DNA from: Urbifossiella limnaea
Lineage (GTDB): Bacteria; Planctomycetota; Planctomycetia; Gemmatales; Gemmataceae
Length of the DNA: 64,000 nucleotides
Assembly (NCBI RefSeq): GCF_007747215.1
Contig: NZ_CP036273.1
Coordinates: forward strand, 5,192,322-5,256,321
Reading direction: 5' to 3'
In this document: piece by piece, positions 1 through 64,000 of the stretch
How positions within the stretch are numbered: position 1 is the stretch's first letter
Layout: each line of letters opens with the position of its first letter
Notes under the pieces: generated by a model
What the model saw: the letters and a program-made list of their open reading frames with translations, nothing else
What the model was told of the DNA's origin: nothing
Database searches by the model: none
Position numbers and translations under genes: made by a program

Positions 1-1
1 C

Positions 2-916
2 CGCCGCTCGATCGCCGCCCGCACCGGCACGGCCGACGTGGTCATCGTCGATAATCACTCGCCGTCCCACCCGGTCGTCCGCCGGCTCACCGCCCTCCGG
101 GGCGTCACCGTGCGCCGGTTCGGCCGCAACCACGGCTTCGCCCGCGCCGTGAACCGCGGCTGCCGCGTCGGCCGCGGCCGCTGGCTGCTCCTCCTCAACC
201 CCGATGTGACCGTCCCCGACGGCTTCCTGGACGAGGTGTTGGCCGCGGTCCGCCGGCTGCCGGCGAACGACCCGCGGGCCGGGGTCGTCGGCTTCCGGCT
301 GATGAACCCGGACGGCACCGGGCAGGCGTCGGCCGGGCCGTTCCCGACGCTCGGCAACACCGTCGGCGGGATGATCCGGCCGCGCTCCCGGCGGAAGTGC
401 CGGCACGTCGACGCCGCCGACCGTACCGCCGTGCCGTGGGTGACCGGCGGCTGCCTGCTGGTGCGCCGCGACTGCTTCGAGCAACTCGGCGGCCTGGATG
501 AAACTTTCTTCCTCTACTACGAGGACGTGGACCTCTGCCGGCGGGCCGCGGACGCCGGCTGGGGCGTGTGGTACGACCCGCGGCTCGAAGTGACGCACCA
601 CTGGCCGCTGCACGCGCGGCGGGTGCCGCCGCCGCTGCGACTCATGACGCGGCACGCGCTCCTGACCTACGCCCGGAAGCACTGGCCGGGCTGGCAGGCG
701 GGCGCGCTGTCGTGGCTGGTGTGGGCGGAGGCCGGCGTGCGGCAGGCGTGGGCGGCGGTCCGCGGCGACCGCGACGCGGCCCGCTGCCACGCCGAGACGC
801 GCCGGTTGGTCGGCGACGTGGCCCGCGGCCGGCTCGAGGCGGCGCGGAAGCGCATCCGCACGGCGGCGGCGTTCCTCCACCCCGTCGCCGCCGAGCAGGA
901 CGGGCGCACGAGCTGA
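2..916 (+). CDS. GT2 family glycosyltransferase (5' partial)
   Basis: The reading frame is open from the first bases of the window, so the N-terminus lies outside. What remains is a GT-A fold family 2 glycosyltransferase of the rhamnosyltransferase/WbbL type, which moves a sugar from a nucleotide donor to a polysaccharide or lipid-linked acceptor at the cytoplasmic membrane face. Visible motifs are VVIVDNHS (beta strand and start of the nucleotide site), FGRNHGFARAVN, LLLNPDV (variant of the metal-binding DxD), WVTGGCLLVRR, and FFLYYEDVDLCRR carrying the acidic pair that supplies the catalytic base. The C-terminal 110 residues are basic and alpha-helical with no clear membrane span. Acceptor and sugar cannot be told from sequence. 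The next gene starts 93 bases downstream and looks unrelated. Confidence 0.9.
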   Translation, partial: RRSIAARTGTADVVIVDNHSPSHPVVRRLTALRGVTVRRFGRNHGFARAVNRGCRVGRGRWLLLLNPDVTVPDGFLDEVLAAVRRLPANDPRAGVVGFRLMNPDGTGQASAGPFPTLGNTVGGMIRPRSRRKCRHVDAADRTAVPWVTGGCLLVRRDCFEQLGGLDETFFLYYEDVDLCRRAADAGWGVWYDPRLEVTHHWPLHARRVPPPLRLMTRHALLTYARKHWPGWQAGALSWLVWAEAGVRQAWAAVRGDRDAARCHAETRRLVGDVARGRLEAARKRIRTAAAFLHPVAAEQDGRTS

Positions 917-930
917 CGCGACCGCCGAAC

Positions 931-954
931 AAATTGGACCTTGATATCCAATTT
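931..954. promoter_or_regulatory. Perfect inverted repeat, probable operator
   Basis: AAATTGGA and TCCAATTT form a perfect 8-base dyad separated by 8 bases, in a short AT-rich island within very GC-rich DNA, 56 bases before the DUF3365 heme-protein gene. The size and symmetry fit a dimeric repressor site overlapping or flanking a promoter. The regulator is not identified; an Rrf2- or Fur-like protein is a guess. Confidence 0.4.
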
Positions 955-1009
955 TCTCGGGGTATGCTGGTCGTAGCCTGCCACACGACCCGCTCCGGGG
1001 CACTTCCAC

Positions 1010-1537
1010 ATGTCCGCTTCCACCCGCACCGGCCTCGCGGCCGGGCTGTTCGTGCTCCCTCTCGCGCTGGCCGTGAGCCCGACCCGGGCCGACGAGGAGG
1101 GGGCCGACCGCCGCGTGCCAGTCGCCGTAGCCCGGGACCGGGCGAAGCTGGCGCACGAGGTCTACGTCGCCACGCTCGACTCGATGCACCACCATTTCTT
1201 CCGCCGCGACCGTGCGGTGCTGCCGGCCCGCGCGCTGGAGGACGTGTTCACCCAGGTCGGCCGGCGGACCGGGGTCGAGGCGAAGTGGATCGCCGTGAAC
1301 ACCCCGGCGATGTCGACCGACCACGAGCCGAAGACGGCCTTCGAGAAGGAGGCGGCGGCCGCGATCGCGGCCGGGAAGGACTCGTACGAGCGGGTCGAGG
1401 GCGGCGTCTACCGGCGGGCCGGGGCGATCCCGCTCGGGACCGGGTGCGTCAGCTGCCACACCCGGTTCGCGACCGCCCCGGACAAGACGCCGCGGTTCGC
1501 CGGGCTGGTCCTCGGCGTGCCGCTGAAGGGCGAGTGA
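1010..1537 (+). CDS. DUF3365 (Tll0287-like) secreted heme-binding protein
   Basis: A 175-residue exported protein. Residues 1-27 form a signal peptide (hydrophobic stretch ending near PTRADE). The mature part matches the DUF3365/Tll0287-like family: an FEKEAAAAIAAGKD-type helix, the VYRRAGAIPL segment, and a single c-type heme motif GCVSCH near residue 146. Family members bind heme and are thought to act as redox or gas sensors, often as the extracellular part of signalling proteins; here the domain stands alone and is soluble in the periplasm. The gene is preceded by a perfect dyad that may be its operator, and converges with the small membrane-protein gene on the other strand, with 11 bases between stop codons. 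Partner proteins are unknown. Confidence 0.8.
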   Translation: MSASTRTGLAAGLFVLPLALAVSPTRADEEGADRRVPVAVARDRAKLAHEVYVATLDSMHHHFFRRDRAVLPARALEDVFTQVGRRTGVEAKWIAVNTPAMSTDHEPKTAFEKEAAAAIAAGKDSYERVEGGVYRRAGAIPLGTGCVSCHTRFATAPDKTPRFAGLVLGVPLKGE

Positions 1538-1548
1538 GGCGGCCCGGT

Positions 1549-1803
1549 TCAGCCGGTCCCGATGTCCTCGACCCACCGCATTGACGGGTGGATCCGCACG
1601 TACTCGATCGCCAGGTTCTTGGCGACGATCCGCCGCACCGTCAGGGCGACGTGCCGGCTCGTGCCCGGGGTGCAGCGGGCGAGGAACTCGTCGTCCGAGA
1701 TCGGCGGGAACCGGGTCTTGAAGTCCTCCTCACGGAGCACGATTGTCGCGTAGATGCCCAGCACCACGGCCACGACGGCCGCCCCGATCATCACCGCGCC
1801 CAT
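1549..1803 (-). CDS. Small membrane-anchored hypothetical protein
   Basis: An 84-residue protein. The ATG at 1803 is chosen because a GGAGGTGAG ribosome site sits directly upstream; the frame extends further 5' but that part lacks a ribosome site and runs into the iscX promoter region. One transmembrane helix occupies about residues 2-20 ([20 protein letters not shown]), followed by a charged soluble tail of about 60 residues, probably cytoplasmic, containing PPISDDEFLARCTPGTS. I do not recognise the family. It is divergent from iscX and convergent with the DUF3365 gene, so it is probably transcribed alone. Confidence 0.6.
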   Translation of the reverse strand: MGAVMIGAAVVAVVLGIYATIVLREEDFKTRFPPISDDEFLARCTPGTSRHVALTVRRIVAKNLAIEYVRIHPSMRWVEDIGTG

Positions 1804-1926
1804 CGTCTCACCTCCGTCTCGGTCACCCGGACTCCGCACGAACCGACGCCACCGTGCCGAGTCCCCGGCGCTGCCCATCGATACACCAATGGGGGAGATG
1901 GACGCCCCACCCCCGAGGGTTCTCTG

Positions 1927-2136
1927 ATGACGTGGCACGACTCCCGCGACATCGGCGAGCAGCTGTTCGAGAAGTTCGGAAAGCTGAACCCGCTGACCGT
2001 TCGGTTCACCGACCTGCACAAGCACGTGCTGGCGCTCGACGGCTTCGAGGGGAAGCCGGAGGCGTCCAACGAGAAGCTGTTGGAGGCCATCCAGATGGCG
2101 TGGTACGAGGAGTGGGAGGACGAGTACGGCGAGTAA
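1927..2136 (+). CDS. iscX: Iron-sulfur cluster assembly protein IscX
   Basis: A 69-residue acidic protein matching IscX (YfhJ) along its whole length: WHDSRDIGEQLFEKF, NPLTVRFTDLHKHVLAL and EASNEKLLEAIQMAW correspond to the winged-helix fold and conserved surface of the E. coli protein. IscX binds the cysteine desulfurase IscS and iron and tunes the rate of cluster assembly in the cytoplasm. Usually it sits at the end of an isc operon (hscBA-fdx-iscX); here no other isc gene is near, so it is a detached single gene. The GAGGG just before the ATG is a weak ribosome site. The identification is firm; the partner in this organism is not known. Confidence 0.88.
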   Translation: MTWHDSRDIGEQLFEKFGKLNPLTVRFTDLHKHVLALDGFEGKPEASNEKLLEAIQMAWYEEWEDEYGE

Positions 2137-2137
2137 C

Positions 2138-3160
2138 TTATGCCGGCGGCGTCGCCCGGCCGGCGCGGCGGCGCGACACCCACACGCCCGCGAACGCCAG
2201 CGGCACCACGAACGGCAGCCACGGCGCGACCGCCACCCCGACCAGCGCGATCCACTCGCCGACCGTCACCAGCAGGCTCCACGAGCCGCCGAACGTCGCC
2301 GCCACGCGGTCGCCGAACGTCGGCGGCGTCGGCGGCGGGTCGGCCGTCGGCGGGACGTAGTTCGCCTCCTCGCGCAGCTTCAGCGTCACCGTCGAGAACG
2401 CCGCCTTCGCCTCGATGTACTTCTGCCGCCCCTCGGCCTTCTCGATCTGCTCGCGGATCGGCAGCATCTGCCGGCGGATGGCCAGCGACTCCTCCACCGA
2501 CCGGGCGCGTTCGGTCAGCAGTTTCAGGAGGTTGTCCTCCTCGGCCTTCAGGTGCTTCACGCGGATCTGGATGTCCACGAACTCGTCCGTCAGGTCGTCG
2601 GAATCGACCTTGTCGCGCTCGGGGACGCCGAGCGGCCGCAGCGCGGACATGAAGGCGCGGAACTTCCCCGCCGGCACCTCGAGCTTGAACGTCGCGGTGC
2701 GCTTGCTGCCGGCGTCGCCGCGCGACTCGGAGCTGACCAGGCGGCCGCCGTTGGCCGTGAGAAGCTCGTCGACCTGCTTGTCGGCCGCGTCGAGGTTCTT
2801 GACGACGAGGTCGAGCTGCGCGGTGTAAACGATCTTGCGGTCGACCGGCTCGGCCTTCGGTTGCCCGGCGGGCACCGGAACCGGTGCCTGGGCGGCAACC
2901 AGCGGGTCGAAGACGGCGCCGGCCGGCGCCGCCTCGCGCGCGGCCCGGTCCGGGGCGGGCGGGCTACTCGCGCTCGTCGGCTTGATCGCGGAGCCGACGA
3001 ATGAGAACGACTCCCTAAAGGCGTGTTTGGTACTGGTGGCGAGGAAGACGCCCCCGACGATCAGCAGGACAATCGTCACGCCGAAGACGACGAAGAACGG
3101 CCGCGCCGACCCGCGGGCAGCGGCGGCAGGTGGGCGAACCGGCGGCTCGGCGGGGATCAC
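2138..3160 (-). CDS. DUF4349 domain membrane protein
   Basis: A 340-residue protein with a transmembrane helix at about residues 21-41, a Pro/Ala-rich linker, a DUF4349 core (from KIVYTAQLDLVVKNLDAADK to the charged coiled-coil LKAEEDNLLKLL, then ARSVEESLAIRR and GRQKYIEAKAAFSTVTLKL), and a C-terminal hydrophobic hairpin near residues 290-325 ending in a basic tail. DUF4349 proteins are membrane anchored with the coiled-coil domain outside the cytoplasm; their molecular role is not established, though envelope stress or assembly roles have been suggested. It lies 36 bases downstream of the HEAT-repeat lipoprotein gene on the same strand, so the two are probably cotranscribed. Its stop is one base from the end of iscX, which converges on it. 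Confidence 0.8.
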   Translation of the reverse strand: MIPAEPPVRPPAAAARGSARPFFVVFGVTIVLLIVGGVFLATSTKHAFRESFSFVGSAIKPTSASSPPAPDRAAREAAPAGAVFDPLVAAQAPVPVPAGQPKAEPVDRKIVYTAQLDLVVKNLDAADKQVDELLTANGGRLVSSESRGDAGSKRTATFKLEVPAGKFRAFMSALRPLGVPERDKVDSDDLTDEFVDIQIRVKHLKAEEDNLLKLLTERARSVEESLAIRRQMLPIREQIEKAEGRQKYIEAKAAFSTVTLKLREEANYVPPTADPPPTPPTFGDRVAATFGGSWSLLVTVGEWIALVGVAVAPWLPFVVPLAFAGVWVSRRRAGRATPPA

Positions 3161-3196
3161 GGGTCGTCCCTCGGCTGGGGAAAGGGGGCCGCAGTC

Positions 3197-4702
3197 CTAC
3201 GGCTTCTTGTCCTTCTTCTCCGTGTCGCGGATGGCCTTCACGGCGTCGTCGGTCAGCTTCTGCCAGTACTTCTTCTCGTCGTCGGTGGTGCCGCGGGTGC
3301 GGAGCCGCTCCACGGCCGGGATCGCCGCCTTGCTCGTCGGGCCGAACTGCACCAGCGTCGTGACGGCGGCCAAGACCACGTCGGCGTCCTCGGCGGTGAG
3401 CGCCTTCACCACGTCGTCGATCTTGCGGGCCGCGGCCGGCCCGATGTTGCCGAGCACGTTCAGCGCCTGGAGCCGCGGGCCGACCTCCTTGTCGTTCGCG
3501 TACTTCGCCACGGCCGACAGGTTCTCGTCGTTCAGTTCCTTCGGCTCGTACCGCATCAGCACCAGCCGGGCCATGATCTCCACCTGCTTGTCGCGCTCGA
3601 CCACGCCGGTCGGCGACGGCGACTCACCCGTCTTAGGGGCGGGGGCCGGGGCGAGCCGCTTCTTGATGCTGGCGACGTAGGCCGCCACCCGGTCCTCGGA
3701 CCGCGGCGGGTCGGCCTTCAGGTCCTTCAGCGGCGGCGCCTTCGGGTCGCGCGGAGCGAGCGGCGGGCCGAGGATGACGAGCGACTGGTACGCCTCCATC
3801 CGCACCGGGGCGCTGTGGTCGGCGGCGAGCTTGAACAGCGCCTCCTGCGCCCGCGCGCTCGGGCCGGAATGGTCGTTGTAGGCGATGCGGCCGAGGGTAA
3901 ACGCGACGGACCGCCGCGTCTCGTAGGCGAAGTCGATCATCGGCGGGCCGACGAGGTAGTTGACCGCCCCCTCGGCCTTCGACCCGAACGCGGCCAGCGT
4001 CTGGATGGCGTGGAGGCGGGCGCCGCCGCCGCTGGCCCCCTGCTCGGCGGCCAGGAACAGGATGCGGACGGCCTCCTTCACGTCCGCGTCCTTCTCCAGC
4101 CCGACGGCGCCGACGGCCTCGTAGGCGCCGGCGCGGACGCCGGGGTCGCGCTCCTTGTCGGCGGCCATCCGCTCCAACACCGCCTTCGGCCAGTCCCTCT
4201 CCTGGCGGACGATCTCGGGGCCGAACCCGGGGATGGTCCGCAGCGACCGCTCGCGGACGGCCGGGTCCAGGTCGCGGGTGTCGCGGATGGTTTCGGCGAG
4301 CGTGCGGCCGTTGATCGTCTTCGGCCACTCGGCCTTCACCGACGTGCTGCCGCCCTTGTCCTTGTCCTTGTCCTTGCTCTCGGGCGGCGGGGGGAACACC
4401 GGCGGCGGGGCCGGCGGCTGCGCGGCGACGCCCTTCCCCGGGTCGGCCGGCATCGGCGCGACCGGCGGCGGCATCGGCACCGACCCGTAGGCGACGAACG
4501 GCGGGATCGGACTCGGCGGTGTGGCCTCGGGCGCCGGCGCGGGGGCGGGCGGCTCTTTCGGCGGCGGCGGCACGTCGGGCGACGGGCGGGACGGGGCGGC
4601 TTCGGGTTCCGGTCCGGGGGCGGGCTGCGGCTTCTTCCCACACCCGGCGAGCGCCATCAGGGCGGCGAACAGGATGGTGTTGGCGGTGGTCGGACGGCGC
4701 AT
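3197..4702 (-). CDS. HEAT-repeat lipoprotein
   Basis: A 501-residue predicted lipoprotein. The ATG at 4702 follows a GAGGAG ribosome site; the frame continues upstream but without one. Residues 1-21 give a type II signal with lipobox LAGC (Cys21). Residues 22-120 are a low-complexity Pro/Ala spacer, including a run of Lys-Asp pairs encoded by a tandem hexamer near 4350-4377. From about residue 130 onward there are alpha-helical HEAT-like repeats (for example RERSLRTIPGFG, VRAGAYEAVGAVG, RLHAIQTLAAFG, ARAQEALFKLA, PRLQALNVLGNIG, VVLAAVTTLVQFG). HEAT repeats are protein-binding scaffolds; the partner is unknown. Location is the periplasm-facing side of a membrane. It is upstream of, and likely cotranscribed with, the DUF4349 gene. 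Confidence 0.8.
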   Translation of the reverse strand: MRRPTTANTILFAALMALAGCGKKPQPAPGPEPEAAPSRPSPDVPPPPKEPPAPAPAPEATPPSPIPPFVAYGSVPMPPPVAPMPADPGKGVAAQPPAPPPVFPPPPESKDKDKDKGGSTSVKAEWPKTINGRTLAETIRDTRDLDPAVRERSLRTIPGFGPEIVRQERDWPKAVLERMAADKERDPGVRAGAYEAVGAVGLEKDADVKEAVRILFLAAEQGASGGGARLHAIQTLAAFGSKAEGAVNYLVGPPMIDFAYETRRSVAFTLGRIAYNDHSGPSARAQEALFKLAADHSAPVRMEAYQSLVILGPPLAPRDPKAPPLKDLKADPPRSEDRVAAYVASIKKRLAPAPAPKTGESPSPTGVVERDKQVEIMARLVLMRYEPKELNDENLSAVAKYANDKEVGPRLQALNVLGNIGPAAARKIDDVVKALTAEDADVVLAAVTTLVQFGPTSKAAIPAVERLRTRGTTDDEKKYWQKLTDDAVKAIRDTEKKDKKP

Positions 4703-4783
4703 GACGGCTCCTCGACTGCTCGGCCCCGTCGTTTTACAACGCGCAGCATACTCCCTCCGTTGGCCCGCACGCAACCGCGCCCG

Positions 4784-4820
4784 GGCGAGCCGCCCGCCGT
4801 CAGGCGGCAGGCGGCTCGCC
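4784..4820 (-). terminator. Hairpin after the HAD phosphatase gene
   Basis: GGCGAGCCGCC and GGCGGCTCGCC form a perfect 11-base stem enclosing a second small stem (CGCC-GTCA-GGCG). It begins three bases beyond the stop codon of the HAD gene. There is no U-tract, so it may end transcription with Rho or only protect the 3' end. Confidence 0.5.
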
Positions 4821-4823
4821 GAG

Positions 4824-5675
4824 TCACACTCCCACCGCCGCCCGCGCCGCGCGCGGCGATGGCCGCCACGGCGGCCGCCAGTCGTTCGCCTCCAGCAGGT
4901 CCGCCAGCTCGGCCAGCGACGGCACCGCCGTCTCCGGCCGGTACGTGTACCGCGGCAGGTCGTCCGGCTTCGTCCCGCCGCTGAACACCAGCACCGTGTG
5001 GAACCCCAGCTGCACGCCGCCCAGGATGTCCGTCTCCATCGTGTCGCCGACCATCACCGTCTCGTCGGTGCGGAGGCCGAGTTCCTTGCGGGCGGCGCGC
5101 ATCATCACCGGGCTCGGCTTCCCCACGCTGAACGCCTTCACGCCCGTCGCCGTCTCCAGCATCGCCACCATCGCCCCGCACCCGGGCCGCACCCCGGCCT
5201 GCGTCGGGCAGTTGGGGTCGAGGTTCGTGGCGATCAGCTTCGCGCCGCCGAGGATCATCCGCACCGCGGCCTCGACCTGCTCAAGGTTGAACGTCCGCCC
5301 CTCGCCCACGACCACGTAGTCGGGGTCGTGATCGACCACGGCGTACCCGTGCTGGTGGAGCGCGGTCAGGAGCCCCCCTTCCCCGATGACGAAGGCGGTG
5401 CCCTCGGGCTTCTGGTCCGCCAGGAAGCGGGCCGTCGCCATGGCGCTGGTGAAGACGTGCTCCTCGCCCACGTCCACGCCCATGCGGGCGAGCCTGGCCG
5501 CCACGTCGCGGCGGGTGCGCTGGCTGTTGTTGGTCAGGAACAGGAACGGGATGTCGTTCTCGCGCAGGCCGGCGACGAACCGGTCGGCGCCGGGGATGAG
5601 CGCGGGGCCGCGGTACAGGACGCCGTCCATGTCGATGAGGAACCCGAACCGCGGGCTGCTGCCGTTGCTGTGCAT
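4824..5675 (-). CDS. HAD-IIA family hydrolase (NagD-like phosphatase)
   Basis: A 283-residue cytoplasmic phosphatase of HAD subfamily IIA. The start ATG at 5675 has GAGGCGAC upstream; the frame is open further 5' but the protein family begins at this Met. Motif I is DMDGVLYRG (nucleophile and acid Asp), motif II the Thr of FLTNNSQRTR, motif III Lys in SVGKPSP, and motif IV VMVGDTMETDI. The cap domain between motifs II and III contains the IIA signature GEGGL and NLDPNCPTQAG. Relatives dephosphorylate nucleoside monophosphates, p-nitrophenyl phosphate or 2-phosphoglycolate. The substrate cannot be assigned. The gene appears monocistronic, with a hairpin after the stop. Confidence 0.9.
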   Translation of the reverse strand: MHSNGSSPRFGFLIDMDGVLYRGPALIPGADRFVAGLRENDIPFLFLTNNSQRTRRDVAARLARMGVDVGEEHVFTSAMATARFLADQKPEGTAFVIGEGGLLTALHQHGYAVVDHDPDYVVVGEGRTFNLEQVEAAVRMILGGAKLIATNLDPNCPTQAGVRPGCGAMVAMLETATGVKAFSVGKPSPVMMRAARKELGLRTDETVMVGDTMETDILGGVQLGFHTVLVFSGGTKPDDLPRYTYRPETAVPSLAELADLLEANDWRPPWRPSPRAARAAVGV

Positions 5676-5934
5676 GTCGCCTCGGAATACGTGCGAACCC
5701 GGCCGGCGGGGCCGGGGGGCGGAATCGAGAGGTCGAGAGGGGGAGAACGAAGGGGTATAACGCAGTTGCCGTGCCGGCGGGCGTGTGGGACCGATGACGT
5801 TTACTAACCGGCGGTACGGGCAGGGGTTGGGCGGCCGGCCGACGATCGCCCCGCGGCCCGAACGGCGGCGAGGGTGCGTAACCAGTGGGCAGTCCGGCGG
5901 GTTGAGAGCGTTCAGCCCGGAGGGTGCCGGGGCA

Positions 5935-7203
5935 TCACGGACCCGGCACCGGCTCGACCGGCCGCCCCTGCCACGGCCCGCAGCCCTCGGCGGTGTACTC
6001 CAACCCGGTCCGCGGCACCATCGTTTCACCCGGCTGACTCGACGGCGGCGTGCGCCGCCACGGCACCCCGCCCACCGCGGACTGCCGGCCGACGTCGAAC
6101 AGCAGGCGCATCTCCTCCTTCTTGAAGGTCATGCTCCCCGGCTCGATCTTCAGCGTCGTGGGCACAGCGTTGAGGTGGAAGTTCGACCCGGTCACGGCGC
6201 ACAGGGCGTACATCTTGTACGCGCTCTCGCGGAACAGGGCGTACATCGTGTTCGACACCGACGCCGCCATCACCTTCAGAAACCGCGGGTTCTCGTCCAG
6301 CGGGTCGCGGTAAATCTTCCCGGACGCGACGATGTACACGTTCGACCCCGGCGGCAGGCCGCGCGGCGTCTGGACGAACGCCTGGATGACGTTCCCGGCG
6401 TCGACGTGGAGTTCCTGGTAGCGTTGGCCGTTCAGCTCGATGTCGAACTCGACCGGCGGCATCACACCCGGGATCGAGCAGGCCGCGATCATGATCTTGT
6501 ACACGAGTTCGCGGGCGTCCGGCCGGCCGCTCGTGGCCACCGCGCCCACGTCCCACACGACGGCCCGCTGGGTCGTCAGGCTGACGGTGGCGACGAACAG
6601 CCGGCGGCCGGCGTGGTGGGCGGCCCGCATGTCGGCGAACGCCTCGTCGTCCAGGTTCCGCTCGACGAGTTCGCGCAGCGGGGCGGAGGTGGCCAGGCCG
6701 CGGTTGAACAGCAGCCCGCGGACCGGACGGAAGCGGAGGATGTCGCGCTGCCCGACGTTGTTAAACTCGCGGGCCAGGCGGGCGTCGTACTTCGGGCCGA
6801 GGAACGCCAGCGACGCGATGAGGGCGCCGCTGCTGATGCCGGTACACACGTCGAACGTCGGCCGGGTGCCGTTTTCCGTCCAGCCGCACAGAATGCCGGC
6901 GACGTAGGCGCCGTACTTGCCGCCGCCGGAAATCACGAGCACGTTCTGCGGCCCGCCGGCGGTCGGCATCGGCAGCATGCCGTCGCCGAACACGGACGCG
7001 AGCCCGTCGGAGAGGGTGCTGTCGGGGTCGGGGTACGGGTCGGGCGGCGGGGTGCGGTTGTACCAGCTGCTGTCGAGGAGGTTGGTCGGCGGGTTGGTGA
7101 ACGACCGGGGGGTGCAGCCGAGCGCCGCCGCGAGGGCGACGACGAGCGTTGCGGCGAGCAAGTCCGGCAGCCGCGGCCGTCGGCCGCGGGTCGTGATCGC
7201 CAT
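5935..7203 (-). CDS. Patatin-like phospholipase lipoprotein
   Basis: A 422-residue predicted lipoprotein with Cys30 in the lipobox AALGC after a hydrophobic N-terminus, followed by a Pro-rich spacer to about residue 85. The patatin domain shows the oxyanion-hole glycine motif GGGKYG (93-98), the nucleophile elbow GISSG (Ser124) and the catalytic Asp in VDAG (Asp268), so the Ser-Asp dyad is complete. The family hydrolyses acyl chains from phospholipids or neutral lipids. As a lipoprotein it would act on the outer face of a membrane, unlike the secreted or type V bacterial patatins. The start ATG at 7203 gives the proper signal peptide; an upstream extension lacks a good ribosome site. About 260 bases of non-coding DNA separate it from the HAD gene. 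Confidence 0.87.
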
Positions 7204-7346
7204 GTCGCCCCCAGAGAGTCCCCCGGGGCGGGGGATACCGCGGGGCCGGCGGCGGGTCAAGGCGAGCGCCGGACCCGCCCCGGCTCGCCGCGCCGGGCGC
7301 GACTTCCTACGATAACGAGTCTCACCCGAGCCCCCGGAGCCGAGCC

Positions 7347-7610
7347 ATGAAGAAGGGCATCCACCCGAACTACCGCGCGGTCGTGTTCCACGACGTGTCG
7401 GCGAACGTGTCCATCCTCACCCGGTCGTGCGTCGAGACCGACGAGACCGTCAAGCACACCGACGGCAACGAGTACCCGCTGTACAAGGTGGAAATCTCGA
7501 GCGCCAGCCACCCGTTCTTCACCGGCAAGATGAAGTTCGTGGACACCACCGGCCGGGTCGAGAAGTTCCAGAACAAGTACAAGAAGGTCGGGTACGGCCA
7601 GAAGAAGTAA
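7347..7610 (+). CDS. rpmE2: 50S ribosomal protein L31 type B
   Basis: An 87-residue ribosomal protein starting MKKGIHPNY, with [10 protein letters not shown] and [10 protein letters not shown] characteristic of L31. It lacks the CxxC zinc-binding pair found in the zinc form, and has the insertion typical of the type B (zinc-independent) form. L31 bridges the ribosomal subunits on the 50S central protuberance. The gene precedes prfA, an arrangement seen in many bacteria, but here the spacer is filled by a very long perfect hairpin, so read-through between the two may be limited. Confidence 0.95.
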
Positions 7611-7631
7611 GCCGGCGGTTTGGCCGGGCAT

Positions 7632-7712
7632 TTTTGACAGGATAACAGGATGAACAGGATGCCGAACCGAGCAAGGGTTCGGCATCCTGTTCATCCTGTT
7701 ATCCTGTCAAAA
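7632..7712. repeat. Long perfect inverted repeat between rpmE2 and prfA
   Basis: Two 37-base arms (7632-7668 and 7676-7712) are perfect reverse complements around a 7-base loop. Each arm contains three ACAGGAT units spaced 8-9 bases apart and ends with a run of T or A, so it can work as a bidirectional intrinsic terminator. The size and the internal short repeats are well beyond a simple terminator and suggest a dispersed repeat element. Confidence 0.85.
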
Positions 7713-7738
7713 GTTTTCTCGCCCCTGGGACGGCACCC

Positions 7739-8803
<1,065 letters not shown>

Positions 8804-8809
8804 CCCGGC

Positions 8810-8826
8810 GCCGGCTTCCAGCCGGC
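8810..8826 (+). terminator. Short GC hairpin after prfA
   Basis: GCCGGC-TTCCA-GCCGGC begins 7 bases after the prfA stop codon. There is no U-tract, so this is a weak terminator candidate. Confidence 0.3.
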
Positions 8827-9114
8827 CGGAATCCCGAGTCAAACTCACGCCGCCTGCAAGTTGTGCCGTGCGCGGTGCAATCTTGCACAGCCCGTGCGCG
8901 ACTGACCGGCCTTGTCATATTACCGTCAGTCGCTTTATCCCCTGATTTTTAAGCGACTTACGGCGTCAAGACGTGGATATTCCCGGTCCGGCACCGGCAT
9001 TGCTTTGTGACCCCGACATCGAAGGACTGCCGCTTCGGTGCCTCCTCCACTCCCGGAACGCCAGTTTGTCGCACACGACCGGAAGTCCCGGTCGATCGGC
9101 CCCGGCCTGCACCC
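8827..9114. other. Intergenic region with two dyads
   Basis: No coding frame with convincing codon bias is seen. The region holds a 14-base palindrome GTGCAA-TC-TTGCAC at 8875-8888 and a stem at 8923-8935/8951-8963 whose 13-base arms match at 12 positions around a 15-base AT-rich loop (containing TTTTT). These may be binding sites or a structured leader for the small gene downstream. No tRNA-like cloverleaf was found. Confidence 0.4.
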
Positions 9115-9330
9115 ATGAATCCCAGGACAGGTGACCCCGTGCATCCGCTCCTCGAAGCCGGCATGACGCGCCAGGATCAGGAGGTGGTGGAACTCCCTCT
9201 GCTGCTGCCGAAGTGGCAGGCGGTCGAGTTGGAGGCTGCCGCACGCCAGCGCGGCATGACAATGGGCCAGTTGCTCCGCCGGGTGATCCGCGAGGTACTC
9301 GACGACGCCGGCACCGGGGCGCGGTCCTAA
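9115..9330 (+). CDS. Small ribbon-helix-helix-like protein
   Basis: A 71-residue protein if started at the ATG at 9115, or 55 residues from the ATG at 9163 (MTRQDQEVVEL); neither has a strong ribosome site, so the start is uncertain. The segment VVELPLLLPKWQAVELEAAARQRGMTMGQLLRRVIREVL has the length and pattern of a ribbon-helix-helix fold: a short beta strand, a helix, a turn at RGMT, and a second amphipathic helix. Such proteins are dimeric DNA-binding repressors, often antitoxins, but no toxin gene is adjacent. Function as a transcription regulator is inference. A strong bidirectional terminator follows. Confidence 0.55.
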   Translation: MNPRTGDPVHPLLEAGMTRQDQEVVELPLLLPKWQAVELEAAARQRGMTMGQLLRRVIREVLDDAGTGARS

Positions 9331-9352
9331 CTCGGCCGCCGGTGTGAACGAA

Positions 9353-9382
9353 AAAGCCCACCCGTTGCAACGGGTGGGCTTT
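9353..9382. terminator. Bidirectional Rho-independent terminator
   Basis: AAAGCCCACCCGTT and AACGGGTGGGCTTT form a perfect 14-base stem with a 2-base loop, flanked by A-rich and T-rich ends. It lies between convergent genes and should end both transcripts. Confidence 0.85.
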
Positions 9383-9390
9383 CCGTTTGG

Positions 9391-12000
9391 TCACTTCCGG
9401 AACGCCGGCGCGGTGCGGTCGCCGCGCGACAGCAGGTACGCCATCAGGTCGAGCACCTCGTCCTCCTTCAGCGTGTCGAGCAGGCCCGCCGGCATCATCG
9501 ACAGACGCGACGGCCGCATGCTCTCGATGTTGTTGCGGTTCACGTCGGCCAGCGCGTTCGGGTCGAGCATGTTCGTGTTCACCTTCACGACGTCGCCGTT
9601 CAGGTTCACGATGCGGCCCACGACCACCCGGTCGTCGGCCGTGCGAATCTCCACGGCCGCGTACTGGTCGCTGATCTCCTTGTTCGGATCGACGATCGAC
9701 TCCAGCAGGTCGCGGGCGTTGAACCGGCCGGCGGCGCCCGACAGGTCGGGGCCGTAACTGCCGCCCTCGTTGTCGTAGCGGTGGCAGGCGAAGCACTTGG
9801 CGGCGCCGAACAGCCGGCGGCCCTTCTCGAAGTCGCGGCCCCCGGCCAGCCCCTTCTCCAGCGCCGGCGCCAGGTCGGCCATCGTGTACGCCTTCACGAA
9901 CGGCCGCGGCGCCTCCTCCGGGATGCGGACCGCCCCCGGCTGCGCGTCGATGATCGGCTTCAGCGCCGTCGCCTCGGCGGGGGTGAGCGTGGCGACGGCG
10001 TCGGCCTTTATCCGGCGGATGAACCCGGCCATGCTGTTGCCGCCGCGGAAGTTGGCGGCGCGGAGGAACCACGTGAAGTACTGCTGCCGCAGTTCGGGCG
10101 TCCACCCGGTGCGGAGCACGCGGAGGGCGCGGAGGTATTCGAGTTGCTCCTCCTGCGTCGGGGCGTCGGCCAGGAGTTTCATCGTCTTCGCGGCCGCGGT
10201 CGGGGATTCCAGGAAGACTAACACCTGACACAACTCGGCGTTCACGAGCCGGTTCTTGGCCGGGAAGGCGGCGTCGAACCGGACCGCGAGTGCCGCGGCG
10301 TCGGCGGCCTCGGGCTTGCCGTAACGGTTGAGCACGACCTGGTACGTCCGCAGCAGGTCGAGCTTTCCGGTGTCGTCGAGCTTGGCGGGGTCGATGCGGC
10401 CGAGCGCGGCGAGAAGCTTGCCGCGCAGGTCGGCGCTCGGCGGGGCGGCGCCGGGTGCGCGGTGGAACGGGTCTTGCGCGCCCACCCGGGCCAGTGCGAG
10501 CACGGCGGGGATGGCCTTGAGCGGGTCGGCCTCGGCGAGCGCCTTGTCGGCCCACGTCGGCGTCGGCTGGTGTTCCAGCGCCACGCGGGCGGCGAACGAC
10601 GCGAAGCGGTCCTTCGAGTCGAGCAGTTTCCACGCCGCCGGCACCGCCTCGGGCGCCTGCTTCGTGTGGTACTGCTCGACCGCCAACCGGTCGGCGCGGG
10701 ACACGCCGGCGGGGCCGTCGCCGCGGCGGGTCGTCGGCGGCTCGACGCCTTCGCCGGAGTACGTGACGCGGTACAGACCGCTGGTGGTGCGGCGGCCGCC
10801 GATGGTGAAGTACAGGGCGCCGTCCGTCGGGTTCACCACCAGGTCGGTCAGCGGCAGCGGCGTGCCGGTGATGAACTCCTCGACCTCACTCTTGTAGCCG
10901 CTCCCCTCCGGCGCGAGGTGCACGGCGTACAGCTTGCCGTAGCTCCAGTCGCAGATGAACAGCGCCTGCTGGTAGCGGGCCGGGAAGCGGGCGCCGTAGC
11001 CGAAGGCGACGCCGGTCGGCGAGCCGGGGCCGATGTTCGCCACGCCCGGCAGGTTGTCGAGGTAGTACGGCGGGAACTTGCCGGCCCCGTTCCGCCAGCC
11101 GAACTCGCTGCCGCTCGTGACCAGGCACACGCGCGTCGGCCGGTACCACGGCGTGTTGAAGTCCCACTCCATGTCGGCGTCGTAGGTGAACAGGTCGCCG
11201 GCGGCGTTGTACGCGGCGTCGTACTGGTTGCGGAAGCCGACGCTGAACAGCTCCCAGTTGGTACCGTCGGGCGACACGTTGTAGATGGCCCCGCCCGGCC
11301 CCATCACGCCGGCCATGAAGCCGTTGCCGTCGGGGAGCCGCGGGAGCAGGTGGTCTTCGCCCCACACCGGCGGCACGCGGGTGGTGTCGAACTTGGTGAG
11401 GGCCGTCTGGTTGCCGCACACGACGGTGAGGCGCTTGCCGTCGGGGTGCTTCAGCACCGCGTGCGGGCCGTGCTCGCCGAGGCCGCCGTTCTTGTAGCCC
11501 TCGAACTTCCGCAGCAACTGCACCCGGTCGGGTACGTCGTCGCCGTTCGTGTCGGTGACGCGGTACAGCCCGCCCTTCTCGTTGTGGTTGACGACGACGT
11601 ACAGCGCGTCGAAGGCGTACAGCAGCCCCTGCGCCATGCCGATGTCCACCGGCAGTTTCTCGACCCTCGTGTCGGTCGACTTGCCGTTCAGCGGCGGCGG
11701 CGTGATGCGGTACAGCGCCCCGTACTGGTCGGAGGTGACGAGCCGGCCCTTCGGGTCGACGCACAGCGCGACCCACGACCCCTGCTCGGCCTTGGGGACG
11801 GTGTAGAGCAGTTCGACCTTGAAGCCCTTGGCGACCTTCATGGTCGCGGGGTCGGTGGCCGGCGACGCCTTGGCGGGAGCCTTCGGCGGCGGCTGGGCGG
11901 CCTTCTTCTTGATCTGCCCGTCGGCGGTCGGAACGCCGGCGACGGTGAACACTGCGGCCGCGAGCGCGGCGAGCGCGACGGCGAGTCGAACGCGGGGCAT
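9391..12000 (-). CDS. PVC-type membrane-bound dehydrogenase with C-terminal heme domain
   Basis: An 869-residue exported protein: signal peptide (residues 1-28), a Pro/Lys-rich spacer, then an N-terminal beta-propeller of the planctomycete membrane-bound dehydrogenase type (glucose/sorbosone dehydrogenase-like: WVALCVDPKGRLV, GLLYAFDALYVV, DLVVNPTDGALYFTIGG), a central alpha-helical repeat region (about 430-700), and a C-terminal heme-binding module with CFACH at residues 736-740 and a distal Met-rich segment MRPSRLSMMPAG. This architecture is largely restricted to the Planctomycetes-Verrucomicrobia group and is thought to oxidise sugars or related compounds in the periplasm, passing electrons to the heme. 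The substrate is unknown. It follows, on the same strand, another large heme protein gene with a hairpin between them. Confidence 0.85.
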   Translation of the reverse strand: MPRVRLAVALAALAAAVFTVAGVPTADGQIKKKAAQPPPKAPAKASPATDPATMKVAKGFKVELLYTVPKAEQGSWVALCVDPKGRLVTSDQYGALYRITPPPLNGKSTDTRVEKLPVDIGMAQGLLYAFDALYVVVNHNEKGGLYRVTDTNGDDVPDRVQLLRKFEGYKNGGLGEHGPHAVLKHPDGKRLTVVCGNQTALTKFDTTRVPPVWGEDHLLPRLPDGNGFMAGVMGPGGAIYNVSPDGTNWELFSVGFRNQYDAAYNAAGDLFTYDADMEWDFNTPWYRPTRVCLVTSGSEFGWRNGAGKFPPYYLDNLPGVANIGPGSPTGVAFGYGARFPARYQQALFICDWSYGKLYAVHLAPEGSGYKSEVEEFITGTPLPLTDLVVNPTDGALYFTIGGRRTTSGLYRVTYSGEGVEPPTTRRGDGPAGVSRADRLAVEQYHTKQAPEAVPAAWKLLDSKDRFASFAARVALEHQPTPTWADKALAEADPLKAIPAVLALARVGAQDPFHRAPGAAPPSADLRGKLLAALGRIDPAKLDDTGKLDLLRTYQVVLNRYGKPEAADAAALAVRFDAAFPAKNRLVNAELCQVLVFLESPTAAAKTMKLLADAPTQEEQLEYLRALRVLRTGWTPELRQQYFTWFLRAANFRGGNSMAGFIRRIKADAVATLTPAEATALKPIIDAQPGAVRIPEEAPRPFVKAYTMADLAPALEKGLAGGRDFEKGRRLFGAAKCFACHRYDNEGGSYGPDLSGAAGRFNARDLLESIVDPNKEISDQYAAVEIRTADDRVVVGRIVNLNGDVVKVNTNMLDPNALADVNRNNIESMRPSRLSMMPAGLLDTLKEDEVLDLMAYLLSRGDRTAPAFRK

Positions 12001-12044
12001 CGGGGAGGGCTCCGTGCGGGTGGTGGAAGTGTATCAAGAAGTGC

Positions 12045-12090
12045 CGCCGCTTGCGGCTTCGCGCTGGGCGACGCGAAGCCGCAAGCGGCG
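12045..12090. repeat. Palindromic element between two heme-protein genes
   Basis: Two perfect 19-base arms (12045-12063 and 12072-12090) flank an 8-base loop. The element touches the stop codon of the upstream gene at 12091. It resembles a REP-type extragenic palindrome and may end or stabilise the upstream transcript. Confidence 0.75.
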
Positions 12091-15000
12091 TTACTGGGCG
12101 CTGAAAACTCGCTCGGCGCGCGTCACGTTCCCGGCGCGATCTCGCACCGCAACCGTCAGCACCGCACGCGGCGTAGTCAGCGGCGCGGCCAGGGGGAGTT
12201 CCCACACGCCCGGCCCCGCGGGGCGGAACCGCGGTGCCAGGTTCGTCCCCGCCGCCGACCCGTCGATCGCCACGTCGGCAGTTACGGTGAACCCGGTCGC
12301 GTCCAGCCCGACGGTGTCGTGCGCGCCGATCAGCAGCCGCGTCAGCGGGGGGTTCGCCCCGGCCCGCGGCTGGGCCACGGTCAGCGTCGGCCGCTGGTCG
12401 TCGGCGAGCCAGCCGCGGCCCTTGCGGTCCAGGTCGATCGGGCACCCCAGGTCGATCCAGCGGACCAGCGTCAGCCGGTCCTCGTCGGTAAGACCCTTCA
12501 CCTTCCCCGCCTTCACCGCGTCGGGCGGCGGCATGACGCTGCCGACGTAGTCCAGGTCGGCGCGGTTGCGGTTCGCCACGGTGTTCGTCACCGGCTCGCC
12601 CTTCAGGCTCAACGTGCGCGCGTTGCCGGGCTCCGTCTCGGTCGGGAAGTCGTCGTTGCTCCAGCCGTCGAGCCGCCGGCCGAACACCTTCCACGCCAGC
12701 AGGCTGCGGCGCGACTGGAACATCCGCACGTACCGCGACGCGTTCGGCAGCCGCCACGACTCCGTTAGCGGCTTGTGGCCGAACCGCGCCGCCCCGTCCA
12801 TCGCCAGCCGGTAGTACGTGCCGGGCACGTCGTCGCAGTCCGGCAGGTTCACCGTCCTGGCGTCGTCGAGCACGAGGTTTCCCGCGGCCTTGCCGGCCTT
12901 CGACGTGTGGCACGCGGCGCAGCTGCGGTCGAGGATCGGCTTGATGTCGCGGAAGTACTCCACGTCCACGACGCCGGCCGCGGTCTTCAGACCGGTCTCG
13001 GCCTTGTCGTCCCAGCGCTTGCCGGACGAATCGTTCGCCCGGGTGGTGACCAGCGGCGTGCCGCGGGTCAGGTCGAACACGTCGTAGTCGGGCCGGGCCG
13101 CGGCCGTCGTCTCGAACAGCGTCGGCTTCTGGCTGTGGGCGTGGCACCCGCCGCAGTCGTTGCGGATCTCGCCGGGCCGCACCTGGTGCCACGTCTGGGC
13201 CATGTTCAGCACCATGCCGTGCCGGTCGATGGTCTGGAACGTAAACCCCACGTCGGCCGGAATCCTGGCCAGGAAGCTGGTGTCCGGGTTGCCGTCGGGG
13301 TCCAGCGGCTCCTTGCCGTCGGTGAACTTGCGGACCGGGATTTCGCCCAGGATGCGAAGGCGCTCCGTGGCGTGGCTGCGGAACGTGCGGCCGCTCGCGG
13401 GGCCGACGGGCCGGTCGGTCATCGGCTCCATCATGAGGATCCGCACGGCGTGAACGTCGGCGTTGCTGTACCGTCCGGCGTCGGCCCCCTGGTTGAACCA
13501 GTTCCCCGACGGCAGCTCGGCGGAGTTGAACGCCCCCAGGTCGGCGTAGCCGGTGGCGTCGGGCGCGGCCGCGGTCACGCCCTTCACGACGCCGTTCGGG
13601 TAGCTCTCGCGCTTGAGTAGGCTGGACGTGCCGACCAGCCCGAACGGCGTCCCCGCCGGCAGGTGCTTCGACAGCTTGCCGTCGTTGGCGAGCGTGGGCA
13701 GCCGGGCCGGCTCCTTGACACCGTGGACGGCGGAGTACGGCACGACGGCCCGCGGCCAGTGCTCGTTGTAGCGCGGGTCGTCCTTGATCTTGAGCAGCCG
13801 GCCCGGCTCGTCAATCGCCTTGCCGTCCTTCAGCAGGTAAATGCCGCTGTCCACCGCGGGGACGTGGACCGTGTACCCGCCGTTCACCGGGCCGGGCGAC
13901 CACGCCAGCAACAAGTGGTTCTTCGGCGCCGCCGACGGGTGCGTCACCTTGCCGACGCGCGGGCCGGTGGGCTGCTGGCGCGGCCGGATCGTACCGGGGA
14001 TCGGGGCCGGGGCCATTGCACCGGAGGCGAAGTCGGCCGGGCCTTCGTCGGCGCGGGCGAATCGCGTCAGCGACGCGATGCCGACCGGGCTGAACGGCAG
14101 GCGGCGGGTGCGGGGCGTGGCGCCCTCGCGGCCATGTTGCAGCGCGGGGTTGCGCGGGTCGTCGGCGTAGCCCGGCCCGAACGGCGGCTGCCCGGCCGGC
14201 GGCCCCGGCGGGAACACGACCAGCGACCCGAACCCGTTGCTCGTCTGGTTGTAGTACTCCTCGGCGACCACGCGGCCGTCGCTCAGCTGCGTCTGGAAGT
14301 GGTACGCGGTCGGGTTCGGCCCCGGGTTGAACGCCGACACCATCGGTCCCCAGTTCGTGCCGTCCGGGTGGATCGTCCACAGCCCCCACAGGATCGAGTG
14401 CCGTAGCCCCTGACTCTCCAGACTGCTGAACATCACCCGGCCGTCCTGCAGCACCGTGGGGTGGAGCGCCCCGCCGAGGTTGAGGTGGCCGACGCACTCG
14501 ACGTTCGTGCCGTCGTCGTCCATCACGAAGAGCTGCATCAGGTGCGGCAGCCGCTTCGGCGGCTTGAAGGCGTTGCGGTTGCTCGTGAACATCACCTTCC
14601 CGCCCGGCAGCGGGCACGGGCCGAGGTTGAACACGCCGTATGGGATCGAGTTCTTGGCGGGCTCGGCGGTGCGGAAGTCCTTCGACCACGCCCCCGCGCC
14701 GAGGTTCGGCGTGAACGTCTGCGTCGTGAGGCGGCGGCTCTCGCGCGTCTTCAGGTGGAGCTTGTAGATGTCCGCACCCGCGGGCGGCCCCTGCGTGTGG
14801 CTGCCGCCGGCGAGGTCGTGGAAGAGGGCGTAATAGACCCACTCGCCGTCGAACGAGATCACCGGGTCGGTGACGGCCCCTTTCCCGCCGGGCACGAGCA
14901 CCTCCTCGGTGCCGTCCGGGTGGAGGAGCATGAGGTCGGCGCCGGGGTCGGTGTACGTGGGGTTGGCGATCTCCGCCCAGCTGGTGCCGACGGCGTCGCC

Positions 15001-15165
15001 CTTGCGCGGCATGCGGACGTAGACGATGTCGTAGTCGATCCGCACGGCGGGGTCGGTGGCGACGGGCTTCGGGCTGATGTCGAGCGGGCGGGGGGCGGCG
15101 ACGGGCTGGGCGATTGCGGCGGAGGCGAGGGCCGCGAGCGGCAGCAGGGCGGCGAGGCGGGACAT
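12091..15165 (-). CDS. Di-heme WD40-like/hydrazine-synthase-alpha-like secreted protein
   Basis: A 1024-residue exported protein with a signal peptide (residues 1-19). The first 450 residues look like a PD40/TolB-type beta-propeller (DLMLLHPDGTEEVLVPGG, DPVISFDGEWVYYALF, VMFTSNRNAF, VMFSSLESQG). Two c-type heme motifs follow, CGGCH near residue 671 and CAACH near residue 749, and the C-terminus (from about 900) is an immunoglobulin-like beta domain (ATGFTVTADVAIDG to the end). This domain order matches planctomycete proteins annotated as hydrazine synthase alpha subunit-like. Nothing else for hydrazine synthesis (beta or gamma subunits) is here, so an anammox role is not implied. It is probably a periplasmic multiheme oxidoreductase with unknown substrate. 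Confidence 0.75.
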   Translation of the reverse strand: MSRLAALLPLAALASAAIAQPVAAPRPLDISPKPVATDPAVRIDYDIVYVRMPRKGDAVGTSWAEIANPTYTDPGADLMLLHPDGTEEVLVPGGKGAVTDPVISFDGEWVYYALFHDLAGGSHTQGPPAGADIYKLHLKTRESRRLTTQTFTPNLGAGAWSKDFRTAEPAKNSIPYGVFNLGPCPLPGGKVMFTSNRNAFKPPKRLPHLMQLFVMDDDGTNVECVGHLNLGGALHPTVLQDGRVMFSSLESQGLRHSILWGLWTIHPDGTNWGPMVSAFNPGPNPTAYHFQTQLSDGRVVAEEYYNQTSNGFGSLVVFPPGPPAGQPPFGPGYADDPRNPALQHGREGATPRTRRLPFSPVGIASLTRFARADEGPADFASGAMAPAPIPGTIRPRQQPTGPRVGKVTHPSAAPKNHLLLAWSPGPVNGGYTVHVPAVDSGIYLLKDGKAIDEPGRLLKIKDDPRYNEHWPRAVVPYSAVHGVKEPARLPTLANDGKLSKHLPAGTPFGLVGTSSLLKRESYPNGVVKGVTAAAPDATGYADLGAFNSAELPSGNWFNQGADAGRYSNADVHAVRILMMEPMTDRPVGPASGRTFRSHATERLRILGEIPVRKFTDGKEPLDPDGNPDTSFLARIPADVGFTFQTIDRHGMVLNMAQTWHQVRPGEIRNDCGGCHAHSQKPTLFETTAAARPDYDVFDLTRGTPLVTTRANDSSGKRWDDKAETGLKTAAGVVDVEYFRDIKPILDRSCAACHTSKAGKAAGNLVLDDARTVNLPDCDDVPGTYYRLAMDGAARFGHKPLTESWRLPNASRYVRMFQSRRSLLAWKVFGRRLDGWSNDDFPTETEPGNARTLSLKGEPVTNTVANRNRADLDYVGSVMPPPDAVKAGKVKGLTDEDRLTLVRWIDLGCPIDLDRKGRGWLADDQRPTLTVAQPRAGANPPLTRLLIGAHDTVGLDATGFTVTADVAIDGSAAGTNLAPRFRPAGPGVWELPLAAPLTTPRAVLTVAVRDRAGNVTRAERVFSAQ

Positions 15166-15192
15166 GCGGCCTCCAAAGGGTGGGAAACAAGA

Positions 15193-15314
15193 TTAACCAC
15201 AGAGTCACAGAGAACACAGAGAGAAGACGAAAGGCCGAGATCGAACAATTGCTGCAATTGTCTTCCCTCGGCCTTCTGTCTTCCTCTCTGTGCCCTCTGT
15301 GACTCTGTGGTTAA
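15193..15314. repeat. Nested long inverted repeat
   Basis: Outer arms of 20 bases (15193-15212 and 15295-15314) pair perfectly. The inner parts pair with small bulges (AAGGCCGAG with CTCGGCCTT), and the tip holds a third perfect stem ACAATT-GCTGC-AATTGT. The whole 122-base unit could fold into one long rod. It fills the spacer between two minus-strand genes and has the look of a dispersed non-coding element. Confidence 0.8.
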
Positions 15315-15333
15315 CACGCCGTCACTCGATCAC

Positions 15334-15873
15334 TCACTCGACGGCGGTGCGGGCGGCGGCGGCGATGTCGGCGGCCTTGGCGACGGCCGACTTCGTGTCG
15401 CTGAACCCGTAGCTCTGGGTGATCTCGCCGCCGCGCTTGTAGACCAGCACGGTGACGGCGGCGCTCTTGTTCAGCTTGTACGCGCCCGGGCCGTCGGTGT
15501 CGGTGGCCACGGTCAGCGGGGCGGTCAGCTTGTGGGTGGTCTGGAGCTTCTCCAGGTCCGACCCGGTGACCCCGCCGATGCCGATGACGCAGGTGCCGAG
15601 CTTGGCGTTGGTCTTCTGGACGGCGTCCACGGCCTGGACCAGCTTGGCGACGTTCTCGTCGGCCTTCTGGGTGAAGATCAGGACGGCGGCCGGGGTCTGG
15701 TCGGCGGAGAACTTGCAGACGTAGCAGAGGGTCTCGCCGGCCTTCTCGCCGGTGAACGCCTTCACGTTGAAGGCGCCGCCGATCTTCTTGCCCGGGCCCG
15801 ACTTCACGTCGTCGGCCTTGGCGCCGGTGAGGGCCAGCCCGACAACCGCCGCCAGCGACAGCATCACGCGCAT
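15334..15873 (-). CDS. Secreted thioredoxin-like protein with CxxC
   Basis: A 179-residue protein starting at the ATG at 15873, preceded by GGAGG. Residues 1-20 form a signal peptide. The mature protein has a CYVCK motif (about residue 52) just before a hydrophobic strand AAVLIFTQ, and later PLTVATDTDGPGAYKL and VTVLVYKRGGEITQSYGF, which resemble the strands and cis-Pro region of a thioredoxin fold. The CxxC comes before the first core strand rather than after it as in thioredoxin, so disulfide chemistry is uncertain. It may be a periplasmic redox or redox-derived protein. It is preceded, 149 bases away, by the phosphofructokinase gene on the same strand. Confidence 0.65.
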   Translation of the reverse strand: MRVMLSLAAVVGLALTGAKADDVKSGPGKKIGGAFNVKAFTGEKAGETLCYVCKFSADQTPAAVLIFTQKADENVAKLVQAVDAVQKTNAKLGTCVIGIGGVTGSDLEKLQTTHKLTAPLTVATDTDGPGAYKLNKSAAVTVLVYKRGGEITQSYGFSDTKSAVAKAADIAAAARTAVE

Positions 15874-16022
15874 CACATCATCCTCCAGGGTGCCACGGTC
15901 CGGCCCCGCCCGCCGGAGAGGCGGCAGGGCGTGGGGGCCGGTGAGGGCGATTCTAGCCCGCCCGGCCCCGTGCGGACATACAGACGCCCGGCGCGGGTCT
16001 GACATTCGATTCCCGCCCGACT

Positions 16023-17342
16023 TCATCCGAACGCCGCCGGCTGGCCGGTCGATTCCAGCACGCTCATCCACAGGTCGCCGTTCGGGTCGACCGTGTGCCG
16101 GTCGCGCACCGCCAGCGGGATCGGCAGCAGCACGAACCGGCCGTGCCACCGGCTCACCACCACCTCCGTCCGCCCCGCCATCGCCGCGTGAACGGCGTTG
16201 TGCGCCAGCCGCAGGCAGTACACGGCGTCGAACGAGTTCGCCTTCACGCTCCGGATCGAGTAGCTCGGGTCGATGTACTTGAGGTTCAGTTCCAGGTTCG
16301 CCGCCGCGAAGTCCTCGGTGATCCGCTTCCGCAGGAAGACGCCGACGTCGCCCAGCTTCGCGTTCCCGGAGGCGTCGGCGCCGGTCGCCGACTCCATCAG
16401 CTCCTGCCCGGCCCCCTCGGCCACCACCACGACCGCGTGCCCGCTCCGCTGCACGCGGCGCCGCAGCGCGGCCAGGAAGCCGTTCTCCCCGTCGAGCCGG
16501 AACGGCACCTCGGGGATGAGCACGAAGTTGGCGTCGTTGCGGGCGAGGGCCGCGTAGCAGGCGATGAACCCCGAGTGCCGGCCCATCAGCTTCACCAGGC
16601 CGATGCCGTTCGGCGACGCCTTCGCCTCCGCGTGCGCCGAGTGGATCGAGTCCGCGGCGACGGAGAACGCCGTCTGGAAGCCGAAGCTCTGGTCGATGAA
16701 GCAGATGTCGTTGTCGATCGTCTTGGGTATGCCGACGACGGCGATCTTCCGCCCCCGGGCCTCGACCTCGCGGCTGATGGCCTGCGCCCCGCGGAGGGTG
16801 CCGTCGCCGCCGACCACGAACAGCACGTTCACCCCCATCCGCTCCAGGCAGTCCACGATCTCGCCGGCGTTCTGCTCGCCGCGGGACGTGCCGAGGATGG
16901 TGCCGCCGGCCTCGTTGATCTGGCTGACCGACTGCGGCGTCAGGTCCACGACCGGCCGCTTGTACTTGGGGATGAACCCCTGGTACCCGTTGCAGAACCC
17001 GCTGATGCGGCGGACGCCGTAGAGGAAGTGGAGTTCCATGACGAGCGCCCGGATCACGTCGTTGAACCCGGGGCAGAGGCCGCCGCAGGTGACGATGCCG
17101 GCGTGCGTCTTGGACGGGTCGAAGTAGATCTCGGGCCGCGGGCCGGCCGGCTCGAAGCCGGGGATGTCGTCGGGCGAACTGCCGCGGCGGGCGAGGGCGG
17201 AGGCGGTGTCGTCGAACAGGACGCGGTCGGCGGGGTCGACGTTGTAGTAGCTCCGCTCGCGCGGCTTGAGGAGGTGGAGCATCGGCGACTCGACCCGGCA
17301 CGGGCCGAGCGACTTGACGACGAGTTCGTCGCGGTTGACCAC
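16023..17342 (-). CDS. ATP-dependent 6-phosphofructokinase, long form
   Basis: A 439-residue phosphofructokinase. It phosphorylates fructose 6-phosphate to the 1,6-bisphosphate in glycolysis. Motifs: VTCGGLCPGFNDVI (phosphate loop), GGDGTLRGA, PKTIDNDICF with the catalytic Asp, and LMGRHSGF for fructose phosphate binding. The Gly in GGDGT marks ATP use, whereas the Lys in PKTIDND is typical of PPi-linked enzymes; this combination occurs in the long plant-like group of ATP-PFKs. The roughly 80-residue N-terminal extension fits that group too. The start is a GTG at 17342 with GGAG upstream. Regulation by allosteric sites is not evident from sequence. Confidence 0.9.
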   Translation of the reverse strand: MVNRDELVVKSLGPCRVESPMLHLLKPRERSYYNVDPADRVLFDDTASALARRGSSPDDIPGFEPAGPRPEIYFDPSKTHAGIVTCGGLCPGFNDVIRALVMELHFLYGVRRISGFCNGYQGFIPKYKRPVVDLTPQSVSQINEAGGTILGTSRGEQNAGEIVDCLERMGVNVLFVVGGDGTLRGAQAISREVEARGRKIAVVGIPKTIDNDICFIDQSFGFQTAFSVAADSIHSAHAEAKASPNGIGLVKLMGRHSGFIACYAALARNDANFVLIPEVPFRLDGENGFLAALRRRVQRSGHAVVVVAEGAGQELMESATGADASGNAKLGDVGVFLRKRITEDFAAANLELNLKYIDPSYSIRSVKANSFDAVYCLRLAHNAVHAAMAGRTEVVVSRWHGRFVLLPIPLAVRDRHTVDPNGDLWMSVLESTGQPAAFG

Positions 17343-17434
17343 GGGGTGTACTCCACGGCCCCGCCGCGGCCGCGGTCGGCGGCGCGGGCGGGGGTCGGGA
17401 GAGGGAGCGGTGGGGGGATTCTACGAACGGCGCC

Positions 17435-18205
17435 TTACGCACCCAGCACCCGCGCGAACCACGACCGCCGCACCGCCGGCATCGGCACCGGCAGCGCCGA
17501 CCCGCGCAGCACCGCGGCGCCCCACTCCTCGCCGGCGCGTCGCGCCGCCGCGCGGCCGGCCAACCCCCGCAGCGCCCGATACCCCTCGGCCAGCAGCGGT
17601 CGACGGCGGTCGATGCCGTGCCCGTCCGAGCCGATGAGGTGAATCATCCCGGCGTCGGCCCATTCGCGCAGCCCGCCGGCCATGTCGTCGTCCCACGGGT
17701 CGGCCAGCGCCGACGCCGTCACCTGTAGCAGGCACCCCGCCGCGACCCACGCCGCCGCCCGCGGCGGGTCGAACAGCAGCGGCGTGTAGCGCTCGGCGTG
17801 CGCGATCACGAGCCGCGTCGGCGCCACGGCCGCGGCCAGCGGCAGCACGTCCACGAAATCGCGGTGCGGCATCTCCACCAGCAGGTACGCCCCGGTGTCG
17901 CCGACCGTGAGGAGCCGGCCGGCGTGCCAGTCGGCGAGCGTGTCCGGGCCGAGCATCACCTCGCCAGTCGGGCGAACCGCCAGCTTCACCTTCTTGCGCT
18001 GAAGCTCGGCCGCGAGCGCCACCGCAGCTGCCCGGAGCCGCTCCGGCGTGTTCTCGGGGTAGTCGGGGTTCTGGTGCGCCAGCGCCGTGGCGAGCCCGGC
18101 CCCTTCGGCGACCAGGAAGCGGCACATGGCCACGGCTTCGGACATCGACGCGGGGCCGTCGTCGAGGCCGGCGAGGAGGTGGACGTGGGTGTCGGCCAGC
18201 GGCAT
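17435..18205 (-). CDS. CpsB/CapC-type PHP phosphoesterase (tyrosine phosphatase-like)
   Basis: A 256-residue metal-dependent phosphoesterase of the PHP superfamily. The metal-binding motif DTHVHLLAGLDDG is close to the CpsB consensus (DxHxHxLPGxDDG), and further ligands lie in ALAHQNPDYPE, VEMPH, IAHAERY and SDGHG. In Gram-positive bacteria CpsB/YwqE removes phosphate from tyrosine kinases that control capsule export. No polysaccharide kinase gene is close, although galT and a surface protein lie upstream in the same transcription unit, so a link to cell-surface sugar metabolism is plausible. It starts 4 bases after the nadD stop codon and is the last gene of that unit. Confidence 0.8.
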   Translation of the reverse strand: MPLADTHVHLLAGLDDGPASMSEAVAMCRFLVAEGAGLATALAHQNPDYPENTPERLRAAAVALAAELQRKKVKLAVRPTGEVMLGPDTLADWHAGRLLTVGDTGAYLLVEMPHRDFVDVLPLAAAVAPTRLVIAHAERYTPLLFDPPRAAAWVAAGCLLQVTASALADPWDDDMAGGLREWADAGMIHLIGSDGHGIDRRRPLLAEGYRALRGLAGRAAARRAGEEWGAAVLRGSALPVPMPAVRRSWFARVLGA

Positions 18206-18209
18206 CGCG

Positions 18210-18815
18210 TCACCGGGCGTAAAGCTTCCGGTCGCGGAGGTACTCTTCGACCGCCCGCGGCACGAGGTAGCGGACGCTCAGGCCGTCCGTCACGGCCCGC
18301 CGCAGCTCCCGGCTCGCGATCTCGATCATCGGGCACGCCACGTAGCGGAGCCGGACCGCGTCGGTCGTGACGTTCAACGCCTTCGCCAACCGGTCGGCGG
18401 TCCAGAGCATGACCCCCGGCCGGGGTACTACCACGAGGCTCGCCAGTTCGATGACCCGCTGCGGCTCGTACCACCCGGGCAGGTCGGGGAGGCCGTCCGA
18501 ACCCATGAGCAGAGCGAATTCCGCGCCGGGGTGGCGGCGGCGGAGCTCGGCCAGCGTCTCGGCCGTGTAGCTCGGCGGGGGGAGTTCCTTCTCGATCCGC
18601 TCGATGCGGAACGCCGGGTGGCCGGCGACGGCGAGTTCGAGCATGTCGCACCGCTGCTCGAACCGCGTGACCGCGGCCGCGGCCTTGTGCGGCGGGTGGT
18701 AGCTCGGCAGGAACCACACCTCGTCGAGCCCCGCCTGGTCGCGGCACTGCTCGGCCAGGATGAGGTGCCCCATGTGGACGGGGTCGAACGTGCCGCCGAA
18801 GATGCCGATGCGCAT
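18210..18815 (-). CDS. nadD: Nicotinate-nucleotide adenylyltransferase
   Basis: A 201-residue adenylyltransferase that joins nicotinate mononucleotide and ATP to give deamido-NAD in NAD synthesis. The nucleotidyltransferase signature GIFGGTFDPVHMGHL (with the HxGH motif as HMGH) is at the N-terminus, and the C-terminal motif appears as IASRELRRAV, close to the family ISST/SR-type loop. LPSYHPPHK is also typical of NadD. It lies 23 bases after galT and 4 bases before the PHP phosphoesterase gene, so it is translated from a polycistronic message. Length is normal for the family. Confidence 0.93.
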   Translation of the reverse strand: MRIGIFGGTFDPVHMGHLILAEQCRDQAGLDEVWFLPSYHPPHKAAAAVTRFEQRCDMLELAVAGHPAFRIERIEKELPPPSYTAETLAELRRRHPGAEFALLMGSDGLPDLPGWYEPQRVIELASLVVVPRPGVMLWTADRLAKALNVTTDAVRLRYVACPMIEIASRELRRAVTDGLSVRYLVPRAVEEYLRDRKLYAR

Positions 18816-18838
18816 GCGGTTGGTGTACGAGAACGGCC

Positions 18839-19849
18839 CTAGACGTGCCCGCGCAGCTGCCCCGCGGCCTCCTCCGGGGCCACGGTCGTCACGAAGCACC
18901 CGCCGCCCCACTCGAGCCCGGCCGGCGTCGCGGTCCGCGGGAGAATCTCCAGGTGCCAGTGGTAATGCGGCAACTCGGCCGACCGCAGCGGCGCCGTGTG
19001 CAGCACCCAGTTGAACGCCACCGGCCCGAGCACCGCGTCCTGCGCCTGTACCACCCGCCGCACGACGCCCGCAAGTTCGCCCACGTCGGCGTCCGCGGTC
19101 GTCTCGAACCGGGCGGCGTGGGCCTTCGGCAGCACCCACACCTCGTACGCGAACCGCGGCGCGAACGCCGTCACGGCCAGGACCCCGGCCGTCTCGCAGA
19201 TTCGCCGCGGCCCCGAGGCTTCGGTGGCGATCAGCTCGCAGAACACGCACCGCCCCGTGCGGGCGTGGTGCTCCTCGGAGCGAGTCAGTTCCTCGGCGAC
19301 GACCGGCGGCACGAAGGGCGTGGCGACGAGCTGCGCGTGGGCGTGCGCCAGTGACGCCCCCGCCGCGGCGCCGACGTTCTTGAACGCCAGCGTGTAGCCG
19401 AGCCGCGGGTCGGCGGCGTGGGCGCGGATCCGCTCGCGGTAAGCCCGGAACAGGCCGCGGTACGCCCCGCGCGGCAACTCCGCGGCGCGCGTCACGTGCT
19501 CCGGGCAGGCGATGACGACCTCGTGCCGCCCGACCGCCGGCGCGTCGGGTTCGACGGCCGGGTAGCGGTTGGGGACGACCCGGAGCCGCCAGCCGGGGCC
19601 GTTCGCGCGGGTGCCGGGGTCGCGGTCGGCGAACAGCTCGCCGGGCGTGTCGTGCTCGTTGCCGGGGCAGAAGGGACAGTCGGCCGGCGGCTCCGGGTCG
19701 GCCGGCGCGGGGTGCGGCACCAGCGGCCGCAGCGCCCGGGCCGGGGCCACGACCGCCCACCGGCCGGTGACCGGGTCGCGGCGGTACTCGGGAAACGCCG
19801 ACGCCCGGGGAGCATCCCCGGGCGCGGGCGGGGCGGGGTCGGGGGTCAC
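18839..19849 (-). CDS. galT: Galactose-1-phosphate uridylyltransferase
   Basis: A 336-residue GalT-family enzyme of the Leloir pathway, swapping UMP between UDP-glucose and galactose 1-phosphate. The zinc ligands CPFC are near residue 58, and the nucleophile His lies in LAHAHAQL (family HPHxQ, here HAHAQ). The second half has CVFCELI and the HYHWHLEI segment. The Pro to Ala change in the active-site motif occurs in several bacterial relatives. The start is a GTG that overlaps the stop of the preceding gene as GTGA, which implies translational coupling. Downstream lie nadD and a CpsB-type phosphoesterase. Confidence 0.88.
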   Translation of the reverse strand: MTPDPAPPAPGDAPRASAFPEYRRDPVTGRWAVVAPARALRPLVPHPAPADPEPPADCPFCPGNEHDTPGELFADRDPGTRANGPGWRLRVVPNRYPAVEPDAPAVGRHEVVIACPEHVTRAAELPRGAYRGLFRAYRERIRAHAADPRLGYTLAFKNVGAAAGASLAHAHAQLVATPFVPPVVAEELTRSEEHHARTGRCVFCELIATEASGPRRICETAGVLAVTAFAPRFAYEVWVLPKAHAARFETTADADVGELAGVVRRVVQAQDAVLGPVAFNWVLHTAPLRSAELPHYHWHLEILPRTATPAGLEWGGGCFVTTVAPEEAAGQLRGHV

Positions 19850-20904
19850 GGGCCGTTGTTCCCGGCGGCCGACCCGCGGACGCCGTAGAACGTCCGCGGC
19901 ACCTGGTTGATCTGCCCTTCCCCGGCCATCACGCTCAGGTCGCCGGCGTTCAGCAGCACGCTTGGGAACAGCACCGTCTCGCCGACGGCGAAGTTGATGT
20001 ACCGGGTGTACCCGGCCGGGAACGGGTTGAAGTCCGACTGGATCTGCCCGGAGCTGTTGCCGTTGAACGAGCGGATGCGGGGCGCCTCGAACAGCGGCGT
20101 GAACTGGGCCGCGGCAAAGATCTCCTCTGACAGCGCGCCGTCGGTGTTGCCGGCGGCGACGACCAGCCCGTTGCGGCCGGTCTGGTCGAACGCGAAGTAC
20201 GACCGACGCAGGTCGCCGATCCCACCGAACACCTTCAGCAGCGGCGCCCCGCCCTCGCCCGGCCCGGTCACAATCTCCTCGCCGGCGTTGGCCCCGGCCA
20301 CGGGGCTGAGCACGTCGCCGACGGCCAGGTTCACGCCGTTGCGGAAGCTCGACTCGTAGGCGAAGAACGACGAGAAAGCACTACCGTTCTCGTTAAACAC
20401 GCGGACGACCGGCCCGCCTCCGAACCCGGCCCCGACGACGACCTCCTCGGCCGGTGTGACGAGGTTCAGTTGCCCGCCGGCGACGTTCACGCCGCCGCGG
20501 AAGCTCGCCTCGAAGGCGACGAAGGAGCGCACCACGTTCCGGCTGGCCGGGTTGAACACCTTCACGACCGGCCCGCCGCCGAACCCCGGCCCGGTGATGA
20601 TTTCCTGGAGGTTGTCGCCGGTCACCACGTCCGCCAGGGCGACGTTGACGCCACCGGTGAACGTCGGCTCGTACGCCAGGAATTCGGCCTCGAGGATGCC
20701 GGCCAGGTTGAACACGCGGACGTACGGCTGCTGCCCCTTGCCCGAGCCGACCACGTACTCGTTCTCGACCCCGCCGCCGACCTCGGGGAACACGTCGCCG
20801 ACGGCGATCGTCTCGCCGCCGTTGAGCTGGAAGGGGGAGAACGACGGCACGTCGCGGTCTTCGAGGCGCTCGAAGCCCAGGCGGCGGCGGACGGGGGTGG
20901 GCAT
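19846..20904 (-). CDS. Secreted FG-GAP-like repeat protein with LExRxxP-type N-terminus
   Basis: A 352-residue protein with GGAGG before its ATG. It opens with RRLGFERLEDRDVPSF, matching the short N-terminal motif common on planctomycete surface proteins. After it come five to six repeats of about 50-60 residues with the pattern VNVAxGDV, EIITGPGFGGGPVVKVF, SFxAYExSFRGG; these are FG-GAP/VCBS-like blades, likely forming a beta-propeller with calcium-binding loops. There is no classical hydrophobic signal peptide, so export by the motif is inference. The gene overlaps galT by four bases and heads the galT-nadD-phosphoesterase unit. Confidence 0.75.
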   Translation of the reverse strand: MPTPVRRRLGFERLEDRDVPSFSPFQLNGGETIAVGDVFPEVGGGVENEYVVGSGKGQQPYVRVFNLAGILEAEFLAYEPTFTGGVNVALADVVTGDNLQEIITGPGFGGGPVVKVFNPASRNVVRSFVAFEASFRGGVNVAGGQLNLVTPAEEVVVGAGFGGGPVVRVFNENGSAFSSFFAYESSFRNGVNLAVGDVLSPVAGANAGEEIVTGPGEGGAPLLKVFGGIGDLRRSYFAFDQTGRNGLVVAAGNTDGALSEEIFAAAQFTPLFEAPRIRSFNGNSSGQIQSDFNPFPAGYTRYINFAVGETVLFPSVLLNAGDLSVMAGEGQINQVPRTFYGVRGSAAGNNGP

Positions 20905-21117
20905 GACTTCCTCCGGAAGCTCGTCAACGGCCGGTCGGCCGCCGGGTCGCGGTCCCTGTAACCACGACGTAGTTTGGCCCCCGGCCGATTGTCGGGCAAA
21001 CCGGAAACCGGCCGAGCGGCCGGAGTCGGGGCGAATCCCGGCCGGGTGGCGCCGGCCGGACCGGAACGACGGGAGGGGCGAAGGGGGCGGGTGCGGCCGG
21101 TCGGCCGGCCGCGGCCG

Positions 21118-21672
21118 TCAGAAGTTGCCGAGAGTTTTCCGGAATCGATCGATCGACGCCCGCACCTCGACCGCACCTTCTTCGGCGTTGGCCCACCCGA
21201 GCGGCTCGATCGTCACCCCTTCGAGCACCTTGTACGTGCTGAAGAAGTGCTCGACCTCGCGGAGGAAGTGGTGCGGCACGTCGTCGAGGGCGAGGATGTC
21301 GCCGAACAGCGGGTCCTTGTGCGGCACGGCCAGCAGCTTGAAGTCGTTCTGCCCCTTGTCGCGCATCTTGAACACGCCGACGATGCGGGCCTCGATGAGG
21401 CACCCGCTGAACGTCGGCTCGTTGACCATGACCAGGATGTCGGACGGGTCGCCGTCCTCGGCGAGGGTCTGGGGGATGAACCCGTAGTCGCCGGGGTACA
21501 TCGTGGACGAGTACAGGTACCGGTCCATCTTGATCATGCCGGTGGCCTTGTCCACCTCGAACTTGGTGCGGCGGCCGCGGGGGATCTCGACGATCATGTT
21601 GGCGACGCCGGTCTCGCCGGTGCCGGGCGGGATCATCATGTAGTCGCGGACGTAGTCGCGGCGTGCGAACAT
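21118..21672 (-). CDS. ppa: Inorganic pyrophosphatase (family I)
   Basis: A 184-residue soluble pyrophosphatase that hydrolyses PPi to two phosphates and pulls biosynthetic reactions forward. The family I signature DGDPSDILVM is intact, as are IEIPRG-type residues (VEIPRGRRTKFEVD), YPGDYGFIPQT and the terminal segment FFSTYKVLEG. The length is standard for the bacterial hexameric form. It appears to be transcribed alone; about 210 bases without a gene separate it from the surface-protein gene downstream. Confidence 0.95.
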   Translation of the reverse strand: MFARRDYVRDYMMIPPGTGETGVANMIVEIPRGRRTKFEVDKATGMIKMDRYLYSSTMYPGDYGFIPQTLAEDGDPSDILVMVNEPTFSGCLIEARIVGVFKMRDKGQNDFKLLAVPHKDPLFGDILALDDVPHHFLREVEHFFSTYKVLEGVTIEPLGWANAEEGAVEVRASIDRFRKTLGNF

Positions 21673-21738
21673 GCGGGGCCTCGGGTGCCGGGATCGTGCC
21701 GCTAGTCTACGGTCGGCCCCGGGGGATGCGAGGGCCGC

Positions 21739-22515
21739 TCACCGGAGCTTCTTCTCCCGCAGGAGTCCGTCCGCCCAGGCGGCCAGGTCCGGCGGGAGCG
21801 GCGGCGTGGGCTCGGCGGCGTAGTCAACTGTTGCGTCGTACGCGGCCCGGTCGTAGGCGAGGACGAGCGCCCGGCCCAGGTCGAGCGGGGCGTCCGGGTC
21901 GGGCTCGCGGAGCGGGACACCGACGACGGGAAGCGGGTCTTGAAGGCGAATCCGCCACGCCTTGCCGTCCGGCCTCAGGTCCGTCGGGGACGAATACACG
22001 AGGTACGTGTGGTGCGGGTAGCGCTGCCGGAGGCGGTGTCCGGCCCCGGCCCGGAGGAGATCGATCTCGACCCAGTGGGCCGGCGACGCCAGTACCTCGT
22101 CCCGCTTCTCCAGGAAACTCCGCCGACCCGCCGAGCCCGGGGTTTTGTTCGCATGGCTCAGGACTTCGATGACGGTCACCACCTCGTGCGTGCGGGCGTC
22201 GCGGACCTCGACCCGGGCTTCCCGCGTCGGCTCGGCCTGGCGGACGACCAGAGGTTCAGCAATCGCGATCGCGGCGGTCGTCGCCGCGGCATCGGGCCGG
22301 GAAAGGCCGACGGTCACGTCAGGCACACGTTGGAACGGGTCGGTCGGGTCGTAATCGGAGGCGAGGTACAGCCGCTCCTCAACCCGCGCGATGTACCGCG
22401 GGCGCACGACCTGATTCAGTTGCTCGCGGATCGCCGATATGAGTTCGTGATGGACGTCCGGCCACAGGGCCGGGTGTTCCAGGTACGGGTCCATTCCGGG
22501 GAACGGCGACGGCAT
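21739..22515 (-). CDS. DUF4058 family protein
   Basis: A 258-residue protein that matches DUF4058 throughout: start MPSPFPGMDPYLE, then VHHELISAIREQL, RYIARVEERLYL, PDVTV, and the core VTVIEVLSHANKTPG followed by KRDEVLASPAHWVEIDLLRAG. The Glu-x-Val, Lys and Glu pattern of this core resembles the PD-(D/E)XK nuclease fold used by Uma2-type proteins. The activity of DUF4058 proteins is not established. They occur in high copy number in cyanobacteria and planctomycetes. It is followed upstream by the sdh genes (59 bases), with no evident functional link. Confidence 0.85.
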   Translation of the reverse strand: MPSPFPGMDPYLEHPALWPDVHHELISAIREQLNQVVRPRYIARVEERLYLASDYDPTDPFQRVPDVTVGLSRPDAAATTAAIAIAEPLVVRQAEPTREARVEVRDARTHEVVTVIEVLSHANKTPGSAGRRSFLEKRDEVLASPAHWVEIDLLRAGAGHRLRQRYPHHTYLVYSSPTDLRPDGKAWRIRLQDPLPVVGVPLREPDPDAPLDLGRALVLAYDRAAYDATVDYAAEPTPPLPPDLAAWADGLLREKKLR

Positions 22516-22574
22516 GGCGACCTCCGCGGGGGACGACGGGATTGTACCACGCCGCCGCGACCCGCCGAAGGCGG

Positions 22575-23327
22575 CTACTTCACCGCCGTCGCCAGGGTGC
22601 TGCCGACGTAGTCGCGGTTCAGCTGCGCGATGTGCTCGACGCTGATCTCCTTCGGGCAGGCGGCCTCGCACTCGTTGATGTTCGTGCAGTGCCCGAAGCC
22701 CTCGCGGTCGTGCGCCGCCACCACCGCCCGCACCCGGTCGTGCCGCTCCGCCTGGCCCTGCGGCAGGTGCGCCAGGTGGCTCACCTTCGCCGCCGTGAAC
22801 AACATCGCGCTCGCGTTCGGGCACGCCGCCACGCACGCCCCGCAGCCGATGCACTCGGCCGCGTCCATCGCCAGTTCCTGCTGCACCTTCGCCACCGGCA
22901 GCGAGTTGCCGTCCGGGGCGCCGCCGGTGTTCACCCCCACGAACCCGCCGGCCTGGATTATGCGGTCGAACGCGCTCCGGTCGGTACACAGGTCGCGGAC
23001 CACCGGGAACGCCTTCGCCCGCCACGGCTCGATGGTGATGGTGTCGCCGTCGCGGAAGCTGCGCATGTGCAGCTGGCACGCGGTCGTGGCGCGCTCCGGG
23101 CCGTGCGCCTGGCCGTTGATCATGAGCGCGCACGACCCGCAGATGCCTTCGCGGCAGTCCTGGTCGAACGCGACCGGTTCCTCGTTCTTCTTGATGAGCT
23201 GCTCGTTGAGGATGTCGAGCATCTCCAGGAACGACATGTCCGGGCTTACCCCGTCGAGCGGGTACGAGACCATCCGGCCGGGGGCGGTCCGGTTCTGCTG
23301 CCGCCAGACGTGAAGGATCAGTTTCAT
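22575..23327 (-). CDS. sdhB: Succinate dehydrogenase iron-sulfur subunit
   Basis: A 250-residue subunit of complex II that carries electrons from the flavin to quinone. The plant-ferredoxin domain holds the 2Fe-2S ligands in CREGICGSC plus a later Cys. The C-terminal domain holds [12 protein letters not shown] for the 4Fe-4S cluster and [15 protein letters not shown] for the 3Fe-4S cluster. The sequence is of the type B form, as in epsilonproteobacterial and Bacillus enzymes that pair with a single cytochrome b subunit. It is the third gene of sdhC-sdhA-sdhB. The spacer before it contains a tandem repeat that starts right after the start codon region. Confidence 0.95.
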
Positions 23328-23410
23328 GTTTCGAGTTCAGAGTTTCGAGTCCAGAGTTTCGAGCCGTTGAGCCCGACCGGCTCAACTCGGAACTCGAAAC
23401 TCGAAACGAG
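23328..23410. repeat. Tandem and inverted repeat between sdhA and sdhB
   Basis: GTTTCGAGTTCAGA recurs with a 14-base period at 23328, 23342 and (partly) 23356. Near 23385-23407 the reverse complement (CTCGAAACTCGAAAC) follows, and the centre has GTTGAGCC facing GGCTCAAC. The element lies immediately upstream of the sdhB start codon, where a ribosome site would be expected, and can fold into a hairpin in the mRNA. Confidence 0.7.
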
Positions 23411-23416
23411 GAACTG

Positions 23417-25351
23417 TTACTTGTAGCTCCGCTTCGTCGGCTTCGCGACCTCGAACGCCAGCGGCTCGACGTGACGGGCCGGTTCCTTGCCGGGGCCCGC
23501 GTACTCCCACGCCGCGACGTGCTGGAAGTGGTCGTCGTCCCGTTCGCACTCGCCGTTCGGCTTACCGTTGTCGTCCTTCTGCTGGTACTCCAGCCGGAAG
23601 TGGGCGCCGCAGCTCTCCTCGCGGGCCAGCGCGTCGCGGGCCAGCAGTTCGCCAAACTCCAGGTAGTCGGCGACCCGGTTCGCCCGCTCCAGCGCCGTGT
23701 TCAGGTCGTCGGCCGAGCCGGGGACGTTGACGTTCTCCCAGAACTCGGCCCGGAGTTCCTGTATCCGGGCGATCGCCTCCGTAAGGGACTGCCGCGTCCG
23801 GGCCATCCCCACATTGTCCCACATCACCTTCCCCGACTCGCGGTGGAAGTCGGTCGCCGTCTTCTTCCCCTTGATCGCCAGCAGCTTCTTGATCTTCTCC
23901 GTCGCCTCGGCCTCGGTGCGGCGCACCTCGGGGTGGTCGAGCGGCAGCGCCCCCGGCTTCTCGCCCGCGAGCCAGTGCGTCAGCGTGTACGGCAGCACGA
24001 AGTAGCCGTCGGCCAGCCCCTGCATCAGGGCACTCGCCCCGAGCCGGTTCGCCCCGTGGTCGGAGAAGTTGGCCTCGCCGGCGACGAACAGGCCGGGCAC
24101 GTTCGACATCAGTTCGTAGTTCACCCACAGCCCGCCCATCGTGTAGTGGACGGCGGGGTAAATGCGCATCGGCCGCTCGTACCCGCTCTCGGCGGTGATC
24201 CGCTCGTACATCTCGAACAGGTTGCCGTACTTGTCGGCGATCTTGTCCTTGCCCTGCTTCTGGATGGCGGCGCCGAAGTCGAGGTAAACGCCGCGGCCGC
24301 CGGGGCCGACGCCGCGGCCGGCGTCGCACGCCTCCTTCGCGGCCCGGCTGGCGATGTCGCGCGGGGCCAGGTTGCCGTAGCTCGGGTACTTCCGCTCCAG
24401 GAAGTAATCGCGGTCCGGCTCGGCGATCTGGCCCGGGTGCTTGCCGATGTCGCTGGTGTTCTTCGGCACCCAGATGCGGCCGTCGTTGCGGAGGCTCTCG
24501 CTCATCAGCGTCAACTTCGACTGGTGGTCGCCGGTGACGGGGATGCACGTCGGGTGGATCTGGGTGTAGCACGGGTTGGCGAACGCGGCCCCGCGCTTGT
24601 GCGCCCGGTACGTCGCGCTGACGTTGCAGCCGTTGGCGTTCGTGCTGAGGTAGAACACGTTCCCGTAGCCGCCGGTCGCCAGCACCACGGCGTCGGCGGT
24701 GAACGACTCGATCTTGCCGGTCTCGAGGTGCCGCGTGACGATCCCGCGGGCGCGGCCGTCGGCGACGATGAGGTCGATCATCTCGCAGCGGGGGAACATC
24801 TTGACCGTGCCCAGGCCGATCTGCCGGCTGAGCGCCTGGTACGCGCCGAGGAGGAGTTGCTGGCCGGTCTGCCCGCGGCAGTAGAAGGTGCGCTGCAACT
24901 GCGCGCCGCCGAAGCTGCGCGTGTCCAGAAGCCCGCCGTACTCGCGGGCGAACGGCACGCCCTGGGCGACGCACTGGTCGATGATGTTCACCGACTCCTC
25001 GGCGAGCCGGTGGACGTTCGCCTCGCGGCTGCGGAAGTCGCCGCCCTTGATGGTGTCGTAGAAGAGGCGGTGGACCGAGTCGCCGTCGTTGCGGTAGTTC
25101 TTGGCGGCGTTGATGCCGCCCTGGGCGGCGATACTGTGGGCGCGGCGCGGCGAGTCCTGGTAGCAGAACGCCCGGACGTTGTACCCGAGTTCGGCCAGCG
25201 TCGCGGCGGCGGCCCCGCCGGCGAGGCCGGTGCCGACCACGAGGACGGTGTACTTCCGCTTGTTGGCCGGGTTGATGAGGCGCTGGTTCTCCTTGAACCG
25301 CGTCCACTTCTCGGCCAGCGGGCCGCCCGGCACCTTCGCGTCGAGATTCAT
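23417..25351 (-). CDS. sdhA: Succinate dehydrogenase flavoprotein subunit
   Basis: A 644-residue FAD-dependent subunit that oxidises succinate to fumarate. The dinucleotide-binding motif is [19 protein letters not shown], and the covalent FAD site is [12 protein letters not shown] with the conserved His. Substrate-site residues lie in HPTCIP-like [12 protein letters not shown] and in HYTMGGLWV. The long C-terminal helical domain is normal. It belongs to the type B (menaquinone-type or fumarate-reductase-like) family. It starts 25 bases after the cytochrome b subunit gene and is followed by sdhB. Confidence 0.95.
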
Positions 25352-25376
25352 TTTGGGGTCACCCGAGTCCGTGTCT

Positions 25377-26186
25377 TCAGCCCGCCGGGTACTGTGACTT
25401 CAGCCACCCGAGTTGAACCGCTAGCACCAGCGCCACGTTCCCCACGAGGATCGTCAGCGCGACGAGCAGGCCGAGAATGTCGATGCCGCCGCGGAGGCGG
25501 GCGTTCTTCAGGCCGAGGGTCTGGAACACGCTCGGGATCCCGTGCCGCAGGTGGACGAACAACACAACCTGGGCGACGAGGTAGACGGCGATCATGCCCC
25601 AGTTCGAGAACCCGGCCACGACCATCTCGTACACGTCGTGCCGGCCCTTGGCGTCCACAAGGTCGAAGTAGTTCTTCCACACCTTCTGGCCGGTGGTGGC
25701 GTCGGTCACCTGCACGCCCTTCACCCAGCCGAACGTGTAGTGGGCGAGGTGGAACAGCGTGAACAGCCCGACCACGACGCCGGTGTAGACCATCGTGCGG
25801 CTGGCCACGCCGGCCTGCGCCGGGCGGTACACCTGGTACGGCACCGGCCGGGCCGCGACGGACCGAAGTTTCAACCGCAGCGCGAGTGCGAGGTGCAACA
25901 CGAACAGGGCGAGAAGCCCGCCGCGGGCGATCCAGATGAGGGCGCCGAGATCGTGCTTGAGGAAGTAGGCGTAGGCGTTGATCGCGTCCGGCCCCTGAAG
26001 CACCTTCAGGTTGCCGATCATGTGGAACACGACGAACCCGACCAGCGCGGTGCCGGTGAGTGCGACGAGGAGTTTGCCGCCGACCGTGGAATCGAGCAGG
26101 GACGCGGTGAACGCCTTGGCGTCCGGCCCCTTGCGGTCTTTGGCCGGCCCCTTCGGGTGGCGAACGCCGGTGGTGGCGGTTTCCAT
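25377..26186 (-). CDS. sdhC: Succinate dehydrogenase cytochrome b subunit
   Basis: A 269-residue membrane subunit with five predicted helices, which anchors SdhA/SdhB and binds heme b and quinone. Helix I is at about 33-55 ([20 protein letters not shown], with a heme-ligand His), helix II follows YFLKHDL, then [27 protein letters not shown] and the last helix near 240-260. His residues in HMIGNL, VLHLAL, LFHLAH and VHLRHG are heme ligand candidates, as in the diheme single-subunit type B enzymes. The N-terminal 30 residues are a soluble, basic extension. First gene of the sdhCAB unit. Confidence 0.9.
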
Positions 26187-26278
26187 GCGGTGTGCGGGCG
26201 GTGAGGGTGGCGGGACGGCTACGTCATTCTAGGAGCGCCGCCCGCCCGCGTCCCACAAGCTGACCGACAACGGCCGGA

Positions 26279-27025
26279 TCAGCGGCCGCCCGCCGGCAGC
26301 GGCCGCGTCCAAACGTCGGCCATCAGCTCGTAGATCGCCGGCTCACTCTCCTTCAGTTCGGCCCGCGTGAACGGGAAGAAGTCGTTCACTCCGAAGTACG
26401 CCTCCGTCATCTCCGCAAAGAACTCCATCGGGTTCGTCAGGGCGTAGTGCTTGACCCGCCGGCCGTCGTACAGCAGCGCCTTCTCGCCGCGGCCGCTCGC
26501 CCGGTACGCCTCGAACGCCTCGCGGACGCGCGGGTTGTCGAACCCCAGCACCTGGTCGTGGTACGCGTGCGCCAGCTCGTGCAGGATTACCCACGGCATG
26601 TCGCTGACGTTCCGCTTCGTGGCCAGGTCGGCGGCCCGCGGCAGGTGGACGCACTTCGCCAGGTTCGTGGCGTACCCGTTGTTCTTCAGCCAGCCGGCGC
26701 TCGGGTGGTACTGCATCGGGCCGATCTGGCCGTAGTCGAGGTCGAGCTGGATGGTCACCTTTCGCAGCTTCGCCAGCCGGTCGGGCGGCATCACGATGAT
26801 GATGTCGGCCAGCTTGTTCTCCAGGAACCGCAGCGACGTCCGCCGCAGGTCGTCGTTCCCCGGCAGCTTGAGCCGGTCGTCCACGCGGACGTTCCAGCCC
26901 TCGATCACGTGCGTGGTGTGGGCCGCCGGCAGCGGCACGACCGGCCGCGGCGGCGGGGCGACCGGGAGCGGGTCGGCGGCCGTGGCGGAGGCCGTCAGCA
27001 GCAAAGTGGCGAGGAGGCGGGTCAT
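26279..27025 (-). CDS. Secreted zinc metallopeptidase-like protein (HELAH)
   Basis: A 248-residue exported protein with a signal peptide (about residues 1-17). The zinc motif HELAH occurs in MPWVILHELAHAYHDQ, and a downstream Glu, as in EFFAEMTEAYFG, is the likely third ligand (gluzincin pattern). This combination resembles the catalytic domain of the anthrax lethal factor/Pro-Pro endopeptidase class and planctomycete hypothetical proteins. Substrates are unknown. The gene starts 3 bases after the S1 protease gene ends, so the two are probably cotranscribed and may act in the same compartment. Confidence 0.75.
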   Translation of the reverse strand: MTRLLATLLLTASATAADPLPVAPPPRPVVPLPAAHTTHVIEGWNVRVDDRLKLPGNDDLRRTSLRFLENKLADIIIVMPPDRLAKLRKVTIQLDLDYGQIGPMQYHPSAGWLKNNGYATNLAKCVHLPRAADLATKRNVSDMPWVILHELAHAYHDQVLGFDNPRVREAFEAYRASGRGEKALLYDGRRVKHYALTNPMEFFAEMTEAYFGVNDFFPFTRAELKESEPAIYELMADVWTRPLPAGGR

Positions 27026-27028
27026 GGA

Positions 27029-28042
27029 TTAGCGCTCGTAGCGGGCGAGGAACTGCGTCACTTCCTCGGCGGCGATGGCGAAGTGGACGCTCGTGTTGTC
27101 GAACTTCGAGACGGCGACGCCGACCACCCGGCCGGTCACGTCGGTGACGGGGCCGCCGGAGTTGCCGTGCTCCAGGCCGCCGTTCAGTTGCACCTCGCGG
27201 CGCTTCCGGTCGCCCCCGGTGCGGATGCTGCTGACGGTCGTTTTCGTCACCGTGATCTCCTGCCCGACCCGCTCCCCGAGCGGGAACCCGAACGCGTACA
27301 CCTCGTGCGTCTCGCGGAGGGCCGTGGTGTCACCCACCTGGAGTACGCCCGGGGTCGTCGCGCCCGCGGCCTCGACGAGCGCCAGGTCCTTCGTCGCGTC
27401 CTGGAACAGCACGCGGGCCGGGTAGGTCCGCGTCTCCACGGTCCCGCTCTGGGTCACGACTTCCAGCCGGCCGGGGTGGTTGATCACGTGGTGGTTGGTG
27501 ACGATCAACCCCGGCTCGACGAAGAACCCGCTGCCGGACGAGACCCCCTTCGCGGTGCGGATCCGGACGTACACCGTCGCCTTCTTGATCCGCGCGAGGT
27601 TGGCGTCGTCCATCCGGCCGGGCGTGGTGGCGGCGAGCGGTTCGACCTTCCCCTTCGGCTGTGGAGCGGGTGCGGACTTCGCGACCGGCCCCTTGTCCTT
27701 CGTGCTCGGCGTCGCGGTCGTGCGGCCGACGAGCACCCACACCACGACGCCGACGACGACCATGCCAAGCAGAGCGGCGGCCCCGCCGCCGAGGGCGACG
27801 AGCGTCCAGTTGGTGGAACCCACGCGGAGCGGGGCGGGGTCGGCCTCGTACTCGCGGCGCGGCGGGCGGGACGGGACGGCGAACGATTCGACGAAGTCGG
27901 GTTGCGCGACGACCGCCGGTGCGGCCGGCATCGGCGGCAGGGTCATCGGCTGCTGACAGGCGGGGCAGGTGACGACGGTGCCGCCGAGGCCGTCGCCGAC
28001 GGTCAGCGCCTGGCGACAGGTCGGGCAGTGGACGACGGGCAT
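27029..28042 (-). CDS. Membrane-anchored trypsin-like serine protease with zinc ribbon
   Basis: A 337-residue protein. N-terminal CPTC and CPAC pairs (residues 6-9 and 26-29) form a small zinc ribbon in the cytoplasm. One transmembrane helix spans about residues 83-105. The rest is an HtrA/S1C-type protease domain: His in VTNHHVI, Asp in TKDLALVE, and Ser in the GNSGGPV motif, so the triad is complete. No PDZ domain is present. It would act outside the cytoplasmic membrane, with the ribbon inside. The paired metallopeptidase gene follows directly. The substrates and the signal read by the ribbon are unknown. Confidence 0.85.
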   Translation of the reverse strand: MPVVHCPTCRQALTVGDGLGGTVVTCPACQQPMTLPPMPAAPAVVAQPDFVESFAVPSRPPRREYEADPAPLRVGSTNWTLVALGGGAAALLGMVVVGVVVWVLVGRTTATPSTKDKGPVAKSAPAPQPKGKVEPLAATTPGRMDDANLARIKKATVYVRIRTAKGVSSGSGFFVEPGLIVTNHHVINHPGRLEVVTQSGTVETRTYPARVLFQDATKDLALVEAAGATTPGVLQVGDTTALRETHEVYAFGFPLGERVGQEITVTKTTVSSIRTGGDRKRREVQLNGGLEHGNSGGPVTDVTGRVVGVAVSKFDNTSVHFAIAAEEVTQFLARYER

Positions 28043-28155
28043 GGCGGACGTTCCGGACGGCAGCGGGGTAGGTGAATTGTCCCCCGCCCCGGTCGTGCGG
28101 GCAAGGGGCTAACCCGCCGGCGCGGCAGTGTGCGACAGGCAATTGCGGCCCGGCG

Positions 28156-28899
28156 TCACGCGATCGTAGTCGGTGGGCTCCCTGCCCCAATGTTTGCCAC
28201 CCGGCGACGGTCCCGCCAGTGGCGGTATCCCTTCAGCAGCATCGGCGCGACCGACAGGAACACCACCACGATCACCACCTTGTCGACGTGCTTGGCGATC
28301 ATGAACTCGGGGCCGAACACCTGCTTCAACGCGTCGTCGAGGAAGTAGCCGATCGCCAGCATGCTCGTGATCCAGGCGACGCCGCCGACGACGTTGAACG
28401 TCAGAAACGTGCGGTACTCCATCTTCGCCGCCCCGGCCACCACCGGCACAAAGGTCCGGATGATCGGGATGAACCGGGCGATGATGATCGTCTTGCCGCC
28501 GTGCCGCTCGTAGTAGGCCTTCGCGGCGAGGAGGTGCTCGCGCTTGAAGAACCGGCTCGACGGGCGGTTGAAGATCGCCGGCCCGGCCTTCGCCCCGATC
28601 CAGTAGCCGACCGAGTCGCCGATGATGGCGCACGCAATCAGGCTCAGCGTCAGCGGCAGCATCGGCCACTCGGCGGTGCGGGCGACGATGCCGGTGACGA
28701 CCAGGAGCGAGTCGCCCGGCAGCAGGAACCCGATGAGCAGGCCCGTCTCGGTGAAGACGATGAGGTTCACCGCGGCGAACGCCGTCCACATCACGCCGGG
28801 CGCCTTGAGCGCCTCGACGTAGCGCTCCGGGTGCGGCAGGTTCCGCGGGTCGATGAAGACGAGGATGAGGTTCCAGAGCTGTGCGAAGAACTCGTCCAT
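28156..28899 (-). CDS. DedA family membrane protein
   Basis: A 247-residue integral membrane protein of the DedA/SNARE-associated (VTT) family. The signature runs from ETGLLIGFLLPGDSLLVVTG through GDSVGYWIGAKAG and FFKREHLLAAKAYYERHGG to ARFIPIIRTFVPVVAG, including the conserved Arg residues and re-entrant helix glycine/proline segments. Family members move lipid carriers such as undecaprenyl phosphate or phosphatidylethanolamine across the membrane and depend on the proton gradient. The specific lipid here is unknown. It appears to be transcribed alone and divergently from the amidotransferase-like gene. Confidence 0.9.
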   Translation of the reverse strand: MDEFFAQLWNLILVFIDPRNLPHPERYVEALKAPGVMWTAFAAVNLIVFTETGLLIGFLLPGDSLLVVTGIVARTAEWPMLPLTLSLIACAIIGDSVGYWIGAKAGPAIFNRPSSRFFKREHLLAAKAYYERHGGKTIIIARFIPIIRTFVPVVAGAAKMEYRTFLTFNVVGGVAWITSMLAIGYFLDDALKQVFGPEFMIAKHVDKVVIVVVFLSVAPMLLKGYRHWRDRRRVANIGAGSPPTTIA

Positions 28900-28985
28900 G
28901 GCGGCTTCCTGCGGGGCGGGACGCGGTTAGGGTACGGGAACACGCCGCGGCGCGGGAAGGCGAACCGGGTGTCGGAAAAATCGGC

Positions 28986-29015
28986 TTGCACGCGCGAGCT
29001 CAAACCCACTACACT
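28986..29015 (+). promoter_or_regulatory. Possible sigma-70 type promoter
   Basis: TTGCAC (28986-28991) and TACACT (29010-29015) are separated by 18 bases and lie about 75 bases before the ATG at 29089. Both boxes match four of six consensus bases in otherwise GC-rich DNA. Confidence 0.35.
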
Positions 29016-29088
29016 CCCAATCCCCCGGTCCGGTTTCACCCGCACCGCCGGCACGACGCCGCTGGGGACTCACGGAGGGACGCCGAGA

Positions 29089-29862
29089 ATGGCCGCACGT
29101 AAAGACCCGCCCGCGCCGCCCGCCCGCCCCCTCATCGGCATCAACGCCGAATTCTTCAACCCGAAGAACGGCACCGCCCACCTGAAGCTCAACGCCGCGT
29201 ACCTCGACGCGGTCATCGCCGCCGGGGCGCTGCCGGTCATCATCCCGCCGCTCCGCAAGGACAACCTCGCCGAGATCGACGCCCTGCTGGACACGGTGTG
29301 CGGCGTCATCCTCACCGGCGGCGCCGACATGGACCCGCGCCGCAACGGCCAGGCGCCGACGGCCGCGGTCACGCCGATGGCGGCGCGCCGCGAGGACGCC
29401 GACCGCTACCTGCTGGCCAAGATTTTCGAGCGGAAGACGACGGTGCTCGGCATCGGCCTCGGGATGCAGCAGCTGAACGTGTTCGCCGGCGGCACGCTGT
29501 ACCTCCACCTGCCGGCCGAGAACCCGCGGGCGATGCCGCACTACGACCAGACCGGCGCCCCGCACCGGCACATGGTGCTGATCGAGCCGAACACCCGGCT
29601 CGACGAGATCTACGGCGCCCCCGAGCTGCGGGTGAACAGCCAGCACCACCAGGCGGTGAACCAGCTCGGCAAGAAGATGCGCGTCGCCGCCCGCGCCCCG
29701 GACGGCGTCGTCGAGGCGATCGAGAGCACCGACCCGACCTGGTTCTGCGTCGGCGTCCAGTGGCACCCCGAGGCCGACACCGCCAGCGCGCTCGACGGCC
29801 AGATTTTCGAGTGCTTCGTGCAGGCCGCCGTCCGCAGCGCGGACGAGCTGGTGGCGGCATAA
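29089..29862 (+). CDS. C26-type glutamine amidotransferase homologue lacking the catalytic Cys
   Basis: A 257-residue protein of the gamma-glutamyl-GABA hydrolase (PuuD-like, peptidase C26) class I amidotransferase family, with GGAGGG before the ATG. The family fold is clear: LIGINAEFF, ILTGGADMDP, GMQQLNVFAGGTLY, VNSQHHQAVNQLG and GVQWHPEAD with the His-Glu of the triad. The nucleophile elbow, normally GICRG, reads GIGLG: residue 123 is Gly (codon at 29455-29457). Without the Cys, glutamine hydrolysis by the usual mechanism is not possible, so this is likely a binding protein or a pseudoenzyme. It lies 2 bases before the AnmK homologue and probably shares its transcript. Confidence 0.85.
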   Translation: MAARKDPPAPPARPLIGINAEFFNPKNGTAHLKLNAAYLDAVIAAGALPVIIPPLRKDNLAEIDALLDTVCGVILTGGADMDPRRNGQAPTAAVTPMAARREDADRYLLAKIFERKTTVLGIGLGMQQLNVFAGGTLYLHLPAENPRAMPHYDQTGAPHRHMVLIEPNTRLDEIYGAPELRVNSQHHQAVNQLGKKMRVAARAPDGVVEAIESTDPTWFCVGVQWHPEADTASALDGQIFECFVQAAVRSADELVAA

Positions 29863-29864
29863 CC

Positions 29865-31040
29865 GTGTCCCGCGTACTGGTCGGTCTCGCCGTCGGCTCC
29901 GGGCTCGAAGGGGCCGACGCCGCGGCGGTCCGCTGTCCCGGCGTCGGCCTCGCGCTGACGCCGGCCGTGCCGAAGGCCGTGCGCGTCCTGTTCCCGCCCG
30001 CCGCCCGCGACCAACTCCGCCCCGGCGCCACGCCCACGCCGGAACTCGTCCGCAACGTCGCCGACACGCTCGCCCACGCAACGCGAACCGTCCTGGTTCA
30101 GGCCGGCGTGTCGGCCCGCGACGCCTTCGTGGCCGGGCTACTGCCGCCCGCCCGCGCCGCCGACAACCTGATCCCCTGGGCCGAGGTCGCCGACCGCGTC
30201 GCGGAGCAGACGGGCGTGAGCGTCGTCCACGGCTTCCGCGGCCGCGACCGTGCCGCCGGCGGCGCCGGCCAGCCGATCACCGCCGCGGCCGACTTCCTGC
30301 TGCTGAAGGCCGACGCCGAGGACCGGGTGCTGGTCCACCTGGGGTCGGTCGTGCAGGTCGTCCACGTCCCCGCCGGCGGCAAGCTCAAGGACGTGACCGC
30401 GTTCGAGGCCGGGCCGGGGAACCAGCTGCTCGACGCGATGGCCTACCACGGCACCCGCGGCCGCGACCTGACCGACCCGGGCGGCAAGACCGCCGTACAG
30501 GGCCGCCTCCGCGACGAGCTGCTGGCCCGCTGGCTCGACCACCCGCACCTGACGCGGAAGCCGCCGAAGGCCGTCCACGCCGACGCCTTCGGCCGGTCGT
30601 TCCTCCTCGCCGCGTTCGACGCCGCCCGCCAACTCGGGGCGGGTCTGCCCGACCTGCTCTGCTCCGCGACGCACCTGGTCGCCCGCGCCGCCGCGGCGCA
30701 AGTGCCGCCGGCGACCGGCCCGCGCCGCGTGCTGCTCAGCGGCGGCGGCGTCCGCAACGGCTTCCTGTGGCAGCGGCTCGCGCACGAGTTCGACGGCACC
30801 ACGGTCGGCCGCACCGACGACGCCGGCCTGCCACCGCTGGCGCGGAACGCCGCCGCCGCGGCGGTACTCGCGGCGCTGACGTGCGACGGCGTGCCCGGCA
30901 ACCTTCCCGTCTGGACCGGCGCCGCGGGTGGCCGCTTGGTCGGCCAGCTCGCCCCGGGCGACGGCCGCAACTGGGCGCGGCTCCTCGCGTGGGCTGCGGA
31001 CCAGACTGCCGACGTGCCCCGAGCCTCGCGGGCGGCGTAA
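29865..31040 (+). CDS. Anhydro-N-acetylmuramic acid kinase homologue with altered active site
   Basis: A 391-residue AnmK-family protein. Start is a GTG at 29865, two bases after the preceding stop. AnmK kinases open anhydro-MurNAc with ATP during cell-wall recycling. Family landmarks seen are GRDRAAGGAGQPI, FEAGPGNQLLDAM, LLSGGGVRNGFLWQRL and PGNLPVWTGA. However, the N-terminal phosphate loop, usually MSGTSLDG, is degraded to AVGSGLEG, and the catalytic Asp of the (F/Y)DxGPGN motif is Glu (residue 181, codon 30405-30407). The LNIGG segment is HLGS. Activity as a kinase is therefore doubtful, although Glu might still act as the base. It sits between the Cys-less amidotransferase homologue and a DUF58 gene. 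Confidence 0.8.
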   Translation: MSRVLVGLAVGSGLEGADAAAVRCPGVGLALTPAVPKAVRVLFPPAARDQLRPGATPTPELVRNVADTLAHATRTVLVQAGVSARDAFVAGLLPPARAADNLIPWAEVADRVAEQTGVSVVHGFRGRDRAAGGAGQPITAAADFLLLKADAEDRVLVHLGSVVQVVHVPAGGKLKDVTAFEAGPGNQLLDAMAYHGTRGRDLTDPGGKTAVQGRLRDELLARWLDHPHLTRKPPKAVHADAFGRSFLLAAFDAARQLGAGLPDLLCSATHLVARAAAAQVPPATGPRRVLLSGGGVRNGFLWQRLAHEFDGTTVGRTDDAGLPPLARNAAAAAVLAALTCDGVPGNLPVWTGAAGGRLVGQLAPGDGRNWARLLAWAADQTADVPRASRAA

Positions 31041-31106
31041 CCCTGGAACCGTCGCCGGCCGGCGGCGTCTCTGCTACCATCGGAGACACCACCGGGGAAC
31101 CCGTCG

Positions 31107-32459
31107 ATGCGCTGGCTCCTCGTCGCGGTCGCCGTCACCGTGCTGGCGCTCGTGCTGCAAGCGGGTCTCGTCGCGTTCGCCGGGTACGTCCTCCTCGGCG
31201 TCTACCTCCTCAGCCGCACCCTCGCCCGCCGCTGGGCCGAAAACCTCGACGCCACCCGCAAGTGCCCCACCGACCCGCGCGAGGTCGACGAGTCCGTCGA
31301 GGTCGTCGTCACGCTCCGCAACACGGGGGCGCTGCCGATCCTGTGGGTGCTCGTCGAAGACCTGCTGCCCGAGCGGATGCTCCGCCGCCCCACCCGACTC
31401 GACGTGAAGGGGAAGCGCGTCCGCGTACTCGCGCTCGGCGGCGGGAAGACGAAGACGCTCCGCTACACCGTCACGTTCCGCCTGCGCGGCTACTACCCCC
31501 TCGGGCCGACCGTGCTGGAAACTGGCGACGTGTTCGGCCTCCACCGCCGCCACCGCGTGATCGGCACCCCGGCGTACGTCATGGTGTACCCCAAGATCGT
31601 GCTGCTACCGAAGTACGACTTCGCCTCGCAGCGGCCGATCGGCGAGGTGCGGCTGCAGAACCGGCTGTTCGAGGACGTAACCCGCACCGCCGGCGTCCGC
31701 CCGTACATCCCCGGCGACCCGTTCAGCCGCATCCACTGGCGCGCCACCGCCCGCACCGGCCAGCTCCACTCACGCCTCTACGAGCCCACGAGCCTCGCCG
31801 GCGCGACCGTGCTCGTGGACTTCCACTCGGCCGGCTTCCCGAGCCGCGGCGAACCGTATCGGTCCGACCTCGTCGTCACGGTGGCGTGCAGCCTGGTCTA
31901 CGCGGTGTCGGTGCTGAACCAGCAGGTCGGCTTCGCCAGCAACGGCCGCGACGCCGCCGACCGCATCCGCGAGGAGTCGCTGGCGAAGGGCGACAGCGAG
32001 TACGCCAGCCGCGAGGGCGCGCGTGACCGCTTCGAGCTGAAGGAGGAGTCGGACCGGCTGCGGCCGGTGGTCGTGGACACGCGGCGCGGGTTCGACCAGT
32101 TCCAGAAGATTCGGGAAGGCCTGGCCCGGCTCGAACTGTCGGACGGGATGTCGTTCGCGGGTCTGGCGCTGGAGCTGGCGACGCGAATGCCGCGCGACGC
32201 GACCGTGATGGCCGTGCTGCCGCGGGTGCCGGTCGAGACGGCCGTGGCGCTAGGAACGCTACGGCGGCAGGGGTTCGCGGTGTCGGCGTTCCTGGTGGGG
32301 TTGGATGAAACGGCCCGGCTGGAGGCGCACGGCCGGCTGCTCGCCGAGACGGTGCGCGACATCCGCTATGTCAACAGCGAGCCGGAGCTGGCAGCGCTGG
32401 CGGCGAACGCCGCGGTCGCGGCACCGGCGAGCTACTCGGTGGAGATTCCGCTGGTGTAA
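31107..32459 (+). CDS. DUF58 domain membrane protein
   Basis: A 450-residue protein with two hydrophobic helices at the N-terminus (about residues 3-36), a beta-rich region (EVVVTLRNTGALPILWVLVEDLLP) and the DUF58 core with the family motif GDPFSRIHWRATARTGQL near residue 210. The C-terminal half has a von Willebrand A-like topology, without a clear intact MIDAS. DUF58 proteins usually sit with MoxR ATPases and transglutaminase-like proteins as a presumed chaperone or envelope assembly system; none of these genes is next to it. It follows the AnmK homologue by 66 bases on the same strand. Confidence 0.85.
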   Translation: MRWLLVAVAVTVLALVLQAGLVAFAGYVLLGVYLLSRTLARRWAENLDATRKCPTDPREVDESVEVVVTLRNTGALPILWVLVEDLLPERMLRRPTRLDVKGKRVRVLALGGGKTKTLRYTVTFRLRGYYPLGPTVLETGDVFGLHRRHRVIGTPAYVMVYPKIVLLPKYDFASQRPIGEVRLQNRLFEDVTRTAGVRPYIPGDPFSRIHWRATARTGQLHSRLYEPTSLAGATVLVDFHSAGFPSRGEPYRSDLVVTVACSLVYAVSVLNQQVGFASNGRDAADRIREESLAKGDSEYASREGARDRFELKEESDRLRPVVVDTRRGFDQFQKIREGLARLELSDGMSFAGLALELATRMPRDATVMAVLPRVPVETAVALGTLRRQGFAVSAFLVGLDETARLEAHGRLLAETVRDIRYVNSEPELAALAANAAVAAPASYSVEIPLV

Positions 32460-32484
32460 CCGCGTCGCAGCGAGCCGACCGCTG

Positions 32485-34587
32485 TCACATTTGGACGCCG
32501 ATCTCCGCCAGTGCCCGCCGCAGCGCCTCCACGTCGTCCACCACCACCGCCGTCGGCCCGAGCCGCTCGGCGATCAGCTCCCGCGTCCGCGGCCACTGCA
32601 TCACGCCGTCCGTCATCGCGTCCGACGGGAACCGCACCACCGTCTGCACGGCTGCGGCCGGCGGCGGCAGCTTCGACCCCGTCAGGAACAGCCGGCCCGC
32701 CGCGCTCAGCACGTCGCCGGTGCGGTCGAGGAACCAGCCGTCGATGTCGGCAGGCGTCAGCCCCAGCTCGGCCGCGCGCCGCAGCGACGCCGGCGTCAGC
32801 TGGAAGCGCCGCGCCGTGTGGCTCTCCGCCGGCAGCGGCTCGGCGTAGCGGCCGATCTCGGCGTCGAGCAACAAATCCGCCTGCGCCGCGTCCACGGTCA
32901 GCGTCAACCCGTCGTCGGCGACGGTCACGCACCGCTGCGGCTTCCCCTCGTAGTCGCGGTTGGCGATGAGCCGCAGTTGCCCCAGCGGCGGCTCCTTGCC
33001 GTCGGCCGTGAGCCCGATGCGGTCCGTCAGCTTCACCGACACGATGCCGCGCGCCACGGCCGCGTCGAGGTCCGCGGGCGTGGGGAACTCGACGAGCACG
33101 GCCGAGGCGTACACCGTGATCCGCTCTCGCTTGTTCGACCATCGCTGCAGCAGGTCGGCGACGCTCGGCGGCACCGGCCGTGCCGAGTGGCGGGCCAGCG
33201 CCTGGAGGATCATCGGCAGCGTCAGCCCCGATTCGAGGCCGCGGTAGGTGTGCTCGGGGGTGAGTTCGAGCGTGCAGGCGGGGCCGATCCCCTTCCACCG
33301 GGCGAACCGCGACAGCGTGCCGATCAGGACCGGGGTCAGCCCCTGGCGGTACGCCAGAATCTCGGCGTTCGGCTGAACGAGGAGCGTCTGCGGGAACGCC
33401 GGCGGTCCGGGCGGCTCGGCGGCGTTCGCGTACAGATGCCGGCCGAGCGCCGACAGCCGCACCACGTACCCGCCCTCGGCCGGCGCCGCCTCGACGAGCC
33501 GCAGCGGGTAGCTGACGCCGAGCAGGTAACCCGCGACCCACGCCGCGCCGCGGTCTTTCGGCGCGGGCAGCGTGCCCGCCCACGAGGGGTGGTGTTCCCA
33601 CAGCCACGAGGCCAGGTCGGCCGGCTTCACCCAGCCGTCCTCACTGCCGGCCAGGAGCAGCAGCGCGAGCAGCCCCGCCGACGGCGTGGCGCTCATCCCG
33701 TCCTCGGTCGGGGCGTACCCGGCGAGCGGGTCCCACGCCTCGACGTGCGGCAAGGCGGCCGCCAGGCGCACGAGCACCGGCGTCAGCCCGGCGTCCCACT
33801 CGGGCGGGAAGGGGGCGGCGCGGAGTTCTTCCGCCCCGTGGTCGAGCAGGCCGGCGGTCGCGGCCCAGAACAGCGCCAGCACGCCCGCTTCCGGCACCGG
33901 CGCCAGCCCGTCGGCGATGGGGGCACTCAGCACCTCGTCGGCCTGGAGGCGCGTCTGGTCGCGCTTGAACAGCAGGTTCGCCTGCGTCATCCGCACCGGG
34001 CCGGCCGCCACCTGCTGCCACACGGCCGCGAGCCGCAGCGGCCATTCGAGCCCGTCCGCGACCCGCGGCGTGACCCCGACGGGCGGCTCGGCCGTCGTCA
34101 GGTTCGGCAACTCCAGGTCTTCGCCGCGCGCCCGCGCGGCCACGGCGGGGTGCACGAACACCGTCGCCGCCATGCTCCCGGCGCTGCCGAGCCACGCGGC
34201 GAAGTCGGCGACGGGCGGCGCGTGCGGGCTCACCTCCGGGAAGAGCAGCCCGGCGTCGAGTGCGACCTGCACCGGCGTGAAGCCTTCGACGTGGCCGAGC
34301 GACGACAGCAGGGCGATGAGGTGGCCGACCTTCCAGCGCGGCTGGCGGCTGCGGCCGACGAACGCCAGGAGCTTTCGCGCCGCGGCCGGCAGTTCCTTGA
34401 CGCGGCGGTCGATGACCGGCGGGTTGAGCAGCGTGGCGACCGCCTTCTCGACCAGTTCCTCGACCGGCACCTGGGTGCGCGGCCGGACGAGCCGGCCGGC
34501 GACGGCGCGGAGGAGCGGCTCGGCGTAGGCGGTGAGGGCGGCGGTGGCGCGGGCGGACCAGTCGTCGGAATCAGCGCTCGGAGGCAT
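32485..34587 (-). CDS. Helicase-associated domain protein (XPB/Ssl2-like), no motor domain
   Basis: A 700-residue protein. Its C-terminal third (LLVQPNAEILAYRQGLTP, LSRFARWKGIGPACTLELTP, YRGLESGLTLPMILQAL, LLQRWSNKRERITVYASAVL) matches the XPB/Ssl2 helicase-associated domain (Helicase_C_3 type). The N-terminal part has winged-helix-like features (ELPAAARKLLAFVG, RWKVGHLIALLSSLG). There is no Walker A or DEAD-type motif anywhere, so the protein is not a helicase by itself; it may bind DNA or a partner helicase. It ends the export-cluster strand run, 52 bases after the WD40 gene, with no obvious link to export. Confidence 0.75.
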   Translation of the reverse strand: MPPSADSDDWSARATAALTAYAEPLLRAVAGRLVRPRTQVPVEELVEKAVATLLNPPVIDRRVKELPAAARKLLAFVGRSRQPRWKVGHLIALLSSLGHVEGFTPVQVALDAGLLFPEVSPHAPPVADFAAWLGSAGSMAATVFVHPAVAARARGEDLELPNLTTAEPPVGVTPRVADGLEWPLRLAAVWQQVAAGPVRMTQANLLFKRDQTRLQADEVLSAPIADGLAPVPEAGVLALFWAATAGLLDHGAEELRAAPFPPEWDAGLTPVLVRLAAALPHVEAWDPLAGYAPTEDGMSATPSAGLLALLLLAGSEDGWVKPADLASWLWEHHPSWAGTLPAPKDRGAAWVAGYLLGVSYPLRLVEAAPAEGGYVVRLSALGRHLYANAAEPPGPPAFPQTLLVQPNAEILAYRQGLTPVLIGTLSRFARWKGIGPACTLELTPEHTYRGLESGLTLPMILQALARHSARPVPPSVADLLQRWSNKRERITVYASAVLVEFPTPADLDAAVARGIVSVKLTDRIGLTADGKEPPLGQLRLIANRDYEGKPQRCVTVADDGLTLTVDAAQADLLLDAEIGRYAEPLPAESHTARRFQLTPASLRRAAELGLTPADIDGWFLDRTGDVLSAAGRLFLTGSKLPPPAAAVQTVVRFPSDAMTDGVMQWPRTRELIAERLGPTAVVVDDVEALRRALAEIGVQM

Positions 34588-34639
34588 CCGGGTGTTGTAT
34601 CGCCCGCCGGGGCCGGCGGCGTGCCGGGATTACCCACAC

Positions 34640-35659
34640 TCATCCCACCCGCAGCACCGCCACCGTGCCGTAGCCGGCCCCGACCGCCAGCACCTTGTCG
34701 TCCGGCGACCACGCCAGCGCCGACGCCTCCGCCCCCTTGAAGCGGTACTCGCCGGCCTTCGGCGCCTTCTTGTTCGCCGGCTGCCACAGCAGCACCCGGC
34801 CGTCGCGGGCCGTCGCCGCGAGCAGGTAGCCGCGGCGCTGCCACGCCACCGCCGTGACCGTGTCCTCCGGCCCTTCGAGCATCGCCGGCTGCGTCCCCTC
34901 CGGCCCCTTCGGGCCGCCGCAGTCCCACACGCACACCATCGGCCCGCCGCCGGTGGCGAGGTAGCGGCCGCCCGCGTCCCACGACAGCTCCCGCACCTTC
35001 GACGGGTAGCCGGACATCTGCAAATCCTTGCCGGTCGCCGCGTACCAGAAGTGGACGGTGGCGTCCTGGTTGCCGTGGGCCAGGACGCTGCCGTCGGGGC
35101 TCCACGCCAGGGCCAGCGGCGATCCCTTCCAGGCGAAGATGTGGGCGGCCGTCCCGCTCAGGTCGTACACGTTCGCCGCGCCGTAGCCGAGCACCGCGAG
35201 CTGTTGCGAGTTCGGCCGCCAGCCCACGTCGGTGACGGTACCGGCCTGTGCGGGCGAGGTAAACACGAGCGTGCCGGCGGCGTCCCACACGCGGGCGGTC
35301 TTGCCGGCCGCGGCGGCGAGGAGGTTGCCCGACGGGTGCCACGCCAGCCGCTCGACCCACGCCGCACCGCCGTCGAGCGCCCGCACCTCGGCGCCGCCGT
35401 CCCAGACGCGGACCTTACCGTCCTGACCCGCGGTGGCGAGAAGGCTACCGCCCGGCTGCCACGCCGCCGCGGCCGTGCCGAAGCCGTGGCCCGGCAACTG
35501 GTGCACCGACTTGCCGCCCGCGTCGAAGACGACGACCGGCCCGCTGACGGCGGCGGCCGCGACGAACCGCCCGTCGGGGCTCCACGTCAGCCCGACGACG
35601 TGGTCGGGGACGGCGGCGGCCCAGGCGGGGCGGAGCTTGTTGTCGGAAATTCGTGCCAT
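34640..35659 (-). CDS. WD40 repeat protein
   Basis: A 339-residue protein with a GGAGGG ribosome site before the ATG at 35659. It lacks a signal peptide and consists of about seven WD40 blades: VVGLTWSPDGRFVAAAA, AAAWQPGGSLLATAGQDGKVRVWD, RLAWHPSGNLLAAAA, LALAWSPDGSVLAHGNQD, RELSWDAGGRYLATGGG, AVAWQRRGYLLAATARDGRVLLWQ and ALAWSPDDKVLAVGAG. It should form a cytoplasmic beta-propeller, a scaffold for protein-protein contact. Its place directly after the ABC permease gene suggests a shared transcript, although a strong palindrome between them may end most messages. The partner is unknown. Confidence 0.88.
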   Translation of the reverse strand: MARISDNKLRPAWAAAVPDHVVGLTWSPDGRFVAAAAVSGPVVVFDAGGKSVHQLPGHGFGTAAAAWQPGGSLLATAGQDGKVRVWDGGAEVRALDGGAAWVERLAWHPSGNLLAAAAGKTARVWDAAGTLVFTSPAQAGTVTDVGWRPNSQQLAVLGYGAANVYDLSGTAAHIFAWKGSPLALAWSPDGSVLAHGNQDATVHFWYAATGKDLQMSGYPSKVRELSWDAGGRYLATGGGPMVCVWDCGGPKGPEGTQPAMLEGPEDTVTAVAWQRRGYLLAATARDGRVLLWQPANKKAPKAGEYRFKGAEASALAWSPDDKVLAVGAGYGTVAVLRVG

Positions 35660-35676
35660 ACCACCCTCCAAGCCGA

Positions 35677-35704
35677 AAGCCCGGGGACGGCCGTCCCCGG
35701 GCTT
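35677..35704 (-). terminator. Perfect palindrome after the ABC permease gene
   Basis: A 28-base perfect palindrome (14-base arms, AAGCCCGGGGACGG and its complement) follows the permease stop codon by about 30 bases and lies just upstream of the WD40 gene ribosome site. With flanking T or A residues it can act as a terminator for the export genes. Confidence 0.6.
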
Positions 35705-35734
35705 CCACTCACACCAACACTCGCACTCACACTT

Positions 35735-37162
35735 CTAGTCGTGCCGCAGCGCCTCGATGGGGTCGAGCCGGGCCGCCCGCTGGGCCGGGTACCAGCCGAA
35801 CAGCACGCCCACGCCCACCGACACGAACAGCGACAGGAAGATGCTCGGCACGTGGACCACGGCCGGCAGCGGGCTCCCCGCGATCCAGTTCCACACGACC
35901 GGCACCGTGAACACCATGCCGAGCCCGAGGATGACGCCGCACAGCCCGCCGACCGTGGTCTGCACCACGGCTTCCACCAGGAACTGCAGCGTGATGTCCC
36001 GCCGCTTCGCCCCGAGCGCGCGGCGGATGCCGATCTCGCGGGTCCGCTCCGTCACCGTCGCCAGCATGATGTTCATGATGCCGATGCCGCCGACCACCAG
36101 CGAGATCGACGCGATCAGCACGAGCAGGTTCGTGAACCGCTTCTGCGCCCGCTCGGCTTCTTCGAGGCGGTCCAGCGGCACGGTCACGGCGGTGTCGCGC
36201 TTGTAGTGGTCCTTCTCCAGGATCCGCTTGATCTCGTCGCCGACGGCCTGGACCTTCAGCCGCCCCTCCGCACTGTCCACCTCGGCGTCGACGGTGAGCG
36301 TCACCTGGCTGATCTCCACCTTCTCGGCGCTGCGCGAGCCGCTGCTGCGGGTGAAGATGATGCCGCCGAACCGGGCCACGCTCGTCTTCAGCGGGACGTA
36401 AATGTCCTTGTTGTACTCCTCGGCCGCCTGGCTGCCGCCGCTGCCGCCGGTCGGCATCCGCTCCTTCACCACCCCGACCACGGTAAACTTCATCGACCGC
36501 AGCAGCACCGAGTTGTTCAGCGGGTCTTCGGTCGGGAACAGCTTGTCGGCGATCTCCGAGCCGAGCACGCAGATGTTCTTGACCTCCTTGTCGTCGCTCT
36601 CGACGATGAACCGGCCGCGGGCCATCTCCAGCTGGTTGACGTCGGCGTACCCCGGCACGGTGGCGATGACGCGGGCGATGCTCATCCGCTCCAGGTAGCG
36701 CGCCTCCGTGGGCTGGACGCGGATCGGCACCGTCCGGCTGATGGCGGCGCCGAACGTCTCGAACCGGCCGAGGTCCTTGTTGGTGAGGCCGTAGGTGGTC
36801 ACGAACGACCGGCCGGCGGTGGCGGAGTCGTCCGGCGGCTTGACGCTGCGGACGATGATGTTCGTGGCCCCCTGCCGCTTGATGTCGGCGAGCGCGTCCT
36901 GCATCGAGCCCTCGCCGAACGCCATCAGCGAGATGACGGCACTGGTGCCGATGATGATGCCGAGCACCGACAGGAACGACCGCAGCTTGTGGAGCCACAG
37001 GCTCTTGACGGCGAGCGACACGCTGCGGCGGACCTTCGCCGCCCCGCCGCCGGTGAAGACACGCCCGGTGACGAACAGCCACGCGAACACCCCGAGCAGC
37101 AGCAGCGCCGCGAGGCCGATCAGGGCGGGGTTCCGCGGCGAGAGGGTGAGGTAGACGTTCAT
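35735..37162 (-). CDS. MacB-like ABC transporter permease
   Basis: A 475-residue permease. After a first hydrophobic helix (about 13-33) comes the MacB-type region: SLWLHKLRSFLSVLGIIIGT, a large periplasmic domain (roughly residues 80-350) and three C-terminal helices with the FtsX signature GIRRALGAKRRDITLQFLVEA. MacB-type systems couple ATP hydrolysis to movement of substrates from the periplasm through an adaptor and outer-membrane channel. In MacB itself the ATPase is fused N-terminally; here it is a separate gene upstream, and an extra N-terminal helix replaces it. Substrates may be peptides, lipoproteins or macrolide-like compounds; not determined. Confidence 0.9.
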   Translation of the reverse strand: MNVYLTLSPRNPALIGLAALLLLGVFAWLFVTGRVFTGGGAAKVRRSVSLAVKSLWLHKLRSFLSVLGIIIGTSAVISLMAFGEGSMQDALADIKRQGATNIIVRSVKPPDDSATAGRSFVTTYGLTNKDLGRFETFGAAISRTVPIRVQPTEARYLERMSIARVIATVPGYADVNQLEMARGRFIVESDDKEVKNICVLGSEIADKLFPTEDPLNNSVLLRSMKFTVVGVVKERMPTGGSGGSQAAEEYNKDIYVPLKTSVARFGGIIFTRSSGSRSAEKVEISQVTLTVDAEVDSAEGRLKVQAVGDEIKRILEKDHYKRDTAVTVPLDRLEEAERAQKRFTNLLVLIASISLVVGGIGIMNIMLATVTERTREIGIRRALGAKRRDITLQFLVEAVVQTTVGGLCGVILGLGMVFTVPVVWNWIAGSPLPAVVHVPSIFLSLFVSVGVGVLFGWYPAQRAARLDPIEALRHD

Positions 37163-37181
37163 GGTGCAGGCTCATCTCCGC

Positions 37182-37284
37182 ACCCAGGGCTTGCGCCCTG
37201 GGCTATTGACTATCGCCCCTTCGGGGCTCGGGCTCGGAGCCCCGAAGGGGCAGCAGCCAATAGCCCAGGGTGTAAACCCTGGGT
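37182..37284. repeat. Composite inverted repeat between ABC ATPase and permease genes
   Basis: The outer 27-base arms (starting ACCCAGGGC at 37182 and ending ACCCTGGGT at 37284) pair at 24 positions. Each arm contains its own small stem (CCCAGGGC-TTGC-GCCCTGGG; CCCAGGGT-GTAA-ACCCTGGG), and the middle holds GCCCCTTCGGGGC and GAGCCCCGAAGGGGC. It fills nearly all of the 135-base spacer. Confidence 0.8.
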
Positions 37285-37297
37285 CGGCTGGGGGGCG

Positions 37298-38014
37298 TCA
37301 GTGCCCCAGCTCGGTGATCGTGCGGGCGTCGTTGCGGGTGTCGGACTCGACCATGCCGTCCCGGAGCCGCACCACCCGGCGGGCCCACTCGGCGATGTCG
37401 TTCTCGTGCGTCACCATGATGATCGTCTTGCCCGAGCGGTTCAGCGCCCGCAGCATCTGCATGATCTCCACGCTCGTCTTCGTGTCCAGGTTGCCGGTCG
37501 GCTCGTCGCCCAGGATCAGGTGCGGGTCGTTCACCAGGCTCCGCGCGATCGCCACCCGCTGCTGCTGCCCGCCGGACAGCTGCAGCGGCCGGTGGTCGAG
37601 CCGGTCGCCGAGCCCGACCATTTCGGCGAGCGCGGTGCACCGGGCCTTCGTGCTCTCGTCGAGCTTGATCCCCTGGTACAGCAGCGGCAGCTCGACGTTC
37701 TCCACCACCGTGTACTGCGGCAGCAGGTTGTACGACTGGAAGATGAACCCCAGGTACGTGCTGCGGACCTCGCTCAGCTGGTCGTCGGCCATCTGGGCCA
37801 CGTCCACGTCGCCGAGGAAGTAGCTGCCGCTGGTCGGCCGGTCGAGGCAACCGAGCACGTTCAGCAGCGTGCTCTTGCCGGACCCGGACGGCCCCATGAG
37901 GGCGATGAAGTCGCCCTCGTCGAACGTGAGGTTCAGCCCCTTGAGGACGTGAACCGTCTGCGTCCCCATGTAGTAGTTCTTGACCAGATCGACGATGCGG
38001 ACGATGGCGGGCAT
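37298..38014 (-). CDS. ABC transporter ATP-binding protein (MacB/LolD type)
   Basis: A 238-residue ATPase that powers the neighbouring permease. Walker A GPSGSGKST, Q-loop FQSYNLLPQYTV, signature LSGGQQQRVAIARS, Walker B LILGDEPTGNLD and the switch His in VTHENDIA are all intact. The sequence belongs to the MacB/LolD/FtsE group. It lies between the adaptor gene (upstream) and the permease gene (downstream), each separated by a long inverted repeat. Confidence 0.95.
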   Translation of the reverse strand: MPAIVRIVDLVKNYYMGTQTVHVLKGLNLTFDEGDFIALMGPSGSGKSTLLNVLGCLDRPTSGSYFLGDVDVAQMADDQLSEVRSTYLGFIFQSYNLLPQYTVVENVELPLLYQGIKLDESTKARCTALAEMVGLGDRLDHRPLQLSGGQQQRVAIARSLVNDPHLILGDEPTGNLDTKTSVEIMQMLRALNRSGKTIIMVTHENDIAEWARRVVRLRDGMVESDTRNDARTITELGH

Positions 38015-38020
38015 GTCGGG

Positions 38021-38118
38021 AGGGATGAGGGATGAGGGATGAGGGATGAGTCCGGAATCAGGAACCGTGAGGGAGCCCGGCTCGGCCGGTCATCCCTCAT
38101 CCCTCATCCCTCATCCCT
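38021..38118. repeat. Heptamer repeat hairpin
   Basis: The heptamer GGATGAG is repeated four times in tandem in a 29-base arm (38021-38049), and its exact reverse complement follows at 38090-38118, around a 40-base loop. The stem is perfect and lies just 7 bases upstream of the ABC ATPase start codon and 7 bases after the adaptor stop codon, so its folding could control the ATPase ribosome site. Confidence 0.85.
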
Positions 38119-38124
38119 CCGAAG

Positions 38125-40119
38125 TCACTGCCCGCCCTGCGGCGGCGCGCCACCCGGAGCCCCGCCGCCGCCCTTCTTCTTCGACGGGTCGAACGCCTTC
38201 TTCTCGCCGCCGCCCGCCGCGCCCGGGGGGCCGCCCTTGCCGCCGCCGGTGCCCTCGCCGCCGCCGATGCCCGTCCGCGTGCGGTTGTCCGGCGCCATCA
38301 ACACCCGGGGGTTGATCACCACCTCGTCGCCCTCGACAAGCCCCTCCCGCACCTCGACCACGCGGTCGTTCATCAGGCCGAGCGACACCTCGCGCTCCTC
38401 GTACCCCGTCGGCGTGCGGACGAACAGCTTGCGCTTCGCCCCCAGGTCGGCGCCGCCGACCACCGCCTGCAGCGGCACCGTCAGCACGTCCTTCAGCCCC
38501 TCGATGTGGATCGTCACCTCGGCCGTCATGTCAGGCTTGAGGCCGGGCACCACGTCGTCGATCTGCACGAGCGTCTGGTACACCTTCACGTCCGAGATCC
38601 ACGACTCGGTCTGGCTGGCGACGCCGGCCACCACCCGCACCCGGCCGGCGAACGACTGCTCGGGGAAGGCGTCCACCCGGATCGTCGCCCGCTGCCCCTT
38701 GCGGGCCGTCTTGTACTCGAAGTCGCGGTACTGCTGGGCGAGGTCGGTAATCATTTCTTCGTGCTGGCTCACCAGCCGGTGGAACGGGTCCACCGCCGTC
38801 AGCTGGCCGGCGCGGAGCCCGGTGATGAGGCCGGTGCTGACGCGGATGTCGCCCTTGATGCGGCTGACCATCGCCTCGTGCACCTTGGTGTTCACCTGCA
38901 TCCGGTCGAGGTTCGGGATGCGGAGGAGCTTCTGCCCCTCCTTCACCTGCGCCCCCTGCTCGATGAGCCCCTGCGGGCTGCTCCCGAACCGGCTCGACTC
39001 GTTCTTGAAGTAGACCACCAGCCCGGACTGCGGGGCGTAGATGCGGCACTCCTTGATCTGGTCGTCGATCTCCTTCAGCTTGTCGCCTTCCTGCGAGTAG
39101 ATGGACCGCTTCGTCTTCCGCTCGATCTCGGCCTGCACGTTCTTGGCGCTGGCCTCCAGCTCCTTCTGCCGCACCAGCCGGCGGGCGTTGTCCACCTTGC
39201 TGCGGAAGTCGGCGAGGAGCTTCGAGCGGTCGTAGGCCAGCAGCAGGTCGCGCTGGCGGCTGAGGCTCCGCCAGCTCTCCAGGGAACTCTCCAGCTTGCT
39301 CTTCTCGGCCTGGGCCTGGGCGGCGCTCATGTACTTCTGCCGGACCATGCGGTCGGCCCACGACGCCCGCTCCTGGTACTGCTGCACGTCGGACAGGGCG
39401 AGCGACACCTTACCGGTCAGGTCGTCCACCTGCCGCTTGTAGTCGCCGCCCTCGGCCAGCGCCGCCGGCGCGCCGACGAGGGCCGACAGGGCCAGCCGCT
39501 CCGGGTCGAACGACAGGCCGACGAACTTGTCCAGGTCGATCTCGGCCACGAGGCGCGTGTTCTCGGCCTCGGCGATCAGCCGCTCGTTGTCCTCGACGGT
39601 GATCTCGTAGTCCTTCTCGGCCTTCACCTTGGCGGCGTAGGCCTGGTCCAGGGCGATCCGCTGGGCGCGGGCCTGGTCCTGGAGGGCCGAGTCGTCGAGG
39701 ATCATGACGAGCTGGCCGCCCTCGACGCGGGCGCCGTCCTCGATCACCCAGTTGATCGTGCTGGCGAAGCCCTTGCTGCCGGCCCGCACCTTACACACCA
39801 CGTCCTTGTTGTCCGCCGACTCCACCTGCCCCTTCTCGGTGACGGTGACGGCCAGCGGCTCCTTCTTGACGGTGTGCGTGAGAACGTCGGCGCGGGCGGC
39901 CGGCTGGCGGAGGTAGAAGTAGGCACCGACGCCGCCGGCCGCGGCGAGGACGACCAGGGCGCCGAGGACGAGGGGGAGCCGGCTCCGCCGGCCGCCGTGG
40001 CTCGGCAGCGACTTCGGGCCGACGCTACTGCCCGGGGGCAGGAGCTGCCCGGGGAGCGGGGAGCCGTTCGGGCCGGGGGTCGGCTCGGCCGGGGCCTTCG
40101 TCGGTTGGGAGAGACTCAT
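38125..40119 (-). CDS. HlyD/MacA-like periplasmic adaptor, extra long
   Basis: A 664-residue membrane-fusion protein that links the ABC permease to the outer-membrane channel. A cytoplasmic Pro-rich N-terminus (1-45) precedes one transmembrane helix (about 49-68). Next come the first half of the lipoyl domain (VTVTEKGQVESADNKDVVCKV), a long coiled-coil of roughly 260 residues (DQAYAAKVKAEKDYEITVED through KLKEIDDQIKECRIYAPQSG) and the beta-barrel region (MTAEVTIHIEGL, VLTVPLQAVVGGADL). The C-terminus is a Gly/Pro/Lys-rich tail. Typical MacA is under 400 residues, so the hairpin is much longer. The N-terminus overlaps the upstream TolC-like gene by 95 bases. Confidence 0.88.
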   Translation of the reverse strand: MSLSQPTKAPAEPTPGPNGSPLPGQLLPPGSSVGPKSLPSHGGRRSRLPLVLGALVVLAAAGGVGAYFYLRQPAARADVLTHTVKKEPLAVTVTEKGQVESADNKDVVCKVRAGSKGFASTINWVIEDGARVEGGQLVMILDDSALQDQARAQRIALDQAYAAKVKAEKDYEITVEDNERLIAEAENTRLVAEIDLDKFVGLSFDPERLALSALVGAPAALAEGGDYKRQVDDLTGKVSLALSDVQQYQERASWADRMVRQKYMSAAQAQAEKSKLESSLESWRSLSRQRDLLLAYDRSKLLADFRSKVDNARRLVRQKELEASAKNVQAEIERKTKRSIYSQEGDKLKEIDDQIKECRIYAPQSGLVVYFKNESSRFGSSPQGLIEQGAQVKEGQKLLRIPNLDRMQVNTKVHEAMVSRIKGDIRVSTGLITGLRAGQLTAVDPFHRLVSQHEEMITDLAQQYRDFEYKTARKGQRATIRVDAFPEQSFAGRVRVVAGVASQTESWISDVKVYQTLVQIDDVVPGLKPDMTAEVTIHIEGLKDVLTVPLQAVVGGADLGAKRKLFVRTPTGYEEREVSLGLMNDRVVEVREGLVEGDEVVINPRVLMAPDNRTRTGIGGGEGTGGGKGGPPGAAGGGEKKAFDPSKKKGGGGAPGGAPPQGGQ

Positions 40120-42889
40120 CGTTCCAACCCCCGTTGTCGTCGATCTGAAGGAGTTCGGTGTCGGTGTACAGGGCCAGCCGCGAGATCAGGTAGTTCACCC
40201 AGATTGTGTACAGCGTGTTCTGGGCCTGTACGAGCTGGCTCTGGTTCTGGAGCAGCTGGTTGGTGAGGGCGGCGGCGTTGCCGGCGCTCGTCTGGGCGTT
40301 CGGGGCGGGCGGTTCGAGGATCAACGCCTGCGCGTTGTCCACCTGAGAGTACGCGAGCTCGATGAGACGCTGCTGAACGCGGTACAGCTCCGCGATGGTC
40401 CGCAGTTCCCGGACGTCGGCCCGGACGTCGTTGCTGATGTTGTCCTCGAACGCCTGCAGCGTCCGCCGCTGCCGCTGGTAGCCGATCAGGGCGGCCCGAT
40501 AATTGTTCCGCTCGGCCCGGCGGACGAGCGGGAGTTCGGCGTTGAACGTCACGTTGTGTGTGGTCCGCGCCCCGGAGAACGCGACCGGGTTGCCCCCGCC
40601 GGGCGGGGTGGCTGAATCGAGATTGTAGCCGATGTCCAGCACCCCTTGCAAGGAGTTCGCCTGCACCTTCACCTGCCGCCACGCGTCCACCACCTGCCCG
40701 CGGGCGTTCATCAGGTCCAACCGGCGCGACAACGCCGCCTGCATCGACGCCGTGTACGCCTCGTCGATCCCGACCGCGAGCAGGTCCGTGCCGTCCACCT
40801 CGGCCCCGGGGAGTTTGGGCCACAGCCGGCGGATCCCGTCCAACCGCTCGTTCCGCGCCACCAGGATTAACTGGTAGAACCCGTTGAACACCTCGCGGAA
40901 CGCGGCCGACTGCGCCGCCGCCCGGGCCGGGCCGGGCAGGTTCGCCCACGCCCGGGCCTCGTAGGCCCGCAGCGCCTGCTCGAACCCGCCCAGGTCCAAC
41001 TCGGCTTCGAGCTGCGCGACGCGGGCCGACTCGGCGGCGTCTTCGGGCAACTGCTTCGCCAGCCGGTCGGCCCGCCGCTCGAGGAGCACTCGGCGCTCCT
41101 CGGCCGCCTTCGTCATGCTCTTGCCCAGGGCGTCCGGGGATAGACCCTCCCACGCCGCCCAGCGATTCGGGAGTTTCGCGGCGAAGTCGGTCCCCTTCAC
41201 GATCGGGGCGTCGCTGAGCAGGCGCTTCAGGCGCGCGCGGATTTGGTCCACCGGGGCCGCCGGGTCGAACTGCCGGCCGGCCTCCTCGGCGGCGCGGATG
41301 TCGGCGTACACCGCCTCGAACCGGGCCAGTTGCTTCTGCATCGGGGCCAGCGGCGTGCTGTCCAGGTCGAGGCCGACCGTCATCGGCAGGCCGAGCTGGA
41401 GCTTGAACTGGTCCAGCTGGTCGAGCAGGCCGCGGATGCCGCCGCTCGTGCCGGACCCGCCGCCCGTCGCCGCCGTCTGTTGGCCGAGGAGCTGGTTGCG
41501 GTTGTTGAGCAGTTGCACCTCGACCTGCCCCACCTGGAGGTCGGACTGCTGCCCGCCCTCGCGGAACGCCTGGTACAGCTTCAGGTACTGCTCCAGCGAA
41601 TCCACGTTGCGCCGCTGGTTGGCGAGGGTGGCGGCCTGGAGCACGATCGGCAGGTAGCCGACGTTCGGGGCGGTGAGGTTGTTGCCGACGCCGCGGCCGA
41701 GGTTGGCCGACAGCCCCTGGAGGCCGTACGGGTTGTTCGTGTACCCGCCGCCGGCCGCGATGGCGACGTAGAACAGCTTGCGGAACCGCGCGTACGAGCG
41801 CATCGCGTACACCATGTTCCGCTCGGCCTGGGTCAGCGGCTCGAGCGTGACCGCGTACCCGCCGCCGCGCAGGAACGGCTGCGACAGCGACACCGACAGG
41901 TTCGACAGCGTCGCCGTCGGCCGGTCGCCGGTCAGGTCCACGACGACCTGGTTGGCGAGTCGGACGGCGAGCAGCGCCCCGGTCGGGAACAGCTTTCCGA
42001 GCGTGGCGTCGCTGCCGAACGTCGCGGCGTTGCGCGGGTTCCGCCCGGCCAGGCCCCCCGCGAAGTCCAGTGCCGCGGTCTCGGCGAAGAAGCCCTGTGC
42101 GGCGAAGCTGAACCGCTCGAGTGTGACGGGGAGTGCGGCGAGGTACAGGTCTTCGCGGCGGTCCTGGAACTCGCGGGCGTTCACGAGCCCGAGCTCGACC
42201 GCCTGTTCGAGCTTGATGCGGTAGCCCTGCTGCTGGCTCTCCAGCACCTTGAGCACGCTGGCGGCCGCCTCGCCGGTGGCGACCACCGCGGGCGCGTCGC
42301 CCTTCGGCCCCTGCTGCACCGCCACGACGACGGGCGAGCCGTCGGGGGCGTCGCCGGAGACGAGGAGGACGCCGGACTGCACGCCCTCGAGCGCGGAGGC
42401 CGGGCGAGTGTTCTTGGCGAGCCGGACGACGTCGGGCGACGGGTGCGTGCGCACGACGTTCGGCACGACCTCGTCCATGTTCGGGGGAGGCAGTTGTTCC
42501 TTCGCCGGTTCGGCGCCGCGGTTGGTGGCGTCCCACGCGCCGAGGTAGTCGAGGTAGCCCTTCCCCTCGAACCGCCCGGCCCCGGCCCGCTTGGTGGGGT
42601 GCTGGGGGTTGGGGCTGAGCACGCGGGCCGCGTAGTCGTCGGGCGGGTACGGGGGGTGGTCGGGGTCCGACGGGTCGGCGAACCGCGCGGCCGGGTTCGG
42701 GTAGGCGTGGAAGTTCTTGACCTGCCAGTCGGGGAAGACGTTCTTCTGACTGATGATCCCTTCCACGTCGTGGTCGGCCCGCTGCCGGTAGTGCTGGCGG
42801 TTGCACCCGACGCCTACGGCGATCAGCAGCAGGGCGAGGCCCAGCGTGCGGGCGCGGCGGGCGAACGGCGCGAGGTCCGTTTGTTGCAT
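40025..42889 (-). CDS. TolC-like outer-membrane efflux protein
   Basis: A 954-residue predicted outer-membrane lipoprotein. The ATG at 42889 gives a clean signal (LALLLIAVGVGC lipobox, Cys about residue 28); an in-frame extension upstream lacks a signal and looks non-coding. The N-terminal 240 residues contain a planctomycete-type region (KNFHAYPNPAARFADPSDP) not found in proteobacterial TolC. The rest has long alternating coiled-coil and beta segments of the OEP family, such as FSVSLSQPFLRGG-like LSVSLSQPFLRGGG, NVTFNAELPLVRRAERN and AQTSAGNAAALTNQLLQNQ. It forms the outer channel of the ABC export system. It is the first gene of the cluster and overlaps the adaptor gene by 95 bases in another frame. 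Confidence 0.85.
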   Translation of the reverse strand: MQQTDLAPFARRARTLGLALLLIAVGVGCNRQHYRQRADHDVEGIISQKNVFPDWQVKNFHAYPNPAARFADPSDPDHPPYPPDDYAARVLSPNPQHPTKRAGAGRFEGKGYLDYLGAWDATNRGAEPAKEQLPPPNMDEVVPNVVRTHPSPDVVRLAKNTRPASALEGVQSGVLLVSGDAPDGSPVVVAVQQGPKGDAPAVVATGEAAASVLKVLESQQQGYRIKLEQAVELGLVNAREFQDRREDLYLAALPVTLERFSFAAQGFFAETAALDFAGGLAGRNPRNAATFGSDATLGKLFPTGALLAVRLANQVVVDLTGDRPTATLSNLSVSLSQPFLRGGGYAVTLEPLTQAERNMVYAMRSYARFRKLFYVAIAAGGGYTNNPYGLQGLSANLGRGVGNNLTAPNVGYLPIVLQAATLANQRRNVDSLEQYLKLYQAFREGGQQSDLQVGQVEVQLLNNRNQLLGQQTAATGGGSGTSGGIRGLLDQLDQFKLQLGLPMTVGLDLDSTPLAPMQKQLARFEAVYADIRAAEEAGRQFDPAAPVDQIRARLKRLLSDAPIVKGTDFAAKLPNRWAAWEGLSPDALGKSMTKAAEERRVLLERRADRLAKQLPEDAAESARVAQLEAELDLGGFEQALRAYEARAWANLPGPARAAAQSAAFREVFNGFYQLILVARNERLDGIRRLWPKLPGAEVDGTDLLAVGIDEAYTASMQAALSRRLDLMNARGQVVDAWRQVKVQANSLQGVLDIGYNLDSATPPGGGNPVAFSGARTTHNVTFNAELPLVRRAERNNYRAALIGYQRQRRTLQAFEDNISNDVRADVRELRTIAELYRVQQRLIELAYSQVDNAQALILEPPAPNAQTSAGNAAALTNQLLQNQSQLVQAQNTLYTIWVNYLISRLALYTDTELLQIDDNGGWNDESLPTDEGPGRADPRPERLPAPRAAPAPGQ

Positions 42890-43152
42890 CGGGAGACCCA
42901 AATCGGGCGCGGGCGGGCGACGGCCTGTAACGGGGGTATCGACCATCGGGGTAAGCTGGGTTGAACCGGAACCCCCGGTTCCAGCGGTAAACGGGGAAGG
43001 CACGGGGGCGGGCGTCGCGCCGACGGTGAGCTGCCTGTCCGACTCGACGCGGATCGCGACCCCCTCCCCCCCTCCGCGATACACATTCCGCCGGAGACGT
43101 GTGACCGGCCCGGAACGCCGACTAGGATGCTACTTACGACGAGGGTGCGGGC

Positions 43153-43617
43153 ATGATCGACGCGATGATGGCGGCGGTGGGTCGGATTCCGAGTGGCTTG
43201 TTCGTGCTGACGGTGAGCGCCGGCGGGCGGGAGACCGGGATGCTCGCGAGCTGGGTGCAGCAGTGCTCCTTCCAGCCGCCACGCGTGTCGGTGGCCGTGA
43301 GCAAGGAGCGCTGGGTGCTGCCGGAACTGGTCGAGGGCACGGGGTTCGTGGTGAACGTGTTGGCGGAGGGCGACAAGAAGTTGGTCGCGCACTTCGGGAA
43401 GGGTTTCGCCCCGGACGCGGACGCGTTTGCCGGTTTAGACGTGACCCGCGACGGCGTGCCGGTGCTGCTGGCGGCGCACGCGTTCATCACGTGCCGCGTC
43501 GCCGCCCGGTTCGACGCCGGCGACCACGTGCTGGTGGTGGGCGATGTCGTCGGCGGGGCCGTCCACCACGACGCCCGCCCGGCGACGCACGTCCGCCGGA
43601 CCGGTACGCACTACTGA
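43153..43617 (+). CDS. Flavin reductase family protein
   Basis: A 154-residue FMN-binding protein of the flavin reductase/DIM6-NTAB family. The split-barrel landmarks are MMAAVGRIPSGLFVLTVS, GMLASWVQQCSFQPPRVSVAVSKERW, FVVNVLAEGDKKLVAHFG and ITCRVAARFDAGDHVLVVGDVV. It would use NAD(P)H to reduce flavin for a partner oxygenase or act as an FMN-dependent oxidoreductase; the partner is unknown. An upstream region of about 260 bases, divergent from the TolC-like gene, carries its promoter. A hairpin repeat follows the gene. Confidence 0.85.
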   Translation: MIDAMMAAVGRIPSGLFVLTVSAGGRETGMLASWVQQCSFQPPRVSVAVSKERWVLPELVEGTGFVVNVLAEGDKKLVAHFGKGFAPDADAFAGLDVTRDGVPVLLAAHAFITCRVAARFDAGDHVLVVGDVVGGAVHHDARPATHVRRTGTHY

Positions 43618-43628
43618 CGGGAGAACAG

Positions 43629-43695
43629 GGGACAGGAAACAGGAGACAGGAGTCAGAGACCCGTATCCTGACTCCGGTCTCCCGCCTCCTGTCCC
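43629..43695. repeat. Imperfect inverted repeat after the flavin reductase gene
   Basis: Arms 43629-43656 and 43668-43695 pair at 24 of 28 positions around an 11-base loop. The left arm holds three ACAGGA units. It reaches to 10 bases before the next start codon. Confidence 0.65.
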
Positions 43696-43704
43696 TCGCG
43701 ACGC

Positions 43705-44403
43705 ATGGACCCGATCATCTCCCCCGACACCCGCCGGCCCGAGCGCCTGCCGCCGCGCCAGGTGTTGACGCAGAAGTGGCCGGTGCTGCACGCCGGCCCG
43801 GTGCCGCCGTTCGACCCCGCGACGTGGGACCTGACCGTCTTCCCGATCCCGCTCGTGGACAAGATTCGGCGGTTTAATTGGGCCGAGTTCGCGGCGCTGC
43901 CCCGCGTCGCCGTCTTCGCCGACATGCACTGCGTCACCCGCTGGTCGAAGCTGAACAACCTGTGGGAGGGCGTCGCCACGACGGAGCTACTGAAGCACGT
44001 GACGGTGAGCCCGGCGGCGAAGTACGTGATGGTCCACGGTGAGTACGGGTTCAGCACGAACCTGCCGGTGGAGGACTTCTTCGCCGACGACGCCGTCTTC
44101 GCGCTGCGGCACGACGGCGCCGACCTGACACCGGAACACGGCCACCCGGTGCGACTCGTGATCCCGCGGCTGTACGCCTGGAAGAGTGCGAAGTGGGTGC
44201 GCGGCGTCGAGTTCATGACCGACGACCGGCCGGGCTTCTGGGAGAGCCCGGAACACGGCGGCTATCACATGCGCGGCGACCCGTGGACCCAAAATGGAAG
44301 ACACCCCGACGGCCAGCGGTTCAGAAATGCTGAAGAGGAGGCTGAGGAGGCACTTGGGGCTTCAAGTTCGCCTTCCCGTCCCTCGGAAGAATCCCGACGG
44401 TAG
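43705..44403 (+). CDS. Sulfite oxidase-like molybdopterin oxidoreductase with altered C-terminus
   Basis: A 232-residue protein of the oxidoreductase molybdopterin-binding family (YuiH/MsrP-like). Conserved segments are WDLTVFPIPLVD, the cofactor Cys in DMHCVTRWSKLNNLWEG, VHGEYGFSTNLPVEDFF, GHPVRLVIPRLYAWKSAKW and GVEFMTDDRPGFWE. Up to GYHMRGDPW (about residue 192) it follows the family, where proteins usually end shortly after with an EERY-like tail. Here the frame runs into about 40 unrelated residues of low-complexity Glu/Ser/Arg, indicating that the 3' end has been replaced. It probably still folds, as the lost part is short. No signal peptide or partner heme subunit is seen. Confidence 0.75.
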   Translation: MDPIISPDTRRPERLPPRQVLTQKWPVLHAGPVPPFDPATWDLTVFPIPLVDKIRRFNWAEFAALPRVAVFADMHCVTRWSKLNNLWEGVATTELLKHVTVSPAAKYVMVHGEYGFSTNLPVEDFFADDAVFALRHDGADLTPEHGHPVRLVIPRLYAWKSAKWVRGVEFMTDDRPGFWESPEHGGYHMRGDPWTQNGRHPDGQRFRNAEEEAEEALGASSSPSRPSEESRR

Positions 44404-44613
44404 GGGTACGGCCGCCCCGCCATCAAGCCGAACATGTCGCTCACGACCTGCACCGGCGTGTTGCAGTCCGGGTTGAACCACGGCAGGAACGTCCTGTGGC
44501 GGCTCTCCCCCGCCCGGGGCCACACGATGATCCGGTGGCGGGCCCTGGCGAGTACCGCCGCGTTCGCCCGCTTATTCCCCTCGACCGGCACGCACGGGAA
44601 CCGCCCGTCTTGA
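44404..44613 (-). pseudogene. Coding-like fragment at the left edge of the kdp cluster
   Basis: The minus-strand frame here, translating as RFPCVPVEGNKRANAAVLA, RHRIIVWPRAGESRHRTFLP and VVSDMFGLMAGRPYPYR, has G or C at the third position in all but about three of some 65 codons, as real genes in this window do. It has no start with a ribosome site and no complete domain, and I do not recognise a family. The downstream part of the frame runs into the replaced tail of the sulfite-oxidase-like gene. It looks like the remnant of a gene cut by rearrangement. Bases 44614-44702 show no gene. Confidence 0.4.
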
Positions 44614-44702
44614 TCCTTTCTTGACGCCCTGCCGGTCACAATTGACGCCACCTTGATCCACGTCCCGGCATACTTCCTGTGGACCCACGGGAGGACGCTC
44701 AC

Positions 44703-44795
44703 ATGGATTTCGCCTGGCTGGCCGTCGTCACGGTCTTCTTCGCCAGCTCCTACCACCTGATCCGGTTGCTGACCTCACTTCAAGGGGAGGGTTAG
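44703..44795 (+). CDS. Small single-pass membrane protein before kdpF
   Basis: A 30-residue ORF starting at an ATG with GGGAGGA eight bases upstream and ending 2 bases before kdpF. It encodes one predicted transmembrane helix, DFAWLAVVTVFFASSYHLIRLL, followed by a short polar tail. Size and place suggest an additional small subunit or accessory peptide of the Kdp pump; similar short ORFs sit at this position in some other kdp clusters, but I know of no studied function. Too short for most gene finders. Confidence 0.6.
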   Translation: MDFAWLAVVTVFFASSYHLIRLLTSLQGEG

Positions 44796-44797
44796 CC

Positions 44798-44890
44798 GTG
44801 GACGGCTTCCTGCTGCTCGCCCTGCTCGCGGCCGTCGCCCTGGCCGGTTACCTGATCGTGGCCCTGCTGAAACCGGAGTGGTTCTCATGA
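44798..44890 (+). CDS. kdpF: Potassium-transporting ATPase subunit F
   Basis: A 30-residue single-span membrane peptide that stabilises the KdpABC complex. It starts at GTG with GGGGAGGG upstream and has the typical pattern of a hydrophobic helix ending in YLIVALLKPEWF. The stop overlaps the start of kdpA as ATGA, implying coupled translation. Confidence 0.85.
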   Translation: MDGFLLLALLAAVALAGYLIVALLKPEWFS

Positions 44891-46611
44891 CCGCCAACGG
44901 CGTCCTCCAACTCGGCCTCGCCCTCGGCCTCGTGCTGGCGTGCGTCCGGCCGCTGGGCTGGTACATGGCCCGGGTGTACGCCGGGCGGGTGCCCGGCCCC
45001 GGCCAGTTGCTCGGCCCCGTCGAGCGGGCGGTCTACCGACTGGCCCGCATCGACCCCGGTGCCGAGATGACATGGCAGCGGTACGCCGGGGCGGTGCTGG
45101 CGTTCGGGTTCGTCAGCGTGCTGGCCGTGTACGGCGTGCAACGCCTCCAAGCAGTGCTGCCGCTCAACCCGGAGTCGCAGGCCGCCGTCTCGCCGGACTC
45201 CAGCTTCAACACCGCCGTCAGCTTCGCCACCAACACCAACTGGCAGGGGTACGGCGGCGAGACCACGATGAGCTACTTCACCCAGATGACCGCCCTCGCC
45301 GTCCAGAACTTCCTGTCCGCCGGGGCCGGGATGGCCGTGCTGGTGGCCCTGGTCCGGGGGTTCGCCCGCCGCGGCGTGGACACCATCGGCAACTTCTGGG
45401 TCGATCTGGTCCGGGGGACGGTGTACGTCCTGCTCCCGCTGTCGCTGGTGCTGGCCGTCACACTCGTGTCGCAGGGCGTGCCGCAAACGGTGTCCGCCTC
45501 CCACGAGGTTCCGCTGGTCGAGCCGACCGTGGACGCCAACGGAAACCCGGTCACGACCCAGCGAATCGCCGTCGGTCCGGCTGCCTCCCAGGTGGCAATC
45601 AAGCAGCTCGGCACCAACGGCGGCGGGTTCTTCAACACCAACTCGGCGCACCCGCTGGAGAACCCGACCCCGCTGTCGAACCTGCTTCAACTGGTGGCAA
45701 TCCTGCTGATCCCCGCCGCCCTGTGCTGGACGTTCGGCGAGATGGTCGGCGACCGCCGACAGGGGTGGGCGATCCTGGCCGCCATGCTGGTGATCTTCCT
45801 CCCGCTGCTCGGCGTTACCGTCTGGGCCGAACTCCAGCCGAACCCGACGTTGACGCCCCTCGGGGTCGACCAGACCGCCGGGAACACGGAGGGAAAGGAG
45901 GTCCGGTTCGGCGTCCCGAACTCGGCGTTGTGGGCGGTCGCCACGACGGCGGCGGCGAACGGGTCGGTGAACTCCATGCACGACTCGTACACGCCGCTCG
46001 GCGGGCTGGCGCCGATGTGGCTGATGCAACTCGGCGAGGTCGTGTTCGGCGGGGTCGGGTCCGGGCTGTACGGGATGCTCGTGTTCGCCCTGATCACGGT
46101 GTTCCTGGCCGGGCTGATGGTCGGCCGCACCCCCGAGTACCTCGGCAAGAAGATCGGGGCGTTCGAGGTCAAGATGGCCTCCCTGGTCATCATCCTGCCG
46201 TGTGCCGCGGTGCTGATCGGCACGGCCCTCGGCGTGACGGTCGAGGACGGCAAGAAGGGGGTCGCCAACGCCGGCCCGCACGGGTTCAGCGAAATCCTGT
46301 ACGCCTACTCGTCGGCGGCGAACAACAACGGCTCGGCGTTCGCCGGGCTGGGGGCCAACGCCCCGTTCTACAACGGCACGCTCGGGCTGGCGATGCTCGT
46401 CGGCCGGTTCGGGGTGATGCTCCCGGTCCTGGCCGTCGCCGGGTCGCTGGCCCGGAAGAACCACGTCCCGGCGGGGCCGGGGACGCTGCCGACGCACACG
46501 CCACTGTTCGTGTTCCTGCTCGTGGCCGTGGTGGTCGTGGTCGGTGCCCTGAGCTTCTTCCCGGCCCTGGCCCTGGGGCCGGTCGTCGAACACCTGATGA
46601 TGCGGTCGTAA
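44887..46611 (+). CDS. kdpA: Potassium-transporting ATPase subunit A
   Basis: A 574-residue membrane protein with about ten helices that forms the K+ selectivity pathway of the Kdp pump, related to the SKT ion channel superfamily. The filter-like segments [10 protein letters not shown] and [15 protein letters not shown] are present. The ATG at 44887, overlapping kdpF, is preferred to the GTG nine bases earlier. It is translated with kdpF and followed by kdpB after 19 bases. The set functions in high-affinity K+ uptake at low external K+. Confidence 0.95.
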
Positions 46612-46630
46612 CCGGAGCCACCGAACACCC

Positions 46631-48697
46631 ATGAACACTCGATCCGAAGCCCCGGCGTTGTTCCGTGCGGACATCCTCCGGGGTGCCGTCGTGGCGTCCC
46701 TGGCGAAACTCGACCCCCGCACCCAACTCCGCAACCCGGTGATGTTCGCCGTGTACCTCGGCAGCATCCTGACCACGCTGCTCTGGGTGCGGTCGCCGTC
46801 GGGCGGCTCCGGCGAGTCGTCGGGGTTCGTCCTGGGGGTTGCCGCCTGGCTGTGGGCGACCGTGCTGTTCGCCAACTTCGCCGAGGCGATAGCGGAGGGG
46901 CACGGCAAGGCCCAGGCGGCGTCCCTGCGGAAGTCCCGCACGGAGGTTACCGCCCGGCGGCTGACCGACCCGAAGACCCGTGAGACGGCCGACGTTCCGG
47001 CCGCCGATCTGAGGGTCGGCGATCTCGTGCTGGTGCGGGCCGGCGACGTGATCCCGGCCGACGGCGAGGTCGTGGAGGGTGTGGCGTCGGTGGACGAGAG
47101 TGCCGTCACCGGGGAGAGTGCCCCGGTGGTCCGGGAGAGCGGCGGCGACCGCAGTTCCGTCACCGGCGGCACCCGCATCATCTCCGACTGGCTGGTCGTG
47201 CGGGTGGCGACCCTGCCGGGGGAGAGCTTCCTCGACCGGATGATCGCAATGGTCGAGGGGGCGAGGCGGCAGAAGACGCCGAACGAGATCGCCCTGGCGA
47301 TCCTCCTCGCCGCCCTCACCCTCGTCTTCCTGCTCGTGGTGGTCACCCTCCTGCCGTTCTCGGCGTACAGCGTTGAAGTCTCCGGGGCGGGGAGGCCCGT
47401 CACGCTCACGGTCCTGGTGGCACTACTCGTGTGCCTCGCCCCGACCACCATCGGTGCCCTGCTCTCGGCCATCGGGATCGCCGGCATGAACCGCCTCGGC
47501 CGGTCCAACGTGGTCGCCATGTCCGGCCGGGCCGTGGAGGCGGCGGGGGACGTGGACGTGCTGCTCCTCGACAAGACCGGCACCATCACCCTCGGCAACC
47601 GGCAGGCGACCCGGTTCGTCCCGGCCGACGGCGTGAGCGGGGAAGACTTGGCGTCCGCCGCCCACCTGGCCTCGCTCGCCGACGAGACGCCCGAGGGTCG
47701 GAGCATCGCCGTGCTGGCGAAGCGGGAGTTCGGGCTGCGGGGCCGCGATCTGGAACAGATCGGCCCGCACTTCGTCCCGTTCTCGGCCAAGACCCGCATG
47801 AGCGGCGTGGACCTGGACGGCCGGCAAATCCGCAAGGGGGCCGCCGACGCCGTCGAGGCCCACGCCCGCACCCTCGGCGGCACCTTCCCCGATACGGTGC
47901 GCGAGGCGGTGCGGGCGATCGCTCAGGCCGGGGGCACGCCGCTGGTGGTCAGCCGGGACGCCCGGGTTCTCGGGGTGATCGAACTCAAGGACGTCGTGAA
48001 GGGCGGGATCAAGGAGCGGTTCGCCGAACTGCGGCGGATGGGGATCAAGACGGTGATGATCACCGGCGACAACCCGCTCACCGCCGCCGCCATCGCCGCC
48101 GAGGCCGGGGTGGACGACTACCTGGCCGAGGCCACCCCGGAGGCGAAGTTGGCCCTGATCCGGGAGTACCAGCAGGGCGGTCGCCTCGTGGCGATGACCG
48201 GGGACGGCACCAACGACGCCCCGGCCCTGGCCCAGGCCGATGTCGCCGTCGCCATGAACACCGGCACCCAGGCGGCCAAGGAGGCGGGGAACATGGTGGA
48301 CCTCGACTCCAACCCGACGAAGCTGATCGAGGTCGTCCACGTCGGCAAGCAACTGCTGATGACCCGGGGGGCACTGACCACGTTCAGCATCGCCAACGAC
48401 GTGGCGAAGTACTTCGCCATCCTCCCGGCGGCGTTCGCCTCGACGTACCCGGCCCTCAAGACGCTCGACGTGATGGGGCTGTCGACCCCGGCGAACGCCA
48501 TCCTGGCGGCGGTGATCTTCAACGCCCTGGTCATCGTCGCCCTGGTGCCGCTGGCCCTCCGGGGCGTCCGCTACCGGCCCGTCGGGGCGGCCCAACTGCT
48601 GCGCACCAACCTGCTCGTGTACGGCGTCGGCGGGCTGCTCGTGCCGTTCGTCGGCATCAAGGCCATCGACCTGCTGCTCTCGCTGTTCACGGGCTGA
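46631..48697 (+). CDS. kdpB: Potassium-transporting ATPase subunit B
   Basis: A 688-residue P-type ATPase (class IA) that drives K+ transport through KdpA. Motifs: the phosphorylation loop DKTGTITLG, the TGES-type actuator motif (VTGESAPV), the nucleotide-binding KGAADAV, the hinge TGDNPLTA and [18 protein letters not shown]. Transmembrane helices flank these cytoplasmic domains. Located between kdpA and kdpC with short spacers (19 and 13 bases). Confidence 0.96.
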
Positions 48698-48710
48698 CCG
48701 GAGAACCCCT

Positions 48711-49286
48711 ATGTGGCACCACCTGCGAACATCGCTGGTCGTCCTCGGCGTCATGACCCTGCTCACCGGGGTCGTGTACCCGCTCGTCGTGACCGTGCTG
48801 GCTCAAACGCTGTTCCGCGGCCCTGCGAACGGCAGCCTGATCGCCCACGACGGTCGGCCCGCCGGGTCGGAGCTAATCGGCCAACCGTTCGCGAAGCCGG
48901 AATACTTCTGGGGGCGGCTGTCGGCGACCAGTCCGGTGCCGTACAACGCCGTCGCCTCGTCGGGGTCCAACTTCGGCCCCCAGCACCCGGACCTTGCCAA
49001 GAACGCCCGGGGGCGGATCGACGATCTGCGGAAGTACGACCCGACCGTCGGGGCCGTCCCGGTCGAACTCGTGACCGCCTCCGGCAGCGGCCTCGACCCG
49101 CACATCAGCCCCGCCGCCGCCGAGGTTCAGGTCCGCCGGGTCGCCGCCGCCCGAAACATGACCGAGGAAGCGGTCCGGGCACTCGTCCGGGCGCAGACCG
49201 AACCCCGGCAGTTCGGCCTCCTCGGGGAGCCACGGGTGAACGTGCTGACGTTGAACCGCGCGCTGGACGCCGGGGCCGCACGGTAA
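48711..49286 (+). CDS. kdpC: Potassium-transporting ATPase subunit C
   Basis: A 191-residue subunit with one N-terminal transmembrane helix (about 9-31, LVVLGVMTLLTGVVYPLVV) and an extracytoplasmic domain including the family motifs GSELIGQPF, YFWGRLSAT, SNFGPQHPDL, PVELVTASGSGLDPHISPAAA and VNVLTLNRALD. It raises K+ affinity and couples KdpA and KdpB. It is followed by kdpD after 15 bases. Confidence 0.95.
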   Translation: MWHHLRTSLVVLGVMTLLTGVVYPLVVTVLAQTLFRGPANGSLIAHDGRPAGSELIGQPFAKPEYFWGRLSATSPVPYNAVASSGSNFGPQHPDLAKNARGRIDDLRKYDPTVGAVPVELVTASGSGLDPHISPAAAEVQVRRVAAARNMTEEAVRALVRAQTEPRQFGLLGEPRVNVLTLNRALDAGAAR

Positions 49287-49301
49287 CACCCGGAGGGCAT
49301 C

Positions 49302-52001
49302 ATGACACCCACCCGGCCGGACCCCGAACACCTGCTCGCCCGACTGCGGGCCGAGGAACGGCAGGCGAAGCGGGGGAAGTTAAAAGTCTTCTTCGGCTAC
49401 GCCGCCGGGGTCGGGAAGACCTACGCCATGCTCGAAGCGGCCCGGCACGCCAGGACGGCCGGGCGGGAGGTCGTCGTCGGCTACGTCGAACCGCACGGGC
49501 GGCCGGGGACGGAAGCCCTGCTGGCCGGGCTGGAGGCCCTGCCGACCCGCCGGGTCGAGTACGCCGGCGTCGTGCTGCGGGAGTTCGACGTCGATGCCGC
49601 ACTCGCCCGCCGCCCCGACCTGATCCTGGTCGACGAACTCGCCCACACCAACGCCCCGGGGTGCCGACACGCCAAACGGTGGCAGGACGTGGCCGAGTTG
49701 CTGGAGGCCGGGATTAACGTCTGGACGACGCTCAACGTCCAGCACATCGAGAGTCTGAACGACGTGATCGGGCAGATCACCGGCGTGACCGTGCGGGAGA
49801 CGGTCCCGGACCGCATCTTCGAGATGGCCGACGAACTGGAAGTGACCGACATCCCGCCCGAAGACCTGCTCGGGCGGCTGCGTGAGGGCAAGGTGTACCG
49901 CTCGGAGCAGGCCGAGCGGGCGATTCAGAGCTTCTTCCAGAGGTCGAACCTCGTCGCCCTGCGGGAACTGTCCCTCCGGCAAGCGGCCCGGCGGGTCCAC
50001 ACCGAGGTCGAGTCGGCCCGCCGCCGGTCGGCGGCGGGCGCACCGTGGGCGACGACGGACCGGCTGCTCGTCTGCGTCGGCCCCAGCCCGACCACCGCCC
50101 GGGTCATCCGCACCGCCCGGCAACTCGCCGCCGCCCTCGACGCCCCGTGGCTGGCCGTCAGCGTCGAGCAGCCGGGGGTCGCCAGCGTCCCGGCCGCCGC
50201 CCAGCGGGTCGCCGACCACCTCCGACTGGCCGAGCGGCTTGGGGCCGAGACGGTCACCCTGACCGGGACGGGGGTGGCGGCGACGCTCCTCGACTACGCC
50301 CGCACGAACAACGTGACCAAGATCTTCGTCGGCAAGACCCGCACGCCCCCCTGGCGGCGGTGGCTCCGGAGGGGCGTGGTCGAGGAACTGCTGGATGGCA
50401 GCGGCGACATCGACGTCTACCTGATCCAGGGGGCGGCCGAGGGCCGGGGGACGCAAGCCGTCCCCGGGCCGCCCTCCCGGGTGCCGTGGGCCGAGTACCT
50501 CGCCGCCACCGGGGTCGTGGCCGTGGGGTCGTTGCTGGCCGGGTGGTTCGCCCGCCTCCGGGTGGCCGAGGCGAACGTCGTGATGGTGTTCCTCGCGGCG
50601 GTCGCCTGGGTCGCCTTCCGGTACAGCCGCGGCCCGGCGGTCTGGGCCAGCGTCGTCTCGGTGCTGGTGTTCGACGTGTTCTTCGTCCTGCCCTACTACT
50701 CCCTCACGGTGGACGACACGCAGTACCTCGTCACGTTCGGCGTGCTGCTCGTGATCGGGCTGCTGATCAGTACCCTGACCGCCCGACTCCGCACCCAACT
50801 CGAACTCGGCCGGCAGCGGGAGCGCCGCACGCTGGCCCTGCACCGGCTCGGCAAGCAGCTGAGTTCGCTGGCCGGGGACGTGTTCCTGGTGGGTGCGGCC
50901 GGGCAGCACTTGCGAGAGACGACCGGCGGCGAGGTGGCGATCTACCTCGCCCCGGGCGACCCCGCCGGGGCGAAGAACCCTCCCGCCGTCGTCTTCGGAC
51001 ACAACACCGGCATCGCCACGCACCCGGTCAGCGGCCCGGCCGCCCACTGGGTCATGACCCACGACCAGATCGCCGGGCGGGGGACCGACACGCTGCCCAA
51101 CGCTCCCGCCCTGTTCGTACCCCTCACCGGCTCGCAATCGACGTTCGGTGCGATTGCCGTCCGGGTCGAGGCGGCGGACCGCCTGCTCCAGCCGGACCAG
51201 CGGCAGTGGCTCGAAAACTGTGCGAGCCAGTTGGCCCTGGCCGTGGAGCGGGACCGGATGGCGATGAGCGCGGCCGACGCCCGCCTCCGGGCCGAGACGG
51301 AGCAGGTTCGCAGTACGCTCCTCAGCAGCGTCTCGCACGACCTGAAGACGCCGCTGGCCGCCATCGCCGGGGCCAGCAGCACCCTGCTCCAACTGGAGCC
51401 GACCGCCGCCGGCACGAGGCGGGAACTCCTCGAAACGATCTCCGAGGAGGCCGTTCGGCTCAACGGCCTGCTGGAGAACATCCTGCAAATCGCCCGGCTC
51501 GACGCCGGGGCCGTGTCCCCCAACAAGCAGTGGCACGTGCTGGAGGACGTCATCGGGTCGGCCCTCCGGCGGACGAAGCCGCTCCTGCACCGCCACCACG
51601 TCGAGGTGCGTCTGCCGCCGGAGATGTCGCTCCTGTTCGTGGACGGCCTGCTGCTGGAACAGGTTTTTTCTAACCTGTTAGAGAATGCGGCCCGCTACAC
51701 CCCCGCTCGTTCTCACATCCTGATCTCGGCGACCGCCGGGGGCCGAGAACTGGTCGTCTCGGTAACCGACGACGGCCCCGGACTCCCGGCCGGGTCGGAG
51801 GAGCGAGTGTTCGACCGCTTCTACCGGGGGGCAGCCCGCCCCGACGCCGGGCGGGGGAGCGGCCTGGGCCTGGCGATCTGCCGGGCGATCATCGGGCTGC
51901 ACGGCGGCACCGTCGGTGCGGCCAACCGGCCCGGGGGCGGGGCCGAGTTCACGATCCGGCTCCCGCTGGCCGAGCACCCGCCCCGGATGCCGGTGGAGTA
52001 G
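49302..52001 (+). CDS. kdpD: Sensor histidine kinase KdpD
   Basis: An 899-residue sensor kinase responding to low K+ or high ionic strength. The N-terminal KdpD domain has Walker A GYAAGVGKT and DELAHTNAPG; a USP-like domain follows (LLVCVGPSPTTARVI). Four transmembrane helices lie at about 395-495 (VVAVGSLLAGWF; VVMVFLAAVAWVAF; SVLVFDVFFVLPYY; LLVIGLLISTLTA). Then come a GAF-like region, the H-box SSVSHDLKTPLAAI, and the ATPase with N-box NLLENAARYTP and G-boxes DDGPGLP and GRGSGLGL. It phosphorylates KdpE. Its stop is 5 bases before kdpE. Confidence 0.95.
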   Translation: MTPTRPDPEHLLARLRAEERQAKRGKLKVFFGYAAGVGKTYAMLEAARHARTAGREVVVGYVEPHGRPGTEALLAGLEALPTRRVEYAGVVLREFDVDAALARRPDLILVDELAHTNAPGCRHAKRWQDVAELLEAGINVWTTLNVQHIESLNDVIGQITGVTVRETVPDRIFEMADELEVTDIPPEDLLGRLREGKVYRSEQAERAIQSFFQRSNLVALRELSLRQAARRVHTEVESARRRSAAGAPWATTDRLLVCVGPSPTTARVIRTARQLAAALDAPWLAVSVEQPGVASVPAAAQRVADHLRLAERLGAETVTLTGTGVAATLLDYARTNNVTKIFVGKTRTPPWRRWLRRGVVEELLDGSGDIDVYLIQGAAEGRGTQAVPGPPSRVPWAEYLAATGVVAVGSLLAGWFARLRVAEANVVMVFLAAVAWVAFRYSRGPAVWASVVSVLVFDVFFVLPYYSLTVDDTQYLVTFGVLLVIGLLISTLTARLRTQLELGRQRERRTLALHRLGKQLSSLAGDVFLVGAAGQHLRETTGGEVAIYLAPGDPAGAKNPPAVVFGHNTGIATHPVSGPAAHWVMTHDQIAGRGTDTLPNAPALFVPLTGSQSTFGAIAVRVEAADRLLQPDQRQWLENCASQLALAVERDRMAMSAADARLRAETEQVRSTLLSSVSHDLKTPLAAIAGASSTLLQLEPTAAGTRRELLETISEEAVRLNGLLENILQIARLDAGAVSPNKQWHVLEDVIGSALRRTKPLLHRHHVEVRLPPEMSLLFVDGLLLEQVFSNLLENAARYTPARSHILISATAGGRELVVSVTDDGPGLPAGSEERVFDRFYRGAARPDAGRGSGLGLAICRAIIGLHGGTVGAANRPGGGAEFTIRLPLAEHPPRMPVE

Positions 52002-52006
52002 ACGCC

Positions 52007-52699
52007 ATGCGGACCAACGACCCGCTCGTGCTGGTGATCGAGGACGAGACGCCGATCCGCCGCTTCCTGCGGGCCTCCCTCACCGAGCAGGGGTATCGGG
52101 TCGAGGAAGCCACGTCGGGCGAGGAGGGGATCAAAAAGGCGGCGGCCCAGCCGCCCGACCTCGTGATCCTCGACCTCGGGCTGCCGGGGCTGGACGGGCA
52201 GGACGTGCTGCGGCAACTCCGGGAGTGGCTGACGGCCCCGGTCATCGTCTTGTCGGCACGGGACCAGGAGCAACAGAAGGTGGAGGCCCTGGACGCCGGG
52301 GCCGACGACTACCTGGCCAAGCCGTTCGGGATGGGGGAACTGCTGGCCCGGATGCGGACCGCCCTCCGGCACGCCCGGCCTCAGACCGCCGAGGGGACCG
52401 TCCTCCAGGTCGGCGACCTGCGGATCGACCTCGCCGCCCGCACCACCACGCTGAAGGACGAGTCGGTCCACCTGACCCCGCTGGAGTACAAGCTGCTGGT
52501 CCTGCTCGTGCGGAACGCTGGGAAGGTGCTGACCCACCGGCAACTGTTGCGGGACGTGTGGGGGCCGCACGACGTTCACGAGAGCCACTACCTGCGGGTG
52601 TTCGTCGCCACGCTCCGGCGGAAGGTCGAACCCGACCCGACCCAGCCCCGGTACATCCTGACCGAGCAGGGCGTCGGCTACCGCTTCGCCGCAGAATGA
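52007..52699 (+). CDS. kdpE: Response regulator KdpE
   Basis: A 230-residue OmpR-family regulator: receiver domain with acidic pocket IEDE, phospho-acceptor Asp in LVILDLGLPGLDG, and Lys in YLAKPFGMGEL, then a winged-helix DNA-binding domain (HLTPLEYKLLVLL through YILTEQGVGYRF). It activates the kdp genes. It ends the cluster, and a hairpin followed by six T residues lies about 60 bases downstream. Confidence 0.95.
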   Translation: MRTNDPLVLVIEDETPIRRFLRASLTEQGYRVEEATSGEEGIKKAAAQPPDLVILDLGLPGLDGQDVLRQLREWLTAPVIVLSARDQEQQKVEALDAGADDYLAKPFGMGELLARMRTALRHARPQTAEGTVLQVGDLRIDLAARTTTLKDESVHLTPLEYKLLVLLVRNAGKVLTHRQLLRDVWGPHDVHESHYLRVFVATLRRKVEPDPTQPRYILTEQGVGYRFAAE

Positions 52700-52757
52700 G
52701 AGTCGTTCTGGCCGCCCAACCGAGTGGGGCCGAGCCGGCCTACGATTCAGGAATTCT

Positions 52758-52781
52758 GCCGGTCCCGCCGGCCGCTTTTTT
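52758..52781 (+). terminator. Rho-independent terminator after kdpE
   Basis: GCCGG-TCCCG-CCGGC forms a short stem and is followed by CGC and six T residues. It lies between kdpE and mfd. Confidence 0.65.
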
Positions 52782-52925
52782 CTTGCTGCCAGAACCGAAA
52801 GGGTCTCTCGTCAAAGGGTTTGGAACAGGTCCGCGCGACCTTTAGCATCCAGGTTACACGGCGACCCGTGGGCGGCGGACGCGAGCGGCGACGGGCAGCG
52901 GTTCCGCGAGGCGTAGGATACCCGG

Positions 52926-56205
<3,280 letters not shown>

Positions 56206-56216
<11 letters not shown>

Positions 56217-57261
56217 CCCGCACCCGCCGTCGAAGGGCCAGCAGGCCGACCACCAGACACGCGGCCATTACCAGGCCGAGGAAGCCGATCGGCCCAACGA
56301 CGGCGAGCGCACGCGCCATCAGCGTCGGCCGTTCACCCTCCGACGATTCGAGCGGCACCTGTACCCCTTCCGGCCCCACACTCCACGTCTGCCCCTGGCG
56401 CTCGACGTACATGCCCGGTCGCAACGCGACACGAAAGTCGTCGGCCGCCGGTGGGTCGAAACGGGCCGCAGACACCGTCACCTTCGCTTCGACGGCAGGT
56501 GGCTGCCCAGGCCGCGTGTTCGTCACCTCCCATCCGGCTGGAAGTCGGCCGTGTGGCGTGTCGCGGTACGTCACCGCCACGACCTGCGTCGAACCACCGG
56601 CCCGAACGCGGCTGGTGCGGAGAACGGCCCCGTCGGCCGCGTCCACGTGTAGCGTCGCGGTGACACCCTCGGCCGCGGTCGCATCGCGGAGTACGGCACA
56701 CGGGCGCCCGTCAATTACGTCGGTGCCGGCGGGTCGGAAGCGCTCGCTGGTCGGCCACCAAGCCGTCGGGAACGGACCGATCTGGGGGCCGCCGGACGGG
56801 ACGACGAGCCCGTGCGCCCACGCGAGAGGAGCGAATTCGTCGGGCCAGTGCATTGACCCACCCCACACGCCGACGGCAACCTTCACCCCGGCCGGCTCCT
56901 CCGCCGCGTTCGCGGCCGGCTCCATTTTGAAGAAGCACGTCTGCTCCTGTCCGTCATAGCGGACCGACTGCCGGACCCGGTTCAGCTGCCCCGGGCGGTT
57001 CTTGAAGCGGAGTCGTTCGTCCTGATCCACCCTTGTGCGGCCACCGGCCGCGTCGAGGATGACGAGGCCCGTTCCGGTGAAGGCTCTGTCATCGTGGGGC
57101 GTTGGCTCGCCGGCCGGGAACTTCTCCCAGCGTAGCTCGTACCGGGTCGCCGGAAGTTGCTGCCTCCCGGCCCACGTCTCCAGCGGCACAGCGGGTTGGC
57201 GAGCGGACACCCCCGCGGTGTAAACGCACACGAGACACAGGAGCAGGCCGGTGATGCGCAC
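56206..57261 (-). CDS. Hypothetical secreted protein with C-terminal membrane anchor
   Basis: A 351-residue protein. A GTG at 57261, eight bases after GGAGG, starts a signal peptide (ITGLLLCLVCVYTAGVSA); the longer upstream frame lacks a ribosome site. The ectodomain (about residues 25-300) is beta-rich with no family I recognise; segments such as TGTGLVILDAAGGRTRV, VIDGRPCAVLRDAT and LHVDAADGAVLRTSRV suggest a lipoprotein-carrier- or DUF1571-like barrel. A transmembrane helix near residues 318-340 (VVGPIGFLGLVMAACLVVGLL) and a short basic tail anchor it. It converges on mfd with an 11-base overlap. Function unknown. Confidence 0.65.
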
Positions 57262-57366
57262 GAGTCGGACCTCCACGAGGTGGGCGCCGTGATTCTGAGT
57301 GACCGGTCGCAACGCGGGAAGCCGAAAAGCAGATGAGAAAGCGGTTCGATATGCCGTACCTGGTCG

Positions 57367-57552
57367 ATGACCGCCCAGCAAGCAGGCATTGCCGACTACC
57401 GGGTGCTCGGCATGAACGGCCGGCAACTGCACGTCTTCCGCGACCCCGCCGGCGACGCGTACGCCACCCACCTCACCCTCGCGGAATCCGCTACCGTGAG
57501 CCCTCTCGCCGCCCCCGCCGCGGCCGTCCGCGTCGCCGACCTGTTGCCGTGA
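57367..57552 (+). pseudogene. C-terminal remnant of a Uma2 family endonuclease
   Basis: A 61-residue frame whose segments AGIADYRVLGMNGRQLHVFRD, ATVSPLAAP and VADLLP match the last strands of Uma2 (DUF820) proteins, in which AGIxEYWIVD, VEVYRDP and ADLLP are typical. The catalytic PD-(D/E)XK part is missing, so this is a decayed end of such a gene. No ribosome site is seen. Uma2 genes are numerous in planctomycetes. Confidence 0.6.
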
Positions 57553-57662
57553 CGTGTCACGCAGGCGCAACAACCGTTTGACGCCGGCCCCCGCGGCCGG
57601 GTAAGATCGCAGCAAACTCCCTCTCCCCACGTTACGTCAACACGCCACCGGGAGAATCGGCG

Positions 57663-59237
57663 ATGACGGCACCGGCGACACTCCGCCGCTTCGCGGCGGC
57701 CGCGGTCCTGCTTGCCGCGCTCGGGTCGGCCGCGCCCGCCGCCCCCCTGTCGGGTAGCAGCCCCGCCCAACTCCGCGCCCGCGCCGCCGCCGCCGAACGC
57801 GCCGGCGACTGGGACGCCGCCCTCGCCGCCCTCCTCGACCTGCCCGCCGCCGACCGCGCCGAACCGGCCACCCGCGACCGCCTCGTCAACGCCGCCCGCC
57901 GCGCCACCCAGGCCCGCCGGCACCGCGACCCGGCCTTCCAGCAGTTCGTCGCCGCGCTGCCGGTCCGCGACGCCGGCCAGGTGTTCGGCGACGCCGTCGG
58001 GAAACTCGCCGGCGCGTTCGCCGACCCCGGCCGGGCCACGCCCCAACGCCTCTGGGCGGCTGGCGTCGAGGAACTCGACCGCGCCCTCGGCAGCCGGGCG
58101 TTCGTCGCCCTGTTCCTCACCGACACCGCGGCCCTGAAGATCGAATCGTTCCGCCTCGCGCTCCGCGCCGACTGGGCGGCCCGGCCCGTCGGCGACCCGC
58201 GCGAGGCGCGGGCGCTCCTGAAGGGGCTCATCGGTGCGGCGCAGGACGAACTCGCCCCGCGGGTCCCGGCCGCGCTCGCCGCCGAGGTGTTGTGCGGGGC
58301 CTGTGCCGGGCTCGACGAGTACACCGCCTTCCTCACACCCGAACCCGCCGCCGAGCAACCCGCCGACCTCGGCGGGCACGGCCTCTTTCTCGGCTTCGAC
58401 TCCGACGGCCCGTTCGTCGACGGCATCGCCCCCGGGTCGTGGGTCGCGTTCCACACGCAGTTGCACCGCGGCGACCGGGTGGCGCGCGTGAACGGCCGGT
58501 CGATGATCCTCACCCCGATGGAGCTGGCCGACGCCCTCCGCAACCCCGACGGCGGCCTCCACACCCTCGAACTGATGGTGCCCGGCACCGGGATGCTGTC
58601 CGAGGCGCGGCTGCCGGTAGTCCCCCCCACGGTGTTCGGCGGCCGCATGGTCGGCGGCCGCGACGGCGTCGGCTACCTCCGCGTGGCCGAGTTCCAACCC
58701 GCGACGCCGCGCGAACTGGCGGAAGCGATTGCCGGCCTCAAGGAGCAGGGGCTGCGTGCCCTGGTGCTGGACGTGCGCGGCAACCCCGGCGGCTCCTTCC
58801 TCGCCGGCGTCGAGGCGGCCCGCCGCTTCCTCCCGGCCGGGGCCGCCATCGTCACGACGCACGGCCAACTCCCGCAGGTCGCGGGTCACACCTTCTCGTC
58901 CGCGTCCGGCCCGGCCGCGCTCGACCTGCCGCTGGTGCTCCTCGTGGACGGCGACACCGCCTCCGCAGCCGAGGTGTTGGCCGCGGCGCTCCGCGACAAC
59001 CAGCGGGCCGTTCTCGTCGGCACCTCCACGTTCGGCAAAGGCACGCTCCAGTTCCCCCTCAAGCTGTCCGGCCCAGGTTCGGTCCGCGTCACGATCGCCC
59101 GGCTGGTGGCGCCGTCCGGACCGCTGTCGGCCGGCGTCGCGCCGCACCTCATCGAGACCGACCCGCACAGGCAGTTGGAGCTTGCGGCCGACCGTGCCGC
59201 TGAACTCTCCGCACCGCGGCCGATGCTCGTCCCCTGA
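57663..59237 (+). CDS. S41 family carboxy-terminal processing peptidase
   Basis: A 524-residue exported protease. Signal peptide at residues 1-27. An N-terminal helical region leads to a PDZ domain (about residues 237-310: GLFLGFDSDGPFVDGIAPGS through VARVNGRSM), followed by the S41 fold: VGYLRVAEFQ, ALVLDVRGNPGGSFL, and the catalytic Ser in DGDTASAAEVLAAAL with Lys in FGKGTLQ. The Ser-Lys dyad is complete. Such enzymes trim C-termini of periplasmic or photosystem proteins and take part in envelope maintenance. It is transcribed alone as far as visible. Confidence 0.9.
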   Translation: MTAPATLRRFAAAAVLLAALGSAAPAAPLSGSSPAQLRARAAAAERAGDWDAALAALLDLPAADRAEPATRDRLVNAARRATQARRHRDPAFQQFVAALPVRDAGQVFGDAVGKLAGAFADPGRATPQRLWAAGVEELDRALGSRAFVALFLTDTAALKIESFRLALRADWAARPVGDPREARALLKGLIGAAQDELAPRVPAALAAEVLCGACAGLDEYTAFLTPEPAAEQPADLGGHGLFLGFDSDGPFVDGIAPGSWVAFHTQLHRGDRVARVNGRSMILTPMELADALRNPDGGLHTLELMVPGTGMLSEARLPVVPPTVFGGRMVGGRDGVGYLRVAEFQPATPRELAEAIAGLKEQGLRALVLDVRGNPGGSFLAGVEAARRFLPAGAAIVTTHGQLPQVAGHTFSSASGPAALDLPLVLLVDGDTASAAEVLAAALRDNQRAVLVGTSTFGKGTLQFPLKLSGPGSVRVTIARLVAPSGPLSAGVAPHLIETDPHRQLELAADRAAELSAPRPMLVP

Positions 59238-59419
59238 TCCGGTCGCCGATCCCCATTCGTACACATGCCCCCCCTCGGGCGTCGCCAGAGGCAGCTAGTC
59301 GGCGAGACACAAGCGCCTCGGCGCGACGCCGACCACTTCACGAGAGCCTCCTGTTACCAACACTTCCAGCCGGCGGTTGTATCGGAGTGTGGTTCCACCG
59401 CACCACGGGAGTCCGGCCG

Positions 59420-59905
59420 ATGAAGCTCTCCCCGCTGTTCACGTTCGCGGTCGCACTAACGGTCGTTGCCGGTGGGTCCGTCACGGCCCAGCTACCGCCC
59501 GTCAAGCTCGGGTACGTCAAGGTCCGTGTCGAGGTCGAGACGCGCGGCGTGCTGGAGATCACCGACAAAACCGCCGTCCTGGTCACGCAGTACCAGTACC
59601 ACGACCAGCGGGACGCGAAGACCGTCCTCCCCACGCGGGAGGGGGTGCCCCCGCACAAGATCGAACTCGACTTCACCCGAAACCCCGAGTTGCGGGAGCT
59701 GGCAAAGGCGCTGAACGGCAAGGAGGCGGTCGTCACCGGGCTGAGCGAACTGAGGCACCTCGCGCCGCCACCGGCGCCGCCCGGCGGGTTGACCGGCGGG
59801 AACCCGTTCGGCGGCGGGTCCGGGTTCTACCAGCCGATGCCGTCGTGGTACCTCCACCCGACGGTACTCGTGACAAGTATCAAGACCGCTCCGGGGAAGC
59901 GCTGA
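59420..59905 (+). CDS. Secreted hypothetical protein
   Basis: A 161-residue protein with GGGAG before the ATG at 59420 (33 bases inside a longer frame). Signal peptide at residues 1-24. The mature part has a small beta domain (VKLGYVKVRVEVETRGVLE, AVLVTQYQYH, VVTGLSEL) followed by a Pro/Gly-rich tail. I do not recognise a family; the pattern resembles planctomycete proteins in which a short beta domain modifies or binds a surface partner. The stop codon overlaps the ATG of the alpha/beta hydrolase by one base (TGATG), so the two are coupled. Confidence 0.6.
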   Translation: MKLSPLFTFAVALTVVAGGSVTAQLPPVKLGYVKVRVEVETRGVLEITDKTAVLVTQYQYHDQRDAKTVLPTREGVPPHKIELDFTRNPELRELAKALNGKEAVVTGLSELRHLAPPPAPPGGLTGGNPFGGGSGFYQPMPSWYLHPTVLVTSIKTAPGKR

Positions 59906-60717
59906 TGGGCCAGTTCGCCGACCGCGCCGGCTGCCGCCTCGCGTACGACCGCCGCGGCAGTGGCAGCGCCGTGCTGCTCATCCAGGGCGTCGGCGTCCAC
60001 GGCGACGGCTGGCGGCCGCAGGTCGAGGCCCTGAGCGACGGCTTCACGTGCCTCACCTTCGACAACCGCGGCATGGGCCGCAGCGTGCCGGCGAACGGGC
60101 CAATCACCGTGGCCGAGATGGCCGCCGACGCGCTCGCCGTGCTCGACGCCGAGGGCGTCGCCGCGGCACACGTCGTCGGCCACTCCCTGGGCGGGCTGGT
60201 GGCCGCGCAGCTGGCGCTGGCGGCACGCGGGCGGGTGAAGAGCCTGGCACTGTTGTGTACGTTCGCCGACGGCCGCGCGGCGGCGCCGCTGACGATGCGG
60301 ATGATGTGGCTCGGGATGCGGTCGCGGGTGGGCACGCGGGCGATGCGGCGGCGCGGGTTCGCGGCGCTCATCTACCCGCCGGGCAGCGCGGCCGCGGCCG
60401 ACTTCGGGGCGCTGGCGGCACTGTTCGGCCACGACCTCGGCGACACCCCAGCGGTAGTCGGCGCGCAGTTAAAGGCCATGCGTGCGGCGAGCGTGTTGCC
60501 GCGCCTCGGCGAGTTGGCCGGCGTGCCGACCCTGGTGGCGAGTGCGGCGCACGACCCGATCGCGCCGCCGCGAGTAGGCCGGGCGCTGGCGGACGGCATA
60601 CCGGGGGCACGCTTCGTGGAATTCGTGGAGGCGTCGCACGGGCTGCCGATCACGCACGCGGCGGAGACGAACGCGCTGCTGCGGGAGCACCTGACGGCGG
60701 CGGACCGGGTTTCGTAG
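59905..60717 (+). CDS. Alpha/beta hydrolase
   Basis: A 270-residue cytoplasmic hydrolase with the oxyanion-region LLIQGVGVHGDGW, strand and loop CLTFDNRGMGRS, nucleophile elbow GHSLGG, Asp in AHDPIAPP and His in ASHGLPITH. The triad is complete. It resembles 3-oxoadipate enol-lactonase-like and esterase subgroups; the true substrate is unknown. It starts on the last base of the preceding gene. A C-rich stem with a T-rich tail lies about 95 bases after its stop. Confidence 0.88.
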   Translation: MGQFADRAGCRLAYDRRGSGSAVLLIQGVGVHGDGWRPQVEALSDGFTCLTFDNRGMGRSVPANGPITVAEMAADALAVLDAEGVAAAHVVGHSLGGLVAAQLALAARGRVKSLALLCTFADGRAAAPLTMRMMWLGMRSRVGTRAMRRRGFAALIYPPGSAAAADFGALAALFGHDLGDTPAVVGAQLKAMRAASVLPRLGELAGVPTLVASAAHDPIAPPRVGRALADGIPGARFVEFVEASHGLPITHAAETNALLREHLTAADRVS

Positions 60718-60811
60718 CGGGAGGTCCGCGGGCCGCATCGTGTCAGACCGAGCGGATTCGGCACGTGCCGCAGGTCGGGTTCTCAGAATTTCCTCATTTC
60801 AGTCTTGACTC

Positions 60812-60830
60812 CCCCGCCTTCGGGGTTTCT
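60812..60830 (+). terminator. Short Rho-independent terminator candidate
   Basis: CCCCG-CCTT-CGGGG is followed by TTTCT, downstream of the alpha/beta hydrolase gene. It overlaps a TTGACT box at 60805 that could serve the next gene. Confidence 0.45.
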
Positions 60831-60930
60831 ACTTCAAACACGATTGAGGGGGCCGACTCGCACTCCACCCCCCAAGTGTTCCCCTGCCATTTCGCATTCG
60901 TTCACCCGGTCCAACCGGGGGAGCCGCTAC

Positions 60931-61767
60931 GTGGCTCGGTCGCGTGGGTACTCGGTCACTGAATGCTTCGTCGCGGCGGCCGTGGTGGTCGTCGCGGTCG
61001 GCATCCTCGTGCCGGCGGTCTCGAAGGTCCGGGCCGCGGCAGTGCGGGCGCGCTGCGTCAACAACTTGAAACAGATCGGCGGCGGGTTGCAAACGTATCA
61101 CCAGACTCGTGGCAGTTTCCCGCCCGGCGGCGCGGCGAACCCCGACCTGACGGCGACGACGCCGCCCGCCCGCGAGGCCGGCGGTTGGACGTGGGCGTAC
61201 GCGCTGCTGCCCTACATCGGCCACGACCAGCTGTACCGCGACGCCGACCCCCAGGCCGTCCGCCGCGGCAAGGTGGACCTCTACCTGTGCGCGGCCCGCC
61301 GGAGTGCCGCCGACCCGTCCGGCCTGGCCAAGCTGGACTACGGCGCCAACGGCGCCGCCGACGCGGCGAATCTGACCGGCGTGATCGCCCCGACGGGGGT
61401 GATGCCGCTGCGCCTGTGCGACCTGAGCGGCGGCACGTCGGGCGTGGTGGTTCTCGCCGGAAAGCGGTTGAACCTCGCCGCGCTCGGCACCAGCCGCGAC
61501 GACGACGACGCCTTTTCCACGGCCGGGTGGGGCCCGGACTTCGAGGTGTACCGCACGGCCGCGGTGCCGCCGGCCCCGGACGTGACCGAGCCGGGCAACC
61601 TGGAGCCGCGCGGCGGGTTCGGCGCGTCGCACCCCGGCGGCATCTTCTGCGCCGCGTTCGCGGACGGGTCGGTGCGGCCGCTGCGGTACACGATCGACCC
61701 GGCGGTGTGGCAGCGGGCGTGCCTGCGGTCGGGGGCCCCCGACCCGCCCAGCCCGAACAACAACTGA
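60931..61767 (+). CDS. DUF1559 pseudopilin-like protein, divergent N-terminus
   Basis: A 278-residue protein. The GTG at 60931 has GGGGGAG upstream and places a prepilin signal at the start: RGYSVTECFVAAAVVVVAVG with Gly at the cleavage site and Glu at mature position 5. The usual consensus, GFTLIELLVVIAII, is strongly changed here. The DUF1559 domain follows (ARCVNNLKQIGGGLQTYHQTRG; GWTWAYALLPYIGHDQLY; HPGGIFCAAFADGSVRPL). DUF1559 proteins are numerous in planctomycetes and are exported by a type II/type IV pilus-like system. Individual roles are unknown. Confidence 0.85.
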   Translation: MARSRGYSVTECFVAAAVVVVAVGILVPAVSKVRAAAVRARCVNNLKQIGGGLQTYHQTRGSFPPGGAANPDLTATTPPAREAGGWTWAYALLPYIGHDQLYRDADPQAVRRGKVDLYLCAARRSAADPSGLAKLDYGANGAADAANLTGVIAPTGVMPLRLCDLSGGTSGVVVLAGKRLNLAALGTSRDDDDAFSTAGWGPDFEVYRTAAVPPAPDVTEPGNLEPRGGFGASHPGGIFCAAFADGSVRPLRYTIDPAVWQRACLRSGAPDPPSPNNN

Positions 61768-61781
61768 CGGCCGGGGAACCG

Positions 61782-61806
61782 GGGAACGGGGAACTTGCCC
61801 GTTCCC
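61782..61806 (+). terminator. Hairpin after the DUF1559 gene
   Basis: GGGAACGGG and CCCGTTCCC form a perfect 9-base stem with a 7-base loop, 14 bases after the stop codon. No U-tract, so its role in ending the transcript is uncertain. Confidence 0.4.
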
Positions 61807-61874
61807 CCCGGCGGCCGCGTCGGGTATGCTGACGGGTGACCCGCCGCCCCGCCTCCTCGGTGCCGACCCCCGCC

Positions 61875-64000
61875 ATGCCGCCGCTCTCCCGTCTGGCCCC
61901 GGCCCTGCTCCTGCTCGCCCCCGCGCCGGCCCGCGCCGACGAGCCGGTCGACTTCGCCCGCGACGTGCGCCCGCTCCTGTCCAACAGCTGCTTCAAGTGC
62001 CACGGCCCGGCGAGCCAGATGGGGAAGGTGCGGCTCGACACCCGCGAGGCGGCGGTGAAGTCGGGCGCCATCGTGCCGGGCAGCCCGGACAAGAGCACGC
62101 TGGTGGAGCGCGTGTGCGAGCCGTCGGACGACGACCGCATGCCGCCCCCCGAGGCCGGCCCGCGCCTGACGGCCCAGCAGGTGAAGACCCTGAAGCAGTG
62201 GATCGCCGAGGGGGCGGAGTACACCCCGCACTGGGCCTTCCAGCGGGTCGTCCGGCCCCAGCCACCGACCACGAAGACCGCGACGCGCTACGCGATCGAC
62301 CGATTCGTCCTGGCCCGGCTGGAGAAGGCCGGGCTCACCATGTCCGCGGAGGCCGACCGCTCGACGCTACTCCGCCGCGTCACGCTCGACCTGACAGGCC
62401 TGCTGCCCACGCCGGTCGAGGTGCTGGCGTTCCTGGACGACCGCTCGCCGGACGCCTACGAGAAGGCGGTCGATCGGCTGCTGGCGTCGCCGCACTACGG
62501 CGAGCGGCACGCCCGCCACTGGCTCGACCTCGCCCGATACGCCGACAGCAACGGCTACACCATCGACGGCGCCCGGAGCATCTGGCCGTACCGCGACTGG
62601 GTGGTCCGCGCCCTGAACGCCGACCTGCCGTTCGACCAGTTCACGACGCACCAGCTGGCCGGCGACCTGCTGCCGGGCGCGACGGCGGACCAGAAGATCG
62701 CCACCGGCTTCCACCGCAACACGTCGTTCAACGAGGAGGGCGGCACCGACCCGGAGCAGTTCCGCGTCGAGCGGACCGTGGACCGCGCCAACACGACCGG
62801 GGCCGTGTGGCTCGGCCTGACGGTCGGCTGCGCCCAGTGCCACACGCACAAGTACGACCCGGTGACGCAGCACGACTACTACCGCCTCTACGCCTTCTTC
62901 GACTCGTGCGACGAGCCGACGATGCCGATCGGCGGCACCGCGAAGATGGAGGAGGCGATCTCCCGGCTGAACCAGATGGAGGCGTGGATTCAGAAGAACG
63001 GCGGCAGCCGCGAGGACATCGACCTGGTGAAGGCCGAGATCAAGCGGGTGCAGGGGAAGGTGACGACGACGCTGGTCATGCGCGAGCGCCCCGCGGCGCG
63101 GACGACGCACGTCCAGATCCGCGGCGACTTCCTCCGCAAGGGCGACGTGGTGCAGCCCGGCTTTCCCGCCGCGCTGGGCGCTACGCCCGCCGGCAAGCGG
63201 CAGACCCGCCTCGATCTGGCAAAGTGGCTCGTGAGCCGCGACAACCCGCTGACGGCCCGCGTGACGGTGAACCGCGAGTGGCAGAAGTTCTTCGGCCGCG
63301 GGCTGGTCGAGACGGAGAACGACTTCGGGATGCAGGGCGCGCTGCCGACGCACCCCGAGCTGTTGGACTGGCTCGCCGTCCAGTTCATGGAGCCACTCGG
63401 CTGGTCGATGAAGAAGCTGCACCGGCAGATCGTGCTGAGCGCGACGTACCGGCAGGCGTCGGTGGTGCGGCCGGACCTGACGCAGCGCGACCCGCGGAAC
63501 CTGCTGCTCGGCCGGCAGTCGCGGCTTCGGCTCGAAGCCGAGGTGATCCGCGACGCGGCGCTGTCGGCGAGCGGCAAGCTGAACACGAAGGTCGGCGGCC
63601 CGGGGGTGTACCCGCCGCAGCCGAAGGAGGTGTTCGCGTTCACCCAGAGCCAGCGGACGTGGCCCGAGAGCAAGGGGCCGGACCGCTACCGCCGCGGCGT
63701 GTACACGTACATCTGGCGGCAGAGCCAGCACCCGCTCCTGACCACGTTCGACGGCGCCGACGCCCAGACCGCCTGCACGAAGCGCAACCGCAGCAACACG
63801 CCGCTGCAAGCACTGCACCTGGCGAACGACCCGGTGTTCGTGGAGCTGGCGACCGAACTCGGCCGCCGCGTCGACACGGACGGCGGCGCGGACGACGCCG
63901 CGAAGGTGCGCTTCGCCTACCGGGCTTGCTTCGGCCGCGACCCGACGACGCAGGAGGCGGCTCGGGTGCTTGCGTACCTGGAGGCGCAGCGCCGCACCGA
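61875..64000 (+). CDS. DUF1549/DUF1553 protein with planctomycete cytochrome c domain (3' partial)
   Basis: The frame is open to the end of the window (708 codons). Signal peptide at residues 1-21, then a planctomycete cytochrome c domain with CFKCH near residue 35, DUF1549 (from AIDRFVLARLEKAGL through RHWLDLARYADSNGY), a second CxxC-H site CAQCHTHKYDPVTQHDYY, a linker with coiled-coil (MEEAISRLNQMEAWIQKNGG), and DUF1553 (LAKWLVSRDNPLTARVTVNR to GRQSRLRLEAEVIRDAAL and RSNTPLQALHLANDP). This family is abundant only in planctomycetes and relatives. It is periplasmic; it may be linked to sugar or polysaccharide breakdown. Such genes are often followed by a DUF1501 gene, which here would lie beyond the window. 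Confidence 0.93.
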   Translation, partial: MPPLSRLAPALLLLAPAPARADEPVDFARDVRPLLSNSCFKCHGPASQMGKVRLDTREAAVKSGAIVPGSPDKSTLVERVCEPSDDDRMPPPEAGPRLTAQQVKTLKQWIAEGAEYTPHWAFQRVVRPQPPTTKTATRYAIDRFVLARLEKAGLTMSAEADRSTLLRRVTLDLTGLLPTPVEVLAFLDDRSPDAYEKAVDRLLASPHYGERHARHWLDLARYADSNGYTIDGARSIWPYRDWVVRALNADLPFDQFTTHQLAGDLLPGATADQKIATGFHRNTSFNEEGGTDPEQFRVERTVDRANTTGAVWLGLTVGCAQCHTHKYDPVTQHDYYRLYAFFDSCDEPTMPIGGTAKMEEAISRLNQMEAWIQKNGGSREDIDLVKAEIKRVQGKVTTTLVMRERPAARTTHVQIRGDFLRKGDVVQPGFPAALGATPAGKRQTRLDLAKWLVSRDNPLTARVTVNREWQKFFGRGLVETENDFGMQGALPTHPELLDWLAVQFMEPLGWSMKKLHRQIVLSATYRQASVVRPDLTQRDPRNLLLGRQSRLRLEAEVIRDAALSASGKLNTKVGGPGVYPPQPKEVFAFTQSQRTWPESKGPDRYRRGVYTYIWRQSQHPLLTTFDGADAQTACTKRNRSNTPLQALHLANDPVFVELATELGRRVDTDGGADDAAKVRFAYRACFGRDPTTQEAARVLAYLEAQRRT

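Follow-up and report, generated by a model that had tools for sequence, protein, structure and literature searches.

Cysteine-less homologues of C26 class I amidotransferases in the class Planctomycetia

The 64,000-nucleotide stretch of the Urbifossiella limnaea genome analysed here (the window) carries a gene for a homologue of the C26 (PuuD/SpuA-type) class I amidotransferases, in which the position of the nucleophilic cysteine is occupied by glycine (Gly123). Cys-less C26-like genes of this kind extend over the whole class Planctomycetia, where they are nearly universal and usually present in a single copy. As judged from its sequence, the encoded protein is a new, class-wide pseudoenzyme variant, and by its defining residue it should not be classified among the C26 peptidases. 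Class I amidotransferase domains that are dead are already known in principle. In ureotelic carbamoyl phosphate synthetase I (CPS I), the glutaminase domain is dead and has retained the class I amidotransferase fold after the loss of its cysteine. The likeness to the planctomycete protein lies in this fold kept without the cysteine; the CPS I domain is part of a large enzyme, whereas the planctomycete protein is free-standing and conserved across a bacterial class. No description of a Cys-less C26 protein in planctomycetes was found in the open-access literature, the coverage of which is incomplete, and amidotransferases go unmentioned in the main text of the essential-gene paper on Planctopirus limnophila (PMC10632474).

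The gene, its product and solved relatives

The gene lies at positions 29089-29862 of the forward strand and encodes a protein of 257 amino acids, which was assigned using Pfam, an AlphaFold2 model, Foldseek and an orthologue search. The reading frame is open farther upstream of 29089. The ATG at 29089 matches the starts of the orthologues, similarity to which begins at residue 1, and a Shine-Dalgarno-like GGAGGG sequence (29074-29079, forward strand) is located 9 nt before it. The frame is intact and its GC3 is high. The reading frame, its start and the good ribosome site are as the preliminary description of this DNA gave them. The Peptidase_C26 profile (PF07722) matches the protein over its entire length with 189 bits (cut-off 20.5), and the NCBIfam PuuD equivalog cut-off is missed (92.4 versus 266 bits). 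A search of the genome revealed no second dedicated C26 protein. PADLOC gave no match to the gene, and a role in defence is not supported.

The AlphaFold2 model of the protein, built from 54 members of the class, has a mean pLDDT of 88.5; residues 152-154 are of very low confidence and belong to a low-confidence block at about 141-160. The best PDB matches of the model found by Foldseek are SpuA and PuuD, with TM values of about 0.84-0.87. By sequence and model, the window protein has the C26 (class I amidotransferase) fold, and the earlier claim of a preserved fold stands.

The nucleophile elbow of the protein reads GIGLG (residues 121-125, encoded at 29449-29463 of the forward strand, with the Gly123 codon at 29455-29457). 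At the aligned place, the solved C26 proteins Lin1909 (3fij) and SpuA (7d4r, 7d50) have GICRG or AICRG. The title of the SpuA entry 7d50 names a glutamyl-thioester, in agreement with a cysteine nucleophile. The two remaining residues of the former triad, His226 and Glu228, are in place in the HPE motif (29764-29772, forward strand) within an unbroken GVQWHPE segment. The substitution at the elbow and the retention of the His-Glu pair, both read from the sequence in the preliminary description, are borne out by these comparisons.

The window protein shares its fold, its length, the His-Glu pair and the GGxD and NSxHH segments with PuuD (6vtv) and SpuA (7d4r, 7d50), the gamma-glutamyl hydrolases of polyamine catabolism. 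It differs from them by the absence of the nucleophilic cysteine and of the elbow arginine, by invariant residues of its own and by a score far under the NCBIfam PuuD cut-off. The closest solved sequence identified with phmmer is Lin1909 (E 1e-25), an uncharacterised C26 protein from Listeria, which unlike the window protein has retained the cysteine (AICRG).

Distribution, origin and conservation of the Cys-less proteins

Clear orthologues, defined by an E value below 1e-50, were found in 52 of 59 related genomes, and these cover all eight families sampled in the class. Their elbow residue is glycine in 46 cases, alanine in five and serine in one, and is never cysteine. A scan of public genome contigs yielded 80 named loci from the Gemmatales, Pirellulales, Planctomycetales and other Planctomycetia, partly from the same genomes as the 59-genome set; 79 of these have glycine, one has alanine and again none has cysteine. 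Since cysteine occurs in none of the 52 orthologues and in none of the 80 further loci, the substitution is not a matter of chance or of sequencing error. That the glycine might be common to planctomycete homologues had been raised in the preliminary description, and the loss proves to be class-wide. In a phylum-wide search, proteins of the Planctomycetia scored 355-395 bits and everything else scored 219 bits or less. Outside the Planctomycetia, 23 proteins from the phylum's other classes were read, and each contains the cysteine. An orthologue with an intact GICRG was sought in close relatives and not found; the GVCRG proteins present in several of them form a separate, paralogous family in the tree. 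Two of the contigs with genes of the Planctomycetia type (L092 and L131) are titled Candidatus Kuenenia stuttgartiensis and are probably mislabelled metagenome-assembled genomes (MAGs).

In a maximum-likelihood tree of 121 Cys-less and Cys-containing C26 proteins, a single branch divides all Cys-less from all Cys proteins, with support of 100/97 and presence in all 200 bootstrap trees. The Cys-less state is regarded as derived because solved C26 enzymes from outside the phylum also carry the cysteine. On this sequence evidence, the tree shows that the nucleophile was lost a single time, at the root of the class Planctomycetia or close to it, from what would have been a Cys-His-Glu enzyme, and that the gene was vertically inherited thereafter. 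A second Cys-less C26 family occurs in the Gemmataceae. It has aspartate at the nucleophile position and HPA, HPG or QPA in place of HPE (L054, L059, L063, L065, L067, L068, L069 and L070), so that His or Glu is often missing; it sits inside the Cys-less side of the tree on a long branch, which makes its placement uncertain. In four genomes (G019, G027, G029 and G030) this Asp-type family was the only one detected, and no Gly-type gene was found.

The alignment of 80 Cys-less sequences has glycine at position 123 in 77, alanine in two and serine in one, whereas all 33 comparison sequences have cysteine. D153, R160, E179, W218 and D236 are invariant in the Cys-less clade (80/80) and are its own, and H140 (79/80), Y175 and L235 are nearly so. 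Among the positions that are strict in the Cys family, D80, H161, H186, H187, D205, E209, E212, Q224 and H226 are retained in 79-80 of the 80 Cys-less proteins. Besides C123, two strict C26 positions have changed: of the 80 sequences, 35 retain Q188 and 48 retain W225. His226 is present in 79 sequences and Glu228 in 74, with replacement of the latter by His or Gln in some lineages. No cysteine position is conserved among the 80 sequences. C71, C220 and C242 of the window protein were considered as substitute nucleophiles and rejected as unconserved; the commonest of them, C220, occurs in 35 of 80 sequences, and 32 have alanine there. A cysteine at position 78 is found in only 13 of 80. The possibility of another cysteine acting as nucleophile, envisaged in the preliminary description, is not borne out by these sequences.

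Comparisons between congeners gave dN/dS values of about 0.09-0.30 for the C26-like gene. The Cys-less sequences have invariant residues of their own in common, and for this reason the gene is judged to be under purifying selection and not decaying; the absence of decay had already been maintained in the preliminary description. At the level of sequence, the residue pattern is one of changed function rather than decay. That the gene is on its way out is extremely improbable and already refuted by its conservation. The lost nucleophile and one MAG with an in-frame TAG could be cited for such a course, but the gene is conserved throughout the class, has low dN/dS values and invariant residues, and combines high GC3 with intact frames, all of which speaks against it. 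The TAG is located just after the elbow (GMQ*L) in the C26-like gene of this MAG (L041:2437-3150, G044), and is due either to an error in sequencing or to one broken copy.

The AnmK-like neighbour

The next gene (29865-31040, forward strand) starts with GTG at 29865, two bases past the stop of the C26-like gene, and encodes a kinase homologue of 391 amino acids. The protein matches PF03702 with 152 bits and remains below every NCBIfam AnmK cut-off. Its model has a pLDDT of 89.9, and Foldseek relates it to the fold of AnmK (1,6-anhydro-MurNAc kinase) and levoglucosan kinase, with which it has the fold and most of the domain in common. Its active site is altered, as was noted early on: Glu181 stands in the column of the catalytic aspartate, which we take to be D182 in Pseudomonas aeruginosa AnmK, and GSGLEG takes the place of GTSxDG, the motif for nucleotide binding. 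The genome contains no other AnmK homologue.

AnmK homologues are present in 33 of the 59 genomes, and in 29 of these 33 a copy immediately follows the Cys-less C26 gene on the same strand. Among the 80 named loci, 16 have an AnmK-like gene, always downstream and on the same strand. The idea that this neighbour is conserved, which goes back to the preliminary description, holds for its position where it occurs but not for its presence, as it is absent from many genomes. Because many genomes with the C26-like gene have no AnmK, the AnmK-like protein is not an obligatory partner. The genes beside AnmK-less copies vary from genome to genome; a FabH-like gene is found upstream in about 20 named loci, and no widely conserved neighbour other than the AnmK-like gene was found around the C26-like gene. 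Two genomes that yielded no Gly-type C26 gene also have AnmK-like genes of the adjacent type (L220:3879-5156 in G029 and L221:124-1398 in G008).

The catalytic aspartate column contains D in only seven of 41 non-distal AnmK-like copies, compared with all four distal copies. Since the aspartate is rare in this column and the distal copies form a branch of their own, the adjacent copies are a diverged type. Some of them retain near-canonical motifs and may therefore have kept kinase activity. Two of the distal copies adjoin MurQ. MurQ, whose company would point to anhMurNAc recycling, scores above cut-off in only eight genomes out of the 29 that carry an adjacent AnmK-like copy, including the window genome, and in all four genomes with a distal canonical AnmK. 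The MurQ homologue of the window genome (L219, G000:C1:748008-748877) lies within a frame of 669 amino acids; the corresponding frames of other Gemmataceae have 606-669 amino acids, and the protein may be fused to another domain.

Possible function of the C26-like protein

The best explanation, to which we give about an even chance of being correct, makes the protein a C26/PuuD-family pseudoenzyme that occurs throughout the class and is a non-hydrolytic binder of a gamma-glutamyl or glutamine-like ligand. Ligand binding or regulation in place of hydrolysis had also been suggested in the preliminary description. An ancestral Cys-His-Glu enzyme would have lost its nucleophile in a single event near the base of the Planctomycetia; the gene would then have been inherited, usually as one copy and under purifying selection, and would have gained its own invariant residues. 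The pocket would still bind such a ligand without cleaving it, since most pocket residues (D80, H161, S184, H186, H187, D205, E209, E212, Q224 and H226) are kept and the nucleophile is gone, and the protein would act as a sensor, a carrier or a regulatory subunit. In lineages with an adjacent AnmK-like gene, both proteins probably act in one process.

The retention of His226 (79/80) and Glu228 (74/80) exceeds the obvious needs of a pure binding protein, and the changes at Q188 and W225 may have left the pocket unsuited to a gamma-glutamyl group. The main rival to the binding protein is accordingly an enzyme that works independently of cysteine, which we consider rather unlikely. His226, together with Glu228, would activate water or serve in acid/base catalysis, D153, R160, E179 and H140 would hold the ligand, and the glycine would make room for an altered one. 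The same two triad residues and the charged clade-specific invariants, of which D153 and R160 lie in or beside the low-confidence loop at about 141-160, agree with such an enzyme, but there is no conserved candidate nucleophile and Glu228 has given way to His or Gln in some lineages; the sequence pattern fits an enzyme and a binding protein alike. Still less probably, the protein serves another protein mainly as a structural or allosteric subunit, in the manner of a dead glutaminase domain like the one in CPS I; its partner would be the AnmK-like protein wherever that occurs. The placement of the AnmK-like gene right behind the C26-like gene in the same orientation (29 of 33 AnmK genomes, 16 of 80 named loci) and the two-base spacing in the window would suit a subunit; the many genomes with the C26-like gene and no AnmK, the lack of any other widely conserved neighbour and the two genomes with an adjacent-type AnmK-like gene and no detected Gly-type C26 gene do not.

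Beyond the preferred reading of a binding protein, we tentatively propose that the Planctomycetia fixed, in or near their common ancestor, a free-standing nucleophile-less C26 protein that took on a new core job: it would either sense a gamma-glutamyl-type metabolite or work as a Cys-independent enzyme. Several lineages would have paired it with a kinase homologue that also lacks catalytic residues, so that two pseudoenzymes would share an operon. That a pseudoenzyme is inherited vertically, occurs almost universally and is usually single-copy suggests a conserved, class-specific function. The Planctomycetia have an unusual cell envelope and cell division, and the function can be tested in the genetically tractable Planctopirus limnophila. 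Automatic annotation would probably name the gene gamma-glutamyl-GABA hydrolase or glutamine amidotransferase and its neighbour AnmK throughout the class, and both names are probably wrong with regard to activity.

Elsewhere in the window, the reverse-strand stretch 26279-27025 encodes a HELAH zinc-metallopeptidase-like motif and gives weak, below-cut-off matches to the M90 and ATLF metallopeptidase profiles.

Follow-up and report, generated by a model that had tools for sequence, protein, structure and literature searches.

An AnmK-like protein without the kinase signature and its nucleophile-less C26 neighbour: a probable pair of pseudo-enzymes in Planctomycetia

Introduction

Does a gene annotated as 'anmK' still encode an anhydro-MurNAc kinase when the residues of the kinase reaction are gone, and, if not, what might its product do? 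This question is raised by a gene of Urbifossiella limnaea (Gemmatales), located in a stretch of 64,000 nucleotides that we call here the window (contig NZ_CP036273.1, positions 5,192,322 to 5,256,321). In AnmK, a catalytic Asp serves as the general base and an HGQT loop plays a role in sugar binding. The window gene and the sites discussed below are the following, in window coordinates:

29865..31040, + strand: AnmK-like gene with the kinase signature lost, 391 aa, GTG start
29889..29912, + strand: AVGSGLEG (aa 9-16), where the phosphate loop MSGTSxDG is expected
30336..30347, + strand: HLGS (aa 158-161) replacing NxGG, with His158 where canonical AnmK has an invariant Asn
30405..30407, + strand: GAG codon for Glu181, which takes the place of the catalytic Asp within FEAGPGN (aa 180-186)
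30660..30674, + strand: CSATH, with Cys266 and His270 (clade consensus DLLCTATH), conserved in the clade described below and wholly or nearly absent from canonical AnmK

Results and discussion

An AnmK fold without the AnmK signature

The E. coli motifs MSGTSLDG, NIGG and YDTGPGN aligned with AVGSGLEG, HLGS and FEAGPGN of the window protein, so that the three changes read in a first-pass annotation made from the letters alone (MSGTSxDG to AVGSGLEG, LNxGG to HLGS, and the catalytic Asp to Glu, E181) were borne out; alignment with relatives showed that the HGQT loop is missing as well. The protein scored 152.3 bits with the Pfam AnmK family (PF03702; cut-off 24) but stayed below the equivalog cut-offs of the NCBIfam AnmK models, the best of 14 giving 191.6 versus 387 bits. 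A second, canonical anmK, for which the same annotation had proposed a search, was not found: the window gene is the only PF03702 match in the U. limnaea genome, a single contig of 7.8 Mb with an estimated completeness of 97%.

The AlphaFold2 model of the protein (mean pLDDT 92.7) had AnmK structures as its best PDB matches (Z 42-44 over 340-351 residues, 2.4-2.7 Å; 43.8 to 3cqy and 42.4 to 3qbx), and it has the ASKHA fold of AnmK. The likeness to canonical AnmK extends over the whole fold and the PF03702 match, with 26-28% identity in the structural alignments, whereas the catalytic Asp, MSGTSxDG, the Asn of LNxGG and HGQT are all lacking. The fold is also shared with levoglucosan kinase (PDB 4zlu and 4yh5, Z about 41), an active fungal kinase, although identity to the latter is only ~21%.

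An old clade of Planctomycetia

PF03702 matches occurred in 61 of 95 genomes of the family, 67 of 102 of the order and 252 of 391 of a sample of the phylum. In a careful tree of 62 rows, a single branch with 100/100 support split off 42 rows including the window protein, which was thereby placed outside the canonical AnmK clade; 15 canonical rows grouped together (98/92), as did five divergent rows from the phylum (100/100), and an earlier quick tree of 82 rows agreed. This phylogeny, which the first-pass annotation had named as a check, shows a separate clade with members in Gemmatales and several other families of the class Planctomycetia. Some genomes of one family (f4) carry a canonical AnmK with its Asp in addition to a clade member, which indicates that we are dealing with an old paralogue, more than just an orthologue that has worn out. 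The f4 clade members (L109-L114, L146-L151) are more diverged, and the long branches of g37 and f4 make the inner order of the clade uncertain.

The changes in the window protein cannot be ascribed to chance or sequencing error, since the same or similar ones are found in the same and neighbouring genera and close relatives are under purifying selection. We likewise dropped the reading that the window protein alone is degenerate, its relatives showing the same changes. None of the 42 clade rows of the tree has an unaltered MSGTSxDG, whereas the catalytic Asp persists in nine of them and requires at least six changes on the tree, which argues that this position is not under its usual constraint. 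Asp loss was considered as the defining trait of the clade and abandoned, as deep members retain the residue; the trait common to the 42 rows is the altered phosphate loop.

Constraint that moved elsewhere

We compared 83 proteins of the window clade with 61 others, namely the E. coli protein and 60 from the rest of the phylum (a set made up partly of best-scoring matches and partly of sequences hand-chosen from low-score or same-class genomes), setting aside gaps and missing ends position by position and using E. coli numbering. The catalytic Asp was present in 57 of 57 others but in only 10 of 83 clade members, where Glu (43), Gln (14), Pro (6) and His (5) were the other main residues and Met, Thr and Asn also occurred. 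Further residues told the same way: Thr13 in 57/58 others versus 2/83 clade members, Asn167 (the Asn of LNxGG) in 57/57 versus 1/83, Arg134 in 58/58 versus 25/83, and His97 in 55/58 versus 4/82. Residues that look structural were retained in the clade, namely Asp137 (78/83), Pro190 (83/83) and the first Gly of GGGxRN (80/81), as was the Thr of the TGA motif (70/81).

These counts bear on whether the clade members may still be kinases acting on a changed sugar or another substrate, with Glu as the base. Glu is the commonest replacement and could act in that way, which speaks against a complete loss of the reaction; the GGGxRN Gly and TGA Thr are kept; and five deep-branching members, all those fetched from f90, f92, f96, G598 and a Pirellulales MAG (L196, L197, L201, L188 and L218), retain the Asp and could still be kinases. 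However, a base mechanism would not permit a clade-wide spread of Gln, Pro, His, Met, Thr and Asn at the position, and the altered phosphate loop and the near-complete loss of the LNxGG Asn, together with the loss of HGQT in the subclade of the window protein, makes a surviving kinase unlikely in our judgement.

The clade has also acquired conserved residues of its own. His158, Gln212, Trp223, Cys266, His270, Arg357 and Trp370 (window numbering) are found in 81-96% of its members and 0-3% of the others, with Cys266 at 93%, His270 at 88% and His158 at 81%, versus 0-2% for these three in other AnmKs. Members from f4 lack part of this set, including the Cys266/His270 motif. The broader claim of the first-pass annotation, that the protein has ceased to be an ordinary AnmK and taken on a different role, gains support from the phylogeny, the residue survey and these new residues; its scope was too narrow, the trait being that of a clade and not of this protein, and it missed the neighbour described next.

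The upstream gene has lost its nucleophile

Immediately upstream of the AnmK-like gene, the window contains:

29089..29862, + strand: gene of a Cys-less peptidase C26, PuuD-like class I glutamine-amidotransferase-like protein, 257 aa
29455..29457, + strand: Gly123 codon of the C26 protein, replacing the nucleophile Cys (VLGIGLGMQ; xCxGxQ in other C26)
29764..29766, + strand: His226 codon of the C26 protein; this His of the triad is kept (QWHPE)

The stop codon of this gene lies 2 nt before the start of the AnmK-like gene. Its product matched Pfam Peptidase_C26 with 189.1 bits against 20.5, and its AlphaFold2 model (mean pLDDT 84.3) had PuuD 6vtv as best PDB match (Z 30.1, 239 residues, 2.3 Å). 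With the PuuD/SpuA gamma-glutamyl hydrolases (PDB 6vtv and 7d50, Z 28.6-30.1) it shares the fold, the triad His226 and Glu228, and the VNSxHHQ motif, but differs from them by a Gly instead of the nucleophile Cys.

This replacement is a group trait. Among 112 non-identical close relatives, the nucleophile position held Gly in 106, Ala in five, Ser in one and Cys in none, whereas 93 of 95 lower-scoring C26 sequences had Cys, with one gap and one Gly, the latter probably being, by arithmetic, a truncated member in locus L055. Cys was present in each of the 30 C26 proteins that we fetched from the phylum's other classes. Across 80 named C26 loci, Cys was found in 62 and Gly in 18, all 18 being planctomycete records. 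The Cys-less group nonetheless keeps the triad His (99%) and Glu (88%) as well as the VNSxHHQA motif, and conserves Arg106, Asp153, Arg160, Glu179, Trp218 and Leu235-Asp236, residues found in at most 28% of other C26 proteins. Judging from their sequences, the constraint on the AnmK-like and C26 proteins is shifted as well as relaxed.

The C26 alignment matched 241 of 248 genomes of the class at 1e-40 or better; 235 of these matches were at 1e-87 or better, which is the range of the Cys-less proteins as read from the match rows, and six were at 1e-41 to 1e-51, this class-wide tally being one of match scores, with the nucleophile residue itself read in the fetched sequences. In two loci (L042 and L052), the Cys-less gene has another C26 gene next to it whose Cys is intact.

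A conserved gene pair with one member often absent

When the 248 class genomes were searched with the clade alignment, 99 gave a match and 70 of these were assigned to the clade. In 67 of the 70, the AnmK-like gene came immediately after the C26 gene in the same orientation, with a median distance of 134 bp between the matched parts of the two genes. Of the three exceptions, G001 and G093 gave no high-scoring C26 match, the gene of G093 being truncated close to the start of a contig, and G412 had no C26 gene within 5 kb; the AnmK-like genes of G001 and G412, with no C26 gene found beside them, count against the pair model proposed below. By comparison, canonical or weak AnmK matches adjoined a C26 gene in none of the 23 genomes, out of 29, for which both positions were listed.

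The reverse dependence is much looser. No AnmK-like gene followed the C26 gene in 34 of 40 loci examined, 14 of which were chosen for genomes without a Pfam AnmK match and 26 for family diversity. Because the AnmK-like gene is missing after the C26 gene in many genomes, the latter appears to encode the core of the module, a protein that can work alone.

Further conserved operon genes were sought in the lineage of the window and none was seen: when the loci of relatives were searched with ten window proteins, matches were obtained with the C26 and AnmK-like proteins alone. In 25 loci of several families outside Gemmatales, a gene resembling KAS III by its sequence (at L147:7651-8853, for example) lies divergently beside the C26 gene. 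Fusion of the AnmK-like and C26 genes was considered for four loci with long open frames (L033, L036, L054 and L153) and rejected, the two parts being in different frames.

Both genes are under purifying selection. Over 12 pairs of close genomes, the AnmK-like gene gave dN/dS values of 0.063-0.177 and the C26 gene values of 0.007-0.128, the window AnmK-like gene itself having no relative close enough to be among the pairs. By this measure, both proteins are functional. The known motifs are lost and the AnmK-like gene is absent from many relatives, as would be expected of a decaying remnant kept by chance, but the dN/dS values, the confident fold, the maintenance of the pair across many families and the newly conserved residues contradict this explanation and render it very improbable.

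Could the pair instead carry out a new reaction, at a catalytic site built from such AnmK-like residues as Cys266, His270 and His158, or from a rebuilt elbow of the C26 protein? The strong conservation of these three residues in the clade would fit such a site, as would that of Arg106, Asp153, Arg160, Glu179, Trp218 and Leu235-Asp236 in the Cys-less C26 group. Nevertheless, the f4 members have the gene pair without the Cys/His motif, and we regard a new catalytic activity as quite unlikely.

MurNAc salvage and lytic transglycosylases

The U. limnaea genome encodes the MurNAc-6-phosphate etherase MurQ (374 bits versus 302), fused to a BadF-type kinase domain. The fusion gene lies in a cluster resembling one for MurNAc salvage (L168, C1:746500-751500), between a sodium:solute symporter gene and a GHL10 hydrolase gene. 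By inference, the fusion protein could handle MurNAc without AnmK, a kinase that need not then be missed. If the AnmK-like protein worked with MurQ, the two should be associated across genomes; in 95 Gemmataceae, they were not, MurQ occurring in 24 of the 63 genomes that have the AnmK-like gene versus 14 of the 32 that lack it (Fisher p = 0.66, uncorrected for relatedness and completeness). In two g21 genomes (L176 and L177), the Cys-less C26 gene and a MurQ gene are neighbours on opposite strands; we weighed a link between the C26 and MurQ genes on this basis and rejected it in view of this orientation and because it is not general.

Lytic transglycosylases of the MltG (PF02618) and SLT (PF01464) types were sought in the U. 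limnaea genome and gave no match, so that anhydro fragments may not be made in this organism. This bears on a more specific possibility, in which the two proteins would together sense a muropeptide, the AnmK-like one holding the anhydro-MurNAc end and the C26 one the gamma-D-Glu of the same fragment. Retention of the AnmK fold and, on the C26 side, of the substrate motif VNSxHHQA, His226 and Glu228 would agree with it. Besides the lack of a match to these two transglycosylase types, the loss of the HGQT loop tells against it, and C26 proteins act on many gamma-glutamyl compounds. We consider this sensor, a subset of the explanation preferred below, to be distinctly improbable. The sensor of wall fragments suggested in the first-pass annotation would likewise be one possible form of that explanation.

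Two probable pseudo-enzymes, one possible module

The explanation that we favour, with somewhat better than even confidence, is that these are two co-conserved pseudo-enzymes working as a pair, the AnmK-like protein having given up the ancestral kinase reaction to become a partner subunit of the upstream C26 protein. We base it on three observations on these co-conserved neighbours: both have lost catalytic residues, both are under strong selection, and both have gained conserved residues of their own. The AnmK descendants of this old clade in Planctomycetia would have given up the anhydro-MurNAc kinase reaction and would each partner a PuuD-like hydrolase lacking the nucleophile Cys. Found almost throughout the class, the C26 protein would be the core, with the AnmK-like protein, missing from many genomes, as an accessory. 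The intact conservation of both genes across the class points to a putative shared new job. We infer that neither protein would perform its ancestral chemistry and that the two may form a non-catalytic heteromer, adjacency alone being no proof of binding. That such a heteromer would bind a ligand and regulate something is our guess. A muropeptide, with anhydro-MurNAc and gamma-D-Glu parts, would suit as one ligand for both ancestral pockets, but the ligand may be quite different, as the window protein's own clade has lost the HGQT loop.

Partial precedents exist for such an arrangement. In TsaB-TsaD, a non-catalytic protein of the ASKHA fold is the partner of another ASKHA protein; the AnmK-like protein would likewise be a non-catalytic ASKHA partner, but that of a C26 protein. 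Another likeness is found in the metformin hydrolase MetCaCb, described as a pseudoenzyme-enzyme pair in which the subunit lacking catalytic residues is the binding partner (PMC11271267). There, one subunit stays active, whereas here both have lost the residues of the ancestral reaction. We found no paper on the AnmK-like/C26 pair in the open-access literature searched.

The peptidoglycan system of planctomycetes is unusual and partly dispensable, and their wall metabolism is unusual too; in Planctopirus limnophila, one study reports most peptidoglycan synthesis genes as not essential (PMC10632474). An 'anmK' annotation in Gemmatales is no proof of anhydro-MurNAc recycling. We tentatively suggest, as a less probable extension of the pair, that this class-wide two-protein module of Planctomycetia might act in the cytoplasm as a receptor or regulator of a new kind, with cell-wall fragments as a possible ligand. 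A near-universal protein without its nucleophile, together with a partner that descends from a kinase of wall recycling, would provide a testable handle on the fate of wall fragments or gamma-glutamyl compounds in these bacteria.
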